Of a stretch of DNA of 64,000 nt, positions 1 to 64,000 are shown piece by piece. Source of the stretch: Natrialba hulunbeirensis JCM 10989 (lineage in GTDB: Archaea > Halobacteriota > Halobacteria > Halobacteriales > Natrialbaceae); the NCBI RefSeq assembly GCF_000337575.1, contig NZ_AOIM01000033.1, forward strand, positions 46,874-110,873, in the 5' to 3' direction. The translations under genes were made by a program, and so were the position numbers. Position 1 is the first letter of the stretch. Every line of letters begins with the position of its first letter. The notes below the pieces were generated by a model. It did not search any database. It was not told the DNA's origin and worked only from the letters and a program-made list of their open reading frames with translations.

Positions 1-104
1 TATAAGAGACAGGAGTGTGAGTGTGAGTACACACAGCGAGAGACGGGACAGTGAACGGATTCGAGCAGCGCTGAACTGGTTGAATGTGAAAAAACAGTGC
101 CGCC

Positions 105-1217
105 TCAATCGTCGAGCGGTGCTGGAACCACTGTTTCGACCGGTTCGAACGTGCTCCGTTCGGCCGTTCCGTACAGCGTATCCCACTCGTTCGTCACGTC
201 GTATTCGCTGAGCGCCGAGAGCAGGAGTTCGCCGGGACCGACGTAGGTCAGTGAGCCAAACGCCCACGCCGAACTGCCGTTCGGAAGCTTATCTTGTTCG
301 CGAGGCCGCCGGAAGTCGAGCACGCCGCCGATCGCGTCGCGGCTCGCAACTGCCAGATCACGCGCCTCCTCGTATCGGTTGATCGGGAACTGCCGACCGT
401 CGCCGACCAGCAGCCCGGGTCCATCGCCCTCGAGAACGCTCCGAACGTCGGTACGGCCCGACTCGATCAACAGCGAAATGACGTCAATCGACGACCCCTC
501 TCCGTTGATAACATCCACGTAGCGGACGATTCGGCCGCCGCTCTGGATGTCGAGGTCGGGATCATCGGTTTCGTTTTTGCCTGCGCTTTCGGGCTGCTTC
601 TCACTCTCACTCCCGCCAGCACCACGCCCCTCCCCATCGAACCGCTCTGCCATCGCCACCGGCTCGTACTCGAGTAACCCTGCCGTCGCAAGATCAGCGT
701 TGACCCCGTGGGCGAGCAGGACGCCATCGAGAGTGATACTCGAGGGGATGAGCAGACGCAGGTCGCCGGGCTCGCTCTCGGCGCTGTCCTCGAGTGCGAT
801 CGGGATCGGGCCGAGCGGGAGGGACTCGAGTGAGGCGGCGAGGTCGAGCGCCCTGTCGACGTCGTCCTCGTCGAGGTAGGCAGCGGAGGTGACGAGTGCG
901 CCGGTGTCCTCGAGCGGGTCGTAGCTGACGCGGCTGGTGAGGGCGGCGATGCGGGCGCGGATCTGTTCGAGGCGACTACTGACGTCGCCCTGTTCGAGTT
1001 CGTCGCGGCCGCGCTGTGTGAGGCGGCGGCCCTGACCGGGGACTTTCTCCGTGAGCCCGAGGTCGTCGAGTTCAGAGAGTGTGAGCCGGATTGTCCGGTC
1101 TTTGATCTCGTAGCCGTGGAGCTGCATGAGTTCGACGAGTTGGATGCTGCCGATCGGGCTGTGGCGGTCGACGAGTCGAAGGAGGTCGTACGTCCGTCTA
1201 TCGAGCTCCGGAGCCAT
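105..1217 (-). CDS. NrpR-like transcriptional regulator (winged helix + DUF128)
   Basis: The 370-residue protein begins with a winged helix-turn-helix of the RNase R/NrpR type (about residues 8-75). A long DUF128/NrpR regulatory domain follows (about 90-340). An acidic, low-complexity linker interrupts it near residues 190-225. In methanogens NrpR represses nitrogen-assimilation genes and responds to 2-oxoglutarate; methanogen NrpR often carries two regulatory domains, whereas this one appears to have one. It diverges from a ureohydrolase-aminotransferase operon, which fits a nitrogen role, but control of that operon is inference. The ATG at 1217 gives the expected N-terminus directly before the helix-turn-helix. 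Confidence 0.85.
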   Translation of the reverse strand: MAPELDRRTYDLLRLVDRHSPIGSIQLVELMQLHGYEIKDRTIRLTLSELDDLGLTEKVPGQGRRLTQRGRDELEQGDVSSRLEQIRARIAALTSRVSYDPLEDTGALVTSAAYLDEDDVDRALDLAASLESLPLGPIPIALEDSAESEPGDLRLLIPSSITLDGVLLAHGVNADLATAGLLEYEPVAMAERFDGEGRGAGGSESEKQPESAGKNETDDPDLDIQSGGRIVRYVDVINGEGSSIDVISLLIESGRTDVRSVLEGDGPGLLVGDGRQFPINRYEEARDLAVASRDAIGGVLDFRRPREQDKLPNGSSAWAFGSLTYVGPGELLLSALSEYDVTNEWDTLYGTAERSTFEPVETVVPAPLDD

Positions 1218-1408
1218 TCAGAGGATAGTGGATGAGGGAGACCACCAAGCTTTGGGTTCGGGTTGGTTTTGGGGGGAGACACTGGCATCGAACAGGAGTC
1301 AGTTCGAGCCTGGGTCACCCCGTATGTGTTCGGGAATAGAGGTTGTGTTTGGGTGATGTCCGCACGCGGTGCGTAACCTTATTAGTGCTGTCGCGAAACG
1401 AATAGGGT

Positions 1409-1422
1409 GGCAACTAGTTGCC
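1409..1422. promoter_or_regulatory. Perfect 14-bp palindrome upstream of the ureohydrolase operon
   Basis: GGCAACTAGTTGCC is a perfect inverted repeat. It lies about 15 bp before a short leader ORF and about 25 bp after a TATA-like CCTTATTA (near 1377). That position suits an operator near the transcription start. The divergent NrpR-like gene is one candidate regulator; this is inference. Confidence 0.45.
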
Positions 1423-1435
1423 GGGATGTATTAGA

Positions 1436-1543
1436 ATGACACTCGATCTCTCGCAGGTGCGAGCAGTCGGAACAGTGACAGGGGACGCTTCGCAATCGAC
1501 CGCGCTGGCCGGTAGCCAGCAAGCCAAGGTGGGCACCCAATGA
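1436..1543 (+). CDS. Possible 35-residue leader ORF overlapping the ureohydrolase start
   Basis: An ATG at 1436 opens a 35-codon frame that ends in TGA at 1541-1543. The stop overlaps the ATG of the next gene by the ATGA arrangement typical of translational coupling. The peptide starts MTLDLSQVRAVGTV and has no recognisable domain. It could be a leader peptide, a small protein, or a chance frame. The exact ATGA overlap and the palindrome just upstream are the only support. Confidence 0.35.
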   Translation: MTLDLSQVRAVGTVTGDASQSTALAGSQQAKVGTQ

Positions 1544-2544
1544 GCGATCAGCACCCTGCAGCGGCGTTCCGAGAGTCGGTCGAGGGGGCGAACGTGGAAC
1601 TCGCGTATGCTGGTCCGAAGACGTTCCTGAAGGGGGAGATGCGGGATGTCGGTGACGTCTCCGACGTCGACGCGGCAACGTTTGGCGTCCCCTACGACGG
1701 TGCGGTCTCGAACCGACCAGGTGCACGCTACGGCCCCCAGGCCATCCGGCGTGCAAGCGGTTGGTGGGCGTATCTCTCCGACTACAAGGGCGGGCTCACG
1801 AATATGCAGACCGGGAAGCAGGTGAACTTCGACGATCTCACCGTCGCTGACTGTGGTGACGCACCAATCTTCCCGATGGACAGCGAGACGACCGCCGAGA
1901 GCATCGCCGCGCACATGGCGACGGTCGCGTCACAGACCTTCCCCGTCATGCTCGGCGGCGACCACTACTGTACGTTCCCAGCCCTCCGCGGGTTCGCGGA
2001 AGGTGCCGAACACGACGATGTCGGCTTCGTTCAGATCGATGCCCACACCGACACCACCTCCGAGAGCCCCGTTTTCGGCACGGACTTCCACGGCTCGAGT
2101 ACGGCGCTGATCGCAGACTCCGAGTACACCGACTACGAGCACGTCAGTCAGGTTGGCATCCGCGGCTACGAATCTCCCGAGTTCTTCGAGTTCGCCGAGG
2201 AAACCGGACTCAACCTCTATACGATGCGCGACGTCGAAGACCAGGGGATTACGTCGGTTGTGGCCGACGCGGTCGCCGCCGCGGCCGAGGGAACCGACGC
2301 GGTCTACGTCTCCTTCGATATCGATGCCGTCGATCCGAGCGTCGCGCCGGGAACCGGCACTCCTGTGCCAGGCGGACTGACCCCACACCAGGCGCTCAAA
2401 ACGATGGAAGTGCTCGGCGAGACCGACGATGTCGGCGCGGTCGACATGATGGAGGTCGCACCTCGGTACGACTCCGATGAGGGCACCCAGCGACTCGCCT
2501 CGTACCTGCTCGTGACGCTACTCGAGCGCAAGTTCGCAGAGTGA
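1540..2544 (+). CDS. Ureohydrolase (agmatinase family)
   Basis: The 334-residue protein belongs to the arginase/agmatinase superfamily. The dinuclear metal ligands are all present: GGDHY (about 139-143), DAHTD (167-171) and SFDIDAVDP (258-266). Family members hydrolyse guanidino compounds to urea plus an amine. Substrates in this family include agmatine, guanidinobutyrate and formiminoglutamate, and the sequence alone does not settle which one applies here. It is cotranscribed with an aminotransferase that starts three bases after its stop, suggesting a nitrogen-releasing catabolic step followed by transamination. Many annotations would call it speB; the symbol is left blank because the substrate is uncertain. 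Confidence 0.88.
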   Translation: MSDQHPAAAFRESVEGANVELAYAGPKTFLKGEMRDVGDVSDVDAATFGVPYDGAVSNRPGARYGPQAIRRASGWWAYLSDYKGGLTNMQTGKQVNFDDLTVADCGDAPIFPMDSETTAESIAAHMATVASQTFPVMLGGDHYCTFPALRGFAEGAEHDDVGFVQIDAHTDTTSESPVFGTDFHGSSTALIADSEYTDYEHVSQVGIRGYESPEFFEFAEETGLNLYTMRDVEDQGITSVVADAVAAAAEGTDAVYVSFDIDAVDPSVAPGTGTPVPGGLTPHQALKTMEVLGETDDVGAVDMMEVAPRYDSDEGTQRLASYLLVTLLERKFAE

Positions 2545-2547
2545 ACA

Positions 2548-3720
2548 ATGACACGAACACCAGAGTTCGACGACGGTGCGATCGGCAGTTCCCGAACGTC
2601 GGGCGTCGCTGAGTCCGTCATCCGCGAGATGACCCGCGAGGCGATCGACCGCGGCGCGATCAACCTCTCACAGGGGATTCCCGACGAGGACGAGACGCCA
2701 CCCGAGATCAAGGCTGCCGCCCAGGAGGCTATCGAGACCGACAGCCAGTACACCATCACCTGGGGGCTACCCGAACTGCGCGACGCCGTCGCCGAGCGCT
2801 ACGCCGAGTGGAAAGGCGTCGAGTACGACCCTGAAACCGAGGTCACGATCACCAGCGGCACCAGCGAGGCCATCATGTCGACGATGCTCTCGCTTGCCGG
2901 CCCTGGTGACGAGGTCATCTACTTCGAACCCGTCTACGAGAGCTACATCCCCGCGAGCCAGTTCGCGGGCGCGAGCGCCGTTCCTATCGACATTACCGAC
3001 GGCCTCGGCATCGACTTCGAGGCACTCGAGTCGGCTGCCGAAAACGCCCGGATCATCGTCCTCAACACGCCGATGAATCCGACGGGGAAGGTGTTCACGC
3101 GCGAGGAACTCGAGCGCATCGAGGACATCGTCTTCGAGCACGACCTGATCGTCCTCACCGACGAAATTTACGAACACATCGTCTACACCGACGACTACGT
3201 CAGCCCGGTCGAAGTCGGCGACCTCGCTGACCGGACCATCGTCTGTACGGGCATGTCGAAGACGTTCAGCGTCACCGGCTGGCGCGTCGGCTTCTGTCTC
3301 GCACCCGAGTACCTCTCGAAGGAACTCCGGAAGATCCACGACTACACGAGCATCTGTGCGCCGACGCCGTTCCAGAAGGCCGGCGTCGAAGCGCTCGAAC
3401 TGCCCGAATCGTACTACCAGGAGCTCTCCGACTCCTACGAGGAGCGACGGGACATCCTCTACGACGGGCTACAGGAAGCCGGCCTCGACCCGGTCAAACC
3501 CGACGGCGCGTACTACATTCTGACGCGGTATCCGACGGACGAGGACGACATCGAGTTCTGCTACCGGCTGATCCGCGAAGCCGGCGTCGCCGCCGTCCCA
3601 GGCAGTAGCTTCTACACGGATCCCGACGCCGACTCCGACTGGGTCCGGTTCACCTTCTCGCGCAACGAGGAGACGATTCGCGAGGCAGTCGACCGGCTCG
3701 TCGAGAATCGCTGGTGGTAG
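2548..3720 (+). CDS. Class I/II PLP-dependent aminotransferase
   Basis: At 390 residues it has the usual length of a fold-type I aspartate/aromatic aminotransferase. Visible PLP-site features are NTPMNPTG (Asn near 177), TDEIY (Asp 205, Tyr 208) and SKTFSVTGWR with the Schiff-base lysine at about 238. The C-terminal FTFSRNEE carries the arginine that binds the substrate carboxylate. Only three bases separate it from the upstream ureohydrolase, so the two are almost certainly one operon. The amino-acid substrate cannot be read from sequence; aspartate, alanine or an aromatic amino acid are all possible. Confidence 0.9.
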   Translation: MTRTPEFDDGAIGSSRTSGVAESVIREMTREAIDRGAINLSQGIPDEDETPPEIKAAAQEAIETDSQYTITWGLPELRDAVAERYAEWKGVEYDPETEVTITSGTSEAIMSTMLSLAGPGDEVIYFEPVYESYIPASQFAGASAVPIDITDGLGIDFEALESAAENARIIVLNTPMNPTGKVFTREELERIEDIVFEHDLIVLTDEIYEHIVYTDDYVSPVEVGDLADRTIVCTGMSKTFSVTGWRVGFCLAPEYLSKELRKIHDYTSICAPTPFQKAGVEALELPESYYQELSDSYEERRDILYDGLQEAGLDPVKPDGAYYILTRYPTDEDDIEFCYRLIREAGVAAVPGSSFYTDPDADSDWVRFTFSRNEETIREAVDRLVENRWW

Positions 3721-3819
3721 GCGCCAGCGATTGAATCGCCACACTGTCACCGACCGTCGACCGCTCGAAGCCGGCGAACGTCGAAACGACTTTGCACACC
3801 CGGGCTGTACCCCGCGCGT

Positions 3820-3948
3820 ATGCTCGGCTTCATCCCTGACGACCCCGTCATCATCGCCATCGTCGTAATCCTGCTTTCGCTCATCTTCTTTACCTACCTG
3901 CTGCTCCGGCGGACGGTACTCGAGTTCCGCGATGGTATGGGCCGGTAA
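3820..3948 (+). CDS. Small single-pass membrane protein (42 aa)
   Basis: An ATG at 3820 opens a 42-codon frame: a short N-terminus (MLGFIPDDP), one strongly hydrophobic segment (about residues 9-29) and a basic/charged C-tail (RRTVLEFRDGMGR). The arrangement is that of a single transmembrane helix with a cytoplasmic positive end. It stands alone between the aminotransferase and the convergent threonine aldolase. No family was recognised. The good helix and the charge asymmetry support a real gene. Confidence 0.55.
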   Translation: MLGFIPDDPVIIAIVVILLSLIFFTYLLLRRTVLEFRDGMGR

Positions 3949-4028
3949 CAAGCGCTACGCGTCGCTCAAGCGAGTAGCCACGAATCACAACGCAACGAGT
4001 GCCGACAGTGACGACGCGTCGGTGCGAG

Positions 4029-5039
4029 TTAGAACACGTCCGCGATCCGCCCGAGCGCCGTCTCGACGTCGGCCGCCGACACGTCGCGGTGCGTACAGAA
4101 CCGAACCGTCGTCGGGCCGAACACCGTCGCCAGCACGTCCTGTTCTTCTAAGCGCTCGAGTACCGCCTCCGTGTCGAGTCCGGTACCAGCAACGTCCGCG
4201 AGGACGATGTTCGTCTCCGGCGTTTGCACGTCGAAGCCGTCGATCTCGTCCAATCCATCCGCGAGCGCGCGGGCGTTCTCGTGATCCGTTGCGAGTGACT
4301 CGACGTTCTCGAGTGCACAGAGTGCTGGGCCAGCAATGATGCCGGCCTGGCGCATGCCGCCGCCGAGGAGCTTGCGGGTGCGGCGGGCATCCTCGATGAA
4401 CGCCTCGGAGCCGGCGAGCATCGAGCCGACCGGCGCGCCGAGGCCCTTCGAGAGCGAGACCATGACCGTGTCGACCGGGTCGACGATCTCGGTTACGGGA
4501 ACGTCGAGCGCCGTCGCGGCGTTGAACACGCGCGCGCCGTCGAGGTGGACCGGCACGTCGTTCTCGTGGGCCGCCTCGGCCGCCGCGGCGATCTTCTCGG
4601 GATCGATCGCGAGGCCGCCGCGGGCGTTGTGGGTGTTCTCGAGACAGAGCAGGCCGGTGCCGGGTCGGTGGAGTTCCTCCTCGACAAGGCCGGCTTCGAC
4701 CTGCTCGGGCGTTGGAACGCCCCGGTCGGTGTCGAGCATCCGCACCTGCAAGCCGGCGAGGTCCGCGAAGCCGCCGAGTTCGTACTTCACGACGTGGCTC
4801 TTGCGATCCGCGAGCACTTCCTGCCCGCGCTCGGTGTGGACGCGACCGGCGATCTGGTTCGCCATCGTCCCCGTCGGGCAGTACAGCGCGGCCTCGGTGC
4901 CAAGTCGTTCAGCGACGCGGGACTCGAGTTCGGCCACAGTCGGGTCCTCACGGTAGACATCGTCGCCGACCTCGGCGTCGCGTGCGGCCTCGCGCATTCG
5001 ATCGTCGGGTGTCGTAACAGTATCCGAGCGAAAGTCCAT
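4029..5039 (-). CDS. Low-specificity L-threonine aldolase
   Basis: This PLP-dependent, fold-type I enzyme cleaves threonine or allo-threonine to glycine and acetaldehyde. The N-terminus MDFRSDTVT is the family hallmark, and for that reason the start is placed at 5039 rather than 13-14 codons further upstream. Other hallmarks are CPTGTMANQ, HLDGARVFNA (aspartate contacting the PLP ring) and SLSKGLGAPVGS with the PLP lysine. The length of about 336 residues is normal. It stands alone, convergent with the small membrane protein. Confidence 0.92.
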   Translation of the reverse strand: MDFRSDTVTTPDDRMREAARDAEVGDDVYREDPTVAELESRVAERLGTEAALYCPTGTMANQIAGRVHTERGQEVLADRKSHVVKYELGGFADLAGLQVRMLDTDRGVPTPEQVEAGLVEEELHRPGTGLLCLENTHNARGGLAIDPEKIAAAAEAAHENDVPVHLDGARVFNAATALDVPVTEIVDPVDTVMVSLSKGLGAPVGSMLAGSEAFIEDARRTRKLLGGGMRQAGIIAGPALCALENVESLATDHENARALADGLDEIDGFDVQTPETNIVLADVAGTGLDTEAVLERLEEQDVLATVFGPTTVRFCTHRDVSAADVETALGRIADVF

Positions 5040-5208
5040 CATGCGATGCAGTTGCCGGCCGCCGGCAAAGAACGCTGGCATGTGCGGACGGTCAGCGAGA
5101 GAGTCTCACACGGACACCCATACGCCGTATCAGTGATCACAGTGCTGTGTCTGGCTCTCAGTACCCACCAAACAGTACGTTGAAGTGTCAGCCATCTGTT
5201 GTGGTCGT

Positions 5209-6279
5209 ATGGCCCCTGATTCGCCCCCGTCCGACTCCCCTCCCTCGTCCTCTTCGTCCCCTTCCTCTCCCAGGTCGGCGACAGCAACACCCAGATCTTT
5301 CAATGCGCACGTCTCGCGGATCGTCGGCCGATTCAGTTCCCTGCTCCCATTCATGCTCGTGCCGCTCGCTCTCTCGCTCGCCGACCCCGGAAAAGTCGCC
5401 CGAACGATGGCACCACAGAGTGGGTTCACTATCTCTGCGAAATTCCCGTTACCGAACCCGCTGCTCGACCTCTGGGCGTTTATCGACGCTCCCGACGCCG
5501 AGACGACCGGGGCGTCGAGTGCGGTACATCCCGGTGCTGGAACAGGCACCGCCACTGGCCACGGACCCGCCGGAGCCGACGTAACGATCGAAACGCCGTT
5601 CGAAACGGTCGTCGTTCCGCCCGAAATCGGCGGACCCTCGCTGCTCGGGGTCATTGGTGGATTCCTCGTCGTCTACGCCCTCATCGCAGCGGTGATCGCC
5701 GCGGGCTACATCGGCGGACTGGACCGACGACTTCGCGGCGAACCAGTCGCGATAGCAGCGCTCGTGAGGCAGTATACGCCGCCATTCTTTGTCTATCACC
5801 TGCTCGTCTTCGCTGCGTTTCTGCTCGCGATCCCACTGATGCTGGTCAGTCCTGCGTTCATTCTTCTCGCGATACCCGTCGCGTTCGTTCTGATGTACCT
5901 CTTCTACGCCGCGCCGTTCCTGTTCGTGGTCGCCGATGAACCGGTTATCGAGGCACTACGCCGATCCGCCGGATACGCTCTTTCGGGCGGTGCCTACTTT
6001 CAGTTTGCACTCGGACACGTTGCGGTTGGTATCATCGCCTCCATCCCGCTCTCGCTGTTCGTGAGTACAGTCCCCGTGATCGGCTTCGTCACTGCCCTCG
6101 CCGTGGCGGTCCCGCTCTCGTTCGTGCTGACGGCTGCGACCGTCTCGTTCTGCCAGGAACTGGACGAACTGGACGGACAGAACGCAGGAGCGAACGGGGC
6201 TAGTGGCGTTCCACCCAGCACTCAGCAAAGCGTTAGTGGGAGCGGTGACACGAATTGGGTGACTGACCGTGCCAACTGA
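5209..6279 (+). CDS. Polytopic membrane protein, unknown function
   Basis: The protein has about 356 residues from the ATG at 5209; a GTG eight codons upstream is possible. A Ser/Pro-rich N-tail leads to a hydrophobic segment (SSLLPFMLVPLALSLA), a periplasmic-side loop rich in Gly/Thr/Ala, and then about four to five long hydrophobic stretches between residues 150 and 330. The overall look is that of the haloarchaeal integral membrane proteins of the DUF4013/DUF7847 type, but no catalytic motif is visible. The stop overlaps the next small membrane-protein gene by 11 bp, indicating cotranscription. Confidence 0.7.
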   Translation: MAPDSPPSDSPPSSSSSPSSPRSATATPRSFNAHVSRIVGRFSSLLPFMLVPLALSLADPGKVARTMAPQSGFTISAKFPLPNPLLDLWAFIDAPDAETTGASSAVHPGAGTGTATGHGPAGADVTIETPFETVVVPPEIGGPSLLGVIGGFLVVYALIAAVIAAGYIGGLDRRLRGEPVAIAALVRQYTPPFFVYHLLVFAAFLLAIPLMLVSPAFILLAIPVAFVLMYLFYAAPFLFVVADEPVIEALRRSAGYALSGGAYFQFALGHVAVGIIASIPLSLFVSTVPVIGFVTALAVAVPLSFVLTAATVSFCQELDELDGQNAGANGASGVPPSTQQSVSGSGDTNWVTDRAN

Positions 6280-6523
6280 GAACGAAGTCAGGGACGAGGG
6301 CAAAGACAAGACCAACACCAAACGCGGCCGCCAACTCGTCTCCATTCTCCGACTGCTCGCCATCGCCCTGCTCACCGTCGGCTTCAGCGGGTGGGTACTC
6401 GAGGACGGGGGCGAGGTCGTACTCGAGTCCCCGTTCGTCATCGCGTTCGCCGCGGGGATTGTCTGTGCGTTCGCATCGATCTATCTGGGGATTTTTCTGG
6501 CGGACGGTGGGGCGGGACGGTGA
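6269..6523 (+). CDS. Small two-helix membrane protein (84 aa)
   Basis: The GTG start lies inside the end of the preceding membrane-protein gene. A charged, Lys-rich N-tail of about 22 residues precedes two hydrophobic segments (LVSILRLLAIALLTVGFSGW and the segment around residues 56-76). This is typical of small haloarchaeal membrane proteins with two helices. The 11-bp overlap suggests it is translated with its upstream neighbour and may work with it. The family was not recognised. Confidence 0.6.
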   Translation: MPTENEVRDEGKDKTNTKRGRQLVSILRLLAIALLTVGFSGWVLEDGGEVVLESPFVIAFAAGIVCAFASIYLGIFLADGGAGR

Positions 6524-6661
6524 GCCGGCAGGTGTGAGCAACGGAAGGAACTGAAAGAGGACGATGCTGGGCTGACTGATGAACGAACAGGGGGTGACGC
6601 CCTGCTGACCGGTAGTTTCGATTCGAAAACTGTATCCCAGTACTGCGAATACTCGTCCAGT

Positions 6662-7756
6662 ATGGATCCGCGAATCCGCAACCACGCCGAGATTATCGCG
6701 AATCACTCGGTCGATCTGCAGGAAGGCGACAACGTCGTCATCGACGCTCATCCCGTCGCTGAGGACCTCGTCGTCGCCCTTCACGAGATCATCGGGGAGA
6801 AGGGGGCAAATCCGGTCACGACGAGTCAGCGCACCGGTAAGCGCGAGCAGCGTGCGTTCCTCCGCGCGAGCGACGGCGAGTTCGAGACGCCGGAACACGA
6901 ACTCGCGCTCATCGAGAACACGGACGTCTACATCGCCATCCGCGCCGGCGACAACGTCACCCAGACCAGCGATATCGACCCAGAAGTCAGCGCCGCCTAC
7001 GGGAAGGCCCACCGACCGATCCTGAACGAGCGCCTCTCGACGCGCTGGTGTCTGACCCAGTACCCTGCGCCCGCGAACGCCCAGCTCGCCGAAATGAGCA
7101 CCGAGGGCTACGAGAACTTCGTCTGGGACGCCGTTAACAAAGACTGGGACGAGCAGCGCGAGCTCCAGGCGAACATGGTCGAAATCCTCGACCCCGCCGA
7201 GGAGGTCCGCATCGTCAGCGGCGACACCACCGACGTGACCATGTCCGTCGCGGGCAACCCGACGATCAACGACCACGGCGAGCACAACCTCCCCGGCGGC
7301 GAGGTCTTCACCGCACCACAGCCAGACAGCGTCGAGGGCGAGGTCCTGTTCGACATGCCGCTGTATCACCAGGGTCGAGAGATTACGGACGTCTATCTCG
7401 AGTTCGAGGGCGGCGAGGTCGTCTCCCACTCGGCGGCGAAGAACGAGGAGATTCTGACGGAAGTCCTCAACACCGACGACGGCGCGCGCCGGCTCGGTGA
7501 ACTCGGGATCGGAATGAACCGCGATATCGACCGATTCACGTACAATATGCTCTTCGACGAGAAGATGGGCGACACCGTCCACATGGCAGTCGGCCGCGCC
7601 TACGACAACACCGTCGGCGAGGGCAACGAGCAAAACGAGAGCGCGACCCACGTCGACATGATCGTCGATATGAGCGAGGATTCGTACATCGAAGTTGACG
7701 GTGAGGTTGTGCAGCGAGACGGCATCTTCCGATTCGAAGACGGCTTCGAAGAGTAG
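6662..7756 (+). CDS. M29-family metal-dependent aminopeptidase
   Basis: At 364 residues it matches the thermophilic aminopeptidase family M29 (AmpS/PepS/aminopeptidase T), intracellular dinuclear metal exopeptidases. The family signature LPGGEVFTAP is present, with its metal-binding Glu. So is the C-terminal metal cluster spread over HMAVGRAY, NESATHVDM and DMSEDS. The gene starts at the first ATG and is preceded by an AT-rich stretch. It stands alone, co-oriented with the downstream universal stress protein, and probably acts in peptide turnover. Confidence 0.9.
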   Translation: MDPRIRNHAEIIANHSVDLQEGDNVVIDAHPVAEDLVVALHEIIGEKGANPVTTSQRTGKREQRAFLRASDGEFETPEHELALIENTDVYIAIRAGDNVTQTSDIDPEVSAAYGKAHRPILNERLSTRWCLTQYPAPANAQLAEMSTEGYENFVWDAVNKDWDEQRELQANMVEILDPAEEVRIVSGDTTDVTMSVAGNPTINDHGEHNLPGGEVFTAPQPDSVEGEVLFDMPLYHQGREITDVYLEFEGGEVVSHSAAKNEEILTEVLNTDDGARRLGELGIGMNRDIDRFTYNMLFDEKMGDTVHMAVGRAYDNTVGEGNEQNESATHVDMIVDMSEDSYIEVDGEVVQRDGIFRFEDGFEE

Positions 7757-7839
7757 TCGAACAAACACGGCGGCCAGCCGTTTTTGCTGGGGTAGAACCA
7801 GCAGCCGCGCTTATACACCTGCGGGGAGAACGACGGCGT

Positions 7840-8262
7840 ATGGCAGTTCTCGTCGCATACGACGGCTCGGAGTCCGCACAGCAGGCGGTCGAATACGCGT
7901 TTACCACCCACGCTGACGACGAAATCGTCCTCCTTCGCGTCGTCGAAGCCGCCGAGGGCTACACCGGCGCGAGCGTCAATTACGTTCAGGACACACTCAA
8001 GGACAAGCAGGATGAGGTCTCAGACACGCTCCGAGAGGAGATCGCCGAACTCGCGAGCAATCCGGACGTCGCGTTCAGAACGGAGACAGCGATCGGTCGG
8101 CCGGACAACGAAGTGGTCGCGTTCGCCGAAGACGAGTCGAACGGCATCGACCATATCGTCGTCGGCAGCCACGGCCGCTCGGGCGTTTCCCGGGTTCTCC
8201 TCGGCAGTATCGCAGAAAAAATCGTTCGTCGAGCGCCGGTTCCGGTGACGGTCGTCCGGTAG
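7840..8262 (+). CDS. Universal stress protein (UspA family)
   Basis: This 140-residue single-domain protein has the beta-1 start MAVLVAYDGSESA and the ATP-binding signature G-x2-G-x9-G-S near the C-terminus (GSHG followed nine residues later by GS). It is therefore of the ATP-binding MJ0577 type, not the UspA type that does not bind ATP. Haloarchaeal genomes carry many such stand-alone copies with poorly known individual roles. A TATA-like CTTATAC lies about 30 bp before the ATG, consistent with a leaderless or short-leader transcript. Confidence 0.92.
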   Translation: MAVLVAYDGSESAQQAVEYAFTTHADDEIVLLRVVEAAEGYTGASVNYVQDTLKDKQDEVSDTLREEIAELASNPDVAFRTETAIGRPDNEVVAFAEDESNGIDHIVVGSHGRSGVSRVLLGSIAEKIVRRAPVPVTVVR

Positions 8263-8295
8263 CACGACCAGCGTTCTGTGAGTGTCCATCGTGAC

Positions 8296-8330
8296 CGACG
8301 AACCGCGAACCACGAACTGCGAACGACGAC
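8296..8330. repeat. Low-complexity CGAAC(C/T) repeat tract
   Basis: Between the convergent usp and SDR genes, units of the form CGAACC/CGAACT recur four times in about 35 bp (CGAACCGCGAACCACGAACTGCGAA). A related tract of GCGAG units sits near 13550. No function is evident. Confidence 0.5.
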
Positions 8331-8331
8331 C

Positions 8332-9105
8332 TCACTGCGTGTTGGTCATTCCGCCATCGACGACCAGCGACTCACCGGTGACGTACGACGACTGCTCACT
8401 CGCGAGGTACACCGCCGCGTCCGCAATCTCGTCGGGCTGGCCGGCGCGCCTGGACGGAATCGACTCGAGAAAGGCGTCCTCGTCCTCCGAACCGATGATC
8501 GAGACGTCGTCGGTCGTCATCGTCGTCTCGATCAATCCCGGATGGATTGTGTTCACGCGAACGTCCTCGGGACCGAGTACCGACGCCATAGCGTAGGTCA
8601 AGAGCCGAACCGCACCCTTCGTTCCACAGTAGGTGACGAACTCGCCCGCGCCCTCGAGTCCGGCGACCGACGAGAGGTTGATGATGCTCCCACCGTCGGC
8701 CTCGACCATGCGTCTCGCGGCCGCCTGCGCACCGAAGTAGACACCCTTGACGTTGATATTCATCATCCGGTCGAACGCTTCCTCCTCGGTCTCGAGAAAC
8801 TCCTCGCCGTGGAAGATACCGGCGTTGTTCACCATCACCGTCACACCGCCGAACTCGTCGGCCGCTGCGACAGCGCTCTCGAGGTCGTCGACAGACGACA
8901 CGTCACACTCGACGTACGCCGTCTCGGCCTCAGTTTCCTCGTCGATCAGTTCGTGGGTCGGCTTCCCGCCCTCTCGCGGGGTGTCCTGGATGTCGGCGAT
9001 GACGATATCCGCCCCGTCCGCGGCAAACCGTCGGGCGATTGCGCGGCCGATTCCGCTTGCGCCGCCAGTGATCACTGCAACCTCGTCTTCGAGTACCTGT
9101 GTCAT
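8332..9105 (-). CDS. Short-chain dehydrogenase/reductase (glucose dehydrogenase/FabG-like)
   Basis: This is a classical SDR of 257 residues. The dinucleotide-binding TGGASGIG lies at 13-20, NNAG at 93-96, the catalytic Ser at 145, and the YxxxK pair at Tyr159/Lys163. The acidic residue after beta-2 (IADIQ, Asp near 38) favours NAD(H) over NADP(H). The closing VVDGG is family-typical. The substrate is unknown; such genes are often labelled 3-oxoacyl-ACP reductase or glucose 1-dehydrogenase without evidence. It stands alone. Confidence 0.9.
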   Translation of the reverse strand: MTQVLEDEVAVITGGASGIGRAIARRFAADGADIVIADIQDTPREGGKPTHELIDEETEAETAYVECDVSSVDDLESAVAAADEFGGVTVMVNNAGIFHGEEFLETEEEAFDRMMNINVKGVYFGAQAAARRMVEADGGSIINLSSVAGLEGAGEFVTYCGTKGAVRLLTYAMASVLGPEDVRVNTIHPGLIETTMTTDDVSIIGSEDEDAFLESIPSRRAGQPDEIADAAVYLASEQSSYVTGESLVVDGGMTNTQ

Positions 9106-9217
9106 TGCCCGGATTCCTACACCACCAAGAGAGGAAGTGCTAGCCAGTCGTCAGAAAGCAGACTGGTTGTGCTGGTTGTGGTGGGAGAGAGTCTGTGCGG
9201 AACGAAGACACAGCCGC

Positions 9218-9775
9218 TCAGCCGTCGACAACGCGGATATCGCCGAGTTGGATCACCGGCTGATGCTCGCAGATGTAGGTCACCATCTCGTGGCTGGCCT
9301 CGAACCGGAGGGTCTCGGTTTCACCAGGTGTCGCGATGATCGGAGACGAAAGGTCGTCGACAACGGTCCCCGATTCGTCGTGGATCGCGAGGTTGTGTTT
9401 GACGCTGTCCTGATTCTCGCCAGTGAGTTCGTACTCGCGGCCGTCGACGAGGACGAGTGTCGGGTTTTCCACGCGGTCGATGTGAGGGGGCTCGACGCCG
9501 ACCCAGCCGCCGACGTAGGCGTCGAGTCGAATCGTCGAGACACCAGCCCAGGTATCGGGATCGGTATCGGTGACGGTCGTTTCGGCTGCATCTGTGACTG
9601 GGTCCGAGTCGTCGTCCGTGGACTCAGTTCCGTTAGCATCCGTGTCTGGACTGTCACCCTCGCTCTCAGGCTCCGTTCCCAGCCCCAGACAGCCGGCGCT
9701 TGAAGTAATCGCTGCCGCGCCACCGATACCGGCGAGTGCTCGCCGGCGGGTCACGGGCCAACGGTCCGTTCCCAT
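9218..9775 (-). CDS. Cupredoxin-like Tat lipoprotein
   Basis: The start at 9775 gives MGTDRWPVTRRRALAG, a twin-arginine signal ending in a lipobox (SSAGC). The alternative start is nine codons upstream. An acidic linker of about 40 residues leads to a beta-rich C-terminal domain with a cupredoxin pattern: HNLAIHD (first His ligand) and YICEHQPVIQLG (Cys-His cluster). It resembles halocyanin or plastocyanin proteins anchored outside the membrane for electron transfer. The usual axial Met is absent and Cys and His are only one residue apart, so the copper site may be atypical or lost. Confidence 0.7.
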   Translation of the reverse strand: MGTDRWPVTRRRALAGIGGAAAITSSAGCLGLGTEPESEGDSPDTDANGTESTDDDSDPVTDAAETTVTDTDPDTWAGVSTIRLDAYVGGWVGVEPPHIDRVENPTLVLVDGREYELTGENQDSVKHNLAIHDESGTVVDDLSSPIIATPGETETLRFEASHEMVTYICEHQPVIQLGDIRVVDG

Positions 9776-9854
9776 ACCCAGCGATAGGACCGAGAGCGCC
9801 ATAAGCAGCGGCTGTACCGAGTCAGAGAGTCACCACCTGTGATACGTATGGGGC

Positions 9855-10604
9855 TTACTCGCCGACCAGCGTGGCGATCATCGAGGCTACCGCCTCGAGT
9901 TCGTCCTCGTTGACGCCGTGGCCCATCCCTTCGTAGATACGGGTGTCCACGTCAGCGTCGAGTTCCTCGAGCACACTCGCGGTTTCGTGGACGCGCTCTT
10001 CGGGAATGTGAGGATCGACGTCGCTGCAGCCGAGGAAAGCGGAGGTGCCGTCGAGAGTGGCGTCTGTGTTCGTGTCCGTCTCCGTGTCGAGATAGTCCGC
10101 CGCCTCGATCTCGTCGCCGATCAGGCCACCACTCAGTGCAGCCAGCCCGCCGTAGCGCTGTGGGTTGCGCGCGACGTACTCGCTCGCGAGACAGGCACCC
10201 TGCGAGAAGCCAAGCACCAGGATTCGATCGGTCGGGACGTCGGCTTCGTTCGCCGCCTCAATCGCATCCGAAATCGCCTGCAACCCCGACGTTCGACCCG
10301 GCTCGTTCGACTCCACCGGCGCGAGGAACGAGTTCGGATACCACTCGTTGCGCTGGGCCTGCGGCGCGAGGAGCGCGAGTCCGTCCCGGTGGACCTCGCT
10401 TCCCATCTGGATAATACTCCGCGCGGTCGCCCCGCGACCGTGGACGAGGACCATCGCCGCGTCGGCAGACTCGAGTTCCGTCCCGGCTGTCACGAGCGGT
10501 TGGCCCTGGTGTGGACCGTCGATTCTGTCGTTGCTGGCACTGTTGCCGCCGTTGCTACCACCTCCGCCATCGCCGCCACTCCCGCGCTCTGTCGGTGCCG
10601 TCAT
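9855..10604 (-). CDS. Phospholipase/carboxylesterase-type alpha/beta hydrolase
   Basis: The 249-residue protein has a Gly/Ser-rich N-terminal tail (about 30 residues) and then a serine hydrolase of the carboxylesterase/MhqD group. The triad is visible: Ser134 in GFSQGA, Asp197 in CSDVDPH and His229 in MGHGV, with the oxyanion motif LVHGRGA. Its ATG shares an A with the stop (TAATG) of the upstream VOC gene, so the two are translationally coupled. The same partner combination occurs in bacterial mhq loci, where MhqD and a VOC dioxygenase protect against quinones and catechols. A similar role here is inference. Confidence 0.85.
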   Translation of the reverse strand: MTAPTERGSGGDGGGGSNGGNSASNDRIDGPHQGQPLVTAGTELESADAAMVLVHGRGATARSIIQMGSEVHRDGLALLAPQAQRNEWYPNSFLAPVESNEPGRTSGLQAISDAIEAANEADVPTDRILVLGFSQGACLASEYVARNPQRYGGLAALSGGLIGDEIEAADYLDTETDTNTDATLDGTSAFLGCSDVDPHIPEERVHETASVLEELDADVDTRIYEGMGHGVNEDELEAVASMIATLVGE

Positions 10605-11218
10605 TACAGCCCACCGGTGCCAGCGCTCGCGTCGGGCAAGTCGTGCTCGACAACCTCGAGTCCCAACTCCTCGATCGCACCGCGGAGATGCTCGTCCTTG
10701 GCGTACTCCGCGCCGTCAGCCTCGCGCAACTCCTGTGCTTTCGCCAGGATCTCACCGCGGCGGTCGTTCGGAATCTCGTACTTGTCCGCCGAGAGCTCGA
10801 TGACGAGTCCGTTGTTGTCTCGCGTGTAGATGGAGTGGAAGATGCCCCGGTCGAAGATGTTGTACTGGTAGCCGGCGTCCTCGAGTGCCTGCATCGTCTC
10901 CTCGTACTCGTCCGGATCGACGCTGAAACAGAGGTGGTGAACCGCGCCGACACCGCCGCGCTGGCCGCGGGCCGAGGGGCGGTCGTCGCTGACAAAGAAC
11001 GTCAGGATGCGCCCGTCGCCCGTATCGAAGAACAGGTGCGTCTGGGACGGATCGTCGAGGTTCGGCTGGCGAAGCACCAGCGGCATTCCGAGCAGATCAC
11101 GGTAGAACTCGATCGTATCCTCGGCGTTACTCCCCCAGATGGTGATGTGGTCGGTGCCCTGCATATGGACGGGGCTGTCCGGCAGTTCCGGCGTTACTGG
11201 AATTGACTCGTCGCTCAT
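10604..11218 (-). CDS. VOC-family ring-cleaving dioxygenase/glyoxalase-like protein
   Basis: The protein has 204 residues. The vicinal-oxygen-chelate domain (about 20-145) shows candidate metal ligands His24 (GTDHITIW), His94/95 (VHHLCFS) and Glu141 (GLVIELS). It resembles MhqO-type glyoxalase/dioxygenase proteins, but those are usually about 310 residues with two VOC modules. Here a single module is followed by a helical tail. It is first in a two-gene operon with the carboxylesterase. A 7-2-7 inverted repeat lies about 58 bp before the ATG, and a CATATG TATA-like element sits close to -28. Confidence 0.8.
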   Translation of the reverse strand: MSDESIPVTPELPDSPVHMQGTDHITIWGSNAEDTIEFYRDLLGMPLVLRQPNLDDPSQTHLFFDTGDGRILTFFVSDDRPSARGQRGGVGAVHHLCFSVDPDEYEETMQALEDAGYQYNIFDRGIFHSIYTRDNNGLVIELSADKYEIPNDRRGEILAKAQELREADGAEYAKDEHLRGAIEELGLEVVEHDLPDASAGTGGL

Positions 11219-11275
11219 GTAGTTTCACTATGTTACCTGCACATATGAAGCCTACAGAGACACTGGGCCAACCAC

Positions 11276-11291
11276 GTAACACTCGTGTTAC
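11276..11291. promoter_or_regulatory. 7-2-7 inverted repeat upstream of the VOC-esterase operon
   Basis: GTAACAC-TC-GTGTTAC is a perfect inverted repeat about 58 bp before the operon's ATG, beyond the presumed TATA box. A matching half site (ATGTTAC) lies at 11230-11236, between the TATA region and the ATG. It looks like the binding site of a dimeric MarR- or HTH-type regulator; the regulator is not in the window. Confidence 0.45.
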
Positions 11292-11480
11292 TGGCTGCGG
11301 TGGTCTTGGCTCCGATAGTACCAACTGCAACTAGTTACACACGGATTGGACAGTTGTCGCACGAGCAGGTGTGCACTGACTTACAGTAGCTACTACACCC
11401 ATTGTCAGCGTCTTCATGGCGTGCTACAGGTGGCAAATGTTAGGAACAGGCGGCTAGTTTATAGTCGTTTACGCTAGTGG

Positions 11481-11680
11481 TTGAACTGGTCTCCAACGCA
11501 CCCTGCAGTCCACCGCGAGACCAACTCCACCAGAATCTGCTCACCCAGATTTCGTTGCAGTGCAGGGACTTCCCCTGCACTCACCCTGCATCGTGGCCGA
11601 ACAGAGTGTCCGGTACTCGAGTCGACCACAAATCACATCGAGTCACGGAGAAAGTCCACGGCTTCAGTCGTGAGTGGATA
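11481..11680 (-). mobile_element. Possible IS200/IS605 (IS1341-type) end remnant
   Basis: Two hairpins lie here: a perfect 8-bp stem with a 5-nt loop (11560-11580, GTGCAGGG/CCCTGCAC) and a 7-bp stem with one wobble and a 2-nt loop (11657-11672). Read on the minus strand, the second is CACGACTGAAGCCGTG, close to the CACGACTGAAGTCGTG hairpin I associate with ends of haloarchaeal IS1341/tnpB elements. No tnpA or tnpB reading frame remains. The call rests on hairpin form and recollection of the motif only. Confidence 0.3.
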
Positions 11681-12199
11681 TCACGAACAGACCTCAGTCT
11701 CGACTTCCTGATGCACGATGAGATCGAGATCCCACTCACCGGTAGTCATGGTAGCGGTATTTTCGAACTGGATGTAGTACCGTCCTGCCTGCCGGGCGGT
11801 ACTGCGTCGTTCGATACGCTCGGAGACATCCGTCTCGAGTACGAGGTCGCCGTTTGGGTCCTCGACCCGGACACGTGGGCGTGCCCCATCGTCCGTCTGA
11901 ACGGCCTGTATCTCGAGTTCGTCGTCTGTTTCGAGCTCCGTTCTGAGTGTTATCGACTGGCCGGCGCTGACGGTCTGCCACTCGTCGTAGCGGTGATCCG
12001 ATTCGATTTCTGTTTCGATCCGACAGTCATCGTCTTGGTCCTGCTCGGCGTCGGGAGTAGAACTGGTACTCGAGTCAGAGCCAGAGCCAGAGTCGGGATC
12101 TGGGTTCTCCTCGTGGTCACCCTGTTCTTCGGAGAGACAACCAGCGGTAGTGAGCAGCCCAATTGAGCCAGCGAGAGTCAGATAGGTACGGCGCTGCAT
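11681..12199 (-). CDS. Tat lipoprotein, unknown function
   Basis: The start at 12199 gives MQRRTYLTLAGSIG, a twin-arginine signal with lipobox TTAGC near residue 21; the longest frame adds 28 implausible residues. An acidic Ser/Asp linker follows. A beta-rich domain of about 100 residues then begins at a Cys (DDDCRIETEIE), with phrases such as QSITLRTELETDD, VEDPNGDLV and GRYYIQFENTA. These suggest a pre-peptidase-C-terminal-like or immunoglobulin-like beta sandwich. It is anchored on the outer face of the membrane. The role is unknown. Confidence 0.65.
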   Translation of the reverse strand: MQRRTYLTLAGSIGLLTTAGCLSEEQGDHEENPDPDSGSGSDSSTSSTPDAEQDQDDDCRIETEIESDHRYDEWQTVSAGQSITLRTELETDDELEIQAVQTDDGARPRVRVEDPNGDLVLETDVSERIERRSTARQAGRYYIQFENTATMTTGEWDLDLIVHQEVETEVCS

Positions 12200-12410
12200 G
12201 TCGGGAAATTCTGTCTGGGTGGTAAATCCTTTGTGTTCGAGAGACAGCCATAGAAGTGCGTTTGGAGACAATATCAGCACCATACACTTCAGATGATTTT
12301 ACTTTTGTAAGTCTCCGGCCATTTGAAGAGTTGCGACTGTGGCTATCGGACTGGTCGCAAGATCTGTAGGCGAACCTCGGACGGAAGGTTCAGAAACGAT
12401 AGTTTTCGCA

Positions 12411-12432
12411 CGGGCACGATGGGATTCGAACC
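12411..12432 (-). repeat. 22-bp duplicate of the tRNA-Arg 3' end (attachment-site-like)
   Basis: These 22 bases are identical to the last 22 bases of the tRNA gene (12513-12534), in the same orientation and 102 bp downstream of it. The copy covers the discriminator base, the 3' acceptor strand and most of the T-arm. Just beyond it is a small GGAGC/GCTCC hairpin (12439-12451). Duplicated tRNA 3' ends are the usual trace left by integrases; only about 80 bp separates the copies, so any inserted element is gone. Confidence 0.55.
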
Positions 12433-12479
12433 ACTGTCGGAGCAAAGCTCCTCCCTGATTCGAATCCATCTCATTGTAC

Positions 12480-12510
12480 TGCTGTTGCTCACGACGTGTT
12501 CGCAACAGCA
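12480..12510 (-). terminator. Inverted repeat just downstream of tRNA-Arg
   Basis: TGCTGTTGC (12480-12488) and GCAACAGCA (12502-12510) form a perfect 9-bp stem with a 13-nt loop. It begins two bases after the tRNA 3' end on the minus strand. It could act in tRNA 3' processing or termination, or be part of an old recombination site. No T-tract follows. Confidence 0.35.
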
Positions 12511-12512
12511 AG

Positions 12513-12616
12513 CGGGCACGATGGGATTCGAACCCACGACCATCGGATGTCTTCCCCCGTCGCAACCGCAACGAGGATAGAAGTCCGACGCTCTGTCCAG
12601 ACTGAGCTACGTGCCC
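12513..12616 (-). tRNA. tRNA-Arg (anticodon UCU) with a 29-nt intron
   Basis: The 104-nt gene folds as a complete tRNA of 75 nt after splicing. The acceptor stem is GGGCACG/CGTGCCC with discriminator G, the D-stem GCTC/GAGC has a GG-containing loop, the anticodon stem is TCGGA/TCCGA with loop C-U-U-C-U-A-A (anticodon UCU), and the T-arm is GTGGG-TTCGAAT-CCCAT. CCA is not encoded. An intron sits at the canonical 37/38 position (plus coordinates 12549-12577). It forms a textbook bulge-helix-bulge: 3-nt bulge UAU, 4-bp helix CUUC/GAAG, 3-nt bulge ACA. An internal 9-bp stem is capped by a GGUU loop. The fold requires the splicing endonuclease. Confidence 0.93.
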
Positions 12617-12742
12617 ACGGTCGCCATCTGGTGGGTATTCGTCAGGCCAATTTATACCCTTTGACTGACTGGGACTGTCTCCGCTGCCAGAAAAAGCGAT
12701 GTGCCGCATGTTCGTCAGGCGTGATTACGCACCGTTTCTGCC

Positions 12743-13159
12743 TCAGGGGTCTGCATCGTCTTCATCGTCGTCACCGACTCCATCTTCCGCATCGTCGTCG
12801 ACTTCGTCTTCGTCCGCATCCTGATCATCTTCGCCCGCATCATCATCACCAACTCCATCTTCATCGTCGGCATCACCGTTTTCCATCTCGTCGTCTTCGT
12901 CGCCGTTCTCGACACCGTCTTCGTCTCCGTTACCGACATCGTCCTCGTCCTCGCCTTCGTCTTCGTCGCCCATATCATCGTCACCGTCGTCGCCTGGGTC
13001 ACCGTCGTCACCCGGCCCGTCGTCGTCGGCTCCGATATCGCCGTCGTCGTCGCCGAGATCGTCGTCCTCTTCATCGTCCATACAGCCCGCAACGGCCGCG
13101 ATCATACCGACACCGGCAAGCTTCGTAAAGCGGCGTCGGTCGAGGGTCGGTGCTGTCAT
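12743..13159 (-). CDS. Hyperacidic Tat lipoprotein with no globular domain
   Basis: The start at 13159 gives MTAPTLDRRRFTKLAG, a twin-arginine signal ending in lipobox AVAGC near residue 26. Everything after the cysteine (about 112 residues) is low complexity: 69 Asp/Glu, with Gly, Asn, Ala and Val as spacers and no lysine or arginine. It looks like an anchored polyanionic brush outside the membrane. Such tracts are often only the linker of a haloarchaeal lipoprotein, but here no domain follows. The sequence may have expanded by slippage of GAC/GAT repeats. Function unknown. Confidence 0.6.
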   Translation of the reverse strand: MTAPTLDRRRFTKLAGVGMIAAVAGCMDDEEDDDLGDDDGDIGADDDGPGDDGDPGDDGDDDMGDEDEGEDEDDVGNGDEDGVENGDEDDEMENGDADDEDGVGDDDAGEDDQDADEDEVDDDAEDGVGDDDEDDADP

Positions 13160-13655
13160 ATCGGCATCTGGCCCGATGAGAGGGTGCCAGATAATGGATC
13201 GAGTTCGTTCGAATCGTCGTGCAGAATTCAGGCGACTTATCAGAGTTTCAAATTCCGAATAGATCTGTTGCAACCATACCGACGGTTTCAGCGCTGCAAC
13301 GGCTGTCAGACGCCCTCAGTGGACGCAAACCGCCTCAGTTCCTCCAACGCAGTCACAAACGGACCGGTCAGACAGCTACTAGCAGCCCACTACACTCACC
13401 GTTGAAAACACACGATAGCTGAAAGAGTTGTTCTGGCAGCTACGCCGGCCCTAACACAGTTTCGACGCGTGAAACGGCTGGTACTCGAGTCCCCTCGGAA
13501 TGAATGCCCCCACGAGTCAGGACCAGGGTGCGCTGGTTGTGAGTTGGGGCGACGAGCCGCGAGTCGCGAGCCACGAATCCAATCCACGACCACCGACCAG
13601 TGGCCCGCGACGGCGAACACAGCCCTTATGCACGTCTCGGCGGTAGGAGTTCTCG
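13160..13655. other. 496-bp stretch without a confident gene
   Basis: No ORF with haloarchaeal codon character is seen on either strand. The left 250 bp are relatively AT-rich and may hold the lipoprotein promoter. A GCGAG-rich low-complexity tract lies near 13548-13575, and an AGCCCTTATGC element about 25 bp before 13656 probably serves as the TATA region of the next gene. Confidence 0.5.
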
Positions 13656-14285
13656 ATGCACGTCATCGGAACGGTGGGACTCCCCGGGAGCGGCAAGGGA
13701 GAGGCCGCCACCGTCGCACGCGAGGACGGGATTCCGGTCGTGACGATGGGCGATGTCGTCCGCCAGGAAACCACAGACCGCGGGCTCGACCCGACGAAAG
13801 ACCACGGGACCGTCGCACAGGCGCTACGCGAGGAGAACGGGCCGGCGGCCATCGCCGAGCGCTCGCTCCCGATGATCGAGGACCGACTTGCGGATCACGA
13901 AACGGTGCTCGTCGACGGAATCCGTTCGGATGTCGAAGTCGACGCCTTCGAAGAACGATTCGGCGAGGCGTTCACCCTGGTCAGTATCGAGGCTCCCTTC
14001 GACGTTCGCGCCGACCGAATCGACGCCCGCGGCCGTGATGCGAGCGAAGCGGATGGCGGCGAAGGGCTCGCCGCCCGCGACGAACGCGAGCGTGGTTTCG
14101 GCATGGACGACGCGATGGAGCGTGCCGACATCGTCGTCGAGAACACCGAGTCACTCGAGTCGTTCCACGAGCAGATTCGGTCGATCATTCGCGACGGAGT
14201 GAGTACCGAGTCCACGGACGCGGAGTCCGAACGAGCGACCACCGCGAGCGAGAGCGGGGCAGAGCCCGAGGAGCCACAGCCGTAG
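13656..14285 (+). CDS. UPF0200 nucleotide kinase-like ATPase
   Basis: The 209-residue protein opens with a P-loop (GLPGSGKGE, about residues 8-16) and resembles dephospho-CoA kinase/adenylate kinase folds. An LID-like region (RGRDASEAD to RDERERGFG) and the acidic NMP-binding region (GDVVRQE) are present. The last about 30 residues are a disordered Ser/Glu tail. The family is conserved in archaea as UPF0200; its substrate has not been established as far as I know. It is followed 76 bp downstream by UPF0201, a common archaeal pairing. Confidence 0.85.
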   Translation: MHVIGTVGLPGSGKGEAATVAREDGIPVVTMGDVVRQETTDRGLDPTKDHGTVAQALREENGPAAIAERSLPMIEDRLADHETVLVDGIRSDVEVDAFEERFGEAFTLVSIEAPFDVRADRIDARGRDASEADGGEGLAARDERERGFGMDDAMERADIVVENTESLESFHEQIRSIIRDGVSTESTDAESERATTASESGAEPEEPQP

Positions 14286-14361
14286 CTGGCTGTGTCCAGT
14301 CCCGAGACGAACCACACCGTTAGACCCTAAGTCGCACCCACCGAAGCAAACGTCAAGAGCT

Positions 14362-14775
14362 ATGACCGAAATCTACCGCGTCGACGTCGAAGCAACCGCA
14401 CCGGTCTACGACACCGAGGTGACGAGTCGGGTTGCCGACGCCGTCGCCAACATCTTCCCGAACGCTGACCTCGAGGAGTCCTTCGGCGAAATCCACGCCG
14501 AGACACACTCGATGGATCACTTCTCAGAGTTGCTGCACAGACAAGAGATTCTCGACACCGCCCGCGGCGAGTTCTTCTCGACGCGCGAGGGCGACACGTT
14601 CTCGTTTGCGCTCAAGAAGCAGGCAGCTTTCGAGGATCGAATCAACTTCTCCGTCGGGGAACCGGACGAACTCGGCGAGATCAGCGTCCGCGTGCGCGTC
14701 GAAGAACCAACAGTCGAGGAGTACATCGACCAGATTGCGCCGCCGACGGAAGACGGCAAGCCAGTCGATAGCTAA
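14362..14775 (+). CDS. UPF0201 RNA-binding/exosome-like protein
   Basis: The 137 residues match the archaeal UPF0201 family (COG1325, annotated as a predicted RNA-binding exosome subunit). The N-terminal beta-alpha part contains VAPVYDTE-type residues (ATAPVYDTEVTSRVADAV). The middle segment LLHRQEILDTARGEFF and the following FALKKQAAFEDRINF are typical. It lies directly after UPF0200 and is likely cotranscribed. A role in RNA metabolism is assumed from the family name rather than shown here. Confidence 0.85.
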   Translation: MTEIYRVDVEATAPVYDTEVTSRVADAVANIFPNADLEESFGEIHAETHSMDHFSELLHRQEILDTARGEFFSTREGDTFSFALKKQAAFEDRINFSVGEPDELGEISVRVRVEEPTVEEYIDQIAPPTEDGKPVDS

Positions 14776-14799
14776 TTGCCGCCCACCGGATCCGACTGC

Positions 14800-15819
14800 T
14801 CACTCACCACACTCGCCAGCCGCCGCGAGCGCGTCTTCTGCCGCATCCTGGTGTTGCTGGGCCCCAGCAATATCTCGGTCGTCAGCCGCCGCTGCGCTCG
14901 CTGCAAACTCCGCTGCAGCCGTTTGCAGGTGTTCTCCCTGGCAGTGGGCCGTCTCGAACGCATCCACGAGTTCGGTCGGTGCGGAGTCGCTACCGGCTTC
15001 GATCGTCTCCGTCCCCGCTTCGAACGACGACTTCGCGTCGAGAAACGCCGTTTCGGCCGCACCGTACTCGTCGTCCGCGAAGTAGTCGCGTCCCGTCTCG
15101 AGTTCGGCGTGGCCCGCGAGCAACTCGTCGTAGCCGGCGACCAGCACCGCCTGGGAATCGAGGACGGACTCGAGTGCCTCGATCCCATCGCCCAACTGTG
15201 TGCGGTCGACGGTCGGCAGGGAGTCGTAGCGCGACTCGTCGAAGCCGTCGAGCGTCTGGGTAGCGGTTTCGAGGAGGGTCTGTGCATCGCCGATGAGATC
15301 GGATCGTTTCTCGAGGGTGTTGCGGGCGTCGTCTACGTCGTCGGAAGCCGTGCCGTCGGCTGTCGTCTCATCGTCTGCATCCGCCTCGAACGCGGCACTC
15401 ACCTCCTCAATCTCGTTCTCGAGTTCGTCGTCAGTCACGGTTGCAGTGACCGAGACGAGCCCCTCGAGAACGTCGGCGTAGTCACGAACGAGATCGACGT
15501 CTGCCTGGCGATCGGACTCGAGTTCACTGGCCGCAGTGTCGAGCAACGAGCGAGCGGACTCGAGCCGGTCGTGGTGTGGGTCGGGATCGAATGCGGAGTC
15601 TGGCGCGTCGGACGTGGGAGGGGAGGAGTCGGCATCGGTCTGTGCGCTGAGTTCGATCGCAATCTCGTTCAGCCGGCCAATCGCGCGGTCGAGCGCGCGG
15701 TGTCCGGTTCGGTCCGCGACGACCACGTCGGTCTCGTCGCCGGAGATAGTATCGAGACAACCCGAGAGCGCGACGAGGCCGACACCACCGAGCTGAGCGA
15801 GGTGCTGGCGTCGATTCAT
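14800..15819 (-). CDS. Helical Tat lipoprotein, unknown function
   Basis: MNRRQHLAQLGG is a twin-arginine signal with lipobox VALSGC near residue 21. The remaining about 318 residues are predominantly helical and acidic, with heptad-like Leu/Ala spacing and phrases such as LLDTAASELESD, LLETATQTLDGF and YGAAETAFLDAKSSFEAG. The last of these resembles a TPR helix pair. Only two cysteines remain in the mature part, near the C-terminus (HCQGEH, GECGE). No family was recognised. It may be a coiled or TPR-like scaffold on the cell surface. It converges on UPF0201. Confidence 0.65.
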   Translation of the reverse strand: MNRRQHLAQLGGVGLVALSGCLDTISGDETDVVVADRTGHRALDRAIGRLNEIAIELSAQTDADSSPPTSDAPDSAFDPDPHHDRLESARSLLDTAASELESDRQADVDLVRDYADVLEGLVSVTATVTDDELENEIEEVSAAFEADADDETTADGTASDDVDDARNTLEKRSDLIGDAQTLLETATQTLDGFDESRYDSLPTVDRTQLGDGIEALESVLDSQAVLVAGYDELLAGHAELETGRDYFADDEYGAAETAFLDAKSSFEAGTETIEAGSDSAPTELVDAFETAHCQGEHLQTAAAEFAASAAAADDRDIAGAQQHQDAAEDALAAAGECGE

Positions 15820-16056
15820 TACGTCGAGAATGTGAGTGTGGCTGTATTAACGTGCTGGTAGATATGTCAGTCACGACGAGTTCAGGAAGGACAACAAAGG
15901 CCGGGGTTCCCTCGCTAATTAAAGATGGATACGGTTGGTCTGAGGAGGTGTCTCACTCAAGAGATGTAGTGAGTCCCGAGTCTGTGACGGGAGATACCAG
16001 TGAAACGGAAACAAGAATGCGGCAAAAGCGGGTAGGGCAAATCAACGTAGCGGTGA

Positions 16057-17445
16057 TCAGAACGGGCCGAGGCCGCCCATCCCGCCGCCACCGCCGCCGC
16101 CCTGTTGCATCTGTTTCATCATACGCTGCATCTCCTGCTCGGAGCCCATGCCCTGGAACTGCTTGATGGTCTTCTCCATCATCTTGTACTGCTGGAGCAG
16201 TTCGCGGACCTGTTCCTCGCTCGTCCCGGAGCCCCGAGCGATGCGCTCGATTTGGCTCGCACCGATGGCCTTCGGGTACTCCTTCTCGGCGTCGGTCATC
16301 GAGTCCATGATGACGCTGAAGCTGTGCATCCGCTCCTGCGTGACGTCCATCGCGTCGTCGGGAAGCTGGTCTTTGATCCCGCCACCGAAGCCAGGGATCA
16401 TGTCCATCACCTGATCGAGCGGCCCCATATTGTTCATCGCCTCCATCTGCTTTTGCATGTCGTTCAGAGTGAACTGCCCCTGAAGCATGTCCTCGGGGTC
16501 CCAGTCGTCGTCCTCGATCTGGGTCTGCTCCATCGCGCGCTCGACGCGCTCTGCGAGCTGTCCGAGGTCACCCATGCCGAGCAGCCGGGAGATGAAGCTG
16601 TCCGGCTCGAAGCGCTCGACGTCCTGGACCTCCTCACCGGTCCCGAGGAACGCGATGGAACTATCGGTCTGGTCGACCGCAGTAAGGGCACCACCACCCT
16701 TCGCGGTACCGTCGAGCTTCGTGATGACGACGCCATCGATACCGATCGACTCGTCGAACTGCTGGGCCTGCTCCTTTGCACCCTGTCCGATCGCTGCGTC
16801 GAGAACGAGCAGTGACGTATCGGGCTGGGCGACACCTTCGATCTCCTCGATCTCATCGATGAGGTCGTCCTCGAGTGCGTGGCGACCCGCGGTGTCCACG
16901 ATGTGGACGTCAGCTTCGCTCGTCGCCTCGAGTCCCTTCCGGGCGATGTCGACCGGGTCGTCGTTGTCCGGGTTGCCGTAGAAGTCGACCTCGGCACGAC
17001 CGGCCATCTCCTTGGCCTGATCGTACGCACCGGGTCGGAACGTGTCCGTCTGGATGATCGCCGGCCGAAGCCCCTTCGTCGAGAACCACCAGGCCATCTT
17101 GGCCGAGGAGGTCGTCTTCCCCGACCCCTGCAGCCCAGCCAGCAGAATCGTCTGCTCCTCGAGTGGCAGTTCCGTCGAGTCGCCGATGAGGCCGACGAGT
17201 TCCTCGTAGACGATACGGAGGACGAAGTCCCGCGCCGGGGTCCCGGCTGGGGGTTCCTCCTCGAGTGCACGCGCTTTGATGTTGTCCGACAGCTCCATCA
17301 CGAGCGAGACGTCGACGTCGGCGGAGAGCAAGGAGCGCTGGATCTCCTTGACGATCTCCTCGACGTCCTCCTCGCTAATTCGTGACTTCCCGCGGAGCTT
17401 ATCGAGACTGCCCCGCAGAGAACTCCCGAGATCGTCGAGTACCAT
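16057..17445 (-). CDS. srp54: Signal recognition particle 54-kDa protein
   Basis: The start [10 protein letters not shown] at 17445 is the family N-terminus; a frame 31 codons longer is not plausible. The NG domain shows [13 protein letters not shown] (P-loop), [21 protein letters not shown] and [11 protein letters not shown]. The M domain, from about residue 300, is Met-rich ([12 protein letters not shown] and a run of MMKQMQQ) and ends in a Gly-rich tail. With 7S RNA it binds signal sequences of nascent chains and hands them to FtsY, whose gene is 9.4 kb away on the same strand. It is single and essential in archaea. Confidence 0.97.
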
Positions 17446-17667
17446 TTGCAGGATGTACGGGGCGTGGTCGTTAAAGCCTTTTTCTCGTGGACTCGGCGGC
17501 CAGAACTCGGACGGCGACCGGTTCCGGCTCGTGAGCATCGGTTGTCGAGTTTCCGTATCAGGTCAGAGGCCCAGTAGGGAACCGTAACGACGACGCCACA
17601 GTAGCGTGTCGAAGCGCGTCGCAGCGCGTCGGTGAGTATTTCACCCGCGCGGCGACAAGTCGGAGGT

Positions 17668-17931
17668 ATGCCTTCGGATGCAGATTCCGACGCCGACGCC
17701 GACACTGATACCGAACGCGAACTCACCGTCGACCTCTCGGCGTACGACGAACTCCGCGACGAGACCGTCACCCTCCGTGTCAACGAGAACGGCCTCTATA
17801 TTGTCGACCACGAGGAGACCGGCGTCTCGAGTCAGGGCCAGTCCGAAGAGATCGCGATCGAAAACCTACAGGAAGCGGTCAGTACGTACAGAGACGGCCA
17901 GTCGGACGATACTGGCGACGACTGGCTGTGA
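17668..17931 (+). CDS. Small HicB-like protein
   Basis: The 87-residue product starts at 17668; an alternative start 12 codons upstream is less likely. After an Asp-rich head, the core (LRVNENGLYIVDHEETGVSSQGQSEEIA split over residues 38-65, then NLQEAVSTY) follows the HicB antitoxin pattern: beta strand, GVxxQG turn and an alpha helix. No HicA partner is next to it and there is no DNA-binding tail, so it may be a solitary HicB-like protein of unknown role. It precedes the flavoprotein reductase by 84 bp on the same strand. Confidence 0.55.
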   Translation: MPSDADSDADADTDTERELTVDLSAYDELRDETVTLRVNENGLYIVDHEETGVSSQGQSEEIAIENLQEAVSTYRDGQSDDTGDDWL

Positions 17932-18015
17932 GTGCCACCGCCACCGACACGTGTGCATAGCAAACCAGCCAGCGCATCCCCTCGTTTTACGCCGGCAGTC
18001 GTTGTCGATCCTCCG

Positions 18016-19614
18016 ATGACCGGATCCGACGCTGACGAGCGCACTGACGGTTCCAGCGAACGTACCACTGTTCCCACTGCTACCACCGCAGTCACAGACG
18101 GCGGCACCGACGAATACGACATCGTCGTCCTCGGTGGCGGCTCCGGCAGCCAGGTCGCGAGCGCCGCCGTCAACGAGGGACTCACCGCCGCCGTCGTCGA
18201 ACCCGGCCCACTCGGCGGTGCCTGTGTCACCCGCGGCTGCATCCCCTCGAAGGCGCTCATCCACCGCGCCGACATCGTCGACGAACTACGCCGCGCGGCC
18301 GAGTTCGGCGTTCACGCCGACGTACAGGAGATCGAGTTCGGCGAATTCACCGCGGCGATTCACGACACCGTCTACGAGAAGGCCGACAACCAGGAATCGT
18401 CGTTCGACGACACCGACGGCCTCACCCGCTACCACGGGACGGGACGGTTCGTCGACGACCGAACGATTGTTGTCGAATCCAACGACGAGCACACGTCGGA
18501 ATCGGACTCGGCGTCAGGGTCGGACTCGAGTACACCGTCGCGCATCCGCGGCGAAACGATCGTCATCGCCGTCGGCGGCCGTCCCGTCGTGCCGCCGATC
18601 GACGGCGTTGAGGACGTCGACTACCTCACGAGCGAGGGCGCGCTCTTTCTGGACGAACAGCCAGACTCCCTCGTCATCGTCGGCGGCGGCTACATCGGCG
18701 CGGAACTGGGCTACTTCTTCGGTGCGCTCGGCACCGAAGTCTCACTCGTCGGCCGCAGCGAGCAGTTGGTCCCCCGCGAGGACGACGACGTGAGCGAGGT
18801 TGTGACGAACGCACTCGAGTCCCACTGTGAGATCTACACGGGGTACGAGGCGGCGGCGGTCGCGGAAACGGCCGATGGAGTCGTCGTGACGGCCGAGCCG
18901 AGCGGTGACGGAGGGAACGGCGACGGAGGAGACGACAACGAAGAGAACAGCGACGAATCGGTCGAACTCGAAGCCGAACGACTCCTGTTCGCCACCGGCC
19001 GGCGGCCGAACACCGACAGCCTCGATCTGGAGGAGACCAGTGTCCAGACGGACGACTCGGGCCATGTCGAGGTGGACGAGTCTCTGGAGACAACCGCAGA
19101 CGACATCTGGGCGCTGGGCGACGTGCTCGCCGACGAACCCTACAAGCACGCGGCGGACTACGAGACACGGATCGTCACCGCAAACGTGCTCGACGATGCC
19201 GGCGAGGAGGTCGACTACCACGCGATGCCGCACGCGATTTTCACGTCGCCGCAGGTTGCAAGCGTGGGGCAAACTGAGCAGGAGCTGACAGCGGGGGGAC
19301 TCGAGTACCAGTCAGCAAACATCCCGTTCGGGACCGCGCCGCTGGGGATGATCCTCGACGCCGACGGCTTCGTCAAGGTGCTGGCCGCACCCGAGGGCGA
19401 GATACTGGGCTGTCATATCGTCGGCCCGCATGCATCGACGCTGATTCAGGAGGTCGTTACCGCGATGGACAGCGGATCGGGGATGGTCGAGGACGTGGCG
19501 GAACCGGTGCACGTGCACCCGGCGCTGTCGGAGGGGGTCTACGCGGCGTTCGACGAGCTATCCTCACGACAGTATTCAACGGCACCGAATTGGCGGGACG
19601 TCAGCGGTGTCTGA
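18016..19614 (+). CDS. Dihydrolipoamide dehydrogenase-like FAD disulfide reductase
   Basis: From the ATG at 18016 the protein has 532 residues. It shows the FAD motif VVLGGGSGSQVAS, the redox-active pair in GGACVTRGCIPSK (C-x4-C), the NAD motif VIVGGGYIGAELG and the second FAD motif ALGDVLAD. The C-terminal interface motif HVHPALSEG carries the catalytic His. An acidic insertion near residues 295-315 (GDGGNGDGG) and another near 160-175 are haloarchaeal embellishments. No 2-oxoacid dehydrogenase genes are nearby, so the partner could be another thiol; mycothione- or gamma-Glu-Cys-type reductases belong to the same family. Confidence 0.88.
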   Translation: MTGSDADERTDGSSERTTVPTATTAVTDGGTDEYDIVVLGGGSGSQVASAAVNEGLTAAVVEPGPLGGACVTRGCIPSKALIHRADIVDELRRAAEFGVHADVQEIEFGEFTAAIHDTVYEKADNQESSFDDTDGLTRYHGTGRFVDDRTIVVESNDEHTSESDSASGSDSSTPSRIRGETIVIAVGGRPVVPPIDGVEDVDYLTSEGALFLDEQPDSLVIVGGGYIGAELGYFFGALGTEVSLVGRSEQLVPREDDDVSEVVTNALESHCEIYTGYEAAAVAETADGVVVTAEPSGDGGNGDGGDDNEENSDESVELEAERLLFATGRRPNTDSLDLEETSVQTDDSGHVEVDESLETTADDIWALGDVLADEPYKHAADYETRIVTANVLDDAGEEVDYHAMPHAIFTSPQVASVGQTEQELTAGGLEYQSANIPFGTAPLGMILDADGFVKVLAAPEGEILGCHIVGPHASTLIQEVVTAMDSGSGMVEDVAEPVHVHPALSEGVYAAFDELSSRQYSTAPNWRDVSGV

Positions 19615-19649
19615 GTTGCGAAAATAGAACGACAGCGGCGACAGAGACG

Positions 19650-20093
19650 TCACTCGAGAAACCCACACCCGTAGTCGTCCGCGAGTTCGGAACACTCGTG
19701 GACGGTGAACTCGATCGGTGGTAAATACCCTCGATCGCGTGCGTGGACGCCCACCGCAGCGCAGTCGCTCGTCGCTCGCTCGGAGACATCGAGCGTTCGC
19801 CACTCGGAATCCTCTCGTCTGGCTTCGATGACGAACTCGTCCGGGTCGTCACCCCATTCACAGGGAAGTTGCTCGTCCGATGGTACCTGCTCAGAAATCG
19901 CGTCCAACCGGTGCGTCGTCGTCGACACCGTTTCGTCGTCCGCGGCGATTCGGATCTCGATCGTCCGTTCGTCGTCAGTGGAGTTCACCGCGACGACCGA
20001 ACCCAGTTGTGTGCTGTCGTCCGGGAGGACCGCGGTGCAACCCGCGAGAGCGGCACAGCCGAGACTGCTCAGGAGGTGACGGCGGGAGACCAT
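19650..20093 (-). CDS. Small Tat lipoprotein, unknown function
   Basis: The start at 20093 gives MVSRRHLLSSLGCAALAGC, a short twin-arginine signal with a lipobox at about residue 19; the longest frame would add 94 unlikely residues. The mature part (about 128 residues) is beta-rich (VVAVNSTDDERTIEIRI, HRLDAI) and contains four more cysteines (PCEWGDD, SDCAAVGV, HECSELAD, GCGFLE), possibly two disulfides. It resembles haloarchaeal lipoproteins with an immunoglobulin-like fold. It converges on the reductase gene, 35 bp between the stops. Confidence 0.65.
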   Translation of the reverse strand: MVSRRHLLSSLGCAALAGCTAVLPDDSTQLGSVVAVNSTDDERTIEIRIAADDETVSTTTHRLDAISEQVPSDEQLPCEWGDDPDEFVIEARREDSEWRTLDVSERATSDCAAVGVHARDRGYLPPIEFTVHECSELADDYGCGFLE

Positions 20094-20223
20094 TGCTATC
20101 GTTCCGAGCGAAGAAGTGTTGTCCCTAAATGTTTTCGAGAATGGGTGTGGTTCGAATCGCTGCGAACAGTCGCCACTGCCACCATCGAGGGCGCCACAAA
20201 CGGCTTCACGAGAGGTCCAGGTT

Positions 20224-20766
20224 TTACTGGATGTATCGTGCAGGGGCTGAGAGACCAAATTCCTCGGCTGTGTCCGCGACGATTCCCTTTGCCGTATAGA
20301 TGTCTGGCTTGTAGTACAGTTCGTGGGTAACGTCGTGTGCGTCACGGAGGTGGTCCCTGACCCGGAGAACATCATGCCGCTCGAAATAATTCGGCGTATA
20401 GACCGTGAGGAGATAGTCGTCGTACATGGCTAGCTCCTCGTAACCAAATGTCGTCATCGCCTTGACTGCCCAGAGATGCCCTGCTTCTGCGTCAGCGACG
20501 AGTTCAGGCCATAACTCGTCAATCCGCTCTGCTGACCCCGTAATCTGCCACTTCCCGATCGTTTTCTGCTCCTCGAGTGCATCGCGGTCGATTTCTCGAA
20601 CGGCTTCGTTTTCCGCTGGTGGTAAATCGTCGGACTGCACGTTCTCCGGTCGCGCAACGCCGTGCTCTGAAAAGTAATCGTCACCCCCGACCTTCGGAGA
20701 GTCACTGACGTCTCTGCTCCGTAGCCAATACTGCTCTTCGTCGGTGATTGTGATCGGTGACTTCAT
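20224..20766 (-). CDS. DUF1917/Bles03-family protein
   Basis: The 180-residue protein resembles the Bles03/DUF1917 family (annotated in archaea as putative phosphothreonine lyase domain). Family-like stretches are TIGKWQITG, LWPELVADAEAGHLW followed by AVKAM, LLTVYTPNYFERHDV and the closing ELYYKPDIYTAKGI. In eukaryotes the family includes the uncharacterised C11orf68 protein. Biochemistry is lacking, so the lyase label should be treated with caution. The gene stands alone, downstream of the intergenic palindrome at 20929. Confidence 0.7.
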   Translation of the reverse strand: MKSPITITDEEQYWLRSRDVSDSPKVGGDDYFSEHGVARPENVQSDDLPPAENEAVREIDRDALEEQKTIGKWQITGSAERIDELWPELVADAEAGHLWAVKAMTTFGYEELAMYDDYLLTVYTPNYFERHDVLRVRDHLRDAHDVTHELYYKPDIYTAKGIVADTAEEFGLSAPARYIQ

Positions 20767-20928
20767 CGGTAAGACATCCTCATAGGAGGGCTGGACAGAA
20801 TACCAATGCTCGCCATGCAGTGTGAAAGTGGAAGTAAATTATCTGGTTTAGGGGTCGCCAAATGACTAGCGCCCAGCAGATTTGCAGAATCTCCCCCCTC
20901 TGTATTCAGCATGCAGCGCGTGACAGCT

Positions 20929-20943
20929 ATTGGGTTACCCAAT
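20929..20943. promoter_or_regulatory. 15-bp palindrome between DUF1917 and rhodanese genes
   Basis: ATTGGGT-T-ACCCAAT is a perfect inverted repeat, with weaker CAG/CTG symmetry outside it. It lies about 160 bp upstream of the DUF1917 start and about 85 bp beyond the rhodanese stop. It could be an operator or a transcription-end structure. Confidence 0.3.
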
Positions 20944-21028
20944 TGCTGCGCCGGCATCTACGTCACATCCGTCGCTCCAATTGCGATTCGCACCGTACAC
21001 GTGTGATAACTGCCGATAAGCCACTTGC

Positions 21029-21823
21029 CTACGGCACACCCGTCTCAATTTCGCCGTCCATCGCGATCCACTCCGTGAGACTTCCCTCGTAGACCGCCAC
21101 GTCCTCGTAGCCAAGCGCCCGCAGAACGACGTAGGTGTGGCTGATCCGCCGCGCCGTGTTACAGTAGAGCACGATCTCGCGATCCCGCGTGATGCCGTGG
21201 GACTCGAGTACCCCCTCCAGTTCCACCTCGGAAAGCAACCGTCGCGTTTCGTCGTCCACGGCCTCGCGCCAGTCGAACCGGACGGCACCGGGGAGGTGAG
21301 CCTCCGCGAACTCATCGCGCTCGCGTATGTCGACCAAGAGTGCGTCTCGCTCGCGTGCGGCCTCGACCGCTTCGCGGCCGACCAGTGGGCTCTCCTCCCG
21401 GTCGAGCGGGTGGGGATCGTAGTTCGTCGCCTCGAACTCGGTAGCGGCCGTCGTTGTCTCGTACGCTCGGCTCCAGACGCTGTAATCCCCGTTCAGCAGT
21501 CGCACGTCGTCGTGGCCGTACTCGAGTGCGGTCACACAAAACCGGGCGGCGAAGACGCCGTGGGTGTCGTCGTAGACGACGATGGTGTCGTCGGGGTCGA
21601 TGCCGACGGCGGCGAGCAGAGAGCCGAAGGCGTCAGCACCTGGGAGGGTACCGCGATCGACGTCGGAGTCGTCGCGGTAGCTGTCGAAGGGGATGCTGGC
21701 GGCACCGGGAACGTGACCGATGGCGTCGAACTCCCAGGCGTCTCTGACGTCGACGGGGCGGACGTCGGGGCGGTCGCGGTTCGCTGCCAGCCAGTCGGGC
21801 GAGACGACGACGGATTCGTCCAT
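21029..21823 (-). CDS. Two-domain thiosulfate sulfurtransferase (rhodanese)
   Basis: The start at 21823 gives MDESVVVSPDWLAAN; a frame 34 codons longer runs into non-coding sequence. Two tandem rhodanese domains (about 1-125 and 135-264) show VDVRDAWEF/HVPGAASIPF in the first and VDIRERDEFAEAHLPGAVRF in the second. The active-site cysteine is in LYCNTARRIS of the C-terminal domain; the inactive N-terminal loop has YDDTHGV. It transfers sulfane sulfur from thiosulfate, probably to cyanide or cellular thiols. It diverges from a second rhodanese gene. Confidence 0.9.
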   Translation of the reverse strand: MDESVVVSPDWLAANRDRPDVRPVDVRDAWEFDAIGHVPGAASIPFDSYRDDSDVDRGTLPGADAFGSLLAAVGIDPDDTIVVYDDTHGVFAARFCVTALEYGHDDVRLLNGDYSVWSRAYETTTAATEFEATNYDPHPLDREESPLVGREAVEAARERDALLVDIRERDEFAEAHLPGAVRFDWREAVDDETRRLLSEVELEGVLESHGITRDREIVLYCNTARRISHTYVVLRALGYEDVAVYEGSLTEWIAMDGEIETGVP

Positions 21824-22105
21824 CGGCTGAGCGAACTCGCTCCGTGGCCGATAACGAACCGGTACCGGCACGTCTCCCCGCGGTACCGATATGGTGGCAA
21901 TCGGTTCCGGTTCGTGACCGAACATGGTGACAGTCGTGAGTCAGCCGACCCGCCGAGTATCGGGGGGCAGACACCCTGCAAGGGGAGGAAATGTGAGCCG
22001 ATTCCGGGCGTCCGCGATAGCGGTAACACTCACCTCCAGGACAGATCGCCGACTCCATTGTCCGGTTCGAGAGGCCCTATGACCCCGGAGAACCAGGGAA
22101 TAGGT

Positions 22106-22972
22106 ATGGCAGCAACCGAGTACGCCAACGACGTATTGGTCACGGCCGACTGGGTCGCCGATCGGCTCGACGAGTTCGAAAGCGACGACCCCACACACCG
22201 ACTGGTCGAAGTCGACGTAGACACGGAGGCCTACGACGAGAAGCACGCCCCCGGCGCGGTCGGATTCAACTGGGAGACGCAACTACAGGACCAGACCCGC
22301 CGCGACGTGCTCGAGCAGGAGGATCTCGAGGACCTCCTCGGCACCCACGGGATCAACGAGGGCTCGACCATCGTCCTCTACGGCGACAACGCGAACTGGT
22401 TCGCCGCCTACACCTACTGGCAGCTGAAGTACTACGGCCACGACGAGGTCTACCTGTTAGACGGCGGCCGCGAGTACTGGCTCGAGAACGACTACCCGAC
22501 GACCGACGAGGAGCCAGACTTCTCGGCCGTCGAGTACGACGCCGCCGGCCCGCGCGAGAACATTCGTGCCTACCGCGAGGACGTCGAGAAGGCGATCGAA
22601 CGCGGCGTCCCGCTCGTCGACGTTCGCTCTCCCGAAGAGTTCAGCGGCGAGATTCTCGCCCCACCAGGCCTGCAGGAAACGGCCCAGCGCGGCGGCCACA
22701 TCCCAGGTGCGAAGAACATCTCCTGGGCGGCCGTCACCACCGACGACGGCACGTTCAAGAGCCGCGAGGAACTCGAGTCCCTCTACGCTGAGGAGGGCAT
22801 CACGGGCGGTGAAACGACGGTCGCCTACTGCCGTATCGGCGAGCGCTCGTCCGTCGCATGGTTCGCGCTACACGAACTGCTCGGCTACGAGGACGCAGTC
22901 AACTACGACGGCTCCTGGACCGAGTGGGGCAACCTGGTCAACGCGCCGGTCGAGACCGGCGATGGAAGCTGA
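22106..22972 (+). CDS. Two-domain thiosulfate sulfurtransferase (rhodanese)
   Basis: The ATG at 22106 (MAATEYANDVLV) is preferred; an ATG nine codons earlier is in frame. The 288 residues contain two rhodanese domains, with HAPGAVGFNW in the first and PLVDVRSPEEF and GHIPGAKNISW in the second. The active-site loop is AYCRIGERSS (C-terminal domain), which differs from the CNTARR loop of the divergent paralogue. This CRIGERS loop is typical of haloarchaeal TssA/TssB-type enzymes. The two genes share a 282-bp intergenic region. Confidence 0.92.
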   Translation: MAATEYANDVLVTADWVADRLDEFESDDPTHRLVEVDVDTEAYDEKHAPGAVGFNWETQLQDQTRRDVLEQEDLEDLLGTHGINEGSTIVLYGDNANWFAAYTYWQLKYYGHDEVYLLDGGREYWLENDYPTTDEEPDFSAVEYDAAGPRENIRAYREDVEKAIERGVPLVDVRSPEEFSGEILAPPGLQETAQRGGHIPGAKNISWAAVTTDDGTFKSREELESLYAEEGITGGETTVAYCRIGERSSVAWFALHELLGYEDAVNYDGSWTEWGNLVNAPVETGDGS

Positions 22973-23026
22973 GCGGACTGAACGGGACGAGACAACGACG
23001 ACAATCCATCATGCAGCCCTGAACTG

Positions 23027-23734
23027 ATGACCGACGACCCTGATACCGACGCCGACACCGATACCGACGCCGACAACCCGCCCACCGCCAAGGCCGTCCT
23101 CGAGACGGTCCGCGAGAACGCACAGACAGAACTCTCGCGACTCGGGTCCTCGAAGTCCCTCTACGCCGACACGGGTGGCGAGATCGAGACCGAACCAGTC
23201 CTCGAGGCCACGGCGGACGCCGAGTACGCCGCCTGGCGGACGTTCAACGCCTGGGCGGCCGACGAGTCTGGCAACGCACGTGAGACCTTCGAGACGACCG
23301 CCGCGGAAGAACGCGAGCACCTCGAAACCGTGCTCGAAATGCAAGAGAGTTGCGGCGACAGCGAGTTCGCTGTCGAATCCTACGACCAAACCGCAACGCC
23401 CGCCCTCCACGACTACCTCCGAGCACTCGAGTCCACCCCCGAGCGCGTCGGCGGATTCCTCGGTCGCATCCTGGCGAGCAAGCGCTCGAAGGAACAGGTC
23501 GTCGGCTACTTCGTCGGCGACGCGGACCCGCAGACGGCGGCCGTCTTCCGGGAATTCGGCGACGACCTGGACACCCAACTCGAGCGCGCAGAGGCGCTCG
23601 TCGCCGAGTACTGTTCGAGCGACGCCGACCGAGAGCGAGCGATCGAGGCGGCAACGGGTGCAATCGAGACTGTCTACGCGGCGTACGTCCAAAACCTGGA
23701 AGCGCTGGGCGCGAACCCGAAGCCCGTCTGCTGA
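23027..23734 (+). CDS. Rubrerythrin/ferritin-like haloarchaeal protein
   Basis: The 235 residues open with an Asp/Thr-rich tail (TDADTDTDAD). The helical region that follows contains AWRTFNAWAADESGNARETF and AAEEREHLETVLEM, which look like the Glu-x-x-His parts of a four-helix ferritin-like bundle. The remaining helices (VGYFVGDADPQTAAVF, AATGAIETVYAAYVQ) would complete the bundle. Iron binding is not proven, because only one clear EReH pair is seen. It starts 54 bp after the rhodanese stop on the same strand and may be cotranscribed. Confidence 0.6.
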   Translation: MTDDPDTDADTDTDADNPPTAKAVLETVRENAQTELSRLGSSKSLYADTGGEIETEPVLEATADAEYAAWRTFNAWAADESGNARETFETTAAEEREHLETVLEMQESCGDSEFAVESYDQTATPALHDYLRALESTPERVGGFLGRILASKRSKEQVVGYFVGDADPQTAAVFREFGDDLDTQLERAEALVAEYCSSDADRERAIEAATGAIETVYAAYVQNLEALGANPKPVC

Positions 23735-23748
23735 CGTCCGCTGCAGGC

Positions 23749-24591
23749 TCAGACAACCCGCTTGACACGATCAGCAAGGTCGAGCGATGCCGTCTCGATC
23801 GCCTCGTCGAATCCGGCGACCGTATCGTGGAAGTTCGTCCGGTAGCTCGCCGGTCCCTGGTACTCCATCTCGGCCGCGCGCTCGCCCGCAACGCCGAACG
23901 CGAGTGTCCCGTGAAGCGCCGCGGCGTGGGCGTCCTCGAGTGCACCGTTGAACGCGGCGAGGGTCGCACCGAGCATGCAGCCAGTGCCGACGACCTCGCC
24001 GAGCATCTCGTGGCCCGCAGTGAGTCGGTAGGCGCTGTCTGCATCGGCGACGATGTCCTCGACGCCGCTGGCGACGACGATCGAACCGGTTGAGTCGGCG
24101 AGCGAGCGGGCGGTCTCCTCGATATCGTCGTAGTCGCCGACGGACTCGACGCCTTTCACGTCGGCTTCGACGCCCGCGAGCGCGCTGATCTCGCCGTAGT
24201 TGCCCTTGATGACGGTGAACGAGACTTCGTCGAGCAGCGTCTGTGCGACGGACTTCCGTGTCGGCGTGGAACCGACGCCGACAGGGTCGAGCACGACCGG
24301 AATGTCCCGGTCGGCTGCCGTTTGTGCGGCCTCGCGCATCGCTTCGACTTTCGGCTCCGGAACCTGGCCCGTGTTGAACAGCACGGCGTCTGCACCCTGG
24401 GCCATCTCGCCGGCGTCGCCGGGCGAATCGGCCATCACCGGGAGCGCGTCCCAGTGGAGGATGAGGTTCGCCACGTCGTTCATCGTCACCTCGTTGGTCA
24501 GTGCCTGAACGAGTGGCGGAGCCTCCGCGATGGCTCGCAGCGAGTCCGCCAGTTCGTCGCCGGTAACGTCGGGTGAGTCAGTGTCACTCAT
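23749..24591 (-). CDS. thiM: Hydroxyethylthiazole kinase
   Basis: The 280-residue enzyme phosphorylates 4-methyl-5-(2-hydroxyethyl)thiazole for thiamine salvage. Recognisable parts are LVQALTNEVTMNDVAN near the N-terminus, the segment LDPVGVGSTPTRK, VIKGNYGEISALAG and the active-site VVGTGCMLGA with its catalytic Cys. Its ATG overlaps the stop of thiE by 4 bp (ATGA), so the two are translated together. It converges on the rubrerythrin-like gene with 14 bp between the stops. Confidence 0.95.
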   Translation of the reverse strand: MSDTDSPDVTGDELADSLRAIAEAPPLVQALTNEVTMNDVANLILHWDALPVMADSPGDAGEMAQGADAVLFNTGQVPEPKVEAMREAAQTAADRDIPVVLDPVGVGSTPTRKSVAQTLLDEVSFTVIKGNYGEISALAGVEADVKGVESVGDYDDIEETARSLADSTGSIVVASGVEDIVADADSAYRLTAGHEMLGEVVGTGCMLGATLAAFNGALEDAHAAALHGTLAFGVAGERAAEMEYQGPASYRTNFHDTVAGFDEAIETASLDLADRVKRVV

Positions 24592-25259
24592 TCGGTGGTC
24601 CCTCCGTGCTCGACGTGCTTTGCCGTTTCGACGGTCGAGGCGAGCGCGGCGGTCGCAGCCGCTGGGTCGTCGGCGGCGGTGATCGCAGAGATGACTGCGA
24701 CGCCGACTGCGCCCGCCTCGACGACCGGCCCGGAGTTGTCGGTCGTGATTCCGCCAATTCCAACCGCCGGAATCGAAACTGTATCAGTGATAGCAGCGAC
24801 ACGCTCCGGACCGACGCCGTCTTTGTGTTTCGCGACGTCCTTCGAGGTCGTGCCGTAAATCGTCCCGACGCCGACGTAGTCCGCACCGTCAGCTTCGGCC
24901 TGCTCGGCCTCTGCGACCGTCGCCGTCGAACAGCCGACGATCGCGTCCGGTCCGAGCAGGTCGCGAGCGACCGAGACGGGGAGGTCCGACTGGCCGACGT
25001 GCACGCCGTCGGCGTCGATCGCCTGTGCGATATCGACCCGGTCGTTGACGATCAGATCCACATCCGCTTCGGCCGTCAACTCGCGCAGTTCCCGACCGAG
25101 TTCGTACCGAAACCGGGTGTCGGTGTCCTTCTCGCGGAGCTGGATGACGTCGACTCCACCCGCAATCGCCGCCTCGACGATCTCGAGCGTCGAGCGTCCC
25201 GCCGAGACGGACTCCTGAGTGACGAGGTAGGTCTGCCAGTTCGAGGGTACCGGTGCCAT
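24588..25259 (-). CDS. thiE: Thiamine-phosphate synthase
   Basis: At 223 residues this is a TIM-barrel enzyme that joins HMP pyrophosphate and thiazole phosphate. The motifs are IQLREKD (pyrophosphate), LIVNDRVDIA, GVHVGQSDLP, YVGVGTIYGTTSKD and VGIGGIT with the C-terminal phosphate loop. It is the first gene of the thiE-thiM operon. No TPP riboswitch-like element is seen in the 100 bp upstream, so regulation must be by another route. Confidence 0.95.
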   Translation of the reverse strand: MAPVPSNWQTYLVTQESVSAGRSTLEIVEAAIAGGVDVIQLREKDTDTRFRYELGRELRELTAEADVDLIVNDRVDIAQAIDADGVHVGQSDLPVSVARDLLGPDAIVGCSTATVAEAEQAEADGADYVGVGTIYGTTSKDVAKHKDGVGPERVAAITDTVSIPAVGIGGITTDNSGPVVEAGAVGVAVISAITAADDPAAATAALASTVETAKHVEHGGTTE

Positions 25260-25362
25260 ACGAACACGGGCGCGCGGTGGTCACTAAGTGACTTCGGTCA
25301 AATGCCAAACACCAGACGCCAGACACCATCCCACACCGAATCCCATCGCCACATCCTACCGG

Positions 25363-26022
25363 CTACAGCGACGGCTCCTGGACGACCGAATCGAGAAGCG
25401 ACTCGAGTACCGTCTCTTCCGTATCCTCTTTCTTTCCCGTTACCTCGTTGGCATCCTCGTCCGGCGATCCGGCTGTTGTGCGGAACTCGGGAAACGGCGT
25501 CGGCGGCTCGGGCTCTGTCTCTTTCGCCGAAAGCTGGTAGCGCCACCAGCAGACGTCGTGCCACTCGTCTTGCGTATACCCCATGGCAGGGAAGTCGACT
25601 ATCCGTTCGAAGCCGAACGACTCGTGAAACGCCACCGTCGCCGGGTTCGGCAGCGTCGTCACCGCATAGGCCTCATAGAAACCCTGTGCCTCGAGCACCG
25701 CGAGCAGCGACGTGTAGAGCGTCCGCCCGACACCTGACTGGCGTGCGTCCGCCGCGACGTAGACGGAGAGTTCGACGACCCACTGGTAGGCCTGGCGCTT
25801 TCGTAGCGGACCCGCGTAGGCGTAGCCGAGTACCGTTCCGTCTTCACTCTCGGCGACGAGCCAGGGGTACTGCTCGAGTGTCGACTCGATACGGTCTGCC
25901 ATCTCGTCCGCGGTCGGTGGTGTCTCCTCGAACGTGACCGCAGAGGACGAACAGAAGGGGGCGTAGATGTCGCGAACTGCGGCCGCATCGGCCGTTGTGG
26001 CAACTCGAATGTGTGGGTCCAT
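25363..26022 (-). CDS. GNAT N-acetyltransferase, phosphinothricin-acetyltransferase-like
   Basis: The start at 26022 (MDPHIRVATTADAAAV) is the normal N-terminus; the longest frame adds 64 implausible residues. The GNAT fold shows VRDIYAPFCSSSAVTFEE (PAT-type substrate region), VELSVYVAADARQSGVGRTLY (acetyl-CoA pyrophosphate loop Q/RxxGxG) and NPATVAFHESFGFE. These are signatures of the PAT/YncA group that acetylates amino-acid-like substrates. A hydrophilic acidic tail of about 50 residues after the domain is unusual. It is likely cotranscribed with, or simply follows, the lipoprotein gene upstream. Confidence 0.88.
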   Translation of the reverse strand: MDPHIRVATTADAAAVRDIYAPFCSSSAVTFEETPPTADEMADRIESTLEQYPWLVAESEDGTVLGYAYAGPLRKRQAYQWVVELSVYVAADARQSGVGRTLYTSLLAVLEAQGFYEAYAVTTLPNPATVAFHESFGFERIVDFPAMGYTQDEWHDVCWWRYQLSAKETEPEPPTPFPEFRTTAGSPDEDANEVTGKKEDTEETVLESLLDSVVQEPSL

Positions 26023-26075
26023 GTGTCGTGTCAGCCACTGCTTTCTGGCGGGTCCGTATAAGTTCGCCGCCCCGG

Positions 26076-26708
26076 TTACGAGTCCGCCGAGCAGGCGACC
26101 AGTTCCCCGTCCGCTCGCGGGTCGGGGTCGAACGACGGCTCCGTTCCAATCCCGTCGTACTGCGCACGCAACGCGACCCGGTCGTTGAGGAAGTAGGTCA
26201 CTCGAACGTCCCACTCGGCGTGCTCCGTGTGCACCGTCTCCGTCACCAGATCGTACACCAGCGAGACCAGTACACCATCCTGGTCGCGGTTGTCCTCGGA
26301 GTCGTGGTCCCGATCCTCGTCGGCTACTGCCGACAGCCGGTGCTGTCCGATCGACAACTCGAAGTCGCGCGCCTGGTCACCGTGCCCCGCGAGAAACTCC
26401 CGCTGGCGATACGCCCGCTCGAGTGCACTCACGTACGCCAGCGCACTCTGTGAACGCTTGGCTGGGTCGGGCGGGTACTCGAGTAGTTCGAACTCGACCC
26501 CGGATGTGTCTTCGTCGGCCGACGTGGGTGGAAACGCAGTCGGCCGAGAAACAGCAGTACAGTCAACGTCGGTTCCTGGAAGTGTGGATTCACCGTTCGA
26601 TGCAGCCGTCTCTGGACCGCTGAACCAGTCCGTCGAACAACCCGCTGTGAGAGCGGAGAGGGAGGCGGCAGACACGAGAATCGACCGACGAGAGCGGGGA
26701 GGGCACAT
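26076..26708 (-). CDS. Lipoprotein, unknown function
   Basis: MCPPRSRRSILVSAASLS is a basic/hydrophobic signal with a twin-arginine pair and lipobox ALTAGC near residue 24. The mature part of about 186 residues has a Ser/Thr/Pro-rich linker, then an alpha/beta domain (GVEFELLEYPP, ALAYVSALERAYRQREFL, VSLVYDLVTETV, VRVTYFLNDRVALRAQYDG). No family was recognised. It precedes the GNAT gene on the same strand by 53 bp and is one of six Tat-type lipoproteins in the first 27 kb. Confidence 0.65.
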   Translation of the reverse strand: MCPPRSRRSILVSAASLSALTAGCSTDWFSGPETAASNGESTLPGTDVDCTAVSRPTAFPPTSADEDTSGVEFELLEYPPDPAKRSQSALAYVSALERAYRQREFLAGHGDQARDFELSIGQHRLSAVADEDRDHDSEDNRDQDGVLVSLVYDLVTETVHTEHAEWDVRVTYFLNDRVALRAQYDGIGTEPSFDPDPRADGELVACSADS

Positions 26709-26816
26709 ACACGCACGTCAGTCAGGCCACCAATAGCTGTTTCGTCTCTAACTGCTACGGAGCGCAGAGAACGTCGGATGAGGAAAGGCGACTGATTCGA
26801 TGCCAGCGGCGAGCGA

Positions 26817-28244
26817 CTACTCCTCCTCGAGCAGTCGGTCGACCATCTCCTCTGGATCGAAGCGCTCGATGTGGTCGTAGCCCTGGCCGACACCGAGGAA
26901 GAGAATCGGGCGACCGGTGACGTGGGCAACCGAAATCGCCGCCCCACCGTTCGAGTCGGCGTCGGCTTTCGTCAGGATCGCACCGTCGATTTCGGCCGCG
27001 TTGTTGAACTCGCGGGCGCGGTTGACCGCGTCCTGGCCGGCCACCGCCTCGTCGACGAACAGCGTCATGTCCGGGTCGACGACGCGGTCGATCTTCTCGA
27101 GTTGATCCATCAGCCCCTCGTCGGTGTGGAGCCGACCCGCCGTATCGCCGAGGACGACGTCGACATCGTTTGCCTCGGCATACTCGACGGCGTCGTACAG
27201 CACCGCAGCGGGGTCGCCGCCCTGCTCGTGGGTGATTATTTTCGTGTCGAGCGCGTTGGCGTGCTCCTGGATCTGCTCGTTGGCCCCGGCGCGGTAGGTG
27301 TCGCCGTTGGCCATCACGGTGGAGTAGCCCCGCTCCTCGAAGTAGCGGCTGAGCTTTGCGATCGAAGTGGTCTTCCCGACGCCGTTGACGCCGGTGAAGA
27401 TGATCGTCACCGGCTTGTCCTCGACCGCGATGCGCTCGTCGAAGTCGAACTGGCCGACGCTGATCACGTCGTAGATCGCATCCCGGAGCGCCTCCTCGAC
27501 GACCGCACCCGTCGAGGTCGTGAACGTCCGCGTCTCGCCGATCAGTTCGTCGCGGATGTTGTCGAGGATTTCCTCGGCGACGCCCATCTCGACGTCACTC
27601 GAGAGCAATGCCATCTCGAGTTCGTGGAGTGGCCCTTCGAGGTCTTCCTCCTCGATGACGAACTTCCCCTTGACGAAGGATTTGGCCTTCCGGCCGAAGC
27701 CGGTGCTGCCGTTGTTGTCTGTGTCGGCATCGCCAGCCTCGTCGTCGGCCTCGGCAGTTTCGCTGCCGTCGGCCACGTCGGGATCAGCATCCACCTCACC
27801 CGCCGACTCGGGCTCGGATTCGGGCACAGTCTCGGTCTCGGCGCTCGTCTCGACCGGGGACTCGAGTGCGGCGTCGCTCGTGGTTGCGTCCGACTCGGTG
27901 GACGGAGATGTGTCCGTGGCTGGCTGGTCGGTTTGGTCGGTCGGGTCGGCGGTGCGAGTATCGACGTCGGTGTCGGTGTCGGCGTCGGCGTCGGTATCCG
28001 CATCCGCATCTACACCGACATCCGCGGCTGGCTCGGGGTCGACCGCGTCAGCCGTCTCGGCTGCATCGGCTGCCGCAGCCGCAGCGGCGTCAGCCTCGAC
28101 ATCGCTCTCGGCAACGTCCTCGTCCTCGTCCGCGTCCGCGTCGGGGCCGGGGTCGGGGTCGTCGACCTCCTCGACGTTCTCTTCGGCAGCTTCCTCGGCA
28201 TCCTTCCGGAAGCTTCCGAGTTTCTTCTTCAGATTATCGAACAT
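26817..28244 (-). CDS. ftsY: SRP receptor FtsY
   Basis: The 475-residue protein begins MFDNLKKKLGSFRKD (membrane-targeting basic helix). About 155 highly acidic residues follow, and then the NG GTPase domain with GVNGVGKTTSIAK, GDTYRAGANEQ, DTAGRLHTDEG, TKADADSNGGA and FLGVGQGYDH. It docks SRP-ribosome complexes at the membrane. It lies downstream of pfdA (123 bp), in the typical archaeal order pfdA-ftsY. Confidence 0.97.
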   Translation of the reverse strand: MFDNLKKKLGSFRKDAEEAAEENVEEVDDPDPGPDADADEDEDVAESDVEADAAAAAAADAAETADAVDPEPAADVGVDADADTDADADTDTDVDTRTADPTDQTDQPATDTSPSTESDATTSDAALESPVETSAETETVPESEPESAGEVDADPDVADGSETAEADDEAGDADTDNNGSTGFGRKAKSFVKGKFVIEEEDLEGPLHELEMALLSSDVEMGVAEEILDNIRDELIGETRTFTTSTGAVVEEALRDAIYDVISVGQFDFDERIAVEDKPVTIIFTGVNGVGKTTSIAKLSRYFEERGYSTVMANGDTYRAGANEQIQEHANALDTKIITHEQGGDPAAVLYDAVEYAEANDVDVVLGDTAGRLHTDEGLMDQLEKIDRVVDPDMTLFVDEAVAGQDAVNRAREFNNAAEIDGAILTKADADSNGGAAISVAHVTGRPILFLGVGQGYDHIERFDPEEMVDRLLEEE

Positions 28245-28367
28245 TGTAACGGTGGCTGTAGGGAATTACTAGTGGCTGCTACCTTCTAATTGCTGGTTGC
28301 TGACTGGTACCTGCGGAGTGTTGAGCGGGAGCGAGACCGGTCTAACTGACCGTCCGTCCCAGCTACC

Positions 28368-28823
28368 TTACTCGTCCGGTTCCTGGCCCGGCTGGCCGCC
28401 CATCTGCTGCATCTGCTGTTGCATCGCCTGCTGCTGGAGCTGCTGGGCCTGGGACTCGAGTTCGTCACTTTCGGATTCGAACTCGTCAATCTCGTCTTCG
28501 AGGTCGTCGATGCGGTCGTCGAGCGTTTCCTTCTTGCGCTCGAGTGCGCCGACGGCGTCGTCCTGGTCGAACTCCGCAGCGTAGTCGGAACCGAGTTCGA
28601 CGATTGCCTCGTCGATGTCCTCGATCGTCGCGCGCAGGTACGCACCGCCGCCGAGTGGGACCTGCACTGTCGAACCAGTTTCGAGCGTCTCGAGGGCGTC
28701 GATGGCCTCGTCAACCTCGCCCTGCTCGGTACGAATGTCCTCGACTTCGCCTTCGAGTGCGGTGATCTGTTCCTGAATCTCCTGAATTTCCTGGGAAAGC
28801 TGCTGGAGCTGTTGTTGACTCAT
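28368..28823 (-). CDS. pfdA: Prefoldin subunit alpha
   Basis: The start at 28823 (MSQQQLQQLSQ) is three codons inside the longest frame. The 151 residues form two long coiled-coil helices (about 1-50 and 85-130). A beta-hairpin with VQVPLGGGAYLRATIED lies between them, the hallmark of the alpha subunit. The tail is Gln/Met-rich (QQQAMQQQMQQMGG). The alpha2-beta4 hexamer delivers unfolded proteins to the thermosome. The neighbours ftsY and, further upstream, eif6-rpl31e-rpl39e form the standard archaeal cluster. Confidence 0.96.
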   Translation of the reverse strand: MSQQQLQQLSQEIQEIQEQITALEGEVEDIRTEQGEVDEAIDALETLETGSTVQVPLGGGAYLRATIEDIDEAIVELGSDYAAEFDQDDAVGALERKKETLDDRIDDLEDEIDEFESESDELESQAQQLQQQAMQQQMQQMGGQPGQEPDE

Positions 28824-28878
28824 GGCTTTCACTCCGGCAGGCAGTCGGAAGAATCTTCCCTTCCACAGCTATTGCCGC

Positions 28879-28904
28879 GGTTTCGCGGGCGTTTCGCCGA
28901 AACC
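28879..28904 (-). terminator. Hairpin between DUF6159 and pfdA
   Basis: GGTTTCG (28879-28885) and CGAAACC (28898-28904) can form a 7-bp stem with a 12-nt loop, located 22 bp after the DUF6159 stop on the minus strand. It may help separate the DUF6159 transcript from pfdA, but there is no T-tract, so the call is weak. Confidence 0.3.
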
Positions 28905-28926
28905 CGGTGTAGCGGACGGCTCCGGG

Positions 28927-29877
28927 CTAGATCTGTCCCGGCTCGCGATTCGAGGGCTGGCCCGTCAGACCGCTTCCGCCACGCCGAGGTCGCGTGAGCG
29001 CATCGGGGTCGATGCCGTCGAACTCCGGCGGCAGCGAGCCGTCACGGGCGTACTTGTAGAGGGCGGTCTTCGCGATTCCCGTCGCAGCCTGATAGACTGC
29101 CAGCAGGATGCCGATCACCAGCAGCGTCGGCACGAGCGTAAACGTGAGCACCGACCACGGATCGGCGAGCGCGAACATCGGCGCACCGATGCCGGCGAGT
29201 GCGGTGAGAACGATCAGCGGCAGCATCACGATACCGACGCCGAGACTGATCCCACCGACCTGCCCCCACGTCTCCCGAAACAGGCTGGCGCTCTCGCGCA
29301 GCGAGTTCCGAACGCCGCCTTCCTGAAAGACGATCACGGGAACGATGAAGAACGTCATCGCGAACCAGGCGAAGCCGGCCAGCGAGCGGGCGAGTCGTGC
29401 CCCCCAGCCGTCCTGGCTCTCGAGTGCCTGGAAGATGAGCCCGACGACGGTGCCGACGGCACCCCACGCGAGGATCGTCCGGCGGGATTCCCAGGCACCG
29501 GCGAGGCCGGCACGGAGACTGGTCGGTTCGTCGGCGAACATGGTGCCGACGGCGTGGACGAGCGCCGCGCTGAAGAACGTCGCAATCGAGGTGGCGACGA
29601 ACATGAAGCCGGCGGAGGCAGCCACGAGGAGGGCCGTAACTGCCGTCTCGGCCGAGCCGTCAGAGACCGTCGTGAACTGCTCGACCAGCGCCATCCCGTA
29701 GCCGACGCCGAACAGCGCGGCGACGATACCACCGAGCAGTCCGATCAGTCCGACGACCCAGGCGAGGCCGTACATGACAGGGAACGCGAGCAGCCACTTC
29801 TCGCGGCGGAGGATGCCAAACGAGGCTTTTGCAATCGCGAGGCCAGTTTTGAATCTGGCGAACAGGGACCCGAACAT
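28927..29877 (-). CDS. DUF6159-family polytopic membrane protein
   Basis: The 316-residue protein begins with a short amphipathic start and AKASFGILRREKWLLAFPV. It then has about six hydrophobic segments and a Pro/Gly-rich soluble tail. The opening, SWxxL-type motif and segment spacing resemble the DUF6159 family, whose function is unknown. It sits in the archaeal cluster between eif6 and pfdA, the place where the ribosomal protein LX/L18Ae gene is often found. Orientation and spacing are compatible with cotranscription. Confidence 0.7.
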   Translation of the reverse strand: MFGSLFARFKTGLAIAKASFGILRREKWLLAFPVMYGLAWVVGLIGLLGGIVAALFGVGYGMALVEQFTTVSDGSAETAVTALLVAASAGFMFVATSIATFFSAALVHAVGTMFADEPTSLRAGLAGAWESRRTILAWGAVGTVVGLIFQALESQDGWGARLARSLAGFAWFAMTFFIVPVIVFQEGGVRNSLRESASLFRETWGQVGGISLGVGIVMLPLIVLTALAGIGAPMFALADPWSVLTFTLVPTLLVIGILLAVYQAATGIAKTALYKYARDGSLPPEFDGIDPDALTRPRRGGSGLTGQPSNREPGQI

Positions 29878-30102
29878 ACGAGTGTCATGTTGCTACCATA
29901 TCATAAGTCTTGAGGACCGTTCGTACCAGCGACCCGTTCAGTATGAGGTGTCTACTGGAGAGAAACGCCGTCTGAGCCCCTCGCTTCGTAGTCGAGACTA
30001 CGGAGACCAGTTCCCAGTAGAGACAACCGCAATCCCAGCGCTGCGCGAACGGAGCGTCGACCACAAAAACGGACCGCAAAACCGACCGACAGTTCGCAGC
30101 AG

Positions 30103-30768
30103 TTAGTCCAGATAGCCGAGCGCGTCCTCGATCCGGCCGAGTTCCGGACCCGTCGTATCCTCGCCGACGACGTAGCCCGACTCGTTGGCCAGCAGTCCCG
30201 ATCCGACCAGGGGCGCACCGTAGTTGATCGTCCCGACATCCGCGCGAACGTCGAGTGCGTCCTCGAGTACGTCGAGTTCCTCGTCGGTCGCCTTCGGGTG
30301 ACAGAGCACGCCCGAATTCGTCGCGACTGCGGCGGTGCCGACGGTGCGAACGCCTGCGAGATCGCCGCGTTCGACCGGCACGTCGAGCGTGTCCTTGATG
30401 ATCTGGATCGCCTCACGAGGCAGGTCCGGATGGACGTAGGCCCCGTAGTCGTTCGCGAGGACGACGTTTCCGGCGGCGTTGATACTGCCGGGCAACTCCG
30501 CGACGGGGACGTCGACGTCCTCCTCGAGTCGCTCGCGCTCGTACTCGAGTACGCGGGAGCTGACGAGGAGACCGTTTTCGTTACCTGTCGCTAGGGCGCC
30601 GACGGTTGAGGAACCGCCGACGGTCGTCTGGATCGCGGGGACCGCGAGTTCGTCGGTCAGGTCGGCGACGATGTCGTCGTCGACGTCCGGGCGAACGAGC
30701 ACGCACGAGTCGGTCGCACGGGCGAAGACGCCGACGTAGGCCGACCCGGCGAAGGCGAGTCGCTGCAA
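30103..30768 (-). CDS. eif6: Translation initiation factor IF-6
   Basis: The 221-residue protein has the fivefold pentein repeat ([47 protein letters not shown] and [13 protein letters not shown]). aIF6 binds the large subunit and prevents premature joining. The start is TTG at 30768, two bases after the stop of rpl31e; no ATG or GTG is possible between. It follows the L39e-L31e pair in the usual archaeal order. Confidence 0.95.
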
Positions 30769-30770
30769 GT

Positions 30771-31049
30771 TTAGTCGGCGACCTCGGCCTCGACGACGGC
30801 CTCACCCTCTTCGTCGAAACGAGCCGCGCGGACGCGGAGTTTGCGTGGCGGGTTCGCTCGACCCTGGGACCAGACCTCCTCGTTGATCGAGGGGTCGAGT
30901 CGGATGGCGTCCTCGTCGACGGCGAAGTGCTTGGCGAGGTGTTCACGGATGAGTCGCATGGCGAGGTCCGCGGCCTCGTGGTTTGCGCCCTTCTTGACGT
31001 CCCGCAGCGGGACGGTTACAACGCGTTCTTCGAAATCACTTGCACTCAT
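30771..31049 (-). CDS. rpl31e: 50S ribosomal protein L31e
   Basis: The 92 residues carry [27 protein letters not shown] and [15 protein letters not shown], all typical of L31e around the peptide exit tunnel. It lies between rpl39e and eif6; only two bases separate it from the eif6 start. The ATG at 31049 gives the normal N-terminus. Confidence 0.96.
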
Positions 31050-31060
31050 TGGTCTTAGTA

Positions 31061-31213
31061 TTACTCGTCGGTGTCGTTACGCCGCCAGTTGCGTCGCTTC
31101 GGGTTCCGCTGGACTTCCATGTCTGTCTTCATCATAACCCAGGCCGGGACGCGGCTGTTCTGGTTCTCGAGTTTGGCAAGTCGCTTCTTCTTGCCCTTCG
31201 ATTTCTTACCCAT
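31061..31213 (-). CDS. rpl39e: 50S ribosomal protein L39e
   Basis: The 50-residue basic protein starts at 31213 ([19 protein letters not shown]); the longer frame begins 14 codons earlier in non-coding sequence. [14 protein letters not shown] at the C-terminus is the L39e signature. It lines the exit tunnel. It is the first gene of the rpl39e-rpl31e-eif6 operon, with 11 bp to the next start. Confidence 0.95.
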
Positions 31214-31322
31214 AGTAGCCGGACGTAGCCCGTGCTGGCTTAAAATCTTGTCCATCTCTCGGGGCCGTGGTGTGTGAGGGGGTCGCGGTTCCCGGTCCCC
31301 TGGATCGATTTCGACTGGCTCG

Positions 31323-31386
31323 GGGTTCAGCGTTCAGGCTTCAGGGTCCAGATCCAGGGTCCAGGACACAGGCTCCAGAGTTCAAG
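31323..31386. repeat. Degenerate GGTTCAG/GGTCCAG repeat tract
   Basis: About eight copies of a TTCAGG/TCCAGG-type heptamer follow each other in 64 bp between rpl39e and the Tat-exported protein gene. It runs slightly into the end of the latter. Such short intergenic tracts recur in the window; no function is evident. Confidence 0.45.
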
Positions 31387-32407
31387 ATCGAACGCGGGTC
31401 AGGTACTGGGTGGCGGCCTCGAGTGTCGCCTCGCTCAGTTCCGTCGTGTACTCGAAGCGATCGATTGCCGGCTCGATGCCGTCAGCCTCGTAGCCGTCGT
31501 GGCGGGCGAACTCGTCGTGATCGTAGCAGCCGGTGCCGTGGAATCGGGTCCCGCCACCGAACTCGTCGGGGCCGGCGTAGGCGGTCGCCATGGGACTCAC
31601 GCGCAGCGTTCGTCCCTCCGGTCCGGTTCTGGTGGCAGTTCCCAGGTTGTGATCACAGCGTGTGTCCCCAACGTCTGCGACGATATCGGGCGAGAGGAAC
31701 GTATGAAGCACTTCGTGGATCGCGATGTTTCGGCTGACTGCGCGCGAATCCCAGACCGCCGTCGCACCGATGTTGGCGACGGTCTGTGCGCCGTCGACTG
31801 CGTTTGGGCCATCCTCATCCGTGTCACTCCCTGCAGAGCCGATCAGGTCGTTCGGCGAGATGGTTCCACCGTACCCAACCCGGTAGTTGAACGGCGACCA
31901 GCAAAGCAGCAGGTGGCAGGTCGACCCATCGAGTGCACCGCGATCGCGAAGTTGGTCTCGGAAGGCATCGAGAACGGTCGGCAGCGATGGGAACGCGAGG
32001 TCAGTCGGCTGCGAGACGGACAGGAGCGGAAAACGGACGGGAGGGCCACGCTCGACGTGCACGGTGAGTTCCGACTCTGAGACGGCGGTTGAATCCGAGA
32101 CCAGCGACTGGTCGGCCGCGTAGGCCTGAATCTGCCCCACCGCATCCTCGACGGCTGCGAACGCGTCCCGGAACGGGGTCGGCCAGTCGTCGCTCATACC
32201 TTGAGCGCCGTACCGGGGCCAGGCAGTCGGCGGGACGGGACCGGGATAAACGCGTACGCGAAAGTGGTCAGGATCGCTTTCGCTGGCGTCCACGTTCGGC
32301 CCGAACAGGGATGCACCACCCGCGCCACCGACGGCGGCGACGAACTCCCGGCGGCTGATCGGGGTGGACCGTCCGAATCGAGACAGCGACGACGACGGAG
32401 ATCCCAT
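31382..32407 (-). CDS. Tat-exported zincin-like putative metalloprotease
   Basis: The 341-residue protein has a twin-arginine signal (SRREFVAAVGGAGGASLFG, no lipobox) and is exported folded. A zinc motif HEVLHTFLSPDI lies near residue 234. About 15 residues later comes DHNLGTA, and then a Met-turn-like SPMATAYAG. This order of HExxH, third ligand and Met-turn recalls metzincins, although the spacing is longer than the classic HExxHxxGxxH. Several cysteines (TCHLLLCW, TRCDHN, GCYDHD) could form disulfides. Function, substrate and even activity are inference. Confidence 0.65.
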   Translation of the reverse strand: MGSPSSSLSRFGRSTPISRREFVAAVGGAGGASLFGPNVDASESDPDHFRVRVYPGPVPPTAWPRYGAQGMSDDWPTPFRDAFAAVEDAVGQIQAYAADQSLVSDSTAVSESELTVHVERGPPVRFPLLSVSQPTDLAFPSLPTVLDAFRDQLRDRGALDGSTCHLLLCWSPFNYRVGYGGTISPNDLIGSAGSDTDEDGPNAVDGAQTVANIGATAVWDSRAVSRNIAIHEVLHTFLSPDIVADVGDTRCDHNLGTATRTGPEGRTLRVSPMATAYAGPDEFGGGTRFHGTGCYDHDEFARHDGYEADGIEPAIDRFEYTTELSEATLEAATQYLTRVRS

Positions 32408-32565
32408 CGGCTACGCCAGTATCCCGTCATCCCTCATCATACACGGTGCTGTATGTGCAGGTTGCCCCATCGTACGACGACGGTACACGGGCAGAGTATG
32501 GGCTGTAGGACACCGATACCGGACCACCGCGGCCCCAGTGATGGAGTCTCGACGATTGATCACAC

Positions 32566-32904
32566 CTACGGACGAACGTACGCATAGCCGTCCGTCTGCA
32601 ACTGAGTTACCTCGACGGCTCCTTCCGGGACAGTTTCAATCCCGTCGATCAGATCGGCCTCGTCGAAGTCGACCGTCTCGAGTGTATTGCTGCAGGCTTT
32701 GAACGCGACACCCTCGTCGAGTAGTTCCTGGATTTCGTCGTCTGCTCTGCCACCGGCTCTGGCGACCTCGATTCCGGACGCCTGGATGACCACCGCAACG
32801 TCGTCGATTCGGCCGCTCTCGTCAGCGACGAGGTTGCTGGCGATCGCGAGTGACGTGTCCTGTTCGCTCTCGTCTCCCGACAGGAGGTGTACGACGGTTT
32901 GCAT
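32566..32904 (-). CDS. DsrE/DsrF-family protein
   Basis: The start at 32904 (MQTVVHLLSGDESEQD) fits the family; the longest frame is 15 codons longer. The 112 residues form a Rossmann-like DsrE fold: VVHLLSG strand, helix LAIASNLVAD, VAVVIQASGIEV, and the catalytic-cysteine region VAFKACSNTLET. DsrE/TusD relatives carry persulfide sulfur or remain uncharacterised (COG1416). It stands alone, convergent with nothing obvious in sulfur metabolism, although two rhodaneses and Suf genes are on the same chromosome segment. Confidence 0.8.
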   Translation of the reverse strand: MQTVVHLLSGDESEQDTSLAIASNLVADESGRIDDVAVVIQASGIEVARAGGRADDEIQELLDEGVAFKACSNTLETVDFDEADLIDGIETVPEGAVEVTQLQTDGYAYVRP

Positions 32905-32976
32905 GCACGGAAGCGACGCCAGGGACTGGTGAAACCTTGCTGCTTGCAAGCGTTGAGAGCGATCGGATACCGCCGC

Positions 32977-33537
32977 TCACTCCACGAGCGAAAACCGTGC
33001 AACCGTCGAGTACTCTGGACCCGCGTCCGTGAGCGTGCTCTCGGTCAGCCGCACCTCTGTGACGCGGGTCTCACCAATCGTCGGCGCTCGCTCGCGGACG
33101 AGCTTCTGTACCAACTCTTTCCCGCCCGCGTGTTCCATGCGCGCGAGCGTGACGTGCGGCGTGAACTCGTGGGACTCCGCCTCGAACCCCATCGCCGTTG
33201 TTCGCTCCTCGATGGCCTCGTGCAGGGCCGTCAGCTCGTCGCCACCCGTTTCGGTCCCGAGCCAGAGCACGCTGATATACTCCAGGTCGGGGAAGACGCC
33301 GAGTCCCCCGTAGCGGACGGTGAAGGGTGAAACGGCTGCCTCGTCGACCGCCGTCTCGAGTTCGGACTCGAGTTGGGAAAGCTGTTGCTCGCCCACATCA
33401 CCGAGGAACTTCAGCGTGACGTGGGCCTGCTCGGGGTCGGTGAAGGTGAGGCCGCTGGCGTCGCTGAACTCGTCTTGCAGGTCGGCGACTGCGTTCGCGA
33501 GGTCGTCCGGCAGGTCGACGCTGACGAAGAGACGCAT
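32977..33537 (-). CDS. thpR: RNA 2',3'-cyclic phosphodiesterase
   Basis: The 186-residue 2H phosphoesterase begins MRLFVSVDLPDDLANAV. It contains both HxTx catalytic motifs: HVTLKFLGDV (about residue 39) and HVTLARMEH (about 128). ThpR (formerly LigT) hydrolyses 2',3'-cyclic phosphate ends of RNA, including those made during tRNA splicing. It therefore fits an archaeon that splices a tRNA encoded in this same window, but no direct linkage is shown. Confidence 0.93.
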   Translation of the reverse strand: MRLFVSVDLPDDLANAVADLQDEFSDASGLTFTDPEQAHVTLKFLGDVGEQQLSQLESELETAVDEAAVSPFTVRYGGLGVFPDLEYISVLWLGTETGGDELTALHEAIEERTTAMGFEAESHEFTPHVTLARMEHAGGKELVQKLVRERAPTIGETRVTEVRLTESTLTDAGPEYSTVARFSLVE

Positions 33538-33653
33538 ATCGAACGCTTGGACGGCGAGTCACTCAACGATAGTGGTCGTGCCAGCGTGATGGCGAGCGAG
33601 TCGGAGGGTTCCGGGTCGCAGCCCTTAACAGTCGTCGTCGCCACATTCAACCA

Positions 33654-34523
33654 ATGACTGACCGAGAGGGAGACGAAACCGGAGACGGCTCTCGCGACCA
33701 CCGATTCTCCGAAGGGGAGGGATTCAGCGACTCCTACGACGAGTTCGACCTCGATCCGCCGGAACTGGACGTCGACCCCTCGAAGGTCGACCCGGTCGAC
33801 TCCCGCGTCGTCGCCGACACGCTCGACAGCCAGCAGATCGCAAGCGACGACGTCGACGCCACGGAACTGCTCGACGTCGGCCTGAGCTACATGCAGATCA
33901 ACCGCTACGAGCAGGCGACCGACGCCTTCGAGCGAACCGCCCAGTACGCCGAGGACGAGCGACTCGAGCAGGAAGCCTGGGTCAACAAAGGTGTCGCTCA
34001 CGCCGAACTCGAGGAGTGGGACGAGGCGATCGGTGCCCATCGAGAGGCCCTGGATATCGACCCCGAGAGCGAACACGCCGCAACGGCCGAGACGAACCTC
34101 GCCTACGCCCTCTGGGAATTCGGCGAGACCGCACAGGCGCTCGAACACGCCGAGCGAGCCGTCGAAATCGACGAACGGTTCGCCGAGGGCTGGTTCAACC
34201 GCGCCTTCTTCCTCTCAGAGCGCGGCCTCTCCGAGGAAGCCCTGCAGTGTATCGACAACGCGATCCGACTCGGACTGCGAAACGCCAAGATCCTCGAGGA
34301 GAAGGCCGAAATTCTCGAAGATCTCGGCGAGTACGACGAGGCCGAGGAGATCGCCGAAGAGGCCAACGAACTGCGCGAGCGCGCCGAACAGCAGATGATG
34401 GAGGACCGACGGGAGATGGAGGGCCAACCGACTGGTGCGGGCGGCGGTGCAACCGATCCCGCGGGCGACATCGCCAACCCCGGCCGCGAAGCCGACCGCG
34501 ACAGCGAGTGGGAACTCGAGTAA
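33654..34523 (+). CDS. TPR-repeat protein
   Basis: The 289-residue soluble protein has an acidic, disordered N-terminal part (about 75 residues). About four tetratricopeptide repeats follow, with recognisable units such as LLDVGLSYMQINRYEQATDA, AWVNKGVAHAELEEWDEAIG, TNLAYALWEFGETAQALEHA and WFNRAFFLSERGLSEEALQC. A charged helix and a Gly/Asp tail end it. TPR proteins scaffold protein-protein contacts; the partner is unknown. It lies 22 bp before DUF424 and is probably cotranscribed. Confidence 0.88.
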   Translation: MTDREGDETGDGSRDHRFSEGEGFSDSYDEFDLDPPELDVDPSKVDPVDSRVVADTLDSQQIASDDVDATELLDVGLSYMQINRYEQATDAFERTAQYAEDERLEQEAWVNKGVAHAELEEWDEAIGAHREALDIDPESEHAATAETNLAYALWEFGETAQALEHAERAVEIDERFAEGWFNRAFFLSERGLSEEALQCIDNAIRLGLRNAKILEEKAEILEDLGEYDEAEEIAEEANELRERAEQQMMEDRREMEGQPTGAGGGATDPAGDIANPGREADRDSEWELE

Positions 34524-34544
34524 CAGACGGAGACGAGACGACGC

Positions 34545-34838
34545 ATGATCATCAACGAACGCCAGACGCAGGAAGGGCTGCTCGTCGCGGTCTGTGATAG
34601 CGACGCACTCGGTGAGACGTTCGAAGGCGACGAGCTCTCGCTGACCGTCACGGAGGAATTCTACGGCGGTGACGAGGCGGACGAGGACGCCGTTATCGAC
34701 AGTCTCGCGCGGGCGGACGTGGCCAATATCGTGGGGACCCGATCGGTGGAACTCGCGATCGAAGAGGGGTTCATCGACGAGGCGAACGTGCTCGAGGTCG
34801 GCGAAACCCATCACGCGCAGTTGTTGCGGATGTACTGA
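34545..34838 (+). CDS. DUF424 domain protein
   Basis: The 97-residue archaeal protein shows LLVAVCDSDALGETFE, ANIVGTRSVELAIEEGFI and the closing VLEVGETHHAQLL, all typical of DUF424. The family is widespread in archaea and often lies near translation or RNA-modification genes, but its role is unknown. It follows the TPR gene closely on the same strand. Confidence 0.85.
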   Translation: MIINERQTQEGLLVAVCDSDALGETFEGDELSLTVTEEFYGGDEADEDAVIDSLARADVANIVGTRSVELAIEEGFIDEANVLEVGETHHAQLLRMY

Positions 34839-34937
34839 GCGGAGACCCGATCGCAGCGAATCGGACGACAGGTCGATCTATTCACGCCGACCCAGTGGCG
34901 GGAAAATGTTTTTGTCGTATCACGCTGAGGTCGAAAT

Positions 34938-35882
34938 ATGAAGCTCCAGCAGGTCCCGGTTCTCGCACACGTCCACAATCCGGAGCACACCGGTGAGAAT
35001 CGGTGTCTCCCCTGTACGATCGTCAACCTCGTCATCGCGGGCATACTCGCCGTCGCCGCCGCGGTGGTCTCACCGCTCCTTGCGGTCGCCGTCTTCGCCC
35101 TCTCGGTTGTCGCAATCGCCCTGCGTGGCTACCTCGTCCCCGGCACACCGACGCTAACCAAGCGGTACTTCCCCGACTGGCTTCTGGCGAAGTTCGACAA
35201 GGAACCCGAACCGGGGACGGGGACGCTCGTTGCAGACGATGGATCGACCACCGGTGCTGGTGCGACGCCCGCAACGTCCACCGACGACGATGTCGAACCC
35301 GGTCACACCGACACCGCCGCCGAGCCCATCGATCCCGAACAGTGGTTACTCGAGTACGACCTCGTCGTGCCGTGCTCGCGAGCAGATGTGGACGGCGAGG
35401 CTGACGAAGAAGGAGACGACACAACAGCGGCAGACGACCTCTGTCTGACCGCGGAACTCGAGGACGCCTGGGAGGATGCAATCGATGACCGGCGAGACGG
35501 TGACCGAGCCACACAGGTTGCAACCCTACTGGGTGTCGAGCAGACGGCGGTCACCCTGGACCAGGGAACTGGTGCGAACCAGCCAATTCGAGCACGCGTC
35601 GAGGGACGGCTCGCCGCCCAATGGGAGTCCGACGCGGCGCTGTTGGCTGATCTGGGAAGTCTACACGTACTCGCCGAGCGAGTACCGGAGTGGCCGGAGC
35701 TTTCGATCGAACAGCAGAGTCAACTCGCAAACGGACTGCGAGCCTTCGTCGAGACGTGTCCGAGCTGTACGGGCGAGATTTCGCTCGACGAGGAGACCGT
35801 CGAATCCTGCTGCCGGTCCTATCAGGTGTACGCGATTACGTGCAACGACTGTGAATCGCGGGTGCTCGAAGTCAGACAGTAA
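34938..35882 (+). CDS. Membrane protein with N- and C-terminal cysteine motifs
   Basis: The 314-residue protein has an N-terminal CLPC pair (NRCLPCTIVNL) right before two hydrophobic segments (about residues 28-63). An acidic soluble part (100-300) follows. A Cys-rich C-terminus ends it, with CPSCTGE, SCC and CNDCESR, resembling a zinc ribbon. The topology suggests a membrane-anchored zinc-binding protein. The family was not recognised; related haloarchaeal proteins are annotated as hypothetical. A T-rich stretch (TGTTTTTGT) about 30 bp upstream may terminate the DUF424 transcript. Confidence 0.65.
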   Translation: MKLQQVPVLAHVHNPEHTGENRCLPCTIVNLVIAGILAVAAAVVSPLLAVAVFALSVVAIALRGYLVPGTPTLTKRYFPDWLLAKFDKEPEPGTGTLVADDGSTTGAGATPATSTDDDVEPGHTDTAAEPIDPEQWLLEYDLVVPCSRADVDGEADEEGDDTTAADDLCLTAELEDAWEDAIDDRRDGDRATQVATLLGVEQTAVTLDQGTGANQPIRARVEGRLAAQWESDAALLADLGSLHVLAERVPEWPELSIEQQSQLANGLRAFVETCPSCTGEISLDEETVESCCRSYQVYAITCNDCESRVLEVRQ

Positions 35883-36120
35883 GCGGAGTCGGTGCCCGTA
35901 CTAGTTGGGCAGTGTGCTCATTAGCTCAGGCATGTGAGTTGGAACCACGGCAGGCAGCCACACCACCATCATCGACTGCGCCATACAGCAGCGTTGTGCC
36001 TGCCGGTGCGGACGCGGCCGGGAGCAGTGACGTACTGGGGCATGCTCCCCGTCGTTCGTTCTGAGTTGTCTCCGAACCGACGAGCGCCCGCGGTGGCCAC
36101 GATGCTGGCAGGTCGCATCC

Positions 36121-36127
36121 ATTATAC
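36121..36127 (+). promoter_or_regulatory. TATA box for the PQQ-like propeller gene
   Basis: ATTATAC lies 25-31 bp before the GTG at 36152. That is the haloarchaeal distance for a leaderless transcript, and it supports GTG as the start codon. Confidence 0.5.
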
Positions 36128-36151
36128 CGATTCAGTCAGTACGCACCCACA

Positions 36152-37462
36152 GTGACAGAATGGACTCAGTGCGAGGGCGACGAGCAACGCTCGGGCATCC
36201 GGCGAGTCGTCTCCGACCCCGTCCGCGTCGAGGAGGGGTGGACAGCCGACCTTATCGGCACCACCGGCCCCCCGGTGCTCGACCGCGACACTGTCTTCGT
36301 CGGAACAGACCGCGGGAACTGCTACGCGTTCGACCAGGAGACGGGACGACGGCGGTGGGTCGTCGAGACGATGACCGCGACCGACACCGCGCCCGTCCTC
36401 GCGGGCGAACGCCTGTTTTTCGGAACTGCCGACGGGACGATTCACGCCGTCGATCCAGCGACCGGGGAGCAGTACTGGCAACTCGAGTTACCGGCCCCGC
36501 TCACGACGGCCCTGCTCTCTGCGGACGGCGACCTATACGCGGGCCACGAGGACGGCCTCACCGCGATTGCGACGGCCGCTGGCGACGACGTGGACGTGTT
36601 CGAGTTGGATGACAGCGACGGCGAGTCGGCCGAAGAGCCAGGAACCATCCGCTGGACGGTCGAAACCGACGCGCCGGTGACGGGAGCGCCGGTTATCGCG
36701 AGACCGCCGGACACAGAGCGGGGGACAGCACCGCTACAGGAGCAAGCGACAGCGCCGTCGTTCGAATCCGAACGCAACCACGACGCCGACCAGACCCTCG
36801 GACAGGAACTCGACGGGAGCATGGAACTGAACGACAGCATCGATATCGACACCGAAGGCGACGACACCTGGGACTCACCGCGAATCTACGCTGCGACGGC
36901 CGACGAGCGCGTCCTCTGTCTCGCGAGCGACGACGGAGCGGGAATCTGGGCTGCGCCCACCAACGGCGTCGCGACGAACGAGCTCACGGTCGCCGACGGC
37001 CGCGTCTACGTCGCCGACGCCGGTGGCGCACTCCTCGCGTTGAACGCCGGCACCGGCCAGACCTGGTTCACCTACACGATCACCGGCGGCTTCACCTCAA
37101 GTGCAACCGTTCTCACCGAGGAAGGGACGACGATCATCGGCGCGAACGACGGCTACGCCCACGTCACGGACACCACCTTCGGCCGACGAAAACTGCGCGG
37201 CTGGCTCTTCTCGAAGAAGGGCGTCGCCCTCGACGGCGAGGTCCAGGCAGGACCCGTCGTCGCCGGCGACGTGCTCTGCGTCGGCGACACGACCGGCTCG
37301 CTCTACGGCCTCGACCTCACCGACGACTGTGACCATCTCTGGCACCACGGCTTCGAGGACCCCATCACGAACACACCGGCGGTCGGCGACAGGGAACTGT
37401 TCGTTGGAACTGGCGATCGACTGGTGCAACTCGAGTGGACTGACGAGCCGTCGCTACCCTGA
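36152..37462 (+). CDS. PQQ-binding-like beta-propeller repeat protein
   Basis: The 436 residues (GTG start) consist of repeated propeller blades with VLDRDTVFVGTDRGNCYAFD, ERLFFGTADGTIHAVD, DGRVYVADAGGALLALN and DVLCVGDTTGSLYGLD: the AD/GxLYALD pattern of PQQ/quinoprotein-like repeats (PF13360 type). There is no signal peptide or twin-arginine motif, so it is apparently cytoplasmic, which is less usual than the BamB-like exported forms. An acidic insertion splits the blades near residues 145-240. Function is unknown; a scaffold role is the safe guess. Confidence 0.8.
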   Translation: MTEWTQCEGDEQRSGIRRVVSDPVRVEEGWTADLIGTTGPPVLDRDTVFVGTDRGNCYAFDQETGRRRWVVETMTATDTAPVLAGERLFFGTADGTIHAVDPATGEQYWQLELPAPLTTALLSADGDLYAGHEDGLTAIATAAGDDVDVFELDDSDGESAEEPGTIRWTVETDAPVTGAPVIARPPDTERGTAPLQEQATAPSFESERNHDADQTLGQELDGSMELNDSIDIDTEGDDTWDSPRIYAATADERVLCLASDDGAGIWAAPTNGVATNELTVADGRVYVADAGGALLALNAGTGQTWFTYTITGGFTSSATVLTEEGTTIIGANDGYAHVTDTTFGRRKLRGWLFSKKGVALDGEVQAGPVVAGDVLCVGDTTGSLYGLDLTDDCDHLWHHGFEDPITNTPAVGDRELFVGTGDRLVQLEWTDEPSLP

Positions 37463-37673
37463 GTTGTCGCCTCTGCACTGATTCTGGCGTCAGTACTGTC
37501 GCTGCAGTTGTCGTGATACGTTGCTGCTGTAGCCCAGCCTGAACGCGCGACTGCCCACCCCATCATACATAACTGTTCAGCATCCAGACTCCTCACCCCG
37601 ACGCCTGCCGCCACTTTCACTTTCACTTCCCTGTTAACGAGGGTTTATGGGGTGTCCACGATAACGGAGACGT

Positions 37674-38705
37674 ATGGCAGACGCAGACCTTGAGACACTC
37701 CCCGGCGTCGGACCGGCAACCGCAGACAAACTCCACGACGCAGGCTTCGATTCCTTCCAGAGCCTCGCCGTCGCTTCTCCCTCTGAACTCTCGAACACCG
37801 CGGACGTCGGCGAATCGACGGCCGCAGATATTGTCAACGCCGCACGTGACGCCGCCGACGTCGGTGGCTTCGAAACCGGCTCGACAGTACTCGAGCGACG
37901 AAACAAGATCGGCAAACTGAGCTGGCAGATCGACGAGGTTGACGAGCTCCTCGGCGGCGGTATCGAGACCCAGTCGATTACCGAAGTGTACGGTGAGTTC
38001 GGCTCCGGGAAGTCCCAGGTCACCCACCAGATGGCCGTCAACGTCCAGCTTCCGAAGGAGGTCGGCGGTCTCCATGGCGCCGCGATGTTCATCGACTCCG
38101 AGGACACCTTCCGGCCGGAACGAATCGACGACATGGTACGGGGCCTCCCCGACGAAGCAATCAACGCTGCACTCGAGGACCGCGAAATCGAGGGCTCGGC
38201 TGGCGACGAGGGCGCAGTTGACGAACTCATCGACGATGTGCTCGATAAGATCCACGTCGCGAAGGCGTTCAACTCCAACCACCAGATGCTGCTCGCCGAG
38301 AAGGCAAAGGAACTGGCGAGCGAATACGAAGAGTCCGAGTACCCGATTCGCCTGCTCTGTATCGACTCACTGACTGCCCACTTCCGCGCCGAGTACGTCG
38401 GCCGTGGTGAACTCGCAGAGCGCCAGCAGAAGCTCAACAAGCACCTCCACGACATCGACAAGGTCGGTAACCTCTACAACACGGCAGTCATCGTCACGAA
38501 CCAGGTTGCGTCGAACCCGGACTCGTTCTTCGGCGACCCAACCCAGCCGATCGGTGGCAACATCCTGGGCCACAAGTCGACGTTCCGGATGTACCTCCGC
38601 AAGTCCAAAGGCGACAAGCGGATCGTTCGCCTGGTCGACGCGCCGAACCTGGCCGACGGCGAGGCAGTCATGCGCGTTCAGGACGAGGGTCTGAAGCCGG
38701 AGTAA
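37674..38705 (+). CDS. radA: DNA repair and recombination protein RadA
   Basis: The 343-residue archaeal recombinase has an N-terminal helix-hairpin-helix domain ([16 protein letters not shown]) and the Walker [10 protein letters not shown] (107-115). Walker B is in [15 protein letters not shown], and the DNA-binding loop and ATP cap is [12 protein letters not shown]. It forms filaments on single-stranded DNA and catalyses strand exchange. The Holliday junction resolvase Hjc, acting in the same pathway, is 10 kb away. It is single and not split by an intein here. Confidence 0.97.
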
Positions 38706-38787
38706 TCAGCGTCGCAGTCACACTGACACACTCGTTGTAGTCCGTTTTAGCCCGTGTCTTATCTCATCCATCTGTGTAGCGACAGCA

Positions 38788-38976
38788 CTACTGCTCGACA
38801 GCGTCCTCGTATTCTGCAAGTTGTCGGTGGTACTCACCCCTCCCAACGTGGAGGAGAATCAGCACCGAACCGATGAACAGCGGCCAGAGCATCGGGATGA
38901 CGAGGACGAATATCGAGACCTGAATGGAGGCGAGCAAGAGGAGGATATCCTGCTGTCTGGTACGGGGAGTAGCCAT
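38788..38976 (-). CDS. Small two-helix membrane protein (62 aa)
   Basis: A charged head (MATPRTRQQD) precedes a hydrophobic stretch of about 35 residues that can form two helices (ILLLLASIQVSIFVLVIPML and the following FIGSVLILLHVG). A hydrophilic acidic tail (YHRQLAEYEDAVEQ) ends it. The pattern is that of many small haloarchaeal membrane proteins. The longer ORF on the other strand is low-complexity and is rejected. Function unknown. Confidence 0.6.
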   Translation of the reverse strand: MATPRTRQQDILLLLASIQVSIFVLVIPMLWPLFIGSVLILLHVGRGEYHRQLAEYEDAVEQ

Positions 38977-39102
38977 ACGACGTTGTTCACGTCAGGTGAA
39001 AAACCAATTCCGAATGCAGCTTCGCTCCGTGGCAGCCGCCAACAAGCGGAACAAGTCGGAAAGGAGTCGAAGGCGGAACCAACGTCGAATTCGTCTGCTC
39101 AG

Positions 39103-39140
39103 ACACAGTCACAACCACAACCACAACCGCAACCGCCACC
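39103..39140. repeat. CAACCA/CAACCG microsatellite
   Basis: ACAACC-type hexamers repeat about five times in 38 bp (ACAACCACAACCACAACCGC) upstream of the sufU stop. The tract is non-coding and of unknown function. Confidence 0.5.
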
Positions 39141-39159
39141 CGAGGTCACTCTCACCTAC

Positions 39160-39606
39160 TTACTCGTCGTCCTCAGTCGTCGTCTTCTCCACGTCGAGTT
39201 CGCCCTGATAAATCTCCGCTCCATCCTGGGCGACCTTCTCCGCGAGCACCGCACACTTGACCCGCATCGGGGAGATATCGACACCGAGCATGTCGATCAC
39301 GTCGTCTCGGTCCATCTCCAGGAGTTCGTCGACGGTCTTTCCGCGGAGTTCACTCGAGAGCATGCTGGCTGACGCCTGGCTGATCGCACAGCCGTCGCCG
39401 GAGAAGGCGACGCGTTCGATCGTTTCCGCGCTGTCGTCGCCGTCGTCGCCGTCCTCGGCGAGTTTGACATCCATCCGAATCTCGTCGCCACACATCGGGT
39501 TCTCGCCGATGTGGGTAAACGTTGGATCCTCGAGTTGCCCGTAGTTGCGCGGGTTCTTGTAGTGGTCGAGGATCTGCTGTCGGTACATATCCGAGCCCAG
39601 TCCCAT
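39160..39606 (-). CDS. sufU: SufU-type iron-sulfur cluster scaffold/transfer protein
   Basis: The 148 residues have the three conserved cysteines of the SufU/IscU fold: Cys39 (NPMCGDE, followed by Asp41), Cys73 (GDGCAISQASAS) and Cys118 (RVKCAVLA). In the SufU branch this fold accepts persulfide from SufS with a zinc ion. The cysteine desulfurase SufS is in this window 3.5 kb away. An insert rich in Asp (EDGDDGDDSA) is a haloarchaeal feature. Confidence 0.9.
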   Translation of the reverse strand: MGLGSDMYRQQILDHYKNPRNYGQLEDPTFTHIGENPMCGDEIRMDVKLAEDGDDGDDSAETIERVAFSGDGCAISQASASMLSSELRGKTVDELLEMDRDDVIDMLGVDISPMRVKCAVLAEKVAQDGAEIYQGELDVEKTTTEDDE

Positions 39607-39755
39607 TGGTGGGTGTGGCTATGCCAGTTATCTGTAAAAGGGTTCCGGGGCGGGTAAGCCGGACGCTCGACGCCGAACTGCAGGGACTGGAGAGCAGACG
39701 CTGTTCGAAGGACACCGGCGGTACGAAAAACGGTTGTTGATCGGAGGCGATACCG

Positions 39756-40046
39756 TTACGTCGACCCCTGGTCGTCACGACCGCCGTCACGGATCGGCGG
39801 GTTGAGATAACAGGCATCGGCGATCACGAGTGCACCGACGAGCGCGGCGACGGCCAACATCTGTGGTGTCGAAACGCTCGTGACGGTCGCCACGATCAGT
39901 GCAACCGCGAACGCGACCGGAATAACGGCGAGCGTGAAGTCGTACCGGTCTACCGCGGCGAGAACGTCGACCAGGGCGTCGAACGGGTCCTGTTGTGGAC
40001 TGCCGATGAGTTTCTCGTACATTATTCTCACCTCGGCATCGGTCAT
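39756..40046 (-). CDS. Small membrane protein (96 aa)
   Basis: The start at 40046 (MTDAEVRIMYEKLIGSP) is preferred; the longer frame begins 19 codons earlier. A soluble helical N-terminus precedes two hydrophobic segments (FTLAVIPVAFAVALIVATV and MLAVAALVGALVIAD). A short polar tail ends it. Family not recognised; the layout resembles haloarchaeal DUF75xx-type membrane proteins. Confidence 0.6.
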   Translation of the reverse strand: MTDAEVRIMYEKLIGSPQQDPFDALVDVLAAVDRYDFTLAVIPVAFAVALIVATVTSVSTPQMLAVAALVGALVIADACYLNPPIRDGGRDDQGST

Positions 40047-40129
40047 AGCGTCGCCCAAATCAAAAACGCTGTGCCAGTTGTCGCAAGCGTGTTGAACAGT
40101 CACCGAGCGTGACCAGAGCGACCGACTCG

Positions 40130-40768
40130 TCAGCGCTCGCCGACAGCCTCGGCCTCGAACCGGCTGGCGAACTCGCGAACGTACTGTGCGCGTTCGTCGG
40201 CGAGTTCGCTCGCAACGTCGGTGTACATCCGCTCGGGAAGGTCAAGGATTTTCTTGTGGAGGTGGTTATACTGGCTCACACCCGACGAGGTTTCGTCATC
40301 CTCGATCGGAACTGCCGGGTCGTACATCGGCGAATCGATGGCGGTGCCGTGAGCGAAGACGCGACCGACGCCGACCGCACCGAGCGCATCGAGGTTGTCC
40401 GCGTCAGAGACGACCATCGCCTCGACGGTCTCCGGTTCGACGTCGTTCGAGTACCGATGGGCACAGATACAGTGAGAGACCGCCGAAACTGTCTCATCGG
40501 CAGCACCGAGTTCACGAAGGATCTCGCTACCCTCCCGAGCTCCCCAGATCGCGTGACAGTCGATCTCGCCGCGGTCCTCGCGCTCGCGGCCGATATCGTG
40601 GAGGGCGACCGCGAGGTGGACGACCTGTTCGTCGATCCCAGCCGAGTCGGGGTGGCGGTCAACGAGCGTCTCCGCGAGCGCGTCGACGCGCTCGACGTGG
40701 TGCCAGTCGTGGGCCGGCGGCGCGTCCTCGAAGTACGATCTGGCGCGACTCCGGACTTCCTCGAGCAT
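40130..40768 (-). CDS. HD-domain phosphohydrolase
   Basis: The 212-residue protein has the HD motifs: HHVERV, VALHDIGRE (His-Asp pair) and DADNLDALGAVG (distal Asp). The arrangement and size fit the YfbR/YedJ-like HD hydrolases that act on nucleotides or cyclic nucleotides. The substrate is not determined. It stands alone on the minus strand, upstream of the small membrane protein. Confidence 0.85.
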   Translation of the reverse strand: MLEEVRSRARSYFEDAPPAHDWHHVERVDALAETLVDRHPDSAGIDEQVVHLAVALHDIGREREDRGEIDCHAIWGAREGSEILRELGAADETVSAVSHCICAHRYSNDVEPETVEAMVVSDADNLDALGAVGVGRVFAHGTAIDSPMYDPAVPIEDDETSSGVSQYNHLHKKILDLPERMYTDVASELADERAQYVREFASRFEAEAVGER

Positions 40769-40842
40769 AGCCCATCCGTTTTCAGAAGTGAGCGATAAGT
40801 GCTCCGTTCCGCGGCGGATTCACGAATATACTTCAATCGGAC

Positions 40843-41736
40843 TCAAGGGCGAACGACATCCGCCGGCGGCTCCCCGAACTCCTCGGGATGACAGAGCGTC
40901 GCCAGTCGCTCCGCAGCGTCGACCAGCCGCGGCGTCCACCGCGTCAGATACGCGCCGCCGTCGAGGATGAACACCCGATCCTCGCGAACCGCCGTCAGCT
41001 CCTCCCAACCCGGCCGATCCGACAGCTCGCCGAATTGCTCGCGCGTACGCGCCGCATCGAACCCACAGGGAGCCACCACCAGCACCTCCGGATCGTACTC
41101 GAGAAAGTCGTCCCACTCGACCGGTGCCGAGCGCTCGCCGGGCTCGCTCAGTCCGTACTCGCCGCCCGCGAGGTCGACCACGTCTGGTACCCAGGTGCCG
41201 GCGGGCCGCGCGGGATCCATCCACTCGAGTACCGCCGTTCGCGGACGGGGCGCTGCTGGCACCCGCTCCTCGAGTGCTGCGATTCGTTCTCGCAGGTCGG
41301 TGACGAGTTCGTCCGCGCGGGCTTCGGTGCCGGTGGCCGCGCCGACGTCGTGGACGCACTCGAGTACGTCCTCGAGTCGACTGGCGTCGAGTGCGAGGAC
41401 CTCGGGGTCGGCGTCGAGATCGGCGAGGGTCTCGTCGACGAGCACATCGTCGACCGCGCAGACGCCGCAGACGCCCTGGGTAACGATCAGGTCGGGGTCG
41501 GCGTCATCGATGCGTTCGGCGTCCATCCGGTAGAGGTGGCCGTTCGCGGTTGCGGCGCGGACCTGTTCGTGGCGGTCGGCGCTGGCTTCGGCGTCGACTT
41601 TCGAGACGTCGATCGTCGGCAGGTCGGCGGCCTCTGGTGGAAAGTCACAGGCGTGCGAGACGGCGACGGGTTCGACGCCGAGGGCGTACAGAATCTCCGT
41701 CGACGACGGCGACGTTGAGATAACGTTGCGACTCAT
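40843..41736 (-). CDS. Cobalamin-binding-type periplasmic-fold protein without signal peptide
   Basis: The start at 41736 (MSRNVISTSPSSTEIL) gives 297 residues of the BtuF/FepB two-lobe fold. The lobes show SPSSTEILYALGVEPVAVS, a DADPDLIVTQ helix, and at the C-terminus VREDRVFILDG and YLTRW. No signal peptide, lipobox or Tat motif is seen, so it is predicted cytoplasmic, odd for a binding protein. CGVC and other cysteines (VCGVCAVDD) are present. It is next to a second, exported binding protein. No BtuC/BtuD genes are in the window. A cytoplasmic corrinoid or metal-chelate binding role is possible. Confidence 0.7.
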   Translation of the reverse strand: MSRNVISTSPSSTEILYALGVEPVAVSHACDFPPEAADLPTIDVSKVDAEASADRHEQVRAATANGHLYRMDAERIDDADPDLIVTQGVCGVCAVDDVLVDETLADLDADPEVLALDASRLEDVLECVHDVGAATGTEARADELVTDLRERIAALEERVPAAPRPRTAVLEWMDPARPAGTWVPDVVDLAGGEYGLSEPGERSAPVEWDDFLEYDPEVLVVAPCGFDAARTREQFGELSDRPGWEELTAVREDRVFILDGGAYLTRWTPRLVDAAERLATLCHPEEFGEPPADVVRP

Positions 41737-41749
41737 ACGAGGGATCTTC

Positions 41750-42913
41750 TCACGGATTCCTATCACCGTGACGGATTACGGCGAGCGAGCCGAGCAGGGC
41801 GAGGAGTGCAGCGCCAGCAGGAACGATGCCGAATCCGGGGATACCGTCCGAGTCGTCGGTGGTGTCGGATTCGGAGTCAGAGTCAGCTTGGGACTCGTCG
41901 TCAGCGTCCGTCTCGGATTCCGTTTCGGCGTCAGCAACCGCCTCGGCGTACGCCTCCGGGTGGAACGTCTCAGCCATCGCCGTCACCGCGTGGACGACAC
42001 GCGGCCCGGGCCGATTCAGGTGGTTGACGTCGATCGTCACCGTCTGATTCTGCTCGACGGCGGTCGTAGAGTCGTAGGCCGGCGCGTCCGGCACATCGGG
42101 CGAGTTCGTGTTCAGGACCAGCCACTCGGGATCTTGTTCGACGATCATCTCGTCGGTTGGCTGCTGGTACTCCGCGATACCCGCTTCGGCTGCGACGTTC
42201 GTCCCGCCGCCGGCCTCGATCAGTTCGTGGATGAACGTCTCCTCGCCGGCCGTGAAGCCGAAGAAGGTGTAGAGCACGTCCGGGCGTTCCTCGCCCTCGA
42301 GTGCGTCCTCGACGATGGCGAGTTCCTCGTCCATCCAGTCGACGGTCTCGGCAGCGCCGTCACACTCGCCGACGAGCGAGCCGATGGTGTGCGTGCGGTC
42401 GCGAACGTCGTCGATCGATTCCGCGGAGTCGAAGTAGTAGACGGTCACGCCGGCCTCACGGAGCGTCTCAACGTCCACCTCGGAGACGTAGTCGGAGCTC
42501 GGTGCGAGCACGAGGTCGGGATCGAGGTCGACAATAATCTCGTGTTCGATCGTCTCGGACTCCGTCGAGACGCTCGTGCGATCCTCGGCACCCGCGAGGT
42601 TCTCGGCGTGCTGTGTCGTCCCGACCACCTGGTCCTCGGCACCGATCTCCCACATCGTCTGGGCCGCGCTCGGGTTGAGCGTCACGACCGATTCAGGTGG
42701 GGACTCGAGTTCGATCTCGGTGTCAGTGTCGTCCGTTACGGTCAGCGGGAACGAACAGGTTGGCTCGGTTGCATCGACTGTCGGTGCTGGTCCCGCTCCG
42801 GCCGGTCCAGCCGTTCCGGTCGTTCCAACTGTTCCGGCCGCCGCCAGCGGGCTCACAAACCCGATCACGACGAGCACTGCGATACCCACAACCCCAATTC
42901 GTCGAACGTGCAT
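41750..42913 (-). CDS. Exported PGF-CTERM-anchored BtuF/FepB-like substrate-binding protein
   Basis: A TATA box (42941-42946, TATATG) sits 30 bp before the ATG at 42913 and decides the start. The product has 387 residues. A Sec-type signal (VLVVIGFVSPLAAA) leads to the two-lobe binding fold (VVTLNPSAAQTMWEIG, DLVLAPSSDYVSEVD, EWLVLNTNSPDVPD). An Asp/Glu/Ser linker and a PGF-CTERM tail (GIPGFGIVPAGAALLALLG) end it, the substrate signal of archaeosortase A. It is thus an outer-surface binding component for cobalamin or ferric chelates. The gene precedes the signal-less paralogue. Confidence 0.85.
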   Translation of the reverse strand: MHVRRIGVVGIAVLVVIGFVSPLAAAGTVGTTGTAGPAGAGPAPTVDATEPTCSFPLTVTDDTDTEIELESPPESVVTLNPSAAQTMWEIGAEDQVVGTTQHAENLAGAEDRTSVSTESETIEHEIIVDLDPDLVLAPSSDYVSEVDVETLREAGVTVYYFDSAESIDDVRDRTHTIGSLVGECDGAAETVDWMDEELAIVEDALEGEERPDVLYTFFGFTAGEETFIHELIEAGGGTNVAAEAGIAEYQQPTDEMIVEQDPEWLVLNTNSPDVPDAPAYDSTTAVEQNQTVTIDVNHLNRPGPRVVHAVTAMAETFHPEAYAEAVADAETESETDADDESQADSDSESDTTDDSDGIPGFGIVPAGAALLALLGSLAVIRHGDRNP

Positions 42914-43150
42914 ACCAGTACCGTCGCCACTAATCAAAGATATATGTGACTATTGCAATCAGGGTTGCATTCCGTGTTGACACGCCCGCGGTTGGTCGCG
43001 AGAGTGCAGCAACAGTCGACAGCTACCCATTGGGAGACTCGGTGCTCGGTACTTGGACTCGGATTCGTACTCGAGTAGGAGTCCGAGCAACACGTGTTCC
43101 GGCCGGAGAATCGGGACGCAAACAGGTAGCAGAGAACGAGACGTGACGCG

Positions 43151-44395
43151 TTACGCGAACAGTTGCCGTGCGTCGTCGAGGGCGGCAACCAGCTTGTCGA
43201 TCTCCTCGCGCGTGTTGTAGACGTAGAACGAGGCACGCGTCGAGGCCGGCACGCCGAGTTTGTCGTGGAGCGGCTGCGTACAGTGGTCACCGGCGCGGAC
43301 CGCGATCGTGTGATCGTTCATGATCGAGGTCAGGTCGTGGGCGTGGACGCCCTCGAGGTTGAAGCTGACGAGGCCACCGCGGTCTGGACCGCCTTCGGGG
43401 CCGTAGATTTCGACGTCCTCCTCGGCTTCGAGTCGGTCGTAGGCGTAGGCTGCGAGTTCCTCCTCGTGGGTCTCGATTCGATCCATGCCGATGTCTTCGA
43501 GCCAGTCCACTGCCGCGTGGAGGCCGACGGCTTCGGCGATCGGTGGCGTGCCGGGTTCGAACTTCCAGGGGAGTTCGCCCCAGGTAGAGTCTTCGAAGGT
43601 GACCTTGCGGATCATGCCGCCGCCGTAGAGGTATGGGTTCAGGTCCTCGAGGAGGTCTCGTTTCCCATAGAGAACGCCGATGCCGGTCGGGCCGGCCATC
43701 TTGTGGCCCGAGAAGGCGTAGAAGTCGGCGTCGATCTCCTTCACGTCCACGGGGCGGTTCGGGACGGCCTGTGCCCCGTCGATAAAGGAGAGCGCGTCGT
43801 GTTCGTGGGCGAGGTCGGTCAGTTCGGAGACGGGGTTGACGGTGCCGAGTGTGTTCGAGACGTGGACCGCCGAGACGATGGCGGTGTCGTCGTCGATGAG
43901 TTCGGCAGCGTGGTCCATGTCGAGTCGGCCGGTCTCGTCGACACGGATGTACTCGACGCTGGCACCGGTTCGTTTGGCGATCTGCTGCCAGGTGACGAGT
44001 GAGGCGTGGTGTTCCATCTCCGTGAGGACGACCGTGTCCTCGGGACTGAGTTCGGCCAGCCCCCAGGAGTAGGCGAGCAGGTTCTCGCCCTCGGTGGTGT
44101 TCTTGGTGAAGATGACCTCCTCGCGGCCGTCGGCGTTGATAAACTCGGCAACCCGATCGTGGGCCGCTTCGTAGGCCTCCGAGGCCTCCTGGCTCAGGTG
44201 GTGGATCCCGCGGTGGACGTTGGCGTTCGACTCCCGATAGTAGTCGCTCATCGCGTCGACGACTGGGTCCGGTGTCTGGGTCGTCGCCGCGTTGTCGAGG
44301 TAGACGACCTGCTGGCCGTCGAACTCGCGCTGGAGAATCGGGAACTCCTCGCGGATGGCCCCGACGTCGATCGCGTCGGCCTGCTGGTGACTCAT
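43151..44395 (-). CDS. sufS: Cysteine desulfurase
   Basis: The 414-residue fold-type I PLP enzyme has YLDNAATTQ at the start, Lys232 in SGHKMAGPTG (PLP Schiff base) and Cys372 in RAGDHCTQPL, which forms the persulfide. This composition and length fit the SufS (class II) group that partners SufU, encoded in this window. It supplies sulfur for Fe-S clusters. No sufBCD genes are within the window. Confidence 0.93.
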   Translation of the reverse strand: MSHQQADAIDVGAIREEFPILQREFDGQQVVYLDNAATTQTPDPVVDAMSDYYRESNANVHRGIHHLSQEASEAYEAAHDRVAEFINADGREEVIFTKNTTEGENLLAYSWGLAELSPEDTVVLTEMEHHASLVTWQQIAKRTGASVEYIRVDETGRLDMDHAAELIDDDTAIVSAVHVSNTLGTVNPVSELTDLAHEHDALSFIDGAQAVPNRPVDVKEIDADFYAFSGHKMAGPTGIGVLYGKRDLLEDLNPYLYGGGMIRKVTFEDSTWGELPWKFEPGTPPIAEAVGLHAAVDWLEDIGMDRIETHEEELAAYAYDRLEAEEDVEIYGPEGGPDRGGLVSFNLEGVHAHDLTSIMNDHTIAVRAGDHCTQPLHDKLGVPASTRASFYVYNTREEIDKLVAALDDARQLFA

Positions 44396-44843
44396 TGGCG
44401 TCTAGGAAGTCCTCGATGCAAAACACTCCTTCGGTCCGGTTCGGTTGGGTCCAGTTACCCATCTCGCAGGGCAGCAACAACAGGGCTGATTTTGCCTCGA
44501 TCAGCCGCGAGTCAGTGTCCGCACATCGTCGCGGCTAGGCGATACGTGTGCGTCGAACGGGATGGGAGTCGGAAGGAAGTGGGATGCGGCAGGCGACGAA
44601 CTGTGTATGGCGCAGTTCGGATGATGTGGTGTGGGGATGATGTGGCGGCCTGCCGTATCAGTTCATAGCGGTGGTAGCTCCATAGCCGTGTTGCCAAATA
44701 TATTTGGTAGTCACGAGACTGGCCTCATTCTCGGCTCAATTTCGACGTATTCTCGGCTCGCATCACTCACTTCGTGCCCAGTCCCGGCTTACTCCCAATC
44801 CAGTCCTGGCTCACTTCCAACCCACTCCCGGCTCACTCTCAAC
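44396..44843. other. 448-bp stretch between sufS and the PspAB-like gene
   Basis: No supportable gene. It contains the sufS promoter side, an AT-rich patch around 44695-44705, and three tandem 22-bp repeats at the right end (annotated separately). The ORFs present are shadows. Confidence 0.55.
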
Positions 44844-44844
44844 T
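44779..44844. repeat. Three imperfect 22-bp tandem repeats
   Basis: Units at 44779-44800, 44801-44822 and 44823-44844 (CAGTCCCGGCTTACTCCCAA-type) follow each other without gaps; a partial fourth (CACTCCCAGGG) begins at 44845. The last copies reach the stop codon of the gene on the minus strand. They look like a short minisatellite in the 3' untranslated region. Confidence 0.6.
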
Positions 44845-45449
44845 CACTCCCAGGGATGCGTCCCCCGCTGACTCGGCCACAGCGGATACCAGTACTCCTT
44901 CTCGCGCTCGATTTGCAATTCACCATCGAGGGCAGCCTCCAGTTTGAACTCCGCACTCGAGTCCCGCTCCCGACCGGACCGTGGCGCGAAGGGGTAGTAG
45001 GCACCGCGGCGGAACGAATAGATCCAGTAGGCCGTCCCACCCCGGTTCTCGTAGGCGAAGACCGCGGCGAGCAGCCGCGAGCCGTAGCCGCGCTCGATGA
45101 ACGTATCCGCGGCGAAGTGCATGCTCGTGATCAGGTCCTCTGGATCGCTGTCCTCGAGGACGACCCAGTGATAGCCGTGGTCGTCGTCGGTGACGGTGAA
45201 CTCGGTGCCGGTATCTTCCTGGCCGGCTTCGAGGATCGCCTCGACCTCGTCGACCGCGTCGCGGAAGCTGTGGGAGTCGACGCCGGAGAAACAGAGCGCG
45301 CCGATATCGAGTGATTGGTACCCTAACTCCGCCTCCATCGTCAGATAGGCGGTGCTCATCCCGAAGAGGTCCTCGGGGTCGGCGTCGCGTCTGGCGTCAG
45401 TCTCGGCGCGCAGTCCGAGCGCGGCACGGAGTCCGTCCAGCAGTCCCAT
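44844..45449 (-). CDS. PspAB-like haloarchaeal protein
   Basis: The 201-residue protein starts MGLLDGLRAALGLRAETDA and contains DPEDLFGMSTAYLTME and ENRGGTAYWIYSFRRGAYYPFAPRSG. I recognise this as close to the PspA-associated PspAB family of haloarchaea, often next to an HtpX protease. Here no htpX or pspA is adjacent, and the neighbours are sufS and a SWIM protein. It is soluble, without signal peptide. The name is from recollection of the N-terminus, so certainty is moderate. Confidence 0.6.
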   Translation of the reverse strand: MGLLDGLRAALGLRAETDARRDADPEDLFGMSTAYLTMEAELGYQSLDIGALCFSGVDSHSFRDAVDEVEAILEAGQEDTGTEFTVTDDDHGYHWVVLEDSDPEDLITSMHFAADTFIERGYGSRLLAAVFAYENRGGTAYWIYSFRRGAYYPFAPRSGRERDSSAEFKLEAALDGELQIEREKEYWYPLWPSQRGTHPWE

Positions 45450-45752
45450 ATCGGGGAGAACGGAGCCATCCTCTTAGAACTCACCTATTGTGACCAGCAG
45501 TGATCGCCACACCATGGTCGAACCGGTTTGTCATCACGCCGTACTCGAGCTACTTCGTCACTACACCGTGATCGAACCACAGCGACGGTAAGATGACGCT
45601 TTCCGAACACACCGAGACTGTCACACAACCCAACGGTCAGCCCCAGTCAGCAGTCAGTGATTCCGACGGACAGGGCCGTTATACCCTTCCAGCACGTATC
45701 TCTGATGAATAGCCACCCGACCAATCCCGCGACAGTCTCACCCGACGCACCC

Positions 45753-46415
45753 ATGAAAACAACAGCGTCACCGAAAGCACCGCTTCCAGTACAGACACCG
45801 AACCAACTCGAGGAGCGCTCGCGCCGCGCCCGGACCGAACCGATGTCCGTCCTCCCGCTCGGCGACGGCCTCTACGAGGTCGAGTCCGCGAGCGATCACA
45901 CCTACCTCGTCGACCTCGGGGCGGGCCGGTGTACCTGCCCAGATCACATCTTCCGCAGCGTTCGTTGCAAGCACATCCGCCGCGTCGCCATCGAGATCAC
46001 CGACGGCCGCACCCCGCCACCGGGACAGCTCGCCGTGGAGTGCCAGAACGCCGACTGTCACGAGTCGGTTTTCGTCGCCGAGGACGATGACAACGGCATT
46101 GCCACCAACGACGAAGAGTCCGGGCAACCCGTCTACTGCGAGACACACACGCTCTGGCCGGGTGACACGGTTGTCGACCGCGAGACGGGCGACCGGCTCA
46201 CCGTCGTCGACATCTCGGACCTCCGAGCGGACGCGGTCCGGATCGACGCCGCGGACTGCACCGTCGCGGAGTACGGCACGAATTCGGAATACGACTCCGA
46301 CGTGCCCGTCGTCGGCGTCGTCTACCCGCACGCGACTGTACGACCGAACGGCGTCGTCCCCAACTCGTTGCGGGTGTACGTCTTCCCGCGGACGCGACTC
46401 GAGAAGCGCGACTGA
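45753..46415 (+). CDS. SWIM zinc-finger protein
   Basis: The start is uncertain. An ATG at 45753 (MKTTASPKAPLPVQTPN) fits related proteins; an ATG at 45705 is also in frame. The SWIM motif CTCPDHIFRSVRCKH (CxC...CxH) lies near residue 80 and binds zinc, often in DNA or protein contacts. A second cysteine group follows (CQNADCHES and YCETHTLWP), suggesting a further zinc site. The last part is a beta-rich domain of about 90 residues. Function unknown. Confidence 0.8.
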   Translation: MKTTASPKAPLPVQTPNQLEERSRRARTEPMSVLPLGDGLYEVESASDHTYLVDLGAGRCTCPDHIFRSVRCKHIRRVAIEITDGRTPPPGQLAVECQNADCHESVFVAEDDDNGIATNDEESGQPVYCETHTLWPGDTVVDRETGDRLTVVDISDLRADAVRIDAADCTVAEYGTNSEYDSDVPVVGVVYPHATVRPNGVVPNSLRVYVFPRTRLEKRD

Positions 46416-46517
46416 GGCGCCATCCGAGCACACGTTCGGGATCGCTTGGAAACAGTACACAACTGAGAAACTGTTTCGGTACTCCCGTTTTATTGAGACA
46501 CGGTAACAATTGCGTGC

Positions 46518-48404
46518 ATGGACACGGACACCGGGATCGACTACGGCACCTTTGAGGAAGGCCGCCACGTCAATTACTGGGAACTCGATCAGACGCTCCA
46601 GCGCGAGCTTCGACGCGTCTACACCGGCGACGAGTTCGACTGGGCCGAATCGCGACTTTCCGCGTTCGGCGAAACCGTCGGCCACACCATCGCGGACAAC
46701 GCCGACGACATCGACGACCATGGCCCCGAACTCGAGCCCTACGACAAGTACGGCGAGGTACAGAACTGGGTTCGGTATCCGGAAAAACAGTACGAGAACG
46801 AACGCCTGGCCTACGGACAGGGCATCGTCGCGGATTCCTTCGAAGCGCCGCCAGGTCGCGACGAGCCGATGCCGCTCTCGCACAACCTCGCGATGCAGTA
46901 CCTGCTCTCCTACGCAGATCCGGGCTTTGACTGCCCGGTTGCGATGACCGCCGGCGCGGCGCTCGTCCTCGAGAAGTTCAGTCGCGAGGGCGAAGACGAC
47001 GTGCTGCGTGAGTACTACGACGCGCTCACGAGTCGCGACTACGAGGACCTGATCGAGGGCGCGATGTTCCTCACCGAAAAGCAAGGCGGCAGCGACGTCG
47101 GCGCGAACGAGACCCGCGCGGAGTGGGACGAGAGCGCGGGCTACTGGCGACTCACCGGCGAGAAGTGGTTCTGTTCGAATATCGACGCCGAAGGGACCCT
47201 CGCACTCGCCCGGACCGAGGACGCACCGGCGGGAACCGCGGGTCTCTCGATGTTCCTCGTGCCTCACGGAGACCCGGATAGCACGAACCATGACAGTGAT
47301 CGTGACCGTGACCGTGACGACCCCCTGACCAAGGGCCAGCGACGCGAAGACGGCCCGCTCTCGCCCGAGGACGTCAACGACCAGCGCTACCGCCGACTCA
47401 AAGATAAGCTCGGGACGATTTCGGTCCCCACCGGTGAGGTCGAGTTTACCGGTGCGAAGGCGTATCTCGTCGGTGAGGAAGAACACGGCTTCCGGCAGAT
47501 GGCCGAGATGCTCAACCTCGAACGTCTCTCGAACGCGGCCGCCTCCTGTGGCATCATCGGCCGCGTCCTCCTCGAGAGCAAGATCTACGCCGCAAATCGC
47601 GAGGCCTTCGGCGAGACGATCGACCAGTACCCGCTGATGCGCGCGGATCTGGTCGACATGGCCGTCACCCACGAGGCCGCGACGACGTACACCTTCGAGG
47701 CGGCGCGACTACTCTCGAAGCGTGAACGGGCAGCAAGAGCCGGCGAAACGGCCGACGACGCCTACCGGCTCATGCGACTGCTGATCCCCATCGCCAAGGC
47801 CCGCACCGCCCGCATAGCCGTCGACACCGCCTCCTACGGGATGGAAATCCACGGCGGCAACGGCTACGTGAACGAGTTCGTCACCAACCGCCTGCTCCGA
47901 GACGCACAGGTCCTCCCGATCTGGGAGGGCACTGAGAACATCCTCTCGCTTGACGTCCTCCGAGCGCTCGAACGCGAAAACGCCCACGAACCACTGCAGG
48001 CCGCGATCAGCGAGCGACTCGAGTACGTCTCGCATCCAGCGCTGGCAGATGCCGCCGCGACGGTCGAAGGTGAGTTCCACGACCTGATGGGGGCGCTCGC
48101 GACGCTCGCCGGCGAGGACTCCGAGTACGCGCAACTGTCCGCAAAGCGCCTCGCACACTACGTCTTCGATGTCTTTACCGCTGCGGTGTTGCTCGAGCGT
48201 GCACAGCGCGACCTGGCGGCCGAGGATGAGAACGGCCGACTGGCGCTCGTCGCAAACCACTTCGTCTCGAGAGAACTCACGGACCAGGAGGCGCGCGGGA
48301 TCACGAGCGGCGACCGGTTCGCACTCGAGGCGTACGAGTCGATCGTCCGCTACGAGTCAGTCACTGCTGAGGGCGCTCGCGAAATCGTGGCAGAATCGGA
48401 GTAG
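46518..48404 (+). CDS. AidB-like acyl-CoA dehydrogenase family flavoprotein
   Basis: The 628-residue protein is longer than typical acyl-CoA dehydrogenases and matches AidB in layout. Visible motifs are MFLTEKQGGSDVGAN (FAD/substrate), WRLTGEKWFCSNIDA, a long Asp/Arg insertion near residues 255-290, RLSNAAASCGIIGR, the segment HGGNGYVNEF and the catalytic Glu in PIWEGTENI. A helical tail of about 120 residues completes the AidB-type C-terminus. AidB in E. coli is linked to alkylation response; the physiological substrate here is unknown. Confidence 0.85.
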   Translation: MDTDTGIDYGTFEEGRHVNYWELDQTLQRELRRVYTGDEFDWAESRLSAFGETVGHTIADNADDIDDHGPELEPYDKYGEVQNWVRYPEKQYENERLAYGQGIVADSFEAPPGRDEPMPLSHNLAMQYLLSYADPGFDCPVAMTAGAALVLEKFSREGEDDVLREYYDALTSRDYEDLIEGAMFLTEKQGGSDVGANETRAEWDESAGYWRLTGEKWFCSNIDAEGTLALARTEDAPAGTAGLSMFLVPHGDPDSTNHDSDRDRDRDDPLTKGQRREDGPLSPEDVNDQRYRRLKDKLGTISVPTGEVEFTGAKAYLVGEEEHGFRQMAEMLNLERLSNAAASCGIIGRVLLESKIYAANREAFGETIDQYPLMRADLVDMAVTHEAATTYTFEAARLLSKRERAARAGETADDAYRLMRLLIPIAKARTARIAVDTASYGMEIHGGNGYVNEFVTNRLLRDAQVLPIWEGTENILSLDVLRALERENAHEPLQAAISERLEYVSHPALADAAATVEGEFHDLMGALATLAGEDSEYAQLSAKRLAHYVFDVFTAAVLLERAQRDLAAEDENGRLALVANHFVSRELTDQEARGITSGDRFALEAYESIVRYESVTAEGAREIVAESE

Positions 48405-48446
48405 CCGCGAGAAGCGGACAAGAAGACGGATTGTAGCGACTCGGCG

Positions 48447-48971
48447 CTACTCGAGTGCCCGCGCCGCTTCCTCGATATCCATTACGCCCTGTTCGACTGC
48501 GTTGAGTACCCGAAGAATGTCCTCGTCTGGACCGTCGTCGCCGTCTTCGTCACCGAGTTCGTCGAGCGTGACCTTTGCCGAGGCACCGACGAACTCCGCG
48601 AAGTCGGTGCCGTCGGCGAGTGCGGTCTCTTTTTTCACGCGGTAGTTCCCGCCGTCAGTGACGTGCAGGTCTGCGGGGTGGAAGAAGTACCAGTCTTCGC
48701 GGTCGAAGCGGACGCCGATTCGGGGTTTCGCGCCGAAGTTCTGTGCGAAGTAGATGAGTGCCTCGACCTCTTCGCCGGTGAGATAGATCGGGTCGCCGGC
48801 GCTTGATTTGGCTTCGATCGCGTAGAACTGTTCGCCGTCGCCGGCGAGTACGTCGGGGAGTTCGCGTTCGGTCGCCGAACCGCTTGCGGGCGCGCGCATC
48901 ACCGCGAAGCCGGCCTCGTCGAGTTCGTTGACGAGTTCGCGTTCGCGGCGGTCGCCCTTCGCCTGAGACAT
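48447..48971 (-). CDS. hjc: Holliday junction resolvase Hjc
   Basis: The 174-residue archaeal resolvase carries the nuclease residues: acidic [10 protein letters not shown] (Glu near 10-12), RELPDVLA (Asp40) and YAIEAKSS (Glu53, Lys55), plus the family GSATE segment. The C-terminal about 60 residues are an acidic haloarchaeal extension ([13 protein letters not shown]) with a helix. It cuts four-way junctions made by RadA. Its stop lies 42 bp from the AidB-like gene, convergent. Confidence 0.93.
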
Positions 48972-49057
48972 ACGGGTAGTTCGTCGAGGGGTGGTAATAA
49001 ACCGGGCGAAGCGCCAGCCCGGAGCGCTGCAAAAGTGATCAGCGAGCTGTCGTGACG

Positions 49058-49882
49058 TTACAGCGGGAGCGCAGCGACGAGACCGCCAGCGAGAGCCATC
49101 GCCGTCTCGAGTTCCTCCGGCGCGTACCGAACCACGAGATAGAGGATCGCGAACTGAATCGCGTTGAACGCGGCGTGAGCTGCCGTCGGAACGAGCAGGT
49201 TGTCGGTCCGCGCATACAGGTAGCCGAAGATCAGCGAGCCGCCGAAGACGACGGCGAGCGAGACGCCAATCGCGCCGAGCGGGGCGAACGAGCCATCGGC
49301 TGCGAGCGCGTAGGCAGGGATGTGAACCAGCGCGAAAATCGCGCTCGTGACGACGACTGCACCGATGCGAGAGAAGCCGGCGTACAGTCGCTTCTGGATC
49401 ACGTTTCGGAAGAGGAACTCCTCTGCGGGCGCGTTGAAGAGGAAGACGATCACGATCATGAGCAGAATCATGTTCGGGTCGTCACCTACCAGTGTCATCA
49501 CCTGATTCTCGGAGGAGGGCAACTGGAGTACCGTCGCGACGAGATTGACGACCATCACGAATGCGATGCTGCCAACGATACCGATGCCGACGTAGATCCA
49601 GCCGCGACGCGAGGGCCACTCGAGATCGAGCCAGTCCCACCCTCGTCCCGTATAGCGGAGATAGAGGCCGCCGACGAGGAAGAAACCGACGAAGTTCAGG
49701 GTGAGGAGGACGAAGATTGCGGCGTTCGAGGCGTCACCTGGTGACTCGAGGAGCGTCGGATCGAGCAAGAACGCCGGCAGTGTGACGAATTCAGCGGCGA
49801 CTAAGCCGAGTATCGCGAGGCCGAAGCCGACGAGGGTCGATCGGAGCGGCCCGTCCGTCCGTTGCTGTGGGGACGTTTCCAT
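49058..49882 (-). CDS. CPBP-family intramembrane metalloprotease
   Basis: The 274-residue integral protein has about eight hydrophobic segments. It shows the CAAX protease/bacteriocin-processing signature: [13 protein letters not shown] (EExxxR), [10 protein letters not shown] (FxxxH) and HAAFNAIQF (HxxxB). The predicted job is prenyl-protein or peptide processing within the membrane; many archaeal members have unknown substrates. No bacteriocin gene is near. It diverges from nothing nearby, and a DoxX gene follows 134 bp away on the same strand. Confidence 0.88.
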
Positions 49883-50015
49883 ATCGTGGCGATTGGGCGG
49901 CCGGCCTCTTGGGCGTTCCTCTCTCGTATTCCGATTGACGTGTCGTCGGGAGCCAGCGAGAGTACAACAGAAAGAGACAGAAGGGGTGAAGCGGCCGATG
50001 CGTTGGCCGTCCTCG

Positions 50016-50549
50016 TCAGCCGAGCAGGTAGCGAAGCGCCGGATAGCGCTCCACGATTGGGTGCGTCTCGATGTAGCGGTCCAGGCCGAGGATTCGGCCG
50101 GCCGCGAACGCCCCGAGGGCCAGGAAGACCGCCGCGTAGACGAGTTGGTCGTTGACCAGGCCGCCGGCGACCTCCCAGCTACCGAAGTAGAACAGCACCA
50201 TCTGGAATGCTGCTCCGAGTGCCGCGAGGCGGACGAACGCGCCTGCGATCAGCGCGACGCCGATGAGCACCTGCGTGACCGGGACGATCACGTCGACAGC
50301 GCCCATCAACGGCTCGCTCGCCGCCATCAGTCCGTACAGTCCACTCGCCGGGCTCGCCGGGTCGACGTTGGCCAGATACCCGTACGCACTGAACTCACCG
50401 GTCAGTTTCCCCCAGCCCGCAGTTACCATCACCCAGCCCATCAGAAGCCGGAGTCCGACGACCGCCCACGCACTCAGCTGGTGTGGCCGCCCGTCAATCG
50501 TCACGCCACCGAGGCGGCTTTCCAACCGGTTCATCGAAGTTGCTTCCAT
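50016..50549 (-). CDS. DoxX-family membrane protein
   Basis: The 177-residue protein has about four hydrophobic segments. The DoxX-type features are the LRLLMGWVMVTAGWGKLTG start, the PVTQVLIGVALIAGAFVRLA part and a C-terminal short soluble tail. DoxX/DoxD proteins belong to terminal oxidase or thiosulfate:quinone oxidoreductase complexes in some archaea; in haloarchaea the function is open. It is on the same strand as the CPBP gene and upstream of it. Confidence 0.85.
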   Translation of the reverse strand: MEATSMNRLESRLGGVTIDGRPHQLSAWAVVGLRLLMGWVMVTAGWGKLTGEFSAYGYLANVDPASPASGLYGLMAASEPLMGAVDVIVPVTQVLIGVALIAGAFVRLAALGAAFQMVLFYFGSWEVAGGLVNDQLVYAAVFLALGAFAAGRILGLDRYIETHPIVERYPALRYLLG

Positions 50550-50716
50550 TATCGGTCACCTCTACGGATACAGGTTGGACCTCACAACACGTATAACGGG
50601 ACAACCGTTCCCAGCCGGCAGGAAACCGCTCCCACCAGAGAAGCCGTTTTTTCGCGGGCAGATATCCAGACAGCGCCCGCTCAGAAATCGAGGCCACACT
50701 CAAACCGAGGCCACGC

Positions 50717-51568
50717 TCAAAACCCCGGGCCAACCGCATAGAACAGACTGATAGCACCGACGACACCGAGCACGAGCGCACTCCGGGTCACCCACGGCTC
50801 CCAGCGCTCTCGCACGCTGTTCACCCGCACCGTCTGGACGTGTTTCACCTGCTTAATTCCAGCCTCGGTGCGATAGGTGAGCACCACCGGCACCGAATAC
50901 CGTCCCGGCGGCGCATCCGTTCGCGTATTGCACTCGAGTATGTACGCCGGCTCCTCGCGCCGATTGCCGTCGAGTGGCTTCTGTTGGAGCCCGTACTCGC
51001 TGCCGCCAGCGGCGTCGACATCCGACTGGAACACAGACGGGCCAGGCGACTCTGGCGTGTCCGACCGAGTAGGGGTACTCGAGTTCGAATCCGTATCGTC
51101 CGCTTCGCGAGAGTGAGTGGCTCCGCGGCCGGCGGCGTTGCGGCGAATCGTTCCCGGCTCTTCCAGGTCGAGAACGCCGTCGTGGCCGTGAAAGACGCTG
51201 AGCGCGTCCGCAGAAACGCTGCCACAGCCAGAGACGAAGACACCGAGTTCGATCTGCTCGCCCGGATTGATCCGCTCTCGCCTGAGAAAGACGTCGAGGT
51301 CGGGGTCGTCGAGCGAGCCAGCGCCCTCGATAGCGAGACTGATCTCGAGTGGGCCGTTTGCGTCGATTTGCGAGTGGGTGAGTAGCGGTCCGATCGAGTA
51401 CGAGCCAGGCTCCGGTTCGGGTGGAAAGTGCTGTGCCGTCGGTTCAGCGTCGCTATCGTCAGTTGTGGTGGTCCCGGTGGGCTCACTGTCTACAGCCGCT
51501 GCAGACTCGCGTACGTCCTCCGCGTTCGATGTGCTCATATCAGCGGCTTCGGGCGACGGCTCGGCCAT
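50717..51568 (-). CDS. C-terminally anchored protein, unknown function
   Basis: The start is uncertain. ATG 51568 (MAEPSPEAADMST) is used; a GTG at 51586 overlaps the pseudogene end, and an ATG at 51538 is possible. The protein has an acidic, disordered N-terminal part and a beta-rich domain (PGEQIELGVFVSGCGSVSAD, YSVPVVLTYRTEAGIKQVKH). One C-terminal hydrophobic helix (TRSALVLGVVGAISLFYAV) ends it, so it is likely a tail-anchored protein with its bulk inside or outside the cell. No family recognised. Confidence 0.65.
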   Translation of the reverse strand: MAEPSPEAADMSTSNAEDVRESAAAVDSEPTGTTTTDDSDAEPTAQHFPPEPEPGSYSIGPLLTHSQIDANGPLEISLAIEGAGSLDDPDLDVFLRRERINPGEQIELGVFVSGCGSVSADALSVFHGHDGVLDLEEPGTIRRNAAGRGATHSREADDTDSNSSTPTRSDTPESPGPSVFQSDVDAAGGSEYGLQQKPLDGNRREEPAYILECNTRTDAPPGRYSVPVVLTYRTEAGIKQVKHVQTVRVNSVRERWEPWVTRSALVLGVVGAISLFYAVGPGF

Positions 51569-51582
51569 TCGATACGTGACCG

Positions 51583-52166
51583 TCACACCCAGCCACTTTC
51601 AGCGTGGTGGCCGTTCAGACAGCCAAGGAAGATTGTATCGGCACCAAGCCCCACGTTAGCAATACCAACGGCCGTTTGACTAAGTTTGTTGTGGACTTCG
51701 TCTTCGAGGGACACTGAGGGTTATCCGCGTTTCCTCGATCACGTGCTGGCCCTCGGAGACGGTATCTCACAACTCGGCTACTTCGTCAGTCAGACTGTCG
51801 TGCCCTTCGTCGGTCATCGATCCAGCGCTCTTGGTGAACCTCAAAAACCAGCGCCTGTAGTTGCCCGTCAAAGAGCGACACCACCTCGTCGATGACAGTG
51901 CTGGCAGTGGCGTCCCCGAGTGCGGCCGCGGCAATCACGTCGGCGACCTCGACGGTCCTTGTGCCCGGATGGATACGGACGTTCAAGAAGTCAGCGTCCA
52001 TGCGCTCCTCGAGTGCACGCTGAATCGGCTGGTCTAACGATTGACCGCCATCACCGAGCACGTTAAGCACCGTGTTAGGCACCTCGTCTTGACTCGTGCC
52101 AGTGCCCTTGAGGGCGCGCTGGATGGTCCCGCCGAGAGGCTGATCCTCGCCGCCGACATCGATCAT
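51583..52166 (-). pseudogene. Decayed second DUF4157 gene
   Basis: Reading from 52166, the first about 70 residues (IQRALKGTGTSQDEVP and QPIQRALEERMDADFLNVR) are a close relative of residues 88-140 of the intact DUF4157 protein. The zinc segment with HELAH is missing. From about 51829, in another frame, the C-terminal part is recognisable: SLTDEVAEL, a TGA (51767-51769) where the intact protein has Arg, TVSEGQHVIEETR, a frameshift near 51710, and SLEDEVHNKLSQTAVG. So it has an internal deletion, at least two frameshifts and a stop. It lies directly behind the partner gene. Confidence 0.85.
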
Positions 52167-52194
52167 ATTCTGGGGTTCTCTATAGCGTCCTTAC

Positions 52195-53163
52195 TTACAC
52201 AGGTGAGAGGTACCCCGAAATGGACGCTTCGTGATCCCAGTAGTCGGGATAGAAGTCGAAATCACGGTACTTTGCGGAGTACTTGAACTTCCCGTGACCG
52301 AGTACGCGGTACTGAGCCGGCGGCTCCAGCCCCATGCTGACGAAGCAATCGCGGATCTGGCAAACGAGGATGTGGCCGACGTGGCGACGGAACTGCTCCC
52401 GGGTAAAGCCCATCGGAAGGGTTTCGATCCGAGCGTCGGGCTCGCGATCGATTGGGTCCTCGCCCTCGATAGTTTTGTAGCCGTCGGGCTCGCTGTACAT
52501 CGTGTCGAGCCCGGAGACATCCGCGATCGTCAGATCAGTGAACGAAACGTCGGGGTCGAACTCGTCGTCGGTCTGGTCGGTACCGCCACCGATGAGTGAC
52601 CGAGCTTTGGCGACGAGTCCCTGGCCTTGGGCGTCGACGAGTTCCTGAATAGTGTCCTCGCCCAGTACCTCGACCGCTGGACGTTGCAGTTGCTCTTGAA
52701 TCGTGTCGAGATCTTCTTCGAGGTAGACGTTCTGTTTGTAGACGATGAACTCCTCGTTGTAGACCGCGTCGGGAATGTCGAGTACCGGCATCACGTCCGA
52801 TCGCTCGTGACTGGCCATCTGCTCGTACAGCGTCCCGAAGTACTCGTCGAAGGCCTCGTCCTCGAGGTCCAGAACGGCCATCAGGACGGCAGCGAGCCGG
52901 TCGGGGTTGTCGGGATTCGGAACGGTGTCGTAGCCTTCCTCGCGGTAGACGTGCCAGCGGGCGAAGCGGCGGGCCTGGGAGACGCTTTCGTCTTCTGCGA
53001 ACGTCCGCTGGGATGGATCATCAGGATATCCATCTTGAGCGTGCTGTTGAACGGTCCCATTTCGGGCGATTGCAACAGCGTGCTCAGTGCCGTTGTTATC
53101 AATAATATCTACCACAGCTAGGTCGTCATTTTCTCCGTGAATTGAGCCTTCCACAGAAATCAC
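52195..53163 (-). CDS. Uncharacterised partner of the DUF4157 protein
   Basis: The 322-residue protein starts with an ATG that overlaps the DUF4157 stop by 4 bp (ATGA), so the two are translated together. No domain was recognised. It is soluble and acidic, with a compact beginning (VEGSIHGENDDLAVVDI), a helical middle (RLAAVLMAVLDLEDEAF) and a C-terminal half containing TREQFRRHVGHILVCQIRDCF and aromatic-rich FDFYPDYWDHEA. It has no signal peptide or membrane helix. Given the position, it may be a chaperone, an immunity-like protein or a cargo. This is inference only. Confidence 0.65.
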   Translation of the reverse strand: MISVEGSIHGENDDLAVVDIIDNNGTEHAVAIARNGTVQQHAQDGYPDDPSQRTFAEDESVSQARRFARWHVYREEGYDTVPNPDNPDRLAAVLMAVLDLEDEAFDEYFGTLYEQMASHERSDVMPVLDIPDAVYNEEFIVYKQNVYLEEDLDTIQEQLQRPAVEVLGEDTIQELVDAQGQGLVAKARSLIGGGTDQTDDEFDPDVSFTDLTIADVSGLDTMYSEPDGYKTIEGEDPIDREPDARIETLPMGFTREQFRRHVGHILVCQIRDCFVSMGLEPPAQYRVLGHGKFKYSAKYRDFDFYPDYWDHEASISGYLSPV

Positions 53164-54362
53164 CGGACCATATTTCTGACCGAATCTAATGTTCCACCAC
53201 TTTCTTCGCTATCGTACTGCTCTTCCTCATCAGCCTCGTCCCCGAAGAACCGTTCTTTGGCACGGTCCCAGAGGCCTTTTGCACCGGCACCGGCGGCACC
53301 GACACCGACGGCCATCAGGCTCGCAGCCATCGCGGGGGCGGCCAGTTCCGGATTCATCGCAGTCTCGGAAAGCCCCTCCTGAAGGGCGGGTTCCATCCCT
53401 GCTCGGCCGAGCGCAATGGTCCCGGCTCCAATGCCCCCAGCGGCGAGGCCCGCAGCTTTCTGTCCCAGCCCGGAGTGGACCTCGTCCTCGAGGGAGGTCA
53501 GCGAGGACTGGGTCTGTTCGATGGTCTGACTGTTTTCACTGACCTGCTCGCGAAGTTCGCTGACCTCGTCGACGAGGTCACTGATTCCCTTGTAGTTGTT
53601 CTCGACGCTGACCTCAGCAGGTGTCCGCTGCACGTGTACGTCCGTCCCCATCCGATTGACCACCAGCGGGCCCTCACCGGAGAGCGCCTGTTCAGCCGCC
53701 TGATCCGCTTCCCGCTCGAGTTGCGGATCTGGATCAATCTCGAGATCAGCGCCCTCCTTGGGCATCATCGAGATGGACGCACCGCCGTTCTGCTGTTTGA
53801 CGTGCGCCAGCTCGTGGGCCAGCAGATGCTGGCCTTCCGGACTCTCGGTATCGTACTCGCCCGAGTTGAACACGATATCGTTCCCACAGGTGAACGCCTT
53901 CGCGTCGATCGCGTCGGCCGCTTCAGCCGCCCTCCCACCAGTATGAATCCGGACGTTCGAGAAGTCCGCGTCCATGCGGTCTTCGAGCGCCCGCTGGATC
54001 GGGCCGTCTAACGGCTTCCCTCCCTGGCCGAGCACATCGAGGACTGTACCGGGAACCTCGTCCTGCGTGGTGTCGGTTCCCTCGAGTGCACGCTGAATAT
54101 GCGCGTCCGGACCAGTTGGGAGCGGCTCGAACTCGGGTAGATTCGCCTCGACCATCGCATCGAATCCCTCGGGCCGGCCGGTCAGGGCGTTGATATCGTC
54201 ACCGATACCCTGATCGAACGCTGCGGTTCCGTCCAGTGGGCCGAGTCGACTCTTCGATCGAGTCGAACTCGAGGAGCGACGCTTGGCTTCTGACTCTGAC
54301 TTCGGAGACTTGTCGGAGTCGGTCGATGTCGATGCTCGCTTGCGTGTCCGTTTCCCTCCCAT
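53160..54362 (-). CDS. DUF4157 domain protein with HELAH zinc motif (eCIS-associated type)
   Basis: The 400-residue protein has a basic, Ser-rich N-tail (about 40 residues) and two related segments, IQRALEGTDTTQ (89-100) and IQRALEDRMDADF (122-134). The DUF4157 core follows, with NVRIH, GNDIVF, HLLAHELAHVKQQ (zinc motif 183-187) and EREADQAAEQ. A coiled coil (about 255-300) and a Gly/Ala-rich hydrophobic region (300-365) end in an acidic tail. DUF4157 is enriched in extracellular contractile injection system loci, where it heads cargo proteins. The C-terminal Gly/Ala region could be a membrane-active part. It heads a two-gene operon. Confidence 0.8.
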   Translation of the reverse strand: MGGKRTRKRASTSTDSDKSPKSESEAKRRSSSSTRSKSRLGPLDGTAAFDQGIGDDINALTGRPEGFDAMVEANLPEFEPLPTGPDAHIQRALEGTDTTQDEVPGTVLDVLGQGGKPLDGPIQRALEDRMDADFSNVRIHTGGRAAEAADAIDAKAFTCGNDIVFNSGEYDTESPEGQHLLAHELAHVKQQNGGASISMMPKEGADLEIDPDPQLEREADQAAEQALSGEGPLVVNRMGTDVHVQRTPAEVSVENNYKGISDLVDEVSELREQVSENSQTIEQTQSSLTSLEDEVHSGLGQKAAGLAAGGIGAGTIALGRAGMEPALQEGLSETAMNPELAAPAMAASLMAVGVGAAGAGAKGLWDRAKERFFGDEADEEEQYDSEESGGTLDSVRNMVR

Positions 54363-54625
54363 CTACCGACTCACCACGTTGGAGGTCGTGGATTGCCGGC
54401 AGTAAGTACCAGTCCAGCAACTCATTTTGTTAAAATTGAAACTAATAGTGCTTAATAGTTACTCTCGGACGTTCTGAAGCACCAGTCAGAATCTCCGCTT
54501 CGAGAGATGAATTTACGCATAGAGCCAACTCGAGTAAAGGCACCCGACACGTTGTAGCTACTGTTTGAAAGGGGAGAGTAGTATCGAACCAGCATATATT
54601 AGTAAAAAAGCAGCTAGTCGGTAGT
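54363..54625. promoter_or_regulatory. Divergent AT-rich promoter region of the DUF4157/ATPase module
   Basis: These 263 bp are visibly more AT-rich than the surroundings. A TATA box (CATATATTAG, 54593-54602) is about 30 bp before the ATPase ATG. An AT-rich block (54424-54462, TTTTGTTAAAATTG) may serve the opposite gene. A CCACG/CGTGG inverted repeat lies at 54374-54391, just before the DUF4157 start. Confidence 0.5.
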
Positions 54626-57046
54626 ATGTACGATCACGCTGGAGACCACCTGCAAGCCGAGTTCGATCGGCTCCAGTGGCTTTTCAAGCGACTACTGGCC
54701 GAACGCGATTCCCGGGGAGAAACACGGACGAGTGCCGGTCAATTCGTACCAGTTGCGTCGCGCATTCGCGCGGTCTCGAGCGGGGACGGAACCGTGACAG
54801 ACAGCGGTGGAGATCTCCGGGCCGAACTCGCGGCTCGCGCCGAACAGATCGACGCCGATGTGACGGCTTCCCGCGAAGCCGGTGTCGATCTTCCACTGGA
54901 GACGATCAAACGGGCGTTCGACCTCTCGCGGGCCGAGCTCGACGTGTTATTGATCGTCCTCGCACCGGAGTTCGATCGCTCGATCACGACGACATATGGG
55001 AAAATCTGTGGCGTGAACAGTGCCCAGTATCCGTCCATCGATCTTCTCGAACGGGTGCGCTGCTATCTCGGTGACGACTGCGAATGCGACGATCCGTCGG
55101 CTGAACACTCCGCGTTACTCTCTCCTTCATCACCGCTCTTCGAGTATGACCTCCTCGAGCGTACTCCACGAGATCCTGGGCGGCCCGCGAGTTTCGATAC
55201 GCTCACCGTCGACGACCGTATCGTCCGGTATCTCAAGGGTTACGATAGTCTCGGCCCTCCGCTCTCCGAGCATGTCACTATCGAGTCTCACGAGCGCACG
55301 CCCGAAGACCTCGTCTTTCCCGAGGAGACTGCCAACGTACTCGAGGGAATCGCTGCGCGCTCACGCGATTCCGATCGGCCGACGATCTACTACCTCTCGG
55401 GCGAGGACGGCACCGGTAAAGACCGACTCCCCGGTGCACTCACCGATCCGGAGACGCCGATTTTGCGTGCCGATGGCGCTGCCGTGCTCGAAAACGACCT
55501 GCTCACCCGTCTCTGTCGGGAAGCAGCCCTGCAGGATGCTGCGATCCATCTCGAGGGACTCGAGACGGTGACTGGACGGGACGACGGTCCGACCGTCGAC
55601 GACGGGGAAGAAACAATCACACCGTCGACTGCCGACGACTACCCCAGCATCGACGCGCTCGTCGAGCGCATGGACGACGCGCCCGGCGATGTTTTCCTGA
55701 GCTACACCGAGCCATGGACGCCCGACGTGAACCTCACGACGCACCGACTCGAGACCTGCGACTGTCCGTTCCCCGAGTACGAGACGCGTCTGGCCGTCTG
55801 GGAAGAGTACACCGCGGAGTTCGCCGACGAGACGCTTCCCGCGGTCCTCGCGACGAACTTCCGGCTTCCACAGCGTGACATCCGTCGCGCAGTGCGGACG
55901 GCGCGGTATCTCTGCCGAACTGATGGCGGGACGGGTGACCGTGACGAGGCTAACCGCGACGTGAGCGACGACTGCACCGACGCCCCCTTCGATCCCGTTG
56001 ACGGCGCACTCGAGCGCGAACACCTCTACGAGGCCTGCAAGCGCTACTCCGCGACCACACTCGAGTCCCTCGCGGAATCGCTCGAACCGGGCTACACCTG
56101 GGAGGATATCTCGCTCAACGACAAGCCGATGACCCACCTCCAGGAGCTGGCCGGACACCTCCAGTATCGTGGCCCAGTCACCAGCGAGTGGGGCTTTGGC
56201 GAACCTGGCAGCCGCGGCGACGGCATCGTGGCGCTCTTTTACGGGCAACCGGGGACCGGGAAGACGATGGCCGCCGAGATCATCGCGGCCGAGACCGGGC
56301 TCGATCTCTACCGCGTCGACCTCTCGCAGGTGATCAACAAGTACATCGGCGAAACGGAGAGTCGGCTGGCGACGCTGCTAGACGAGGCTGAACGATCGAA
56401 CGCGATTTTGCTGTTCGACGAAGCGGATGCCATCTTCGGCAAGCGCGCCGAAGTCACGGACGCGACGGACCGCTACGCCAACACGGAGATCAACTTCCTG
56501 CTCCAGCGACTCGAGTCGTTCGACGGTATCCTCTTACTGACGACGAACAAGGAGACGGGGATCGATCCGGCGTTCAAACGCCGCATCGACCACTCGATTC
56601 AGTTCGACAAACCGCAGGAACTCATCCGCCGCGAGCTCTGGCGGGACGCCTTCCCGGAGGGTGCGTCCGTCGACACCGAGACGTTCGATTACGAGTTCCT
56701 CGGGCGTATCGCCATCACGCCCGCACTGATCCGCAAGGTCGCGAAGTATGCTGCGTACATCGCTGCCACCCAGGCCCACGAGGGTCGGGTGTTCGAGGCT
56801 GGTAGTGCAAGCGCAGGCGCAGGTGCAGGTACAGGTCCGAACTCGCTCGCTGACGTGACGATCACCTTCGAACACGTCATCCTCGCTCTCCAGTACGCAC
56901 GCGAAGCGGGCGGTGGTGGCTTCGAGGTCGACTTCCGAGAGTACGACGATAAACGGCGCAGCTACGACAGCGCCAGCGTCGACCGCGACTGGCGAGCGGA
57001 ACTCAAACGGACGTACGGTGAGGAGTCAGCGGGAAAGGCGGAGTAA
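54626..57046 (+). CDS. Two-module AAA+ ATPase of the eCIS (Afp15/Pvc15-like) type
   Basis: The 806-residue protein has an N-terminal domain with RAFDLSRAELDVLLIVLAPEFDRS and YPSIDLLERV (90-145), characteristic of eCIS ATPases. A degenerate first AAA-like module (about 250-430) has GEDGTGKD but no clear Walker B. The active C-terminal AAA module has GQPGTGKT (540-547), ILLFDEADAIFG (594-605), sensor TTN (639-641) and an FKRRI arginine region. In eCIS loci such ATPases sit next to the tube and baseplate genes and probably act in assembly. Here the neighbours are the DUF4157 pair, divergently transcribed. ATG start is supported by a TATA box at -30. Confidence 0.85.
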   Translation: MYDHAGDHLQAEFDRLQWLFKRLLAERDSRGETRTSAGQFVPVASRIRAVSSGDGTVTDSGGDLRAELAARAEQIDADVTASREAGVDLPLETIKRAFDLSRAELDVLLIVLAPEFDRSITTTYGKICGVNSAQYPSIDLLERVRCYLGDDCECDDPSAEHSALLSPSSPLFEYDLLERTPRDPGRPASFDTLTVDDRIVRYLKGYDSLGPPLSEHVTIESHERTPEDLVFPEETANVLEGIAARSRDSDRPTIYYLSGEDGTGKDRLPGALTDPETPILRADGAAVLENDLLTRLCREAALQDAAIHLEGLETVTGRDDGPTVDDGEETITPSTADDYPSIDALVERMDDAPGDVFLSYTEPWTPDVNLTTHRLETCDCPFPEYETRLAVWEEYTAEFADETLPAVLATNFRLPQRDIRRAVRTARYLCRTDGGTGDRDEANRDVSDDCTDAPFDPVDGALEREHLYEACKRYSATTLESLAESLEPGYTWEDISLNDKPMTHLQELAGHLQYRGPVTSEWGFGEPGSRGDGIVALFYGQPGTGKTMAAEIIAAETGLDLYRVDLSQVINKYIGETESRLATLLDEAERSNAILLFDEADAIFGKRAEVTDATDRYANTEINFLLQRLESFDGILLLTTNKETGIDPAFKRRIDHSIQFDKPQELIRRELWRDAFPEGASVDTETFDYEFLGRIAITPALIRKVAKYAAYIAATQAHEGRVFEAGSASAGAGAGTGPNSLADVTITFEHVILALQYAREAGGGGFEVDFREYDDKRRSYDSASVDRDWRAELKRTYGEESAGKAE

Positions 57047-57114
57047 CAATCCTCTGTCGAGTGATAGAACAAAACGGAGAGACAGCGGCTCGCTACCAGC
57101 AGAACGGGTCTCGC

Positions 57115-58398
57115 TTACGTCCCGTGGTCCCAGGAGTCCATGTACTCGTGCTGGGTGTCCGTCAGCGAATCGAACTCGACGCCGTCGGCTGCGAGTTTGA
57201 TCTCGGCGATCTCCTTGTCGAGTTCGTCCGGTACGTCGTGGACACCGGCATCGTAGGCGTCGCCGTTGTCGACGAGTTCGCGCACACAGGCCGCCTGCAC
57301 GCCGAACGACTGGTCCATGACCTCGACCGGGTGGCCGAGCGAGACCGGCGCGGCGAGGTTGACGAGGCGACCCTCGGCGATGACGTTGAGGCGACGGCCG
57401 TCGTCCATCTCGTAGGCTTCGACGCCGTCACGGGCCTCGTAACGGTCCGTTGCGAGGTCATCAAGCGCATCGAGGTCGATTTCGATGTCGAAGTGGCCCG
57501 CGTTGGCGAGCAAGACGCCGTCTTGCATCTTCTCGAAGTGCTCCTCGACGATGACGTCGCGGTTGCCCGTCGTCGTCAGGAAGACGTCACCAACTTCGGC
57601 GGCCTCGGCCATCGGCATGACCTCGTAGCCCTCCATGTGGGCCTCGAGTGCGCGGCGTGGCTCGACCTCGGTGACGATGACGTTCGCGTTCTGGCCCGCG
57701 GCCTTCTTTGCGACGCCCTTGCCACAGTAGCCGTAGCCCGCGACGACGACGTTCTTGCCGGCCCACGAGAGGTTCGTAGTCATCGCGATCGACGCGAGAG
57801 AAGACTCGCCGGTGCCGTGGACGTTGTCGAACAGGCGCTTCATCGGCGTGTCGTTCACGGCGAAGACCGGGTAGTCAAGCGCCCCGTCGTCGTCCATCGC
57901 GCGCAGGCGGTGGACACCGGTGGTGGTCTCCTCGGCACCGCCGATGATGCCGTCGATGAGTTCGGGGTAGTCCTCGTGGATAGCGGCGACGAGGTCCATA
58001 CCGTCGTCGACGGTGATGGTCGGTTCGTGGGCGATGACGGCCTCGATGGCGTCGTAGTACTCCTCGTCGTCGACGCCGCGTTTGGCGTAGCTCGTGATGT
58101 TGTCGTGAGCATCGAGCGCAGCGCTGACGTCGTCGTGGGTCGACAGTGGGTTGCAGCCCGTTACTGCGACCTCGGCACCGCCCTCGGCGAGGGTTTCGAC
58201 GAGAATCGCCGTTTTCGCTTCGACGTGCATCGCCATCGCGATGCGCTCGCCGTCGAACGGTTTGTCGGCGACGAACTCCTCGCGGACGGACTCGAGGATG
58301 GGCATGTGTTGAGTTGCCCAGTCCATCTTCCGACGGCCGTCCTCGCGGGCCTCGTCGGCGTCGTCCAGCTGTTCGCTGATCGGCGGATAGTCGCTCAT
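57115..58398 (-). CDS. ahcY: Adenosylhomocysteinase
   Basis: The start MSDYPPISEQ at 58398 is nine codons inside the longest frame. The 427 residues carry the NAD-binding GYGYCGKGVA, the catalytic-domain HVEAKTAILVETL and TGCNPLSTHDDV, NVHGTGESSLASI and the C-terminal QAACVRELV. It splits S-adenosylhomocysteine into homocysteine and adenosine. An MTA/SAH deaminase-type enzyme 1.3 kb away may offer a parallel route. Confidence 0.95.
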   Translation of the reverse strand: MSDYPPISEQLDDADEAREDGRRKMDWATQHMPILESVREEFVADKPFDGERIAMAMHVEAKTAILVETLAEGGAEVAVTGCNPLSTHDDVSAALDAHDNITSYAKRGVDDEEYYDAIEAVIAHEPTITVDDGMDLVAAIHEDYPELIDGIIGGAEETTTGVHRLRAMDDDGALDYPVFAVNDTPMKRLFDNVHGTGESSLASIAMTTNLSWAGKNVVVAGYGYCGKGVAKKAAGQNANVIVTEVEPRRALEAHMEGYEVMPMAEAAEVGDVFLTTTGNRDVIVEEHFEKMQDGVLLANAGHFDIEIDLDALDDLATDRYEARDGVEAYEMDDGRRLNVIAEGRLVNLAAPVSLGHPVEVMDQSFGVQAACVRELVDNGDAYDAGVHDVPDELDKEIAEIKLAADGVEFDSLTDTQHEYMDSWDHGT

Positions 58399-58772
58399 AG
58401 CTTGACTGAGTGCGACAGGGGCCAAAACCCTACCGAAGCGAGAACGAGGGTTGGGCTGGAAGTAGCTGCATCGGAGCCCCCAATTGATCGTTCCTACTGG
58501 TGGGGGCGTCGTGGAAATCGGGTCAAAACGGTGGAGTCGGCCGCAGTGGTTCGTCGGTGGTGTGGTTGCGCTGCCACGAATCGTTCGACGGCAGCGACGA
58601 TGACCGCTGCGACCGGTCCTGCGCCCGGCGACGGCGAGGGCGAGCGATGGGTTGGGTGGGGTGCCTCTGAAACACCGTGTGGGTGCCGTCGGCCGGTGGC
58701 AGGCTCCGAATAGTGTAGGTAGTTTCGTCAGATCGCCAGTCAGGTAGTCAATACTCCGGTGTAGAGCGGGTG
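58399..58772. other. 374-bp stretch without a gene
   Basis: No ORF with convincing coding character is seen; the long plus-strand frame through this part is a shadow of ahcY continuing into non-coding sequence. The promoter of ahcY probably lies at its left end. Confidence 0.5.
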
Positions 58773-59567
58773 TTAGTTGCTGCCGTTAGCGTTCCCGTTC
58801 GCGTGGCCAGGTGGCCCGCTACTCGAGTTGGCGCTGTCGGTACTGTCGGTGCTGTCGGCGTCCTCGTCGTCGCCATCATCGTCACTGTCGGCGTCAGTGG
58901 CTGGGCCAGCGTGCGCTGGTGGGCCCTGGGAGCTGCTGTTGGCGTCATCGCCATCGTCGTCGGCGTTGTCAGGGCCAGCGTGGGCTGGTGGGCCCTGACT
59001 GCCGTTCTCGTCGTCACCGCCCGGACCCGCGTGGGCTGGCGGGCCAGCGTGGTCAGGCGCGTTGCCAGGGTTGTTCTCGGTGACGAAGCTCGAAACGAGG
59101 TGGCCGAGTGGTCCGTCAGTCTCGTTCTGGTGGTCTGCGACGAACGCCGAGACGAGCGAGCCGAAGTTGCTGTGTTCGGGCTCGTCCGCCTCACCCTCGT
59201 CGCCGACGAGCGTCTCGGTCGTCGAGACCGACTCGTTGCCGACTGCGGCGGCGAACTCGACCTCGATCGATTCGTTGCCCTCAGGGGCGTCGAACGTCTG
59301 CTCGCCGCTGACGTTCGTGTACGTGCCGGCAGCCGCGTACGACTGGCTCTCATTGACGGGCTTGACGGTCAGGTTCATTTCCTCGACCGTTGTCTCGTTA
59401 TCGGTGACGGTGACGGTCACCGACTCGTCTTGCGAGACGTCGATTCCGAGACCCGCGTCCGAGTCGTTGGCGGCCGGTTCTGCTGCGATAACCGCGCCTG
59501 GGAGGGCGACGACGGACAGGATCAACAGGGCTGCCATCGTCACTGCGGTGGATTGGTGACTACTCAT
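58773..59567 (-). CDS. Secreted low-complexity protein with GPPAHAGP repeats
   Basis: The start at 59567 gives MSSHQSTAVTMAALLI, a Sec signal peptide cleaved near PGAVIAAEPA, with no lipobox. A beta-rich part with many potential N-glycosylation sites (NDS, NETT, NLT, NES, NVS) covers residues 40-125. The C-terminal half has GPPAHAGP three times (one preceded by DHA) and a GPPGHANG variant, separated by Asp/Asn/Ser-rich spacers. It ends in Asn/Gly/Ser. No PGF-CTERM is present. It may be an extracellular or cell-wall protein of unknown role. Confidence 0.65.
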   Translation of the reverse strand: MSSHQSTAVTMAALLILSVVALPGAVIAAEPAANDSDAGLGIDVSQDESVTVTVTDNETTVEEMNLTVKPVNESQSYAAAGTYTNVSGEQTFDAPEGNESIEVEFAAAVGNESVSTTETLVGDEGEADEPEHSNFGSLVSAFVADHQNETDGPLGHLVSSFVTENNPGNAPDHAGPPAHAGPGGDDENGSQGPPAHAGPDNADDDGDDANSSSQGPPAHAGPATDADSDDDGDDEDADSTDSTDSANSSSGPPGHANGNANGSN

Positions 59568-59660
59568 TGCAAGTCGAGACATTCAGAAAGACACGAATAA
59601 ACCCCGCCGGCAGTTCTGGGTCGTTCGTGTTATTTTGGATTGCATAACACCGGTTGAGAA

Positions 59661-59677
59661 TAGTTTATAACGTTTAT
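59661..59677 (-). promoter_or_regulatory. TATA-like element upstream of the secreted repeat protein
   Basis: On the minus strand ATAAACGTTATAAAC contains TTATAAAC, a good TATA box. It is about 95 bp before the assumed ATG, so the transcript would have a leader of about 65 nt, or the start is further upstream. Confidence 0.35.
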
Positions 59678-59720
59678 CGTCTCTTCTGAGTGTTCAGATT
59701 CCGTAAGCGTTCGAGACGGT

Positions 59721-61019
59721 TCAGGCCTCTGCGCGATCGATAAGCGCCGTGGCGTGCTCGTGGGCTCGCTCGCGAACTGCGTCCTCGTCGAGCGTCGTAA
59801 CCTCACGGTCGCGCATGAGCACCTGTCCGTCACAGATCGTGTGGCGAACGTCGGCCGCCGCGACCGCGTAGGCGAGGTGGCTCACCAGGTCGTGGGCCGG
59901 CGTCAAGTGTGGCTTCTCGAGATCGATCACTGCAAGATCGGCGGGCGCGCCGACTTCCAGTCGACCGGTGTCGATACCGATGGCGTCCGCGGTCGCGTGG
60001 GTGAGCAGTTCCGAGACCGACTCGGCCGAGACCGCGCTCGCGTCCTCGGCTGCGAGTTTGCCGATCATGGCCGCGTCGCGGGCCTCGTCGAGTAGCGACA
60101 GGTCGTTGTTCGAAGCTGCGCCGTCGGTGCCGAGACCGACCGAAACACCGGCGTCGAGCATTCGCTGAACCGGTGCCATGCCGCTCGCCAGTTTCATGTT
60201 CGAAGCCGGACAGTGGATGACGCTCGTCCCCGCCTCTGCGAGCAGGCTGATCTCGCTCTCGTCGACGTGGACGCCGTGGGCGACGAAGTCCTCGGACTCG
60301 AGCATCCCCTTCTCTGCAGCGTAGGCGAGCGGGCGCATCCCGTGTTCCTCGACGATCGGTGCGACCTCGTCCGCCGTCTCGTTCGCGTGGTAGTGGACCG
60401 GCACGCCCGCCTCGCGCGCCTTCGGGACGAACTCGTCCAGATACTCCTCGCCGACCGTGGTCAGCGAGTGGGGCATGAACGCCGTCGAGATGCGGCCGTC
60501 CGCCATCCCGTCGAGGTCGCGCGCGACGTCGATGCTCGTCTGCGCATCTTCACGAGCCGCCTCGTCGTCGGCTGCAACAGTGACGACGCCGTGGCCGAGA
60601 CGGGCACGGAGCCCCGCCGTTTCGACTGCATCCGCGATTTCGGGAACCTCGAAATACATGTCCGCGAAGGCGGTGGTTCCCGATTTGATCATCTCGAGTA
60701 ACCCCAGTTCCGCGCCGGCGTGAACGTCCTCGGGAGTCAGTTCGGCCTCGGCGGGCCAGATGTCCTCCTGCAGCCAGGCGTCGAGCGTCTTGTCGTCGGC
60801 GTAGCCACGCAGCAGGGTCATCGCGACGTGACAGTGGCCGTTGACGAATCCGGGCGTCACGAGTGCGTTCGCGGCGTCGAGCGTCTCGTCGCCGGCACCC
60901 GAGAGATCGTCGCCAACCTCGAGAATCTCGCCCGCATCCTGATCGATCAGTACGTCCGCACGCGTCACCGTCGCATCCGGGAGGAGCACCCGCCCGTCTG
61001 TGATCGCAAGCGTCGCCAT
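59721..61019 (-). CDS. MTA/SAH deaminase-type amidohydrolase
   Basis: The start MATLAITDGRVLLPD at 61019 is 38 codons inside the longest frame. The 432-residue TIM-barrel amidohydrolase has the metal ligands GHCHVAM, VHYHANET, AHGVHVDESE and GLGTDGAASNN. Substrate specificity of this family includes 5-methylthioadenosine, SAH, 5'-deoxyadenosine and guanine-like compounds. It lies two genes from ahcY, consistent with removal of SAM by-products. Confidence 0.85.
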   Translation of the reverse strand: MATLAITDGRVLLPDATVTRADVLIDQDAGEILEVGDDLSGAGDETLDAANALVTPGFVNGHCHVAMTLLRGYADDKTLDAWLQEDIWPAEAELTPEDVHAGAELGLLEMIKSGTTAFADMYFEVPEIADAVETAGLRARLGHGVVTVAADDEAAREDAQTSIDVARDLDGMADGRISTAFMPHSLTTVGEEYLDEFVPKAREAGVPVHYHANETADEVAPIVEEHGMRPLAYAAEKGMLESEDFVAHGVHVDESEISLLAEAGTSVIHCPASNMKLASGMAPVQRMLDAGVSVGLGTDGAASNNDLSLLDEARDAAMIGKLAAEDASAVSAESVSELLTHATADAIGIDTGRLEVGAPADLAVIDLEKPHLTPAHDLVSHLAYAVAAADVRHTICDGQVLMRDREVTTLDEDAVRERAHEHATALIDRAEA

Positions 61020-61136
61020 GCTCGACTGTTTCGCAGTCGAGCGTGTTAGCGTGTCGGTTGTCGGTTGCGAGCGGGCGGCCAGGTCGCCAGCCCGAACCAC
61101 GATTGCGTTATGTCTCCCACGGCAACGTTCCACCCG

Positions 61137-61922
61137 TCATCGGGGTTCACAGCGCCAGTAGCCTTCGCGCGGCAGAATTTCGTATGATAGATCCTGCAGA
61201 ACCCCCTTCGTTTCGCCTGGAACGTCGTCCGACAGTCCGTCCTCGTGGTACTCGAGTACCACCGTCGGCTCGTGTCTGGCAAGCGTCTCGCGTGCGCCGC
61301 GGATCACGGCGGGTGCCATCCCCTCGACATCGATTTTGATCGCGTCGGGGGCTGGCAGCGAGTCCGTGAGCACGAGGTCGTCGAGAGTCACTACCGGAAC
61401 CGAGTCCACCTCACGGACCCGTGCCCCCCAGCGCGTGGCGCTCTCCCGGTCGAACGACGACAGTTCCGGATTGCTCGAGCGGTAGAACGGGCTGGTGGTT
61501 GGCGCTGGTTCGTCGCCGAGGCCGTACTCGAGTACCGTCACTTGCCCGCCGATGTCGTTCAGTTCGACGTTCGCACGCAGCCGCGCTGCGTTCGTTGGCG
61601 AGGGCTCGACGGCGACGAGTCGGCGCTGCGGAGCGGCGACCGAGAGCGCGAGCGTATAGATACCGACGTTTGCGCCGAGGTCGTAGATGACGGCAGACGA
61701 CCCACAGATGGCGTCGAGTTCGGCGAGCATCGTGTCTGCGCCGTGGCGGTTGAAGAGTTCGTAGCACTGGAACTCGCCGGCTGGCGTTCGGTTCGTCCGT
61801 GCGACCCACCGGTGGTCGTAGTTCAGCCGCGCCAGTCGGTGGTAGGTGCGCCCGGCGACCTCGCGAGCGATGGTTGCGGCTCGCGTCGTGACAGATGGAA
61901 AAGCATACGAGCCGAGTGCCAT
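61137..61922 (-). CDS. FkbM-family SAM-dependent methyltransferase
   Basis: The start at 61922 (MALGSYAFPSVTTR) is preferred; the longer frame has 32 extra residues. The 261 residues have the SAM motif VIYDLGANVGIYTLAL, VAVEPSPTNAARLRANVEL and the FkbM core IKIDVEGMAPAVIRGA, then VLEYHED. The targets of FkbM enzymes are often sugars or lipids; no glycosylation genes are near. It probably stands alone. Confidence 0.88.
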   Translation of the reverse strand: MALGSYAFPSVTTRAATIAREVAGRTYHRLARLNYDHRWVARTNRTPAGEFQCYELFNRHGADTMLAELDAICGSSAVIYDLGANVGIYTLALSVAAPQRRLVAVEPSPTNAARLRANVELNDIGGQVTVLEYGLGDEPAPTTSPFYRSSNPELSSFDRESATRWGARVREVDSVPVVTLDDLVLTDSLPAPDAIKIDVEGMAPAVIRGARETLARHEPTVVLEYHEDGLSDDVPGETKGVLQDLSYEILPREGYWRCEPR

Positions 61923-62182
61923 TAACGGGGAGACGGGAGCCAGCGAGTTGTACCTGCGGGACGTGTTTCGATGTGTGCGAGCGCGACCGTGTGTTCTATA
62001 GTAGCCACTGCAAGTCAATGCACACCTGATCGCACGACTGCTGTGCGATCAGTATGTAAATAGTTGCAGTTGTTACTATAGCGAGGCGATGATGCGACGA
62101 GTCGACAGACCCTGACAGGCACATCAGCCACAGAAACACGGGGGAACCGATACCCTACACCCCCTCGTACGCTCACTCGGGA

Positions 62183-63208
62183 ATGAAGCCGAGCACCGTC
62201 GCCGAACAGATTACAGCGACCGCACTCGAGTCCACCCTCGACCTCGAGTCCTCTCCACCGATCCAGTCGTGTTCGCGGCCGGCCGCAGGGTCGGTGGCCG
62301 AGACGTTTGTGGTGGCACTCGAGACGAGCAGTGACGAAAATCGGCAAGTGCCGGCGGTCCCGGAGCGTGTCGTCTGCAAACTCGGGGGCGCGAGCGTCTG
62401 GACCGGCGAGGTGATCGAGCCGTTGGTACTCGAGTGGGTTAGCAAGTCCTCCTCACTGCCGGTGCCGGCTGTGATTGTGACGGGGTCGGTCGATATCGAC
62501 GAAGATCAGGGACTCGCACGCAATGATCGCTGGGCACTCTACGAGTTTCGGCGCGGGCAGAACGCAGGCAAGATCTACCATTGTCTCGCGAGCGACGACC
62601 GGCGACAGCTGGTCGCACGGGCCGGCACACTCCTCGGACGGCTCCACAGTCTCAGCGAACGGGACCCACAATTCGCGTTCGACCGCGTCGGTGGCCTCGC
62701 ACGGGATTCGGACAGCGGGGCACTCGAGTTGACCGAACTCGAGTGCTGGCACGCGCTCGATCCCCCAACCGGACTCCGTTCGGCGCTGCCGGTTCCGCTG
62801 GCCGGCGACGACGGCTGTCGACCGGTGCTCACGCACGGGGATTTCCAGCCGAGCAATCTGCTCGTCACGCCGACAGGCGAGATCACGGCGATTCTCGACT
62901 GGGGGAACGCCCACGTCACCCACGCCGAGTACGCGCTCGCCAGAGCCGAAGTGCGGTTCGTCGACCTGCACACTCGCCGATTTTCGCGGGCCGAACGCGA
63001 GCGGCTTCGGACCGCGTTCCGCCGTGGGTACGCCGCTCGCGCGACCCTCTCGAGTAACTTCGACGAGCGAGCACTGAGCTACAAACTGCTGTGGGCGCTT
63101 CAGTCCGGCGCAAACTACACGCGAATTGCACGCAGCGCTCGCGGCCGGCAGCAACTGTGGCGACAGTGTCAACGGCTCCTCGGAGGGGACACGACGGCCA
63201 CCCCGTAG
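62183..63208 (+). CDS. APH-like phosphotransferase
   Basis: The 341-residue protein has the aminoglycoside/choline kinase fold: a beta-strand ATP region with VVCKLGGAS, YEFRRGQNAGKIY, the catalytic loop LTHGDFQPSNLL (Asp as base) and the metal-binding AILDWGNAHV. The substrate is unknown; relatives phosphorylate small hydroxyl compounds rather than antibiotics in archaea. It diverges from the FkbM gene over 260 bp. Confidence 0.88.
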   Translation: MKPSTVAEQITATALESTLDLESSPPIQSCSRPAAGSVAETFVVALETSSDENRQVPAVPERVVCKLGGASVWTGEVIEPLVLEWVSKSSSLPVPAVIVTGSVDIDEDQGLARNDRWALYEFRRGQNAGKIYHCLASDDRRQLVARAGTLLGRLHSLSERDPQFAFDRVGGLARDSDSGALELTELECWHALDPPTGLRSALPVPLAGDDGCRPVLTHGDFQPSNLLVTPTGEITAILDWGNAHVTHAEYALARAEVRFVDLHTRRFSRAERERLRTAFRRGYAARATLSSNFDERALSYKLLWALQSGANYTRIARSARGRQQLWRQCQRLLGGDTTATP

Positions 63209-63282
63209 CCAGCCCCCTGTCGGACTCGCAGCGAGAGTTGAGGAGGCGGCGGATTTATCCGGACTTTCGTGGAATCGCGCCT

Positions 63283-64000
63283 ATGAACAGTGCCGACGAG
63301 GGCGGCACGGCTGACGAGTCTCTGACAGACGAACAGCCAGACGCCCGAGACGAGGAACCGCCACATAGTCGCGAACTCGAGCGTGAGCGCGATAGCGAGG
63401 GCGAGGGCAAGGGTGAAGACGAACGGATCACCGTCGATCCATCACTGACGGGCGCTGATTCTGCGGGGGACTCGAGTCGGCGCGCTGACGCGACACGCGC
63501 CACCGACACCGACAGCGACAGCGATCCAACCGCACCCGGCGGCCCACCCGGACGGGACCCAGGGAGGGACGGACCAACACCGGGTGCAAACGCGCACCGA
63601 AACTGGTTCGGGATTCTGGTCGGGCTCTCGGTCGCCGCCTTTCTGACGGCCGCAATCACGGTCCTCACACAGGACGCCATCGAACCGGTGCTCGGCATCA
63701 CGGCCCTCGGCATCGGCTTTGCCGCGGCGGCCGGCATCGCCCGAACCAGCGCCCCGTGGCTCTTCGAGACGCTGAGTGCCGCATGGGTCGAACACCGCCG
63801 CTCGGTCTGGGTCGCTACCGGCATGTTCGCGGTCGGAACCGCCATCGGCATCGCCCTCCTGTTCGCCGGCGTCAACTTGCTCGAAATCGTCGCCGAACTC
63901 CTCGAGGAGGAACTGCTGCCCGAACTCGAGGACGAGCAGGCGAACGGGGAACTCGAGTTCACCGCGATGTTCTTCATCGAGAACAACTCGATACCGTTCC
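63283..64000 (+). CDS. Membrane protein, truncated by the window end (SpoIIM-like?)
   Basis: The ATG at 63283 opens a frame that stays open to the window end (239 codons). About 105 acidic, disordered residues precede several hydrophobic segments (WFGILVGLSVAAFLTAAITV, LGIGFAAAAGI, VWVATGMFAVGTAIGIALLF). The last visible residues (MFFIENNSIPF) resemble the Asn-Asn turn of stage II sporulation protein M (DUF95) family proteins. The rest is outside the window, so the call is tentative. Confidence 0.6.
   Translation, partial: MNSADEGGTADESLTDEQPDARDEEPPHSRELERERDSEGEGKGEDERITVDPSLTGADSAGDSSRRADATRATDTDSDSDPTAPGGPPGRDPGRDGPTPGANAHRNWFGILVGLSVAAFLTAAITVLTQDAIEPVLGITALGIGFAAAAGIARTSAPWLFETLSAAWVEHRRSVWVATGMFAVGTAIGIALLFAGVNLLEIVAELLEEELLPELEDEQANGELEFTAMFFIENNSIPF

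What the first reader, a model, noticed from the sequence alone, without database searches (positions are those of the whole stretch)
52195..57046. eCIS-like module: DUF4157 protein, coupled unknown partner and divergent two-module AAA+ ATPase
An ATPase with the N-terminal signature of contractile-injection-system ATPases sits next to a DUF4157 protein with an HELAH motif, which co-occurs with eCIS cargo. No tube, sheath, spike or baseplate gene is visible in the 64 kb. This may be a flank of a locus outside the window, or a detached module with its own role, such as cargo processing or defence. The divergent AT-rich promoter and the 4-bp gene overlap indicate a functional unit.
Basis: partly seen in the sequence, partly recalled or inferred. 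Interest (0 to 1): 0.75.

Follow-up and report, generated by a model that had tools for sequence, protein, structure and literature searches.

The report
Detached archaeal T6SS toxin–immunity island
The three genes look like one of about a dozen and a half scattered toxin-plus-protector cassettes that a salt-loving archaeon loads into its contractile injection machine (encoded elsewhere in the same genome), here still carrying the motor protein that probably loads the toxin; the kind of system is known, but its swappable-tip design with spare cassettes and its unplaced protector fold are newly laid out here.

Summary
The genome has a contractile injection system (CIS) split over two other contigs: sheath, tubes, CIS13 and Pvc16 on C22; baseplate, hub and spike on C26. 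It holds 19 eCIS_core matches and about 16 partner genes dispersed over the genome. In 116 haloarchaeal genomes the ATPase occurs only with a sheath (14 of 14; Fisher p = 4e-17), and in 15 of 19 loci it stands divergent from DUF4157–partner, as in the window. The DUF4157 protein is a polymorphic toxin: a conserved delivery half, then a swappable, usually hydrophobic tip of about 150 residues. Tip and partner co-vary (83 pairs, r = 0.83); delivery half and partner do not (r = 0.11). Spare cassettes (tip plus partner, no delivery domain) exist. Other tips have other downstream genes (deaminase with SUKH immunity). The partner is therefore most likely cognate immunity, with no matching fold in PDB or viral libraries. 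The ATPase groups with CIS ATPases, away from CDC48/PAN. DUF4157 toxin–immunity pairs of an archaeal T6SS were demonstrated in Halogeometricum (PMC11566945), so this is a variant of a known kind, not a new system. Biochemical activity was not tested.

The parts
53160..54362 (-). DUF4157/eCIS_core effector gene (400 aa): basic disordered N-terminus, eCIS_core domain, C-terminal variable tip
   Evidence: Pfam PF13699 E=7e-33; AF2 confident only over about residues 80-190
53781..54014 (-). eCIS_core domain (residues 117-194) with HELAH motif (residues 183-187)
   Evidence: sequence
53160..53624 (-). variable toxin tip (154 aa after ...VNRMGTDVHVQR) with two hydrophobic Gly/Ala-rich segments, plus stop codon
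   Evidence: DNA homology to other effector genes of this genome stops at this boundary; hydrophobicity peaks 1.14 and 1.61
52195..53163 (-). partner gene (322 aa, GTG start, 4-bp overlap with the effector): putative cognate immunity protein
   Evidence: co-varies with the tip; AF2 pLDDT 89.7, no fold match; no Pfam, PHROG or NCBIfam hit
54626..57046 (+). CIS-type AAA+ ATPase (806 aa): N-terminal WHD variant, degenerate first AAA module, active-looking second AAA module (about 56231-56608); putative effector-loading ATPase
   Evidence: PF22977 and PF00004; tree
51786..52166 (-). degraded second DUF4157 copy (126 aa ORF, partial eCIS_core), a remnant behind the pair
   Evidence: E=1e-5
54363..54462 (-). 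promoter/leader block shared with effector genes at other loci; holds a 20-codon upstream ORF (54363-54425) whose TAG stop abuts the effector ATG

Best explanation
The trio is a detached effector island of the organism's own haloarchaeal contractile injection system (T6SS-like CIS). The DUF4157 protein is a polymorphic toxin: its conserved half (basic disordered N-terminus plus eCIS_core) serves delivery, and its variable C-terminal tip, with two hydrophobic Gly/Ala-rich segments, is the toxic part, probably acting on membranes. The overlapping downstream gene encodes the cognate immunity protein that protects the producer and its siblings. The divergent AAA+ ATPase is the CIS ATPase that probably helps load effectors onto the machine before firing. 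Tip-plus-immunity cassettes recombine behind the conserved delivery half; spare cassettes elsewhere in the genome are a reservoir. SHOWN here by sequence: CIS structural genes in the genome, ATPase family, gene order conservation, modular exchange, tip-partner covariation. INFERRED: toxicity, membrane action, immunity, loading.
For: CIS genes in the same genome: sheath, tubes, Pvc16, CIS13 family E=5e-173; baseplate J x2, hub, CIS_tube-LysM, spike, tail I. 19 eCIS_core and 19 partner matches dispersed. Same ATPase | DUF4157-partner order inside the CIS locus of Haloferax larsenii pHl5678-1 and at 15 of 19 ATPase loci in the order. ATPase in 14 of 116 genomes, all sheath-positive, p=3.7e-17. 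Tip-partner identity r=0.90 in own genome (p=2e-4) and 0.83 over 83 pairs; delivery half-partner -0.09 and 0.11. DNA homology ends at the tip boundary; an orphan cassette on C7 covers only the end of the front half, the tip and the partner. Deaminase tip with SUKH downstream on C38. Runs of partner-like genes without toxin genes, and distant partners paired with zipper tips on membrane proteins in genomes without a CIS. DUF4157 proteins secreted T6SS-dependently, toxicity rescued by the downstream gene in Halogeometricum borinquense (PMC11566945); Pvc15 ATPase associates effectors with PVC (PMC11495950).
Against: No wet-lab test of this locus. I could not obtain the H. borinquense toxin/immunity sequences, so homology of this partner to the tested immunity proteins is not shown. 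A paralogous partner-family clade sits next to CIS13 in CIS core loci without a tip gene, which would also fit an adaptor role. Immunity to pore formers is usually a membrane protein (general knowledge), whereas the partner looks soluble. The tip was modelled with very low confidence. The genome is a 48-contig draft, so how C22, C26 and C33 join is unknown.
Confidence: 0.78

Rival explanations
1. The partner is a tip-specific chaperone/adaptor (like Eag proteins of bacterial T6SS) that shields the hydrophobic tip and hands the effector to the ATPase and machine, rather than an immunity protein.
For: Soluble predicted fold, hydrophobic tips (71 of 83 with a 19-residue window mean of at least 1.0), translational coupling, and a conserved partner paralog clade without a tip gene, beside CIS13 in most CIS core loci that have it.
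Against: Distant partners pair with zipper tips on polytopic membrane proteins in genomes with no sheath and no DUF4157 (G001, G109), so the family is not tied to CIS loading; runs of consecutive partner-like genes without tips (L156, L157); other tip classes have other downstream families, including a SUKH immunity protein.
Confidence: 0.22
2. The module was retained for another, CIS-independent role (intracellular protein quality control or anti-phage defence), with the DUF4157 protein acting as a metallopeptidase on cell proteins.
For: Detached from structural genes; HExxH motif present; one genome (G101) has DUF4157 and partners without a sheath; weak similarity of the second AAA module to the anti-phage ATPase IteA, far below its cut-off.
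Against: ATPase never found without a sheath in 116 genomes; tip diversity and covariation are the mark of conflict systems; ATPases of the window's detached clade are the only ones in four genomes that carry CIS sheaths.
Confidence: 0.06
3. A decaying relic: the island is a non-functional duplicate being lost (note the broken DUF4157 copy behind it).
For: Remnant at 51786-52166; several broken copies elsewhere in the genome.
Against: All three main ORFs are intact, retain motifs, keep the shared promoter/leader block, and have close intact relatives in other species (84% partner identity in Natrialba sp. SSL1, 80% in a genome of another family).
Confidence: 0.08

Closest known systems
Halogeometricum borinquense T6SS (archaeal CIS) DUF4157 toxin-immunity pairs (PMC11566945)
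   Same: DUF4157 protein followed by a downstream partner gene, dispersed in the genome as well as at the CIS locus; haloarchaeal CIS with sheath, tubes, baseplate, ATPase
   Different: Here the structural genes are split over two contigs, the ATPase lies with the effector instead of with them, there are about 16 partner genes, and spare tip-partner cassettes; sequence relation of the partners to the tested Hbor immunity proteins not tested
eCIS-associated toxins with an N-terminal DUF4157 domain (PMC11297309, PMC8213781)
   Same: eCIS_core/DUF4157 in the delivery half, C-terminal toxin
   Different: Most described ones lie within ten genes of the eCIS operon; this set is dispersed, each with a coupled partner gene
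Pvc15-type eCIS AAA+ ATPase (PMC11495950)
   Same: N-terminal domain plus two AAA modules, second one active-looking; groups with a Nostoc eCIS ATPase apart from CDC48/PAN
   Different: Detached from the structural operon and paired with its own effector; Pvc15 itself was not in the tree
Polymorphic toxin systems (Rhs/CdiA/WXG type; PMC3482391, which already lists haloarchaeal PVC-delivered toxins with variable C-termini)
   Same: Conserved trafficking half, variable tip, adjacent cognate immunity gene, orphan tip-immunity cassettes
   Different: Delivery half is DUF4157/CIS; the immunity family and its predicted fold match nothing in the libraries searched

Membership tests
CIS/T6SS effector with DUF4157 (eCIS_core) | eCIS_core domain above curated cut-off with HExxH | tested here: met
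   113 bits vs cut-off 22; HELAH
CIS/T6SS effector with DUF4157 (eCIS_core) | CIS structural genes (sheath, tube, baseplate, spike) in the same genome | tested here: met
CIS/T6SS effector with DUF4157 (eCIS_core) | sheath-dependent secretion | not testable with these tools
   shown only for H. borinquense DUF4157 proteins (PMC11566945)
Polymorphic toxin system | conserved N-terminal delivery half with variable C-terminal tip | tested here: met
   130-residue N part usually 70-90% identical among full-length copies, tips mostly 20-30%; DNA homology stops at the junction
Polymorphic toxin system | tip and downstream gene co-vary as a cassette | tested here: met
   r=0.90 own genome; r=0.83 over 83 pairs
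Polymorphic toxin system | orphan tip-immunity cassettes lacking the delivery domain | tested here: met
   C7, C6 and C20 cassettes of 187-259 aa followed by partner genes
Polymorphic toxin system | tip toxic and partner neutralises it | not testable with these tools
   needs expression in a haloarchaeal host
CIS (Pvc15-type) AAA+ ATPase | groups with CIS ATPases, apart from CDC48/PAN | tested here: met
   branch 2.22, support 100/99 separates CIS ATPases incl. a Nostoc eCIS one from own-genome CDC48 and other AAA proteins
CIS (Pvc15-type) AAA+ ATPase | linked to CIS structural genes | tested here: met
   co-occurrence 14 of 14 genomes with sheath; physically linked in H. larsenii and several genomes, not in the window
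CIS (Pvc15-type) AAA+ ATPase | loads effectors | not testable with these tools
   inferred from PMC11495950
Complete CIS locus in the window | sheath, tube, baseplate beside the trio | tested here: not met
   structural genes lie on contigs C22 and C26, not C33

The most novel reading that the evidence does not exclude
Haloarchaea hold one large superfamily of soluble immunity proteins with an undescribed fold, each matched to a membrane-inserting (glycine-zipper) toxin tip, and these tip-immunity cassettes are shared between two quite different delivery modules: DUF4157 proteins of a contractile injection system and polytopic membrane proteins in genomes without one. Effector islands that broke away from the CIS locus keep a loader ATPase of their own clade, so an effector set and its loader travel together apart from the machine.
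Probability: 0.45. Interest if true: 0.65.

Novelty: new variant of a known kind. Interest (0 to 1): 0.5.

Why it matters
Archaeal cell-to-cell killing by injection was shown only in 2024, for one toxin set. This locus and its relatives show that in haloarchaea the effectors form a large, recombining, polymorphic arsenal with spare cassettes, explain where the toxins of a CIS may sit when none is near the machine, and predict cognate toxin–immunity pairs that can be tested directly in Haloferax volcanii. The ATPase that in bacteria sits in the CIS operon here sits with an effector, which makes its proposed loading role testable.

Tried and rejected
H. borinquense plasmid accessions tried from memory are not in the collections, and the named-genome scan did not return that species, so the direct link to the tested Hbor immunity proteins stayed open. 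Fold searches of the partner model in PDB and BFVD gave no match at E<=0.001. The structure of the full DUF4157 protein was poor (pLDDT 55.6; only the core region is confident), so no fold search was made with it. Considered and rejected: ordinary CDC48/PAN/FtsH ATPase (PDB and NCBIfam best hits are CDC48/p97-like by the AAA module alone, but tree and gene context say CIS); defence system (IteA similarity far below cut-off); flank of a CIS locus just outside the window (structural genes on other contigs). Leader peptide as a conserved protein: rejected, because its codons change at non-synonymous sites while only the frame and the TAG|ATG junction persist.

Full report
OBSERVATION. The DUF4157 gene (53160-54362, minus strand) ends in GTGA, in which its stop and the GTG start of the partner gene (52195-53163) overlap by 4 bp. 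The ATPase (54626-57046, plus strand) is divergent; the 263-bp spacer is 55% AT, with a 100-bp peak of 63% against a window mean of 37%. Pfam gives eCIS_core (7e-33) for the first, nothing for the partner, and a winged-helix variant (PF22977) plus AAA for the ATPase. A degraded second DUF4157 ORF lies behind the pair (51786-52166).

THE MACHINE IS ELSEWHERE IN THE GENOME. The window lies on contig C33 of a 4.16-Mb draft in 48 contigs; the closest named relatives of the partner gene are from Natrialba, so the organism is probably Natrialba or close to it (inference). Sheath, two tube proteins, Pvc16 and a CIS13-family protein (5e-173) sit together on C22. Two baseplate J proteins, tail protein I, hub, spike and a CIS_tube-LysM protein sit on C26 at about 42-54 kb. 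No ATPase of this type was found in the stretches read around either cluster. The only two WHD ATPases of the genome are the window's and one on C26 at about 102 kb, and each is divergent from DUF4157 genes.

CO-OCCURRENCE. In the same 116 genomes of the order, a sheath occurs in 15, the WHD ATPase in 14 (all sheath-positive; Fisher p=3.7e-17), strong DUF4157 hits in 14 (13 sheath-positive; p=2.6e-14), and strong partner hits in 12 (11 sheath-positive; the exception is G101). 15 of 19 ATPase loci have the divergent ATPase | DUF4157–partner order. Of the other four, one ends at a contig edge (G039), one has no eCIS_core match (G035), and two have a DUF4157 gene on the other side (G048, G058). 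In Haloferax larsenii plasmid pHl5678-1 the same trio lies directly beside sheath, tubes and DUF4255/Pvc16. So the trio is normally a CIS component, and in the window it is a detached copy. In the ATPase tree the CIS ATPases, including one from a Nostoc eCIS locus, are separated from own-genome CDC48 and other AAA proteins by a branch of 2.22 (100/99). The window's ATPase groups (93/100) with four others that likewise lie away from the sheath. Tree caveat: one row (L054 first domain) has an extremely long branch, and the fork that holds the window's clade is below the star threshold on bootstrap.

MODULAR TOXIN. The genome's DUF4157 proteins share a 245-residue front half that ends in VNRMGTDVHIQR, followed by unrelated tips. 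At DNA level the window gene matches three other effector genes (C20, C6, C14) from about 100 bp upstream of the start to the tip boundary within 3 bp (matches end at query 3876, 3876 and 3879; tip starts at 3877). A C7 cassette without a delivery domain matches only the end of the front half, the tip and the partner. Over 15 pairs in the genome, tip and partner identities correlate at r=0.90 (permutation p=2e-4), front half and partner at -0.09. Over 83 non-redundant pairs from many haloarchaea the values are 0.83 and 0.11; 60 of 67 tips with a relative of at least 45% identity have a partner that is also the (near-)closest. Two DUF4157 proteins of the genome have different tips and different downstream genes: a deaminase toxin tip (PF14424) followed by a SUKH/SMI1 immunity protein on C38, and an unknown tip followed by a 113-aa ORF on C10. 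This is the pattern of polymorphic toxins with cognate immunity genes.

WHAT THE TIP AND PARTNER MAY DO. The window tip has two hydrophobic Gly/Ala-rich segments (Kyte-Doolittle means 1.14 and 1.61 over 19 residues). 71 of 83 tips reach at least 1.0, whereas no front half reaches 1.3. Membrane insertion is therefore the likeliest action, an inference only. A tip of the same class occurs in Haloferax elongans (L078), whose T6SS lyses H. volcanii on contact (PMC11566945); that this tip causes the lysis is not shown. The partner is predicted with high confidence (pLDDT 89.7, pTM 0.90) and has no match in PDB or viral structures. Distant members of its family occur in two genomes without a sheath or DUF4157 (G001, G109), placed after proteins with many membrane segments or glycine-zipper ends and after short orphan tips, and in runs of partner-like genes without toxin genes (L156, L157). 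Both facts favour immunity over a CIS-specific adaptor. Against this stands a clade of partner paralogs in the CIS core loci, mostly next to CIS13, without a tip.

RELATION TO WHAT IS KNOWN. Zhang et al. 2012 noted haloarchaeal PVC-delivered toxins with variable C-termini (PMC3482391). The H. borinquense T6SS work showed sheath-dependent secretion of DUF4157 proteins, toxicity of some in H. volcanii and rescue by the downstream gene, with some pairs away from the cluster (PMC11566945). DUF4157 is a known marker of eCIS toxins (PMC11297309), and the ATPase Pvc15 associates effectors with the PVC (PMC11495950). The window module therefore belongs to a known kind. What I did not find described in the papers read is the statistical demonstration of tip–partner exchange with orphan cassettes in haloarchaea, ATPases that travel with effectors apart from the machine, the partner's unmatched fold, and sharing of the partner family with a second delivery context.

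SHOWN VERSUS INFERRED. Shown by computation: families, gene order, co-occurrence, recombination boundary, covariation, tree position, fold confidence. Taken from papers on relatives: secretion, toxicity and rescue. Inferred: that this tip is toxic and acts on membranes, that this partner is its immunity protein, that this ATPase loads it.

Noticed in passing
54363-54425 (minus strand), and upstream of effector genes in L012, L013, L014, L016, L017, L018, L071, L112, L130, L140, L122, L118: Effector genes with the Arg/Lys-rich N-terminus are preceded by a 17-23 codon upstream ORF whose TAG stop directly abuts the effector ATG, with an A/T-rich TATA-like stretch roughly 20-30 bp before the small ORF's ATG in most; the frame persists where the sequence has diverged. 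It may be a leaderless leader peptide with translational coupling.
   Followed up: partly
L010:16079-17344 (C22) and relatives in L053, L058, L062, L161, L162: A clade of partner paralogs without a toxin tip, next to CIS13 in most of the CIS core loci; possible core immunity or adaptor.
   Followed up: partly
L152, L153, L154: A second haloarchaeal polymorphic-toxin-like system: polytopic membrane proteins (VirB6/TrbL-like in look only, no Pfam hit) with glycine-zipper ends, orphan tips and distant partner-family genes, in genomes without a CIS sheath.
   Followed up: partly
L018:5476-7249 (C38): DUF4157 protein with a deaminase toxin tip (PF14424) and a SUKH/SMI1 immunity gene directly downstream.
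   Followed up: yes
L019:13663-18001 (C26): A long array of regularly spaced short direct repeats (seen as repeated LQPYKGSSET/FNPTKVRLK in translation), probably a CRISPR array, beside the C26 effector island.
   Followed up: no
L064 and L065: In genome G106 the ATPase-effector island is present twice about 2.1 Mb apart with nearly identical ATPase and first effector, once linked to the sheath operon and once detached: a recent duplication that shows how detached islands may arise.
   Followed up: partly
L019:1413-2625 (C26): ATPase-like ORF fragments behind the intact C26 ATPase, possibly remnants of a broken second copy.
   Followed up: no
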